DNA from: Caldithrix sp.
GTDB lineage: Bacteria > KSB1 > UBA2214 > DYKH01
Length of the DNA: 24,279 nt
Assembly: GCA_020722685.1 (NCBI GenBank)
Contig: DYKH01000014.1
Span: forward strand, 1 to 24,279
Direction of reading: 5' to 3'
Of the stretch, positions 1 to 24,279 are shown piece by piece (within the stretch, counting starts at the first letter, position 1; every line of letters begins with the position of its first letter). A program made the translations under genes and the position numbers. The notes beneath the pieces were generated by a model that searched no databases, was not told the origin of the DNA, and saw only the letters and a list, made by a program, of their open reading frames with translations.

Positions 1-278
1 ACAAAATGGGCGGCGGCATTGCCGTCGTCGATGACGGCAACGTTCTGGACTCGCTCGAATTGCCGATCGGGGGATTGATGTCCAACAAGCCGCTGGAGTA
101 CGTCAGCACCCGCACCAAGGAGTTGATCGAGGCTGCCCGCTCCTTGGGTGTGACCTTGGCCGATCCGCTGATGACGCTTTCGTTCATGGCGCTTCCGGTG
201 ATTCCGAAACTAAAGCTCACCGATCAGGGTCTGGTCGACGTGGAAAAGTTTGCCCACGTCGATCTGTTTGTGGAATGA
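1..278 (+). CDS. ade: Adenine deaminase, C-terminal end (5' truncated by window)
   Basis: This is the last ~91 codons of an adenine deaminase, which converts adenine to hypoxanthine and ammonia in purine salvage. The reading frame is open from base 3 to the TGA at 276-278. The visible part matches the conserved tail of the Ade family: the glycine-rich MGGGIAVV segment, LPIGGLMS, then the LSFMALPVIPKLKLTDQGL region and a short terminal strand. The N-terminal metal-binding amidohydrolase core lies outside the window. An XdhC-type gene follows 115 bp downstream on the same strand. This fits a purine-degradation context in which hypoxanthine would pass to a molybdenum hydroxylase. The family assignment is firm from the motif order; the operon link is inference. 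Confidence 0.9.
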   Translation, partial: KMGGGIAVVDDGNVLDSLELPIGGLMSNKPLEYVSTRTKELIEAARSLGVTLADPLMTLSFMALPVIPKLKLTDQGLVDVEKFAHVDLFVE

Positions 279-393
279 TCCGCCCCGAGCCTGGCATCGG
301 AAACAAAGACCTCGTCCGTCCCAAGGCTTCAATGGCAATGAACTCAAAAGTGAATCGTCTAAAAGATGCTTCCTGGCAAGAAAGCAGAAAGAA

Positions 394-1188
394 ATGGGAA
401 TGAGCATTTTCGATGAAATTGTCGCTGTCCAAAACGCCGGAATACCGGGTGTTCTGGCTACGGTGGTAGAGTCATTAGGCTCAGCGCCTCGTGAGACCGG
501 CGCAAAGATGCTCATCAAGGCGGATGGCAGCATCTCAGGCACCATCGGCGGCGGGGCGATTGAAAAGCGAATCATGGAAGAGGGCTTGGCGCTGGTTGCT
601 AAAGGTGAAGCCAGACTGTTGCATTATGATTTGGGTAAGGATTTGGGCATGTCATGCGGAGGGAAGATGACGGTTTTTCTCGAACCCTTGACGCCGGCAC
701 ACCGGTTGATCATTTTCGGCGCCGGTCATATCGGCGCGGCCCTGACCCAAATCGGAAAACTTTTGGGCTTTACGGTATGGGTGATCGATAATCGTCAGGA
801 ATTCGCTACTGGGGAAAGATTGCCATTTGCCGACAAGGTGATCGCCAAGGAGTATGCAGAGGTCCTTGCTGGGCTTGCTTTTGATGAGAACGCCTACATT
901 GTTTTGGTTACCCACAAACATGCTCACGATCAAGAAATCTTGGAGTATTGTGTTCGGCAAAAATTCGGCTATTTGGGGATGATTGGCAGTCGGACCAAGG
1001 TGGCCAACGCCTTCGCCAGGCTGCGAGAAATCGGCATTGACGAAGGAACGATCCGCCGTATACATGCGCCGGTCGGTCTGGAAATTGGCGCCAGTACCCC
1101 GGCAGAGATCGCTGTGGCCATCGCCGCCGAGCTGGTGGCGGTCAAATCCGGCACGGAGGTGAAGCGCGCAAAGGTGATGGAGCCATAG
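394..1188 (+). CDS. xdhC: XdhC/CoxI family protein (molybdenum hydroxylase maturation factor)
   Basis: This 264-residue protein has the two-part XdhC architecture. The N-terminal XdhC/CoxI domain carries GTIGGGAIE near residues 49-57 and the signature MSCGG at 86-90. A Rossmann-type domain follows, with FGAGHIG at 108-114 and a GMIGSRTK motif near the C-terminus. In the characterised family, XdhC binds molybdenum cofactor and helps insert the sulfurated form into xanthine dehydrogenase. The frame is open further upstream to 250, but that part does not look like family sequence. ATG 394 (or ATG 400, two codons later) is preceded by an AG-rich stretch and begins at the usual family N-terminus. 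The neighbouring adenine deaminase supports a purine role. No xanthine dehydrogenase subunit is in the window, so the partner enzyme is unknown. Confidence 0.85.
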   Translation: MGMSIFDEIVAVQNAGIPGVLATVVESLGSAPRETGAKMLIKADGSISGTIGGGAIEKRIMEEGLALVAKGEARLLHYDLGKDLGMSCGGKMTVFLEPLTPAHRLIIFGAGHIGAALTQIGKLLGFTVWVIDNRQEFATGERLPFADKVIAKEYAEVLAGLAFDENAYIVLVTHKHAHDQEILEYCVRQKFGYLGMIGSRTKVANAFARLREIGIDEGTIRRIHAPVGLEIGASTPAEIAVAIAAELVAVKSGTEVKRAKVMEP

Positions 1189-1396
1189 CTGGGTAATTGC
1201 GCAGGTTGTGCGGAGTCACATATCCATTATCTGCGGAGTAACCGACAGCGTTTTTCTGCGTTCTAATGGCAACCAATTCTGACAAAGCGCAGGCGTGTTG
1301 CTGCCGATTTTTCCCTTGCTTTTTAGGCATTGGTTTTCTAAAATAGCCTGCGGCCTGCGAATTCCATACTCATCTTACTCGTAAGGAGGTTATGTC

Positions 1397-2032
1397 ATGG
1401 CTAAGAATCCCTTGCTCCTCATTGTGCTTGTGATCGGAGTCTATGCAAGCATGGTAAGCGCTCAAGGAGGTATGCTGTCGATTAATGCCGGCTATATGAA
1501 TCCCAAGGATACTCAGGCAGGAATGATCATCGGCGCCGCTTTCGGGACGGCTATTGACGAGGCGGTGAGTCTTGGTCTCGGATTAGATGTGTTCCACAAA
1601 ACCTACACCGAAGAGAGCAAAGTCGCACAATTGGATGAGGTCGGCTTGACAACAAAGACCTACGTCACTGCGGTGGAATATAGCCGGACCGTGTTGCCTT
1701 TGATGTTGGTGCTCAATGCCAAAGTCCCGGCCGGTCGTTATATCGGCTACTTTATTCGCGGCGGCTTGGGTTATGAGTTTCTGATCAGCAAAGAAAAGAA
1801 CTATGAGGAGAACACTTCCAAAACCAGAAAGTTCGGCGGCCTCGGCTGGCAGCTTGCCGGTGGATTCTATTACAACATTGGTAGCCGATCCACGTTGACG
1901 GCTGACGTTTTCTATAACAACGCGGAAGCAAGCCGCAGCGTAGAAAAGAGTGAAAAAGGCCTGCCGATTTCCGAGCGGGTCGATCTGTCCGGACTTGGTT
2001 TTCGCGCAGGTGTACAAATCGAGATGCGGTAG
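1397..2032 (+). CDS. Small secreted outer-membrane beta-barrel-like protein
   Basis: This is a 211-residue protein with a clear signal peptide (hydrophobic residues 5-20, predicted cleavage after the VSA at 20-22). The mature part has alternating hydrophobic/aromatic strands rich in Gly and Tyr, and ends in a strand with a terminal FRAGVQIEMR. This is typical of an 8- to 10-stranded outer-membrane barrel of the OmpA-like/porin-family type. No specific function can be assigned. The start is well fixed by a near-perfect Shine-Dalgarno sequence (TAAGGAGGT, 1381-1389) eight bases before the ATG. The 208 bp upstream (1189-1396) show no gene, only short direct repeats (TGCGGAGT twice) and presumably the promoter. 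Confidence 0.6.
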   Translation: MAKNPLLLIVLVIGVYASMVSAQGGMLSINAGYMNPKDTQAGMIIGAAFGTAIDEAVSLGLGLDVFHKTYTEESKVAQLDEVGLTTKTYVTAVEYSRTVLPLMLVLNAKVPAGRYIGYFIRGGLGYEFLISKEKNYEENTSKTRKFGGLGWQLAGGFYYNIGSRSTLTADVFYNNAEASRSVEKSEKGLPISERVDLSGLGFRAGVQIEMR

Positions 2033-2107
2033 GAATCTGAAATCTCTGTAAGGGGATTGTATCATGGCCTAATTGCCATTGTGAAGCGTTAGAGATTCTC
2101 AAGACGA

Positions 2108-2233
2108 CAAAAGCCACAAACTCATCGAGAATAGGATAGGAAGCTCCCGTGCCGCCTAACTCCTCCATGCTGATGGCTGGCGAGGAGAGCGACGGCTATC
2201 ATTAACGGCAACCTCGATGGTTTTGTGGCTTTA
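2108..2233. repeat. Long imperfect inverted repeat in intergenic region
   Basis: The arms at 2110-2129 and 2213-2232 are complementary at 18 of 20 positions (AAAGCCACAAA.. and its complement). Inside them are shorter complementary blocks: GATAG/CTATC and CTCCTC/GAGGAG around a GATGGC-containing loop. The whole 125-bp stretch could fold into one long branched hairpin. It lies between the barrel-protein gene and the rhomboid gene and has no convincing ORF. It could be a degenerate non-autonomous mobile element, a structured transcript end, or a leader for the rhomboid gene. It is not the same sequence as the 128-bp element found three times elsewhere in the window. Confidence 0.5.
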
Positions 2234-2280
2234 TGACAATGATTTATTAGTGAGCCCGGGAAAGTCAGCGCAAAGAGACT

Positions 2281-3102
2281 ATGGAGTTAAACGGCAGAAG
2301 ATATCAGCTTGGCTTTGGCGGCAGCTTAACGCCGGTGGTGCGTGACTTGTTGATAGCGAATCTCGCTATCTATGTGCTAAAGTGGTTCACGCCGGTAGAA
2401 AACCTTTTTGCCTTGCGCCCGCTGGACGTTACCAGCAGGTTCGCCATTTGGCAACTGGTGACCTACATGTTTCTCCACGGCGGTCTCTTTCATATTCTCT
2501 TCAACATGTTCACCCTGTGGATGTTTGGCTGCGAGGTGGAGAGCGCTCTGGGCTCGAAGCGCTTTTTTAGGTATTATATGATGACCGGCATCGGGGCCGG
2601 GCTATTCAACGTTCTCTTTGCCTGGAATTCGCCCATCCCCATCATTGGCGCTTCCGGAGCTTTGTACGGTGTTCTGGTCGCCTTCGCAGTTCTTTTCCCC
2701 GATCGGGTGATCACGCTTTTAATTTTTTTCATCCTCCCGGTTAGCTTGAAAGCCAAATACTTGGTGGCCATTTTTATCGGCATCTCCCTTTTCTCCAGCA
2801 TCCAAGGACAAGTCTTTGGGGTCTCGGACGGTATCGCTCATCTGGCGCATCTTGGAGGCGCCGTGGTTGGCTTGCTGCTGCTAAAGGGAAATGCTTTGGC
2901 GGGCATGGTGAGCAGGGAAATTCGCTACAGACAGATGCGGCGACGTACCGAGCAAGTGCGACGACGGGATCAGGAAATCCGCCGCAAACGGGAAGAGGTC
3001 GACCGAATTCTGGATCGCATCAACGAAGTGGGGTACGACGGCATCAGTGAAGCAGAAAAGGAATATCTCAAAAAGGCAAGTGAATTCTTGTCGGGTGAGT
3101 AA
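2281..3102 (+). CDS. Rhomboid family intramembrane serine protease
   Basis: This 273-residue membrane protein belongs to the rhomboid family, which cleaves transmembrane substrates within the bilayer. The oxyanion-site motif HILFN is at residues 71-75, the catalytic serine is S125 in GASGALYG, and the catalytic histidine is H190 in AHLGG. This gives the Ser-His dyad and conserved Asn in the expected order. About six hydrophobic segments cover residues 20-200. After residue 210 comes a strongly charged, Arg/Glu-rich helix and a short tail (to 273), an extension also seen in many FCB-group rhomboids; it would lie in the cytoplasm. The start at 2281 matches the family N-terminus, but the ribosome-binding site is weak. 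The substrate is unknown. The stop codon lies two bases before a TA-flanked 128-bp element. Confidence 0.9.
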   Translation: MELNGRRYQLGFGGSLTPVVRDLLIANLAIYVLKWFTPVENLFALRPLDVTSRFAIWQLVTYMFLHGGLFHILFNMFTLWMFGCEVESALGSKRFFRYYMMTGIGAGLFNVLFAWNSPIPIIGASGALYGVLVAFAVLFPDRVITLLIFFILPVSLKAKYLVAIFIGISLFSSIQGQVFGVSDGIAHLAHLGGAVVGLLLLKGNALAGMVSREIRYRQMRRRTEQVRRRDQEIRRKREEVDRILDRINEVGYDGISEAEKEYLKKASEFLSGE

Positions 3103-3104
3103 TA

Positions 3105-3232
3105 TACTCGTTAAGGGTCGCTTTTTCATGTCATGCCTGTGAATACAGGCATCTCCTAACCACCTGTTCACAAGCAGATTCCTGCATGCGCAGGAATAAC
3201 AAGATGGATGAAATTTCTACCCTCAACGAGTA
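3105..3232 (+). mobile_element. 128-bp MITE-like element, copy 1
   Basis: This is a non-coding element with terminal inverted repeats of about 14 bp: it opens TACTCGTTAAGGGT and closes with the complement of TACTCGTTGAGGGT. It is flanked by TA on each side (3103-3104, 3233-3234). It contains two GC-rich palindromes in opposite orientation (3131-3156 and 3176-3201). Copies at 14033-14160 and 22586-22713 are each also exactly 128 bp and flanked by TA. A TA target duplication is known for IS630/Tc1-mariner-type transposases, so mobilisation by such an enzyme in trans is a reasonable inference. No transposase is in the window. This copy lies two bases after the rhomboid stop codon. Confidence 0.8.
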
Positions 3233-3275
3233 TAGTTCACTCACAGGTGGATTAAAAACTTGTACAGGCATGAAT

Positions 3276-3341
3276 GGAGATCCCGGCATTCGCCGGAATG
3301 ACATTGTGGCGGTTGTCATGCCTGCGGAAGCAGGCACCTCC
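3276..3341. repeat. Two additional palindromic repeat units outside the element
   Basis: Two hairpin units, 3276-3303 (GGAGATCCCGGC..GCCGGAATGACA) and 3316-3341 (TCATGCCTGCGG..GCAGGCACCTCC), have the same design as the two palindromes inside the 128-bp element. That design is a TCATnCC arm, a short GC-rich stem, and a GGnATCTCC arm. They are in opposite orientation to each other. A short GGTGGA/TCCACC pair brackets the region. Similar small palindromes are spread through many bacterial genomes as REP-like repeats. Here they show that the building block exists independently of the transposable unit. They lie between the rhomboid and amidase genes. Confidence 0.6.
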
Positions 3342-3397
3342 ACCAATAAGTAATGTATTACTCGAATGAATCAGACTGAGGTTGAGGGAGGCGGACG

Positions 3398-4924
3398 TTG
3401 AGGAAAAAACTCGGGACAATTTCTTGTCGCTTTTTCCCCTATTGGCCTATCATCCTCTTATTTCTCCCCTGCCTGTCGTCGGCGAAAACGACAGCCCTAC
3501 CCGTTTTCAACAAGAGTAATGGGGAGATGCTGGGAGAAATTGCGGTCATCGAAGCGGGGCATTACCGGTACGTATCTCTCGCCAAATTAGCCGACGTGCT
3601 TTCCGTAGTGCACACGGAAAACCAGCAACGCAAACAAATCACCTTCGATATCCCGAACAATCCGATCGTCGCCACCGCTTTCAATCCGTTCATTTCGGTA
3701 GGCGGCAATCTGCGACAAATTCCCGTCAGTGTTTTGTATCGCAATGGCGAATTTTATGCGCCGCTACGTTTTTTCCTACAGTGCACCCAGGATGCTTTTC
3801 CGTTCGATATTCAGTACGATGAGGCCAATCTCAGGATTTTGGTCGTCAAAGCCGTCGCCAATATTACCTGTGTTGCCATTGAGGAGAAGGCAAATGGCAC
3901 GCTGGTGCGCATCAGTTTGACCAAAAGGTTCAGCCCCTCGGACATTTTCATCAATGAAAGTTCGGATTGGCTTTCGGTTGACTTTTTCGGCGGGCAGGTC
4001 GATACCACCGTCGCCTTTCCGGTCAGGCGTTCCGGCAACAGTGTTCGCGAAGTCACGTGCCTGCAGCTATCGGAGCAGACCGCCCGTGTTTCCTTCCGCA
4101 TGTCGGTCGGGATCAAAGAACGGCAATTGTACATGCAGGACAATCCCCCGGAGGCCATCATTTCACTGCGGGTGCGAGAGAATCTATCCGAAGGCCTATT
4201 AAGTGAACTGCAAAAAGAACGGGAAAAGTGGAAAATCGACGTGGTGATCATTGACCCGGGACATGGCGGGAAGGACCCTGGGACGATTGGTCGCAATGGC
4301 TTGTATGAGAAAAAAGCCACCTTGGCCATAGCTAAGGCCATTAAGGAGGAATTGGAAAGGCGATTGGACGTCAAAGTGATCATGACGCGGGATCGCGACG
4401 TTTTTGTCCCCTTGGAGACGCGCACCAAGATTGCCAATCAGCACGGGGGAAAGTTGTTCATCAGCATCCACGTGGACTCGAATCCCAACAAGAACCTGCG
4501 CGGTCACACGGTTTATTTTCTGGGTCCTGCCAAGACCGAAGAAGCGCGCAAGGTGGCTCAGTTCGAAAACTCGGTCATTCGTTTTGAAGATTCGCAGAAT
4601 CAATATGCAAATCTCTCGGACGCCGCCTTCATTTTGGCAGCCAATGCGCAGAATTCTTACAACAAGGAAAGCCAGGATTTCGCGGACATTGTGGACAAAG
4701 AAGTCGGCAGGGAATGCGGCTCGTTTAGCCATGGCGTGCGCCAGGCCGGATTCTATGTCCTCTACGGCGCGTCTATGCCGAACATCCTGTTGGAGACCGC
4801 CTTTGCTTCAAACTTAAAGGACGAAAAGCGGCTTGGCAGCAAAGAATTTCATCGCTCCATCGCCAAAAGCCTGTGCAATGCCATCATAGAGTTCAAAAAG
4901 CGGCACGAGGAAACTGTGTTATGA
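3398..4924 (+). CDS. N-acetylmuramoyl-L-alanine amidase (Amidase_3, AmiC-like) with N-terminal sensor domains
   Basis: This is a 508-residue secreted cell-wall amidase, which cleaves the bond between N-acetylmuramic acid and the stem peptide of peptidoglycan. A signal peptide covers residues 1-29. Residues ~33-150 resemble the copper-amine-oxidase N-terminal-like fold often found in envelope enzymes, and ~155-260 resemble an AMIN localisation domain. The Amidase_3 catalytic domain runs from ~281 to 500. Zinc ligands H289 (DPGHGG), E304 and H358 (SIHVDS), and the catalytic glutamate E466 (LLETAF), are all present, so it should be active. The start is TTG at 3398, chosen because GGGAGG sits just upstream and the signal peptide begins there. 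The last 6 bases overlap the convergent radical SAM gene. Confidence 0.9.
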   Translation: MRKKLGTISCRFFPYWPIILLFLPCLSSAKTTALPVFNKSNGEMLGEIAVIEAGHYRYVSLAKLADVLSVVHTENQQRKQITFDIPNNPIVATAFNPFISVGGNLRQIPVSVLYRNGEFYAPLRFFLQCTQDAFPFDIQYDEANLRILVVKAVANITCVAIEEKANGTLVRISLTKRFSPSDIFINESSDWLSVDFFGGQVDTTVAFPVRRSGNSVREVTCLQLSEQTARVSFRMSVGIKERQLYMQDNPPEAIISLRVRENLSEGLLSELQKEREKWKIDVVIIDPGHGGKDPGTIGRNGLYEKKATLAIAKAIKEELERRLDVKVIMTRDRDVFVPLETRTKIANQHGGKLFISIHVDSNPNKNLRGHTVYFLGPAKTEEARKVAQFENSVIRFEDSQNQYANLSDAAFILAANAQNSYNKESQDFADIVDKEVGRECGSFSHGVRQAGFYVLYGASMPNILLETAFASNLKDEKRLGSKEFHRSIAKSLCNAIIEFKKRHEETVL

Positions 4925-5905
4925 GCTTGGGCCTACTCCCGATTTCCCAGCTCGGAGCGTCTCAGAGAAGCTCTCTGTATCGCCGGTTCTGATAGGCGAG
5001 TACAAAATTCCCTGCCGGGAATTCCTCCTCTCAAACTCCTTTTCGATTTTGTTCAACACCATGGCCTTTTTCATAGCCCACTGCGGCGCAAGCAAAATGT
5101 CCTGAGGGGCTTCGGCAGTCAGGCGTTGGATGACCATATCCGGGGGAAGTCGCTCCAAGAAATCGCTGGCGCAGGACACATACTCCGCCAACTCTAATGC
5201 CTTGAATTGTCCGGCGTGGAACATATCAGCCAAGGCGGTTTCTTTCAATACCAGCAGCGGATGCAGCTTAACCTCGTGCGTGCCGGAAACGGCAATTTCC
5301 TTGGCCGTCATCATCGCATCCTCTTGAGTTTCGCCCGGCAGGCCGAGCATGATGTGGGTGCAAATTCTAACAGGCAGCGGCTTTAGCGATTCTATTGCTG
5401 CAAGGTAGTCCCGGTAGGTATGTCCGCGATTGAGCAGCTTGAGCGTTCGGTCATGGATGCTTTGCAAACCTAATTCCACCCAAACATCGACCTTTTGTGC
5501 CAATTCTTCGATGAGAGCCAGCACCGCTTTCGATAGACAATCGGGCCGAGTGGAGATGGATAGGCCAACGACTCCGGGAAAGGCGATGGCCTCGGTGAAG
5601 TATTGACGCAGCGAGTCAATCGGTGCAAACGTATTGGTGGAAGCTTGAAAGTAGACGATGAATTTTTGGCTGCCTAACTTTTCCCTGCCTAAGCGAATTC
5701 CGTCGTCGATTTGCTGACTCACGCCAATGTTTTGCCAAGATTGCATTTTGGAAAAGCTATCCAAACGGCAGAAGATGCAGCCGCCGGCCCCGGTATGAGC
5801 ATCTCGGTTGGGACAAGAAAACCCGGCATCCACCGATACTTTCCAGACTTTTTCACCGTAGCGCTCTTTTAGAAATTGGGAGAATTTGTAGTAGTATTGG
5901 GCCAT
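4919..5905 (-). CDS. TIGR01212-type radical SAM protein (YhcC-like)
   Basis: This 328-residue radical SAM protein is of the YhcC/TIGR01212 type. The [4Fe-4S]-binding cysteines are C31, C43 and C46 in FSCPNRD...GGCIFC. The spacing is wider than the classical CxxxCxxC but typical of this family. Other family motifs follow: VGLSISTRPDCLS, VWVELGLQSIHD and ICTHIMLGLPGETQEDAM. The molecular function of this family is not firmly established; some relatives act on tRNA or are related to Elp3-type enzymes. ATG 5905 gives the same N-terminal length as E. coli YhcC. A TTG at 5920 is also possible, and neither start has a well-spaced ribosome-binding site. The gene converges on the amidase gene with a 6-bp overlap. 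Confidence 0.88.
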   Translation of the reverse strand: MAQYYYKFSQFLKERYGEKVWKVSVDAGFSCPNRDAHTGAGGCIFCRLDSFSKMQSWQNIGVSQQIDDGIRLGREKLGSQKFIVYFQASTNTFAPIDSLRQYFTEAIAFPGVVGLSISTRPDCLSKAVLALIEELAQKVDVWVELGLQSIHDRTLKLLNRGHTYRDYLAAIESLKPLPVRICTHIMLGLPGETQEDAMMTAKEIAVSGTHEVKLHPLLVLKETALADMFHAGQFKALELAEYVSCASDFLERLPPDMVIQRLTAEAPQDILLAPQWAMKKAMVLNKIEKEFERRNSRQGILYSPIRTGDTESFSETLRAGKSGVGPSS

Positions 5906-5938
5906 AAGATAGCGCGGCAATTTCCCCGACCAATTCTA

Positions 5939-6006
5939 TCAATCGCCGATTGACGCCAATAGACGCCAACGAAAGACTGGCGCGTATTGGGCGCATTAGC
6001 GATTGA
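5939..6006 (-). other. Nested hairpin in the leader of the radical SAM gene
   Basis: Three stacked stems can form. The outer stem is TCAATCGC (5939-5946) with GCGATTGA (5999-6006). The middle stem is CGCCAATA (5954-5961) with TATTGGGCG (5985-5993, one bulged base). The inner stem is CGCCA (5964-5968) with TGGCG (5978-5982), around a 9-nt loop. The structure lies 34-101 bp upstream of the start of the minus-strand radical SAM gene and could be a 5' leader structure or an operator. It matches no riboswitch class I recognise. Confidence 0.45.
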
Positions 6007-6125
6007 AAAATTCCTCGAACGTATGATAATTTTTCCAGCATAGTGTTATCAAACTGGTATTGCATTGTTCGTCAGATACTACTGATTTCCGAGCACAAAA
6101 TCAAGAATCGTGTTCTTGCCAAAAC

Positions 6126-6157
6126 GAAAAAGCCCAACATTGCTGTTTGGGCTTTTC
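6126..6157 (-). terminator. Rho-independent terminator of the sulfate operon
   Basis: A hairpin with arms GAAAAAGCCCAACA (6126-6139) and TGTTTGGGCTTTTC (6144-6157) and a 4-nt loop sits 25 bp after the cysC stop codon. Read on the minus strand, the stem ends in a T-rich run (TTTTTCGTTTT). It closes the RHH-sat-cysC transcription unit. Confidence 0.8.
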
Positions 6158-6182
6158 GATGACAGATCCGCTTCTGCAGAGA

Positions 6183-6797
6183 CTACGCCTTGGCGATAAT
6201 TCCCTTCTCTTCTAAATGAGAAATAACCCTTTCTTTGCTTTGTTGCAAGTTCATTTCACTGGTATCGATGACCAACTCTGCATTCAACGGTTCTTCGTAA
6301 GGCGCCGAAATGCCGGTGAATTCCTTGATTTCTCCGGCCCGCGCCTTCTTGTACAAGCCTTTTGGATCCCGCTGCTCCGCCACGTCGATGGGTACTTTGA
6401 CGTAGACCTCGATGAACTCACCGTCTTTGTGCAAGGCCCGCGCCTTATCACGATCGGCGCGATAGGGGGAGATGAAAGCGGTCATGGCTATAATACCGGC
6501 ATCGGCAAACAGTTTTGCCACTTCGCCGATGCGGCGAATGTTTTCCTCGCGATCCCGCGGAGAGAAGCCGAGGTTCTTGTTCAATCCATGACGAATATTG
6601 TCTCCATCCAGGACGTAGGACAGATGCCCGCGCTCGAACAACTCCTTTTCCACAGCGTGGGCAAGGGTCGATTTCCCCGAGCTGGATAATCCGGTAAACC
6701 AGATCACCACGCCCTTTTGCTTCAACAGCCGTTGGCGATCCTGTTTGGTAATGGCTCCTTGATGCCAGGTAATGTTCGTTGCCTTTTGTTCTGCCAT
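6183..6797 (-). CDS. cysC: Adenylyl-sulfate (APS) kinase
   Basis: This 204-residue APS kinase phosphorylates adenosine 5'-phosphosulfate with ATP to make PAPS, in the cytoplasm. The P-loop GLSSSGKS is at residues 36-43, LDGDNIR at 63-69 and FISPYR at 108-113. The lid region with [14 protein letters not shown] and the GISAPYEEP segment follow, so the family is complete. The start is ATG 6797: on the minus strand, GGAGAT lies seven bases upstream. The alternative ATG at 6812 has no such site and lies before this ribosome-binding site. The gene is 188 bp downstream of sat and is followed by a terminator. With sat it forms a two-step sulfate activation route, for assimilation or for sulfonation reactions. 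Confidence 0.95.
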
Positions 6798-6985
6798 AAA
6801 ATTTATCTCCATGATTTTTGTCTTTGCAGCGAAATGAAATCAATGCAATGGCGGCCAATCCCAGGAGGTCAAGAAAACGCAACGACCTGCTCTTCCTGAT
6901 CGCCGCCCGGCCTTTAGTATCGAGCCGGCAATACCTGGGAATCCTTTACGTTTTAGGCAAGCCCAATCGTTTTGAGTGGGGGACC

Positions 6986-8161
6986 TCAGCCTATGATCGT
7001 TTGATAATAATCCATCAACAGTCTTGCGACTTCGGGTCTGGTGAACTCCGCGGGCGGCATTTCTCCTTTGGCCAGCATTTCCCGCAGCTTGGTGCCGCTG
7101 ATGAGGACTCGATCCTCTTTCCCATGCGGGCAGGTTTTCATCGAAGCCATGCCATCGCATTTGTGACACCAAAATGTCCAGTCGATGTTCAGCGGCTTCA
7201 GGTGCAGCTCGTCGGGCCCGATTTCCTCGAAGATCTTTTGCGCGTCAAAAGGTCCGTAATAACTGCCAACGCCGGCATGATCGCGACCGATGATCAAGTG
7301 GCTGCAGCCATAGTTCTGACGAAAGATGGCGTGCAAAATCGCTTCGCGGGGCCCGCCATAGCGCATCTCCATTGGGTAGACTTTGAGCACCACCCGATCT
7401 TTAGGATAATAGTTTTGTAGCAGTATTTCATAGCACTTCATGCGCACATCGGCCGGGATGTCATCGTCTTTAAGTCTGCCGACCAAGGGGTGGATCAGGA
7501 TGCCGTCGCTCACCTCCAAGGCGATCTTGGTGCAATACTCATGGCTGCGGTGGATGGGATTGCGGGTTTGGAACGCGGCAACGGTATGCCAGCCGTGTGC
7601 CTCAAAGATGGCGCGCGTTTCAGCCGGGCGGGCGTAGTAGTCGCCGTATTGTTTGGGGTAGGGACCTTCACTGAAAACTTGCACCGGGCCTCCCAACAGC
7701 GTATCATGCTGGGCGTAGACTTTCGCTACGCCCGGATGCGCCGCGTCATCGGTGCGGAAGACCTTTTTGGCTTCGTATTGCTTGTCGTAAGAAAACTTTT
7801 CCTGAACGGTCATGCTGCCCATCAGCTCACCGCTTTCGTCATCTACCAACGCAACCTGACTGCCGAGCGCGAGGCCGTCGGCCAGTGCTTTCGGCGCAGA
7901 AAGAGTGATCGGTATGGGCCAAAGTGTGCCATTTGCCAAATGCATATTTTCAACTACACTCACATAATCGTCTCGACACATGAACCCTTGCAAAGGGCTG
8001 AAGGCGCCCATTGCCAACATAATCAAGTCGGAAGTCTCCCGCGAGGTGAGCCTGACGACCGGCAATGACTTTGCCTTTTCGATTTCAATGTTCAGTTTGT
8101 CGCCGGCTAATAACAGTGGCAAAAGTTTTCCTCCGTGAGGAGGGACCAATTTTGTCGTCAT
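6986..8161 (-). CDS. sat: Sulfate adenylyltransferase (ATP sulfurylase, homo-oligomeric type)
   Basis: This 391-residue Sat-type ATP sulfurylase makes APS and pyrophosphate from sulfate and ATP. The nucleotide-binding motifs are intact: [11 protein letters not shown] from residue 198, GRDHAGVG at 292-299 and ISGTKLRE at 354-361. Cys332, Cys335, Cys344 and His346 form a probable zinc site, as in many bacterial and archaeal Sat enzymes. It is the stand-alone type and not the CysDN heterodimer. The start ATG is preceded by AAGGAG at proper spacing on the minus strand. It lies 61 bp after the RHH gene and upstream of cysC in one transcription unit. The direction in vivo (assimilation, sulfonation, or reverse) cannot be told from sequence. 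No APS or PAPS reductase is visible here. Confidence 0.96.
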
Positions 8162-8222
8162 TCGTAGCTCCTTTTTGGTTCAAATCGCATGGACATAAGA
8201 GCAATGGTCCAAAAGTGCGGAC

Positions 8223-8477
8223 TCAGAAGTATCCCAGGGACTGCAGGCGTTTCCGAATGGCCTCTATCTCTTCCTTGCTCAACTCTGCTTCGTCATGCTT
8301 CTCCACCATTTTGGTTGTATAGCCGGACGAGGCCAAATCCCGTAAGACATAAACGATAAAGTCGGTGACGGAGTTGAAGCCGCTCCCTTCTACAATCTTT
8401 GCCAGGCGATTGTAAAGAATGCGCGGAATCTTGATGGTCACCTTGCTCTCGCCCGGTTTCTTAGGCTTGACACTCAT
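8223..8477 (-). CDS. Ribbon-helix-helix (CopG/Arc-like) small protein, first gene of sulfate operon
   Basis: This is an 84-residue protein with a basic N-terminus and a beta strand KVTIKIPR followed by two helices (about residues 19-50, YNRLAKIVEG and VTDFIVYVLRDL). This is the layout of a ribbon-helix-helix DNA-binding domain. A charged helical tail follows (KEEIEAIRKRLQSLGYF). The start ATG is fixed by TAGGAG seven bases upstream. It is the first gene of the unit that continues into sat (61-bp gap) and cysC. By position it could be an autoregulator of sulfate activation; an alternative is an antitoxin-like protein without a toxin partner. Its target is not shown by sequence, but a 13-bp palindrome lies beside the promoter. 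Confidence 0.75.
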   Translation of the reverse strand: MSVKPKKPGESKVTIKIPRILYNRLAKIVEGSGFNSVTDFIVYVLRDLASSGYTTKMVEKHDEAELSKEEIEAIRKRLQSLGYF

Positions 8478-8503
8478 ATTGCACTCCTATAAGAGATACG
8501 GCT

Positions 8504-8532
8504 AAAATAGGGGATTCAATCAGAAAAGTCAA
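8504..8532 (-). promoter_or_regulatory. Sigma70-like promoter of RHH-sat-cysC
   Basis: On the minus strand TTGACT (8527-8532) and TATTTT (8504-8509) are separated by exactly 17 bp, 26 bp upstream of the RHH start codon. It is a strong match to the housekeeping promoter pattern and gives a very short leader. Confidence 0.6.
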
Positions 8533-8537
8533 GCGAT

Positions 8538-8550
8538 AAATTGGCAATTT
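8538..8550. promoter_or_regulatory. Possible operator palindrome next to the -35 box
   Basis: AAATTGGCAATTT is a 13-bp palindrome (5-bp arms, 3-bp centre) starting 6 bp upstream of the minus-strand -35 box. Its position and symmetry suit a dimeric ribbon-helix-helix protein such as the one encoded by the first gene. Binding is inference. Confidence 0.35.
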
Positions 8551-8659
8551 CACGGGCGAAGGGGAATTCTCATTCGTCCGCCGGACAGCATTCGCCATAA
8601 GCTGTTTACACCTTGACAATTGGCCGTTAGGGAGAGACCTCGGCAGAAAGAAAATTACC

Positions 8660-8688
8660 TTGAAATTGCTGCCGTTATTTTGTACTTT
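8660..8688 (+). promoter_or_regulatory. Probable promoter of the M2 peptidase gene
   Basis: TTGAAA (8660-8665) and TACTTT (8683-8688) are spaced by 17 bp and lie 44 bp before the peptidase start codon. They are preceded by a region with no ORF. The match is moderate. Confidence 0.4.
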
Positions 8689-8732
8689 TCCCGCCGAATT
8701 AAAAAGCTATCTACCTCATTTGGAGAGGAACA

Positions 8733-10409
8733 ATGAAGACTTTGCGAAAGGCCGTTTTGCTTGCCGCCGGCTTGATGCTTTTGGGCTGTGGCTCTAATTT
8801 GCAGGAGAGAAAGTTGGACGAGTTTATCCAATCACATTTGCAAAAGGTTGTGCCTCTGTCAAAAGAGGCGAACCTCGCCTATTGGAGCGCCGCTACCATG
8901 GGCAAGGCGGAGGATTACAGCCGGTACAGTGATTTGGAATTGCAGCTACGGCGAATTTATAGTAATGCCGAGGAATTTTCCCTGCTGAAGCAGTTGAAGG
9001 AGTCGAAAAAAGTAAAGAATCCCGAGCTGGCCCGGCAACTGGAGGTGCTTTACAATAGCTATCTGGAAAATCAAATCGAGCCGGAGTTGCTCAAGAAGAT
9101 TGTCGATTTAGGTACCGAGGTGGAGAAAAAGTTTAGCACCTTTCGCGGAGAAATCGGCGGTAAAAAAGTCACCAGCAACGAAATCGAGGAAATCCTAAAA
9201 TCGGAAACGGACTCGAAGAAACGGCAGCTCGCCTGGTTGGCCAGCAAGCAGGTCGGCAAAGAGGTGGCGCAGGACCTCATCGAATTGGTCAAACTGCGCA
9301 ATGAAGCGGCGCGCAAGCTCGGTTTCGCCAACTATCATATTCTGTCCCTGACGACCGGCGAACAGGATGTCAAGGAGCTGGATCAGATTTTTTCCGAGCT
9401 GGAGGCTTTGACAAATGGCCCGTTCGCCAATTTGAAGGCCGAGTTGGATAGCGTTTTGGCCGACCGCTACCGCGTTCCAGTCACTGCGCTGATGCCCTGG
9501 CACTATCATGATCCGTTTTTCCAGGAAACGCCGCAGGTTTACGATTTGGATTTGGATGCTTATTATCAAGGCAAAGACGTCAAAGAGCTGGCCACCAGAT
9601 TCTATTCTGACATCGGCCTTCCAGTGGAGGAGATTTTGCAGAACAGCGATCTATACGAGCGGGAAGGCAAGAATCCGCATGCTTTCTGTACGGACATAGA
9701 TCGCGCAGGGGACGTGCGCATCCTGTGCAATCTCAAGAACAATGAGCGCTGGATGGAAACCACTTTGCACGAGTTGGGGCATGCCGTTTATGACAAGTAT
9801 CGTGATCCGAACTTGCCGTTCCTTTTGCGCTCGCCGGCGCACACGTTTACGACCGAGGCAGTCGCTATGTTTTTTGGCCGCCTGAGTCGCAATGCGACCT
9901 GGATGCAGCAGATGCTGGGGCTTTCAGACCAGGAGCGCACCAAGCTGGATACCATCTGTCGCAAATATGCCCAACTGAAACAACTTATTTTCGCTCGCTG
10001 GGCGATGGTGATGTATGCCTTCGAGAAAGAACTGTACGCGAATCCCGACCAAGACCTAAACTCGCTGTGGTGGGCGATGGTCGAAAAGTACCAATACTTA
10101 AAAAAGCCGGCAAATCGCAACGAGCCGGATTGGGCGGCCAAGATTCACTTTGCCATCGCGCCTTGCTATTATCACAACTATTTGTTAGGGGAGCTTTTGG
10201 CATCCCAGTTGCACCATTATTTGGTGGATAAGGTGCTCCTGTTGGAATCAGACAAAGGCGTTAGCTATGTGGGTCAAGCCCAGGTGGGTCGCTTCTTCAA
10301 GAGCAAAGTGTTCGAGCCGGGCGCCCTCTATCGCTGGAACGAGATGATTAGCCGGGCGAGCGGCGAATCTCTGACCGCGAAATATTTCGTGCAACAATTT
10401 GTTCAATAG
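8733..10409 (+). CDS. M2 family (ACE-like) zinc metallopeptidase lipoprotein
   Basis: This 558-residue peptidase is of the M2 (angiotensin-converting-enzyme-like) family. The zinc motif HELGH is at residues 346-350 and the third ligand is E375 in TTEAVAMFF. PWHYHDPFFQE (~255-265) matches the conserved family segment. The protein is almost wholly helical with charged repeats before the active site, as in other M2 enzymes. The N-terminus is a lipoprotein signal with lipobox LLGC (C19), so it is likely anchored to an envelope membrane facing the periplasm or the outside. The ATG has GGAGAGG just upstream. The likely role is dipeptidyl-carboxypeptidase-type peptide trimming; the substrate is unknown. 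It is transcribed divergently from the sulfate operon. Confidence 0.88.
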   Translation: MKTLRKAVLLAAGLMLLGCGSNLQERKLDEFIQSHLQKVVPLSKEANLAYWSAATMGKAEDYSRYSDLELQLRRIYSNAEEFSLLKQLKESKKVKNPELARQLEVLYNSYLENQIEPELLKKIVDLGTEVEKKFSTFRGEIGGKKVTSNEIEEILKSETDSKKRQLAWLASKQVGKEVAQDLIELVKLRNEAARKLGFANYHILSLTTGEQDVKELDQIFSELEALTNGPFANLKAELDSVLADRYRVPVTALMPWHYHDPFFQETPQVYDLDLDAYYQGKDVKELATRFYSDIGLPVEEILQNSDLYEREGKNPHAFCTDIDRAGDVRILCNLKNNERWMETTLHELGHAVYDKYRDPNLPFLLRSPAHTFTTEAVAMFFGRLSRNATWMQQMLGLSDQERTKLDTICRKYAQLKQLIFARWAMVMYAFEKELYANPDQDLNSLWWAMVEKYQYLKKPANRNEPDWAAKIHFAIAPCYYHNYLLGELLASQLHHYLVDKVLLLESDKGVSYVGQAQVGRFFKSKVFEPGALYRWNEMISRASGESLTAKYFVQQFVQ

Positions 10410-10495
10410 GAAGGCTTTTGACGTTTGCCAAGCACTGGGGTTTGTCGGTGTGGCTGAAAAAATGGGTCATCGTTTAGTTACACGAGGTAGTAGTA

Positions 10496-11827
10496 ATGAA
10501 TCGCATCGATAGGGGGATGATAAAGATCATGCCGGATGGTACGGAAAAACACGTCAACCCGTTTACCGGCACCGAGGTTTGGTTCATTCCCGGTAGAAAG
10601 AATAGACCTTCATTCACTACGGTTTCAAGCAAGGCAAAAAAGATCAAAAGGAAGGTGCCGGAAGATTACTGCAATTTTTGCCCAAGCCGCTACTTTAGCA
10701 CCCCGCCGGAAAAATCCCGGCTTGTTGCCGAGAACGGCCAGTACAAGATTCAAGAGCACGTCATGCCGGAGGACATCAATAAACAGGAGGCGCTATTCCG
10801 GCGCATTCCTAATCTGTTCGAGATTGTGACCATCAACTACTGGAAGAAGAATTTTGACTATCGCTTATCGGAGCGGAACAAGCGATGGAAAGAAAGTTAT
10901 CTTTCCAGCCGTGTGGGCAGGGAACACGTCATCTCCATCATTGATCTGAAGCTCAAGTATCTTGGTTATTCAGAGGAGGAAATAAAGAACATCGCGGTGG
11001 ATGAAAAATTCCAGATGGCCGATGCCTTTTTTGGCGGCGGCCACGAGTTGGTCATTCCCCGGCGACATTACGTCGAGAACGCCGAATACGATTCGCAATT
11101 GTTTTCTTCCGGGGAGCTTTCGCCGGAAGAACATTATCAGTATTTCAAATTTATCATTCAGTCCATGGAGGACATTTATCAGAATAACCGCTATGTGCGC
11201 TACATCGCCGTGTTCCAAAATTGGCTGAAGGAAGCCGGCGCCTCTTTTGATCACCTGCACAAACAGTTGGTCGCCTTGGACGAATGGGGCGTCTCCTTGG
11301 AGCGAGAGATGGATTTGGCTTATAGAAATCCCAACATGTACAATGAGTACGCGGCCAATTATGCTGCATATAACAACTATGTGATTTGTGAAAACGACCA
11401 CGCAATCGGCTTTGTCGACCTGGGCCACCGCCATCCGACTATCGCTATCTATTCAAAGAGCCCGCGGTGCCGGCCATCCTCGCATACTGATGAGGAGCTG
11501 CGGGGCTTCACGGATGTGGTACATGCCATTCACGCGGCGGCGGGATCGCAAATATCCTGCAACGAAGAGTGGTATTACATGCCGCGCGATAGCGTCATCC
11601 CGATTCCCTGGCACATTTTGATCAAATGGCGAATAAATATCCCGGCCGGGTTTGAAGGCGGTACGAAGGTCTATGTCAATCCCATGTCGCTTAAGGAGCT
11701 GCGCGATCATATCGTTCCCAGGCTGTTTAGCCTGCGCGAACAAAGGAAAATCGCCTGGATGAAAATCGCCGAGGAGTGTCCGGTAAAGCCCAATTCACTT
11801 CAGTATTATAAAAACGGAGTGGAATAA
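10496..11827 (+). CDS. DUF4921-like protein of the GalT/HIT superfamily
   Basis: This 443-residue protein has features of galactose-1-phosphate uridylyltransferase-like enzymes in the HIT superfamily. A CNFC pair at 59-62 may bind zinc. The key motif is GASFDHLHKQ, with HLHKQ at 253-257, comparable to the His-Pro-His-x-Gln nucleotidyl-transfer motif of GalT. A later segment with PIPWHILIKWR (~369-379) mirrors the second His-containing region of GalT. It best matches what I know as the DUF4921 family, whose substrate is not established. The predicted reaction is nucleotidyl transfer or phosphorolysis on a sugar- or nucleoside-phosphate. The start is supported by CGAGGT upstream. It follows the M2 peptidase by 86 bp. 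Confidence 0.7.
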   Translation: MNRIDRGMIKIMPDGTEKHVNPFTGTEVWFIPGRKNRPSFTTVSSKAKKIKRKVPEDYCNFCPSRYFSTPPEKSRLVAENGQYKIQEHVMPEDINKQEALFRRIPNLFEIVTINYWKKNFDYRLSERNKRWKESYLSSRVGREHVISIIDLKLKYLGYSEEEIKNIAVDEKFQMADAFFGGGHELVIPRRHYVENAEYDSQLFSSGELSPEEHYQYFKFIIQSMEDIYQNNRYVRYIAVFQNWLKEAGASFDHLHKQLVALDEWGVSLEREMDLAYRNPNMYNEYAANYAAYNNYVICENDHAIGFVDLGHRHPTIAIYSKSPRCRPSSHTDEELRGFTDVVHAIHAAAGSQISCNEEWYYMPRDSVIPIPWHILIKWRINIPAGFEGGTKVYVNPMSLKELRDHIVPRLFSLREQRKIAWMKIAEECPVKPNSLQYYKNGVE

Positions 11828-11862
11828 AAATTGTCGGGGATCGAAATCATAAAGGCAGGATT

Positions 11863-12513
11863 TTGAGAAGGATTCTTAAAGCTATTGCATCCGTTTGTGC
11901 CAAAAGTGGTGTGGGCAGATGCACGCCGATCTTGCCGTGGCTCAGTCTTTTGCCGATTATTCTAAATTGTAAGACACCGTTTTCAACTCGGGATCCTGAA
12001 CCTCCCAAGTCTAATCAATCTTCTTGGATTCAACCCACTTCCCCAAGCTATGTAATGATGAATTTGCGTAATTCCATAGCCGAGAAAAACATTACCAATT
12101 ACCTACGCTGTTTGGCGGATACCGGCACTTCTTCCAAACAGTTCCGTTTTGTGCCGGAAGCAACGGTGGCCAACGCCAATCCGGGATTGTTTCTCCGTTG
12201 GGGTATTGAAGAGGAGAGAAACTACCTTAATCAATTGATCCTGTACCTGCCAAAGGATTCAACAAGCCAGTTGACTCTCTCACCGCTCAAAGAGGATACG
12301 TTTCCGCCGGACTCGGTGATCCTTGTCCAGGACTATCGGTTGATTATGAAATACAAATGTGAGGCCGGGGAATGCCCTACGGCCATGTCCGGGCAAGCCG
12401 AATTTCGACTCATTCGCAATACGGAAGATTTCTGGTACATTCATCGTTGGACCGACAATGCCACCGGCGATGAGCCATCTTGGAGTGCGCTCAAAGCCAA
12501 ATTTGGTAAATGA
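11863..12513 (+). CDS. Hypothetical lipoprotein
   Basis: This 216-residue protein has a long N-terminus, a hydrophobic stretch (~24-35) and a lipobox-like IILNC (C36), suggesting a lipoprotein. After a Pro-rich linker, the segment WIQPTSPSYVMMNLRNSIAEKN introduces a compact alpha/beta domain. That domain ends in an ..FWYIHRWTDNATGDEPSWSALKA.. motif, a pattern like NTF2/SnoaL-type domains. I recall similar anonymous lipoproteins in KSB1/Calditrichota-type genomes, but no function is known. The start is a TTG at 11863 with AGGCAGGA close upstream; the spacing is short, so the exact start is uncertain. It follows the DUF4921-like gene by 35 bp and is probably in the same transcription unit. Confidence 0.55.
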   Translation: MRRILKAIASVCAKSGVGRCTPILPWLSLLPIILNCKTPFSTRDPEPPKSNQSSWIQPTSPSYVMMNLRNSIAEKNITNYLRCLADTGTSSKQFRFVPEATVANANPGLFLRWGIEEERNYLNQLILYLPKDSTSQLTLSPLKEDTFPPDSVILVQDYRLIMKYKCEAGECPTAMSGQAEFRLIRNTEDFWYIHRWTDNATGDEPSWSALKAKFGK

Positions 12514-12638
12514 CCACGCGCTTTGGATTTGATCCCCGGCTAAAGATTTCCCCTAGTCATGACCCTAGGGATGTACGTTTTACAGGAAAGAACTGAAAAT
12601 CCCCGGCATCCAAAAGCCGATTACCGCAAACAAAGCAA

Positions 12639-13748
12639 ATGAAACGACGACACCGGCAAATACGACCGCTTCGACCAGACTCCGGCCGCACCAACACGCT
12701 GGCAATTGGATTGGCTGTTTTGGCCGCGGCTTTGGCATTGCTGCAGTTTGTGGCCATCCCTTATTTAAGCAAGCCGAAAACCCCCGAGTATTTGCAGGAC
12801 AAAGAAGCTAAGGAAGTATCCCAACTCGTCGTGGGGGTGTTGGCAGAGTATAACATTCGCGATAAATGGATTGCCAAACGGAAGGGCTATTTCGAAGTCG
12901 GCGTGCCGAGCAGCTTGCGGTTGTACGATTTGTATGCCGAGATAAAGGCGCGACTGGAAATTTCGGATGCGCAGGTCATCAAATGCTCTGAGGATGCAAA
13001 GACGAACAAAATCGATCTGACCGTCGGCAGGGATGACAAGATGGGGGACAGATTCGTTTTGGTGCAAAGGGCGATACCGCCCACAAAGACCGGGACAGCG
13101 GCGATCATCATCGATGATTTTGGCTACAGCTATGACAGCGTGGTGAAAGAATTCATTCTTTTTCCAAAGCGCCTGACGTTATCAATCATTCCGGGCTTGA
13201 AGGAGTCGACCCAAGTGGCGCGCGAGGCGCAATTGGCGCAAAAGGAAGTCCTCATTCACCTGCCCATGGAGCCGCTGGAGGAAAAGTACAGCGACGAGGG
13301 CTTTACCATCCTGACCGGCCAAGATCCCGGCATCGTCCGGCTACGGATTCGCCGCGCCTGTTCTGTATTGCCCATGTCGGTGGGCATCAATAATCACCAG
13401 GGTTCCAAAGCCACGGCAGACGCCGAGCTCATGCGGGTGGTGATGAGTGAGATCAAAGCCACCGGGCGATTCTTCATCGATAGTCGTACCAATCCGGAAA
13501 GCGTGGCTCTGTCCGTGGCCAAAAGCATGAAGCTTCGCTCCGCAGCAAATCAGGTTTTTCTGGACGCGGAAGATGACGAGGAATTCATCTCCGCACAACT
13601 GAAAAAGCTGTCGGAATTGGCGACGGCAAAGGGCAAGGCAATTGCCATTGGGCACGTCCGCAAGAAAACCTTGCGCGTCTTGAAAAGCGAGCTGCCGGCT
13701 TTGGAGGCCCGCGGCATCGAATTGGTTTTTGTGTCAGCGGTGCTGTGA
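12639..13748 (+). CDS. Divergent polysaccharide deacetylase (YibQ/DUF610 type)
   Basis: This 369-residue protein has an N-terminal membrane anchor (residues ~20-42) and a short strand-helix region to ~145. A divergent polysaccharide deacetylase domain follows from ~152. Family motifs are IIIDDFGYS (156-164, with the metal-site-like DD at 159-160), HLPMEP (207-212), GINNHQGS (249-256) and FFIDSRT (278-284). It is expected to face the periplasm, where YibQ-type proteins are thought to act on the cell envelope; the substrate has not been settled. Only a weak ribosome-binding site is visible. The 125 bp before it contain no gene. About 50 bp after the stop is a hairpin (13798-13830) without a T-run. 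Confidence 0.8.
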   Translation: MKRRHRQIRPLRPDSGRTNTLAIGLAVLAAALALLQFVAIPYLSKPKTPEYLQDKEAKEVSQLVVGVLAEYNIRDKWIAKRKGYFEVGVPSSLRLYDLYAEIKARLEISDAQVIKCSEDAKTNKIDLTVGRDDKMGDRFVLVQRAIPPTKTGTAAIIIDDFGYSYDSVVKEFILFPKRLTLSIIPGLKESTQVAREAQLAQKEVLIHLPMEPLEEKYSDEGFTILTGQDPGIVRLRIRRACSVLPMSVGINNHQGSKATADAELMRVVMSEIKATGRFFIDSRTNPESVALSVAKSMKLRSAANQVFLDAEDDEEFISAQLKKLSELATAKGKAIAIGHVRKKTLRVLKSELPALEARGIELVFVSAVL

Positions 13749-14032
13749 TCCGGCGAACGTCTGGCGGCTTCCCCAACAATCACGGCTTGTAGAGTACGGC
13801 AAAAAGTAGAAAGCCAGCGCTTACTTTGCCAAAAGACCGCACCTTGCCACTGGAGGAGGATGCAGCCCGGAAATTGTGCGGAGGCAACGCAGCCCCGGAG
13901 AAAACTGCAGAGCGCTGCAAATGACCACGCTGCGAGAGAGCCAGGCAAAATGGGCGCTCGACCGTACACCTGTTCGACTCATCTCAATTGGCCTTTTCGA
14001 CAGTGTCTTCAAGCTCGTTCCTTAGCAAACTA
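13749..14032. other. Intergenic region without recognised gene
   Basis: I see no supported gene here. A stem of nine pairs with a 2-nt bulge can form at 13798-13830 (GGCAAA.. with TACTTTGCC) after the deacetylase stop; no T-run follows, so it is at most a weak terminator. An ATG at 13860 has GGAGGAGG directly before it. Its 60-codon frame runs into the mobile element and has no protein-like pattern. The promoter of the following operon may lie here, cut off from its gene by the element at 14033-14160. Confidence 0.4.
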
Positions 14033-14160
14033 TACTCGTTAAGGGTCGCTTTTTCATGTCATGCCTGTGAAGACAGGCATCTCCTAACCACCTGTTCACA
14101 AGGAGATTCCTGCATGCTCAGGAGTGACAAGATGGATGAAATTTCTACCCTCAACGAGTA
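14033..14160 (+). mobile_element. 128-bp MITE-like element, copy 2
   Basis: This copy has the same orientation as copy 1, is nearly identical to it along its whole length, and is exactly 128 bp with TA on both sides (14031-14032, 14161-14162). Differences are single bases, e.g. in the internal palindromes. It ends 43 bp before the start codon of the PdxJ-like gene, so it separates that operon from the upstream sequence or supplies part of its promoter. Confidence 0.85.
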
Positions 14161-14203
14161 TACCTAATCAAGCTTTATCATTCAAAACATGAAAGGGATG
14201 CTC

Positions 14204-14920
14204 ATGGCTCGAGTGTGCTTATGTGTCAACCAAGTAGCCCGGCTGCGTACGATGAACAAAGACAGTCAGCCGGATCCCGCGGCCATCGCCATAGCCGCTG
14301 AGATTGGCGGAGCGGATGGTATCGTCGCCATGCTGCGGGAAGATCGTTCCGACATCACCGATCGCGATGTAAGCGTGCTGAAGGAAGTGGTACATTCTCA
14401 CCTTAATCTGGTCATTCCTTTGAATGATGAAATGGTTAAGAAATGTATTCAGTGGCTGCCGGATATGGTGACCTTGGTGCCGGGGTCCCGTGCCGAAGGC
14501 AGGGTCGAGGAGACGTTGGATGTCACAGGCAATTTGGAGTACATCGAAGACGTCACGGCCGCGCTGCGAGCGAACAAAATCATCGTCAACCTGTTCATTA
14601 GCGCGGATACGCAGCAGGTGCGTTCCGCGGCCCGCGCCGGTGTGGATTATGTGCAGTTGAATACCTCGGTACTTTCGGCCATCGAGGACCTGGGATCGAT
14701 GACCGAACAACTTGAAAAGCTTGCATCCGTAGCATTGACTGCAAACAAGTTGGGACTGGGCGTTGCTGCTGGTCGAGGACTTTCCTATCAGAATATCCGT
14801 GAGTTGGCCGAGATTGCAGTGATCGAGGAGCTCAACGTTGGCCGGGCCATTATCTCGCGCGCTTTGCTCGTAGGGATGGAGCGAGCCATCACTGACATGA
14901 AATCACTCCTGAAACATTGA
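14204..14920 (+). CDS. PdxJ-fold protein lacking PdxJ catalytic residues
   Basis: This 238-residue protein aligns over its full length with pyridoxine 5'-phosphate synthase (PdxJ): LCVNQVARLR, QPDPAAIAIAAEIGGADGI, MLREDRSDITDRDV, NLVIP, VTLVPGSRAEG, a central NLFISAD strand and the late AAGRGLSY and LNVGRAIISRAL motifs. The residues known to act in E. coli PdxJ are changed: His45 is Met43, Glu72 is Val70, His193 is Arg191. The Asp-His pair of VNIDH is missing, and the HTG and GHAI loops are NTS and GRAI. The TIM-barrel is therefore probably kept for another task. ATG 14204 is chosen because AAAGGG lies at proper spacing before it; upstream in-frame ATGs at 14189 and 14198 lack this. It is the first gene of the operon. 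Confidence 0.75.
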   Translation: MARVCLCVNQVARLRTMNKDSQPDPAAIAIAAEIGGADGIVAMLREDRSDITDRDVSVLKEVVHSHLNLVIPLNDEMVKKCIQWLPDMVTLVPGSRAEGRVEETLDVTGNLEYIEDVTAALRANKIIVNLFISADTQQVRSAARAGVDYVQLNTSVLSAIEDLGSMTEQLEKLASVALTANKLGLGVAAGRGLSYQNIRELAEIAVIEELNVGRAIISRALLVGMERAITDMKSLLKH

Positions 14921-14934
14921 GGACCGAAACGTCT

Positions 14935-15471
14935 ATGAAAACCAAATTGCCAACCCTTTTTCCGGAATTCAACCTCATTCAAGATGCCGACCTGCGCCAG
15001 AAAACTTTGGCTTGCTGGATCGAGGCTATGGAGTTGGGCAACTGGGAGGTGGAGGATTTGGAGGAAATTCCATTCACTCTTCTCATCCCCAATTGCACGG
15101 TGAGTTTCCGCAAGCACGTACAGGCCGTGACGCAAACGGCCATCGTTTCGGCAAGAGTTCTCTCCCAGTATTACAGCAAAGACTTTACTTTGAACATGGA
15201 TTATATCGTTGCCGGTGGGCTGTTGCATGATGTCGGCAAACTACTGGAATTTCGCCGCGAGGACGGCCGCTTTCTCAAAAGTGCAAGTGGCAAACTGCTA
15301 CGACATCCGTTCAGCGGTTCGGGTATGGCGATGAAGCACGGCCTACCAGATGAGATCGTTCACATTATCGCCGTGCATGCCAAAGAGGGCGATGGCGGCT
15401 ATCGCAGCCCGGAAGCGGTGATTGTTCACCATGCGGATTTTATGAATTTTGAGCCGCTAAAAAATCCCTAA
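14935..15471 (+). CDS. HD-domain protein (predicted metal-dependent phosphohydrolase)
   Basis: This 178-residue HD-superfamily protein has histidine H61 (FRKHVQAV), the HD pair H98-D99 (GLLHDVGK), H124 (LLRHPF), H148 and a late aspartate D168 (HHADF). This is the metal-ligand order of HD phosphohydrolases. The N-terminal 50 residues are family-specific and the substrate is unknown. ATG 14935 is used, with GAGGA 11 bases upstream. A TTG at 14917 overlapping the previous stop codon is an alternative, and either suggests translational coupling to the PdxJ-like gene. The last 60 nt have a diverged second copy 587 bp downstream (15999-16058), after the hicBA pair. Confidence 0.8.
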   Translation: MKTKLPTLFPEFNLIQDADLRQKTLACWIEAMELGNWEVEDLEEIPFTLLIPNCTVSFRKHVQAVTQTAIVSARVLSQYYSKDFTLNMDYIVAGGLLHDVGKLLEFRREDGRFLKSASGKLLRHPFSGSGMAMKHGLPDEIVHIIAVHAKEGDGGYRSPEAVIVHHADFMNFEPLKNP

Positions 15472-15575
15472 ACTGACTAAAGCATCCCAAGCGGTTTTAG
15501 ATCGGCGCAGAATCTGTAACCAAGCCTTGGCTGCCAGAGAGGTGATGGTTTTCATCTCAACGTGGAGATTGTTTT

Positions 15576-15782
15576 ATGGATCTTACAATAGAATACGAAC
15601 AAGAGGAAGACGGACGCTGGTTAGCGGAAGTACTCGAACTGCCCGGAGTACTTGTTTATGGCGCGAGTTGTGATGAAGCAATAGCGAAGGTAGAGGCACT
15701 AGCCCTGCGAGTGCTCGCTGATCGTCTCGACCACGGCGAGAGCATAGCGAGTCCGATCAGCATTTCCTTTGCCGCCGCATGA
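15576..15782 (+). CDS. hicB: HicB-like antitoxin
   Basis: This 68-residue protein has the short HicB fold: an N-terminal strand with EEDGRWLAEVLELPGVLVYG, then a helix starting CDEAIAKVEALALRVLADRL. In this family the protein neutralises the HicA mRNA interferase and can regulate its own operon. The copy is the short form without an obvious C-terminal DNA-binding domain. GGAG lies eight bases before the ATG. The stop codon overlaps the hicA start (ATGA), so the two are translationally coupled. The antitoxin is first, the reverse of the classical hicA-hicB order but common among HicB-short modules. The 104 bp before it show no gene. The pair interrupts the HD-tryptophanase operon. Confidence 0.85.
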   Translation: MDLTIEYEQEEDGRWLAEVLELPGVLVYGASCDEAIAKVEALALRVLADRLDHGESIASPISISFAAA

Positions 15783-15991
15783 GTCAGTGGCGATCGACAA
15801 AGGCAAATCGTGTGCTATCTGCATTGCTGCGCATAGGCTGGAGCATAAAGCGCCAGAGTGGCTTACATCGTGTACTTTCCCGCCCGGGCTGGTCTGACGT
15901 AGTCTTTGCATTTCACGATAAGGAGGAGATTGGGCCGCGTATGTTGGCCCGAATCGCCAAATCAACCGGGCTCAGCGCGGAAGACTTGTAG
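15779..15991 (+). CDS. hicA: HicA-like toxin (mRNA interferase)
   Basis: This 70-residue protein is of the HicA family, small double-stranded-RNA-binding-fold toxins that cleave mRNA. It has the family pattern ALLRIGW, RQSGLHRVL with the candidate catalytic histidine H30, a VVFAFH strand, and the strongly conserved EIGPRMLARIAKSTGL near the C-terminus. It starts inside the hicB stop (ATGA). No damage is visible in either gene, so the module appears intact, unlike the second toxin-antitoxin module in this window. A CGGAAG..CTTCCG mini-hairpin spans its stop codon. Directly after it comes a 60-nt homologue of the HD gene's 3' end. Confidence 0.85.
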   Translation: MSQWRSTKANRVLSALLRIGWSIKRQSGLHRVLSRPGWSDVVFAFHDKEEIGPRMLARIAKSTGLSAEDL

Positions 15992-15998
15992 CTTCCGG

Positions 15999-16058
15999 GA
16001 AGCAGAGATCATTCACCAAACAGATTTTATGAATTTCGAACCGCTGAAAAGGGCTTAG
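15999..16058 (+). pseudogene. Detached 3' end of the HD-domain gene (second copy)
   Basis: These 60 nt encode EAEIIHQTDFMNFEPLKRA and a stop. They align without gaps to the last 60 nt of the HD gene (15412-15471), EAVIVHHADFMNFEPLKNP and a stop. By my count 45 of 60 bases match, and several of the differences are in third codon positions. There is no start codon of its own. The stop is 39 bp before the tryptophanase start. The likely history is that this is the original HD-gene end, displaced when a segment carrying a foreign HD-gene end plus hicBA was inserted or recombined in. An old tandem duplication is the alternative. Confidence 0.7.
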
Positions 16059-16097
16059 CTTTTTTTGTACCTTCATTTCATTTGTGAGATAAATTCT

Positions 16098-17474
16098 ATG
16101 CAATTCCCTGCCGAGCCTTTCAAGATCAAAGTGATCGAGCGAATCAAAAAGACCACGCGCGAGGAGCGCGACCGCCTGATCCGCGATGCTGGCTATAATG
16201 TCTTCAATTTGGCGGCGGAGAGCATTTACGTCGATTTGCTCACCGATAGCGGCACCGCTGCCATGAGTGACAACCAATGGGCCGGCCTCATGCTGGGGGA
16301 TGAGTCCTATGCCGGCAGCCGGAATTATTATCATTTCGAACAGTCCGTCAAAAGCATCTTTGGCTTCAAGCACATTATTCCCACGCATCAAGGCCGATCG
16401 GCGGAAAACCTGCTTTTCTCCGTTGCCCTCAAAGAGGGTGATGTGGTTCCCAACAACATCCATTTCGATACGACCCGCGCCAACGTCAAGCACAACAAAG
16501 GCACGCCCATGGATCTGGTCATCGACGAGGGTCTCGATCCGCACGCAGAGCACCCGTTCAAAGGCAACATGGATGTGCAAAAGCTGGAGAGAGTCATCGA
16601 AGAAGTTGGGGCAGAACGGATTCCCCTTATTATGTTGACGGTGACCAACAACAGCGGGGGCGGCCAGCCCGTGTCCATGCAAAATATTCGCGAGGTGAGC
16701 AGAATTGCGAAAAAGTTCGTTCGCCCATTTTTCCTGGATGCCTGTCGTTTTGCTGAAAACTGCTATTTCATCAAGGAACGTGAGCAAGAATTTGCCAAGT
16801 CGACTATTTTAGAAATCGCCCGCGAGATGTTCTCCTATGCCGATGGCTGCACCATGAGCGCCAAGAAGGATGGGCTGGTGAACATCGGCGGTTTCTTAGC
16901 CATGAACGATGACAAGTTAGCGGAAAAGGCCGCCAATCTGCTGATCTTGGTCGAGGGTTTTCCCACCTATGGCGGCTTGGCCGGTCGTGATCTGGAAGCC
17001 ATCGCCCGCGGCTTGCTGGAAGTTTTGGATGAGGACTATCTGGCCTTCCGCATCGGACAAATTCGCTATCTCGGCGAATTGTTGGATCGCGCCGGCGTGC
17101 CCATTGTGAAACCCATCGGAGGACATGCGGTTTATCTGAATGCCAAAGAATTTTTGCCGCATATTCCGCAACAACAATTTCCGGCGCAGGCGCTAACTGT
17201 GGCTTTGTATCGTGAAGCCGGGATTCGCGCTGTGGAGATCGGCGGCCTCATGTTCGGCGAGAAAGACCCGCAAACCGGCGAGGAGAAGTTTCCCGAGCTG
17301 GAGCTGGTCCGTCTGGCCATTCCCCGCCGGGTTTACACCTCCATGCACATGAACTATGTGGCCGAGTCCATCATCGAAATTTTCAAACGGCGCGACGAAA
17401 TCAAGGGGCTAAAGATCGTCTATGAAGCGCCTCTGCTGCGTCATTTCACGGCGAGATTGGAGGAAATGGGTTGA
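16098..17474 (+). CDS. tnaA: Tryptophanase-type beta-eliminating lyase (PLP enzyme)
   Basis: This is a 458-residue fold-type I PLP enzyme of the tryptophanase/tyrosine phenol-lyase family, which cleaves the amino acid side chain to give pyruvate and ammonia (plus indole or phenol). Conserved stretches are DLLTDSGT, GDESYAGSRNYY, PTHQGRSAEN, NNSGGGQPVS, DACRFAENCYFIK and MSAKKD; the second lysine (K257) is the expected PLP lysine. Position 124 is Asp and 381 is Ile, where tyrosine phenol-lyase has Thr124 and Arg381, so tryptophan or a related substrate is more likely than tyrosine. ATG 16098 matches the family N-terminus (MQFPAEPFKIK). The frame opens earlier but has no family similarity there. 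No TnaC-like leader peptide is seen. The gene overlaps the following HAD gene by 4 nt. Confidence 0.88.
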   Translation: MQFPAEPFKIKVIERIKKTTREERDRLIRDAGYNVFNLAAESIYVDLLTDSGTAAMSDNQWAGLMLGDESYAGSRNYYHFEQSVKSIFGFKHIIPTHQGRSAENLLFSVALKEGDVVPNNIHFDTTRANVKHNKGTPMDLVIDEGLDPHAEHPFKGNMDVQKLERVIEEVGAERIPLIMLTVTNNSGGGQPVSMQNIREVSRIAKKFVRPFFLDACRFAENCYFIKEREQEFAKSTILEIAREMFSYADGCTMSAKKDGLVNIGGFLAMNDDKLAEKAANLLILVEGFPTYGGLAGRDLEAIARGLLEVLDEDYLAFRIGQIRYLGELLDRAGVPIVKPIGGHAVYLNAKEFLPHIPQQQFPAQALTVALYREAGIRAVEIGGLMFGEKDPQTGEEKFPELELVRLAIPRRVYTSMHMNYVAESIIEIFKRRDEIKGLKIVYEAPLLRHFTARLEEMG

Positions 17475-18118
17475 TCAAAGCCTTATTGTTTGACTTTGAT
17501 GGTGTGTTGGCGGAAACCCTTCCCGATCATTTTTATGCCTGGCAACAGGTTCTCATTCCGCTGGGAATCGAGCCGGATGATCTGACGCTGCGCTTGAGCG
17601 AGGGGAGTCCTGCTTACAAGATTGCCATCGCTTTGGCAGCGCACCAGGGTTTAAAAATTTCTGAAGAATTGGCCAAGGAGTACGCAGCGAAGAAGAACCA
17701 GGTTTTTCGCGCCCGTACCAAAGCGCCCATCTACCCGGGGATTCTTGAGTTGATCACATTTGCTCAAAACCATTCTATGACAGTGGGCCTCGTAACCGGC
17801 ACCGCGATGGCTAACATCCGGGCCGTTTTACCGGCCAAGCTATTGAGCAACTTTGACACCATCGTTACCGATCAGGACACCCAACGAGGCAAGCCCAATC
17901 CCGATCCCTATCTAAAAGCGGCTGAAAATCTGCAAATTTCTCCGCGGGACTGCCTGGTGGTAGAAAATGCTCCACTGGGAATACAATCCGCCAAGGCGGC
18001 GGGAGCATTTTGTGTCGGATTAACCACGACACTTCCGCGGGAACATCTGCAAGGGGCGGACGTTATTTGTAGGAATCATTTTGAACTTCTGCAGCGCATG
18101 CCAGAGCTGAAAGGATGA
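17471..18118 (+). CDS. HAD-superfamily phosphatase (beta-phosphoglucomutase-like subfamily)
   Basis: This 215-residue haloacid dehalogenase-type hydrolase has motif I FDFDGVLAET with D8 and D10, motif II VTGTA, a lysine motif GKPNPDPY and motif IV VVENAPLGIQSAKAAG. It has a helical cap between motifs I and II. The closest groups are phosphoglycolate phosphatase and beta-phosphoglucomutase-like enzymes; the substrate cannot be read from sequence. The start is TTG 17471, inside the tryptophanase stop codon, with GGAGG eight bases upstream. It is therefore translationally coupled to the lyase gene. This tight coupling suggests that it acts in the same pathway, for example removing a phosphate from a related intermediate or a damaged cofactor, but that is inference. 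Confidence 0.85.
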   Translation: MIKALLFDFDGVLAETLPDHFYAWQQVLIPLGIEPDDLTLRLSEGSPAYKIAIALAAHQGLKISEELAKEYAAKKNQVFRARTKAPIYPGILELITFAQNHSMTVGLVTGTAMANIRAVLPAKLLSNFDTIVTDQDTQRGKPNPDPYLKAAENLQISPRDCLVVENAPLGIQSAKAAGAFCVGLTTTLPREHLQGADVICRNHFELLQRMPELKG

Positions 18119-18127
18119 ACGATTTAG

Positions 18128-18532
18128 GTGTGTTCCCAAGCCCGTAGAAACGCGATCATTTTTTGTGGCACCGCTTTGTGGATGCAGTGGTTTTCTTGCA
18201 GCCATTGTCGAATGATTAAACCAGAGGCGTTCGAATATCCCATCCAACGAAAGAATGTGATGCTACAAATAATCACCACGGATGGTCGCTCCATTGACGC
18301 GATAAACTATGTCGTGCGGAATGATACCCTCCTTATTTTTCCTGAAAGCCAACTGCTTTTCCATGAGAAGCCGACGCTCCTTCCGCTAAGCCGGATTCAG
18401 TCAATCAGAGCGTGCGAAATCGGAAGCAGGAAAGGATTGCGAGACGGACTTTTCTTTGCAAGCGGACTGGCCCTGCTGATTTTCATGTTGGCCATGTACG
18501 GAGCTGTTCACGGTGTAGCTCCTACAAGTTAG
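18128..18532 (+). CDS. Small hypothetical membrane/lipoprotein
   Basis: This 134-residue product has no recognised family. The GTG start at 18128 has AAGGATGA upstream, within the end of the HAD gene. It gives a hydrophobic N-terminus ending in a weak lipobox-like WFSC at residues ~26-29 of the precursor. The middle part (LQIITTDGRSIDAINYVVRN..) has alternating strands like small SH3/PRC-like beta-domains often found in short envelope lipoproteins. The C-terminus is a clear transmembrane helix (~residues 108-125). An ATG at 18212 would drop the N-terminal hydrophobic part. It is probably the last gene of the operon starting at 14204; a terminator lies at 18765-18797. Confidence 0.5.
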   Translation: MCSQARRNAIIFCGTALWMQWFSCSHCRMIKPEAFEYPIQRKNVMLQIITTDGRSIDAINYVVRNDTLLIFPESQLLFHEKPTLLPLSRIQSIRACEIGSRKGLRDGLFFASGLALLIFMLAMYGAVHGVAPTS

Positions 18533-18879
18533 CATACACTGACAAATCTTGACAACACGTGTCTAATGGAATTTGCCAAAAGGCAGAGGCGGCAAATTTT
18601 GGGTTTGCAACCTATATCACGTCTGCGGAACAAAAGCCTTGCTTGTTGGCAGGCACTTCTGTAAATTTCGCCCGCAAATTCAATCTTGAACTGTGATACA
18701 AAATGGCAGTGCGAGTTCTTTTCTCATGCCCTAAACAAGTTTGTTCAAATTGAGTGGAAAGCAGAAACCGGGTACCTGATCTTGACTCGGTTTTTTTATC
18801 ATAGGAATTCCCAATTCGCAACCTGCGGGTGGTTTCAATTCGCCGCTGGTTTGAGCCGACTACTTTCGTGGAAAACTTT
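18533..18879. other. Intergenic region without recognised gene
   Basis: The 347 bp hold no supported gene. The sequence is AT-richer than its neighbours. One terminator-like hairpin (18765-18797) is listed separately. A short palindrome GACAACACGTGTC lies near 18551. Translation in all frames gives no protein-like pattern. The promoter of the downstream lipoprotein gene presumably lies after the terminator. Confidence 0.4.
18765..18797 (+). terminator. Probable rho-independent terminator
   Basis: The arms AAACCGGGT (18765-18773) and ACTCGGTTT (18785-18793, one G-T pair) enclose an 11-nt loop and run straight into seven Ts (18791-18797). It would end transcription of the operon that begins with the PdxJ-like gene, although it lies about 230 bp after the last stop codon. 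Confidence 0.6.
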
Positions 18880-20040
18880 ATGCGCAAGTTGTCATTGTGT
18901 GCCATTCTCATAGCGCTTTCAGGATGCGGAGAGCGAGAATTACCGGTGCCGGTCAAAGCCGATTCAGCACCGGTGCTGGAAAAGCACACCATTCCGGCTT
19001 TTGTGAATCCCGGCAAATCTTTCTTCGTTTCCGTTCAAGTTAAGAATGTCGCACCTGCGGATGTCGATTCGGTAAGTCTGTCTGTTCGTGCGGCGGGCGG
19101 AACGGGCTCAACGCACTTTGCGCTCTTTGATGATGGTGCGGCCCTTCATGGGGCCGATGGCGACGTCGTGGCCCGGGACGGCATTTTCTCACAAAGGATT
19201 TCTTGGCAAGCAGACATACGGCAGCGGACAGAATTTATCTTCAAATTTGAGGCCTCGGATAAACAGGGCCGCCGGAGCCAGCCGTTGGAAGCGACGGTGG
19301 TCTCTTTGAGCAACAGTCCGCCGGAAATTCTCGAAATTATCATGCCGGATAGTCTTCCCAGCGGTTTCGACGAACTGCGGTACATCAAAGTGGCAGCGGC
19401 CGACTCGAACGAGGTGGATGACATTCTTCAGGTGAATTATCGCGGCCTGCGAAATGATACTACCTTTTTCCAAGGCGCTCTCATGGACGATGGCTTAGCC
19501 GGCGATGAATTAGCCGGCGACGGAATCTTCTCTGTTTCGCTGGATCGATCTTTTGCCGTGGCGAAAAAAGGCTCTTATGAAATGGCCTTTGAAGCACAAG
19601 ATAAATCCGGCGCCAAGAGCCAGACGGCGAGCAAATTCATCCTCATAGGAAACGGAGCGCCGACCGGCAGCAATATTTCTGCACCGGATTCGGTCAAGCG
19701 TCCCACCGCCGGCACGACGAACCGTCTGATAACCATCCAAGTAGACGATCCGCAAACCGTGAAGGACATCAAGTCAGCCCGCATGGAGTGGAAAAAACCG
19801 GATGGCTCCTATCCGGCAAGCGGACCCTATTTTGCCATCTATGATAATGGTCTTCCTTTCGACGTGAACAAATGGGACCTGGGCTATCGCGGCGATGCGG
19901 TGGCAGGCGATGGCATTTACTCTATTACTGGTGTCTTTGACAGCGATGATTTGCTTGGTCCCTATACCCTCACATTCCAAATAGAGGATTGGGTCGGAAA
20001 TAAAAGCATCCCCCAGATTCACATTATTCATCTTTACTAA
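18880..20040 (+). CDS. Lipoprotein with three choice-of-anchor/Ig-like repeats
   Basis: This 386-residue lipoprotein has signal and lipobox LSGC (C16). The mature protein has three beta-rich Ig-like domains of about 115 residues. Each contains an Asp/Gly-rich loop of the form DDG...GDG(I)FS: residues 84-104, 203-218 and 322-348. This pattern matches domains found in FCB-group surface proteins (choice-of-anchor X type). The acidic loops could bind calcium, but this is not shown. ATG 18880 is chosen because it starts the lipoprotein signal; the frame is open to 18829 with no signal-like sequence. It is followed after 13 bp by the propeller gene. The likely place is the outer membrane, surface or periplasmic side unknown. 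Confidence 0.7.
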   Translation: MRKLSLCAILIALSGCGERELPVPVKADSAPVLEKHTIPAFVNPGKSFFVSVQVKNVAPADVDSVSLSVRAAGGTGSTHFALFDDGAALHGADGDVVARDGIFSQRISWQADIRQRTEFIFKFEASDKQGRRSQPLEATVVSLSNSPPEILEIIMPDSLPSGFDELRYIKVAAADSNEVDDILQVNYRGLRNDTTFFQGALMDDGLAGDELAGDGIFSVSLDRSFAVAKKGSYEMAFEAQDKSGAKSQTASKFILIGNGAPTGSNISAPDSVKRPTAGTTNRLITIQVDDPQTVKDIKSARMEWKKPDGSYPASGPYFAIYDNGLPFDVNKWDLGYRGDAVAGDGIYSITGVFDSDDLLGPYTLTFQIEDWVGNKSIPQIHIIHLY

Positions 20041-20053
20041 TTCGGAATCGCTG

Positions 20054-21493
20054 ATGCTGAAAAGAACCTGTTTGACTTTTCTTTTGACGATCTGTGGATT
20101 CGGCACGCCAGGTGCGCAAATCATCCAGTCCTTTCAAATCGGACTGAGCGCGCCCGGCGGTAGCGGCTTGGCGGGTAACGGCATAACGGATATCAGCGCC
20201 GGGCACGGAATCCTTTGGTTTGGCACCGGCAACGGCCTGAGCCGGAGCGCGGACGGCGGGCAAGGCTTCGAATCCTTTGGCCCGGAACAAGGAGTCGGTC
20301 GCGGCAGCGTCTCCGCCCTATGGACCAGCGGCGATACCATTTGGATTGCCACCGCGGCGGATACCTTGACCAAGGTCTCGGAAAGCTACCTGCCCCTGGG
20401 AACGGGACTGAGCGTTTCCATCGACAATGGCCAAACCTGGCAACACTTTCCTCAGCCTGGCGAGACGCCGATCCAGAATCTGACCTACGACATCGCGGTT
20501 TTGAATGGCGTCGTTTGGATAACCAGCTATGGCGGCGGACTGAGCAAGTCGGAGGATTGGGGCGAAACCTGGCAGGCTGTTGCCCCGGACAGCTTTAATT
20601 TCAATCCCGGCGACCGATTGAATCATCGGGCTTTCTCTGCCGTCGTCGTTGACAATGAACTGTGGGTGGGCACCGCTGGCGGGATCAACAAATCGACGGA
20701 TGGCGGACTGTCCTGGCAGAATTTCAATCACACCAATCAGCAAAAGCCGATCTCGGGGAATTTCATCGTCGCCATGAGTCACCAACGCTTCCGGAATAAG
20801 AGCATACTTTGGGCGGCAACTTGGAAGGCGGAGGCTGACGAAGAGTTTTATGCGGTCTCCAAAACCGAAGACGGCGGCCTGAGTTGGAGCACAACCCTGA
20901 AGGACGAAAAGGCGCATAATTTTGCCTTTGATGATTCCGTCGTGTACGTTGCCACCGATAACGGACTTTACAAGTCCCTGGACTTTGGCGAAACCTGGTA
21001 CCTCTTTCCCCCCATTACGGATACCGTGACCGGTGAGAAAGTCTACACCACCGAAGTTTACTCCGCGTACGCAGAGAACGGCGTGCTTTGGGTTGGCAGC
21101 GCGGACGGTCTGGCAAAAACCAGCAACAACGGTCATACCTGGGAGGTCTCGCGCGCTTTTCAGCCGACCGGAAGAGGATCGACGCCGCGCACCTATGCTT
21201 ATCCCAATCCATTCTCTCCTCTGCGCCACAATCAACTCGGGAATGACGGCTACGTTCGTTTTCAGTACAACACCCGCGGCAATACGCAAGTGACCATCAA
21301 AGTTTTTGACTTTGCCATGGATTTGGTAGCGACGGTGGTGGAAAACAAAGCGCGGCCCGGCAATGGCGACTTTTCCGAAGTCTGGAACGGGCGAAATGAC
21401 TATGGCGATGCCGTCGCAAATGGAGTCTATTTTTATCATCTGGAATTAGCAGGCGACGGCGATTATTGGGGCAAAGTGATGATTGTTAATTGA
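20054..21493 (+). CDS. Secreted Asp-box beta-propeller with FlgD-like/type IX sorting-type C-terminal domain
   Basis: This is a 479-residue secreted protein. A signal peptide (1-21, cleavage near GTPGA-Q) precedes a propeller built from repeats carrying Asp-box motifs. Six are readable: SIDNGQTW (122), SEDWGETW (166), STDGGLSW (214), TEDGGLSW (271), SLDFGETW (308) and TSNNGHTW (356). Blade strands of the type LWVGT.GG/GL.KS lie between them, as in two-component-regulator-type or BNR propellers. The C-terminal ~100 residues begin YAYPNPFSP and end GVYFYHLELAGDGDYWGKVMIVN, a FlgD Ig-like domain resembling type IX secretion sorting domains. No catalytic residues are recognisable, so a binding role is more likely than sialidase activity. 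It lies between the lipoprotein and PorV-like genes and is probably co-transcribed with them. Confidence 0.75.
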   Translation: MLKRTCLTFLLTICGFGTPGAQIIQSFQIGLSAPGGSGLAGNGITDISAGHGILWFGTGNGLSRSADGGQGFESFGPEQGVGRGSVSALWTSGDTIWIATAADTLTKVSESYLPLGTGLSVSIDNGQTWQHFPQPGETPIQNLTYDIAVLNGVVWITSYGGGLSKSEDWGETWQAVAPDSFNFNPGDRLNHRAFSAVVVDNELWVGTAGGINKSTDGGLSWQNFNHTNQQKPISGNFIVAMSHQRFRNKSILWAATWKAEADEEFYAVSKTEDGGLSWSTTLKDEKAHNFAFDDSVVYVATDNGLYKSLDFGETWYLFPPITDTVTGEKVYTTEVYSAYAENGVLWVGSADGLAKTSNNGHTWEVSRAFQPTGRGSTPRTYAYPNPFSPLRHNQLGNDGYVRFQYNTRGNTQVTIKVFDFAMDLVATVVENKARPGNGDFSEVWNGRNDYGDAVANGVYFYHLELAGDGDYWGKVMIVN

Positions 21494-21514
21494 GCGGATA
21501 GCGGAAGCCACTAC

Positions 21515-22486
21515 ATGAAAAAGCTGCTTACAACATTTGTGATACTGCTTTGCGGTGCCTTAGCTGTCGCCTCTGAGGGAGATGGCGGATACGCCGGCGC
21601 CTTCTTGCGCATGGGCATGGGGGCGCGCGCCAAAGCCTTAGGTGATGCTTTCTCGGCCATTCCAGAAGATGCGATCGCCGGTTTCTATAACCCGGCATTG
21701 CTGCCCCATCTCAAAAGTCGTCAGGCCTTGTTGTCCTTTGCCTTTTTGCCGCTGGATCGAAAGCTGGACTACATCGGCTATGCGCAATCCTTGCATCCCA
21801 AAGCTGAGGACGAAGCGGGCGGGCAGCCTCTGAATGCCGGATTCGCCTTGGCCTGGATTCATGCGGGCGTGAGCGATATCGATGGCCGCGATCTGAGCGG
21901 CAATCACATTGGCTCTTTCTCTAATTCGGAACACGCTTTTCAACTGTCATTTGCGATTAGTCCGGTAAAAATGTTTTCCTTTGGCATCACCGGGAAGGTG
22001 TTATACAATCGTTTCCCCAAGATCGCACAGGAAGAAGCGGCAGTTACCTCCCGTGGATTTGGCATGGACTTTGGCGCTTATCTCAACCCGCTTCGCAATC
22101 TGATGCTCGGTGTGGTGCTGCACGACAATATGTCCAAATACACCTGGAACACCGACAAGCTCTGGGAGCGCGGCACCAGCACCACCTATAGATTCCCCAA
22201 GGTGACTCGGGCAGCCATAGCCTATCGAATACCGCAGCAATGGCTGCTGGCCATTGCGGAAGTAGAAGACAGCAAAGAACAGAATCCGCGCTATCATTTT
22301 GGTGTCGAGGCCTCCTATTTAGAAATGGGCGCCTTGCGCTTTGGCTATGACGCCGGCGTGCCGACTTTTGGTGTGGGCTTTTTTAGCAAATTGTTTGGCC
22401 GCCACGCCGGACTGAATTATGCCTACATCACCGGCGATAATGGCCTGAGCGCCGATCATGTTTTTTCTTGGACGTTTGAGTTTTGA
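21515..22486 (+). CDS. PorV/PorQ family outer-membrane protein
   Basis: This 323-residue outer-membrane protein has a signal peptide (1-19). It starts with the family signature GAFLRMGMGARAKALGDAFSAI..DAIAGFYNPAL and continues as amphipathic strands, ending in an aromatic residue (..FSWTFEF), as barrel proteins do. In Bacteroidota, PorV helps carry cargo released from the type IX secretion translocon, so the neighbouring FlgD-domain propeller may be a client. That functional link is inference, because PorV-like proteins in KSB1-type bacteria are numerous and uncharacterised. It lies 21 bp after the propeller stop. A hairpin (ACATCCG/CGGGTGT, 22487-22508) directly follows its stop codon but has no T-run. 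Confidence 0.8.
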   Translation: MKKLLTTFVILLCGALAVASEGDGGYAGAFLRMGMGARAKALGDAFSAIPEDAIAGFYNPALLPHLKSRQALLSFAFLPLDRKLDYIGYAQSLHPKAEDEAGGQPLNAGFALAWIHAGVSDIDGRDLSGNHIGSFSNSEHAFQLSFAISPVKMFSFGITGKVLYNRFPKIAQEEAAVTSRGFGMDFGAYLNPLRNLMLGVVLHDNMSKYTWNTDKLWERGTSTTYRFPKVTRAAIAYRIPQQWLLAIAEVEDSKEQNPRYHFGVEASYLEMGALRFGYDAGVPTFGVGFFSKLFGRHAGLNYAYITGDNGLSADHVFSWTFEF

Positions 22487-22560
22487 ACATCCGTAAAAAA
22501 GCGGGTGTACTGCAAAGATGCCAATGTTCTTGCAGATGAAGTAAGAGAGAGGATTTGGAT

Positions 22561-22927
22561 ATGATTACACAAACTATAGATGCTATACTTGTTAAGGGTG
22601 AGAATTACACCCTTGTTGTCATTCCTGCGCATGCAGGAATCTCCTTACGATAAGGAAGTTAGGAGATGCCTGTATTCACAGGCATGACATGAAAAAGCGA
22701 CCTTTAACGAGTATATCTATGAGGACGGAGTTTTCCGGCCCCTTACAAACATAGAAATTCTCATTCCGAAAGGGCGGCCAATTAGGCTACAAGTCGAAGC
22801 TATTGACTCTCCGGAAGACTGCCTGACTTTGGCCACTCAAGTCTACGACGGTCTTTCAGAAGAGGAGATTAGGGAAATCGAGGCTATTGCCCTGAACCGA
22901 GAAGAATTCTTTGGAGATAGAAAATAG
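22561..22927 (+). pseudogene. DUF104 (AF2212-like) antitoxin gene interrupted by the 128-bp element
   Basis: The gene starts at ATG 22561 with GAGGA eight bases upstream and reads MITQTIDA. The 128-bp element then enters the codon after GCT. Translation continues into the element and stops at TAA 22651 after 30 residues. After the element the frame resumes: IYEDGVFRPL, a strand with ILIPKGRPIRLQVEAID, and a C-terminal helix ..LSEEEIREIEAIALNREEFF, stopping at TAG 22925-22927. Deleting the element and one TA rejoins GAT GCT ATC TAT GAG as D-A-I-Y-E, giving an intact AF2212-like antitoxin of about 79 residues. Such antitoxins partner VapC-type PIN toxins, and one follows 2 bp downstream. Confidence 0.85.
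22586..22713 (-). mobile_element. 128-bp MITE-like element, copy 3 (inside antitoxin gene)
   Basis: This copy is in the opposite orientation to copies 1 and 2 and is again exactly 128 bp. It is flanked by TA at 22584-22585 and 22714-22715. Half of it matches the other copies closely (the TACTCG end with the CGCTTTTTCATG segment and the ACAGGCAT palindrome). The other half differs in the spacer and inner flank, so it is a diverged subtype. The terminal repeats TACTTGTTAAGGGT and TACTCGTTAAAGGT remain. Because it sits in a recognisable reading frame, it proves the element ends and the TA duplication: removing 130 bp restores the codon frame of the host gene. Confidence 0.9.
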
Positions 22928-22929
22928 AC

Positions 22930-23343
22930 ATGGTCCCGACGTAAGCTATTTTGGATACCGACATTCTATCTCAGGTCATGCGAAAGCAACCATTAGTGCT
23001 TGCTCGGGCGCAAGAGTATTTGACGGTTCATCATCGATTTACGATCTCGATCATTACCCGGTATGAAATCTTGCGTGGATTGAAGGCAAAAGATGCCGCT
23101 GCGCAGCAGGTTACTTTTGATTTGTTTTGCTCGTCAAACCGGATTACTTCAATCACGGATGAGATCGTTGTACAGGCGGCCGAAATTGATGGGGATATGC
23201 ACAAACGTGGGGAATTGATTAACGATGCTGACATCTTGATTGCAGCTTCTGCTTTGGTTCACAAACTCGAGCTTATTACCAATAATGAGGGGCATTTGAG
23301 ACGAATCGCCGGTTTGCACATTAACGACTGGGTCCAAGTTTAA
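22930..23343 (+). pseudogene. VapC-type PIN toxin gene with in-frame stop at codon 5
   Basis: The expected start ATG 22930, 2 bp after the antitoxin stop, reads M-V-P-T-stop (TAA 22942-22944) and then continues in the same frame as AILDTDILSQVMRKQP to a normal end at 23343. The rest is a typical 130-residue PIN domain: first acidic pair in LDTDILS, a Glu in TRYEILRG, and NDADILIAA near the end, then a final LITNNEGHLRRI segment. Such proteins are Mg-dependent ribonuclease toxins. A rescue start at TTG 22951 would keep the first Asp but lose most of the first strand, and it has no ribosome-binding site. Together with the broken antitoxin, this points to an inactivated module. A sequencing error at one base is the alternative. 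Confidence 0.75.
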
Positions 23344-23389
23344 CTGTCGCTGCCCACTTTTTCACGATTTCACATAGGCCAAAGTGTCC

Positions 23390-24279
23390 ATGATTAAATT
23401 AAAAAATACTGCTCCAATCTTTATTCTGATTTTATTCCTCCACGGCTTTTCGCATGCCGCCGGAAAAACCGGATTGTCCTTCTTGAAAATCGGCGCTGGC
23501 TCCCGAGCCTCCGCTATGGGAGAAGCGTTTGTTGCCACGGCAGATGATGCCTCCGGCCTATTCTGGAATTCGGCAGGATCAGCTTTCATTAGTCAAAGAC
23601 AAGCGCACCTCACGCATACGGAATGGATTCAAGGCATAACGAATGAAGTCGTCGGTCTCGCTTTTCCAACCTCCATCGGCACCATTGGATTGGCTGCTGC
23701 TCTGAACAGCGTCGATGGCCTCGAACGGCGGGTGATCGCTTCAGCGGAGCCGTTGGGCACCATGTCTGCCCACGATTTTTTGTTCGGCCTGACCTTCGCG
23801 CGAAGGCTGAACGACCGCTTCGCCTTTGGACTTGCAGCAAAATACCTTTACGAAAAGATCTACACTGAGACTGCCAGCGGTGTGGCGGTGGATTTTGGAG
23901 TTCGTGGTCAAGCCTTGGTGCGGGATCTCTGGATTGGCGCTTCGGTGCAAAATCTCGGCGTCATGGATCAATTGGTCGAAGAGGAGATTGCTCTGCCCAC
24001 CACGGTTCGTCTCGGCGGCGCTTGGACGGTGCCGGCTGCCTTTTTGCATAACCAACTGCTGCTGGCAGCGGATTACGTGACGGTAGCGGATGATGACTCC
24101 TATTTTTGTATTGGCGGCGAATTTCGCCCGGTCTCGCAGTTATTCTTGCGCGCTGGCTTTCAGGGCGGGCATGATGACAGAGGCCTTAGCGCCGGATTGG
24201 GCCTCAAGCTGAACCGATGGATGGCAGACTATGCCTATGTTCCCTTTTCTTCGGACTTGGGCACAACGCAGCGAATTTC
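23390..24279 (+). CDS. PorV/PorQ family outer-membrane protein, 3' end outside window
   Basis: This is an open frame of 296 codons from ATG 23390 that runs off the window. The signal peptide spans residues 1-23 (hydrophobic APIFILILFLHGF, cleavage after SHA). The mature N-terminus, GKTGLSFLKIGAGSRASAMG followed by EAFVATADDASGLFWNSAG, is the PorV/PorQ signature, more canonical than in the copy at 21515. Barrel-type strands follow, with repeats such as FGLAAKYLYEKIY, DLWIGASVQNLG and LFLRAGFQGG. Family role: outer-membrane barrel proteins linked to type IX secretion or cell-surface assembly. The two paralogues in the window are separated by the dead toxin-antitoxin module. The ribosome-binding site is weak (AAAG). 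Confidence 0.82.
   Translation, partial: MIKLKNTAPIFILILFLHGFSHAAGKTGLSFLKIGAGSRASAMGEAFVATADDASGLFWNSAGSAFISQRQAHLTHTEWIQGITNEVVGLAFPTSIGTIGLAAALNSVDGLERRVIASAEPLGTMSAHDFLFGLTFARRLNDRFAFGLAAKYLYEKIYTETASGVAVDFGVRGQALVRDLWIGASVQNLGVMDQLVEEEIALPTTVRLGGAWTVPAAFLHNQLLLAADYVTVADDDSYFCIGGEFRPVSQLFLRAGFQGGHDDRGLSAGLGLKLNRWMADYAYVPFSSDLGTTQRI

Follow-up and report, generated by a model that had tools for sequence, protein, structure and literature searches.

Decay of toxin–antitoxin modules by nonsense mutation and by insertion has already been described in reviews (PMC7167474 and PMC2654758), the latter of which also reports copies of the type I hok-sok module. When non-toxic variants of the Haemophilus toxin VapC1 were selected in the laboratory, the first attempts yielded mostly nonsense mutations (PMC4229260). 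Decaying chromosomal modules such as ccdO157 of E. coli form a comparable class. PMC5896051 lists TA ends, a length of 100–400 bp and stem-loops as general traits of MITEs, and PMC2229807 describes RUP of Streptococcus pneumoniae as a 107-bp element with terminal inverted repeats, a TA target and stops in all frames, proposing its mobilization by an IS630/Tc1-mariner transposase.

Here, we analyze a locus on a Caldithrix sp. contig (DYKH01000014.1) that we read with high confidence as a type II toxin–antitoxin module in which both genes, for an AF2212-like antitoxin and, downstream, for a VapC-type PIN ribonuclease toxin, have become pseudogenes. It lies in a window, by which we mean the whole stretch of DNA analyzed, of 24,279 nucleotides. 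In gene order and Pfam domain content it matches an intact pair of the VapBC kind from a Phycisphaerales MAG (L001), and a Nostoc plasmid pair annotated as ‘antitoxin family protein’ and ‘VapC family toxin’ (L004) has the same order and content. In contrast to such intact pairs, both genes are interrupted here and lie two bases apart instead of sharing a 4-nt overlap; compared with decay of the ccdO157 type, the two genes of a single pair differ in their lesions, the inserted DNA being a MITE. Within the literature searched, we found no case of two unlike lesions in a single small pair whose genes both have intact relatives: no title or abstract opening described a nonsense-bearing toxin next to an antitoxin gene with a MITE inserted, and no paper combined ‘AF2212-like’ with VapC and antitoxin. 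The locus is a single case and an ordinary outcome, and it is a clear example of the decay of a toxin–antitoxin pair. It is what remains of an addiction module in a little-studied lineage, and relatives could reveal the order of its two lesions; knowing this order would put to the test the rule that toxin loss has to precede antitoxin loss.

Two unlike lesions in an AF2212-like/VapC pair

The original prediction described the antitoxin gene as split by a TA-flanked 128-bp element after codon 8, and its coordinates proved right. The frame that opens at ATG 22561 runs into the MITE-like element and ends inside it, at a stop at 22651–22653; coding sequence resumes behind the element and closes with TAG 22925–22927. 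The uninterrupted ORF expected of an AF2212-like antitoxin is thus broken at the boundary of codons 8 and 9. In Pfam, the right half scores barely above the cut-off for PF01954 (AF2212-like; 21.9 bits against 21.6), a family that we take to be the former DUF104, and the intact relatives P0124 and P0123 score 32.6 and 31.7 bits. The left piece gave a single sub-threshold, chance-like Pfam match and nothing else, and NCBIfam returned no match for any of the five antitoxins submitted. Because the insertion adds 130 bases, the antitoxin frame would shift even without the stop inside the element. The sole in-frame ATG, GTG or TTG of the right half is TTG 22829, which lies behind most of the domain and leaves 32 residues.

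Two bases separate the antitoxin stop from the toxin ATG at 22930, and the genes do not overlap in the window. Also borne out was the earlier reading of TAA as codon 5 of an otherwise open PIN frame: a frame walk places this codon at 22942–22944, which denies the VapC toxin an uninterrupted ORF, and the natural stop at 23341–23343. The frame is recognized as a PIN domain by Pfam (PF01850, E 3e-13, 50.8 bits against a cut-off of 23.6). Its best NCBIfam VapC equivalog score, 68.7 bits, falls short of the cut-off of 140 (NF047863), as do those of an intact relative, P0003 (78.6 bits), and of the L001 toxin (79.4 bits). The window sequence predicts neither a full antitoxin nor a full toxin product.

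Table 1. Features of the module and of the element copies in the window.
Feature	Coordinates	Strand	Basis
Antitoxin 5' end up to the element (AF2212-like)	22561..22583	+	Frame walk; N-terminal residues as in P0123 and P0124
MITE-like element, antitoxin copy, imperfect terminal inverted repeats	22584..22715	+	Three copies in window; DNA fold z -6.84
Antitoxin 3' part	22716..22927	+	PF01954 AF2212-like; start-codon walk; alignment with P0123–P0128
Toxin 5' codons, from the start ATG to TAA (codon 5)	22930..22944	+	Sequence; frame walk
Remainder of the VapC-type PIN frame, up to the natural stop of the toxin	22945..23343	+	PF01850 PIN; NCBIfam VapC below cut-off
Element, second copy, 26 bp upstream of the pdxJ ORF	14031..14162	-	Sequence match in window
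Element, third copy, directly after the stop of a rhomboid-family ORF	3103..3234	-	Sequence match in window

Intact relatives of both genes

Intact relatives exist for the antitoxin and for the toxin. The original prediction had expected to find an uninterrupted antitoxin and a sense codon at toxin position 5 among relatives, and at the protein level both were recovered. Of the six relatives found in the antitoxin search, P0123 and P0124 are continuous across the insertion point and have almost identical residues before and after it, and P0126–P0128, of lower similarity, are also uninterrupted there. For the toxin we examined the best 120 of 1223 relatives, among which the closest, P0003, is 77% identical, intact and carries a sense codon at position 5. 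Compared by sequence with proteins of solved structure, P0003 has matches to 11 distinct VapC-type sequences, with 3zvk_A as the best, and on the antitoxin side P0124 is matched to AF_2212 itself (2nwt_A, E 0.00038). The remaining antitoxin relative, P0125, has 58 residues, with no N-terminal region and no Pfam match; a further damaged copy or a mistake in start calling may account for this.

Intact pairs were located in the Phycisphaerales MAG (L001, antitoxin 2436–2678 and toxin 2675–3088) and on the Nostoc plasmid (L004, 1268–1504 and 1501–1911), each with a 4-nt overlap. A scan of genome contigs gave two loci, 61% and 38% identical, and toxin relatives at E 1e-20 or better occurred in 2 of 199 genomes of the phylum of L001, one of them its own. 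Plasmids yielded 193 records, every one below 60% identity (best Nostoc, 57.8%), and viral contigs held no relative of the toxin tail and none of P0124. A Hydrothermarchaeota MAG (L002, 5499–6280) has a toxin relative of lower similarity, which is overlapped by 4 nt by an upstream ORF of different appearance.

A MITE-like element in three copies

The element spans 132 bp, that is, 128 bp with a TA at each end, and is too short for a transposase gene. Two other copies lie in the opposite orientation (identity to the antitoxin copy 87% over 134 nt for one, 86% over 132 nt for the other), so that three occur within 24 kb. Of the 132 positions, 5 distinguish the copies at 3103–3234 and 14031–14162, and 18 and 19 set these two apart from the antitoxin copy. 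Searching with the 15-base end motif at up to three mismatches gave seven matches against a shuffle mean of 0.19, an excess that excludes chance for the element copies: six are the ends of the three copies and the seventh is a stray at 18729. Over the outer 26 positions of the inverted ends, 21 match in the copies at 3103 and 14031 and 18 in the antitoxin copy. TA flanks the element on both sides as a target-site duplication, and P0123 and P0124 represent the empty site, at the protein level only.

Inverted ends, TA borders and strong folding are MITE traits. RUP and its like serve here as a comparison by traits, with no named element assigned to this one. By analogy, the TA target and size class suggest that an IS630/Tc1-mariner-type transposase could mobilize it in trans; no transposase domain was detected among the 13 other window ORFs scanned. 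Neither a 22-mer nor a 19-mer taken from the element had an exact match in viral contigs, and blastn found no match to the element in plasmids or phages. Rfam gave nothing at gathering thresholds. The copy at 14031–14162 may carry or displace the leader or promoter of pdxJ (ORF 14189). Short palindromic repeats, recognized partly by eye, occupy about 3278–3340, beyond the 3103–3234 copy. The inner palindrome at 22617–22641 resembles a stretch (L003; 25 bases, 96%) in the Phycisphaerales genome behind L001.

The antitoxin copy has 16 private differences out of 132, compared with 2 and 3 in the other two. This divergence could mark an old insertion, but simulating neutral change in the right half of the antitoxin, at the divergence of the copy, spoke against that reading (5000 runs, starting, as a simplification, from the window’s own sequence). 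Simulated right halves accumulated a mean of 17.1 residue changes, had six or fewer in 0.06% of runs and acquired a stop in 57.5%; the actual remnant has six window-only changes and no stop. At half the rate, six or fewer changes arose in 20% of runs, and at a quarter in 84%. Because the remnant has too few changes, many of the private differences of the antitoxin copy probably predate the insertion, the copy belonging to another subfamily.

Order of decay

We think it reasonably likely that the toxin lost function before the antitoxin. In this order of events, loss of toxin function would have come first and removed the need for the antitoxin, whose gene the element would then have interrupted in a recent hop. 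We aligned the toxin tail of the window with 119 relatives (from the best 120 of 1223, leaving out P0004) and counted departures at conserved columns. The window toxin departs at 3 of 40 columns conserved at 95% or more and at 6 of 55 conserved at 90% or more, the most of all 120 sequences at both cuts, and P0003 departs on the same measure at 0 of 40 and 2 of 54. At an 80% cut the toxin departs at 7 of 69 columns, tied with two other sequences. Its five private residues are tied with six others and its mean log frequency is fourth-lowest, neither of which is extreme.

Polarizing the differences between the window toxin and P0003 assigned 17 to the window and 11 to P0003, with 3 tied. Columns at the 95% level were hit by 3 of the 17 and by none of the 11, compared with 30.5% expected of random missense changes (P = 0.19 for three or fewer of 17; P = 0.018 for none of 11). 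Three of 17 is no different from full relaxation, and gives no date for it. The antitoxin right half carries six window-only changes, against four each in P0123 and P0124. It departs at none of the 13 columns that are invariant across six relatives (P0125 excluded), and at one of the 32 columns invariant across three relatives. Departures of the toxin at conserved columns, set against none at those 13 columns of the antitoxin remnant, favor longer relaxation of the toxin than of the antitoxin, and thus a toxin lost first and a recent insertion. The order is suggested by small counts, drawn from unequal comparison sets and from relatives possibly of different loci or organisms.

The original prediction had put the toxin stop first on the ground that losing the antitoxin beside a working toxin should be lethal. 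Conservation leans toward that order, on small numbers; lethality is plausible, yet it does not force the order, as the insertion could at once lower expression or translation of the toxin. Such an insertion would have disarmed the whole module in one hop, leaving the toxin stop to be fixed later by drift, a course of events that we consider unlikely. It has in its favor that antitoxin translation now ends 276 nt before the toxin ATG (stop 22651–22653, ATG 22930), so that any translational coupling to the toxin would be lost, and that the intact L001 and L004 genes overlap by 4 nt. The shared leader would also form hairpins (RNA fold of 22561–22990, z -3.69), and it holds a terminator-like consensus match at 22593–22615 (one of 3 such matches; shuffle mean 1.0). 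However, the window genes are separated by two bases, coupling is deduced from layout, and the toxin departs at conserved columns while the antitoxin remnant departs at no invariant ones. Were this course correct, one MITE hop would have safely removed the antitoxin and uncoupled the toxin, and MITEs would offer genomes a way to lose addiction modules and survive.

The double pseudogene is also favored over two explanations that spare the toxin. That its stop is a sequencing or assembly error, the antitoxin alone being interrupted, seems very unlikely to us: a single codon decides the matter, the remaining frame is open and, as we take it, keeps the acidic PIN motifs, but the same frame departs at conserved columns. 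Moreover, P0004, a 90-residue product on a 9753-bp contig, is identical to the toxin tail and begins at TTG 23071; this late start may fit a broken toxin front, and an end of the contig at that place would explain it too. We give least credence to a toxin still made from TTG 22951 with a shortened N-terminus and tolerated as weak or through another antitoxin. The frame from this codon is open for 130 residues, and P0121 and P0122, two of 118 relatives, are recorded as starting at the same place. The original prediction had named a normal start there among PIN relatives as a threat to its reading, and they bear out no such habit: among the best 120 of 1223, the other 116 of the 118 start 3–9 residues further upstream, beginning 3–9 residues before the first PIN motif (P0004 and P0089, without the motif pattern used, were left out of this count). 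By eye, no Shine-Dalgarno-like stretch is present in the 20 bases preceding the TTG, conserved columns again depart, and a start there would presumably shorten the first strand of the PIN fold.

Genomic context

By its DUF4921 protein, the organism falls near candidate division KSB1: going down the best 120 of 3333 relatives of this protein, the first organism names are ‘bacterium’ and ‘candidate division KSB1 bacterium’, at about 70% identity, below two closer relatives at 89% and 81%. The module is flanked by two ORFs that resemble outer-membrane PorV-type proteins, at 21515–22486, where Pfam matches are sub-threshold only (TraF_2, UPF0164, PorV), and at 23384–24277, where the resemblance was judged by eye. 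GC content is 44–48% across the module (22200–23600), against 50–61% in the upstream and 53–56% in the downstream flank. The low GC over the locus fits a cassette taken up horizontally, and the module, AT-richer than its surroundings, was probably acquired.
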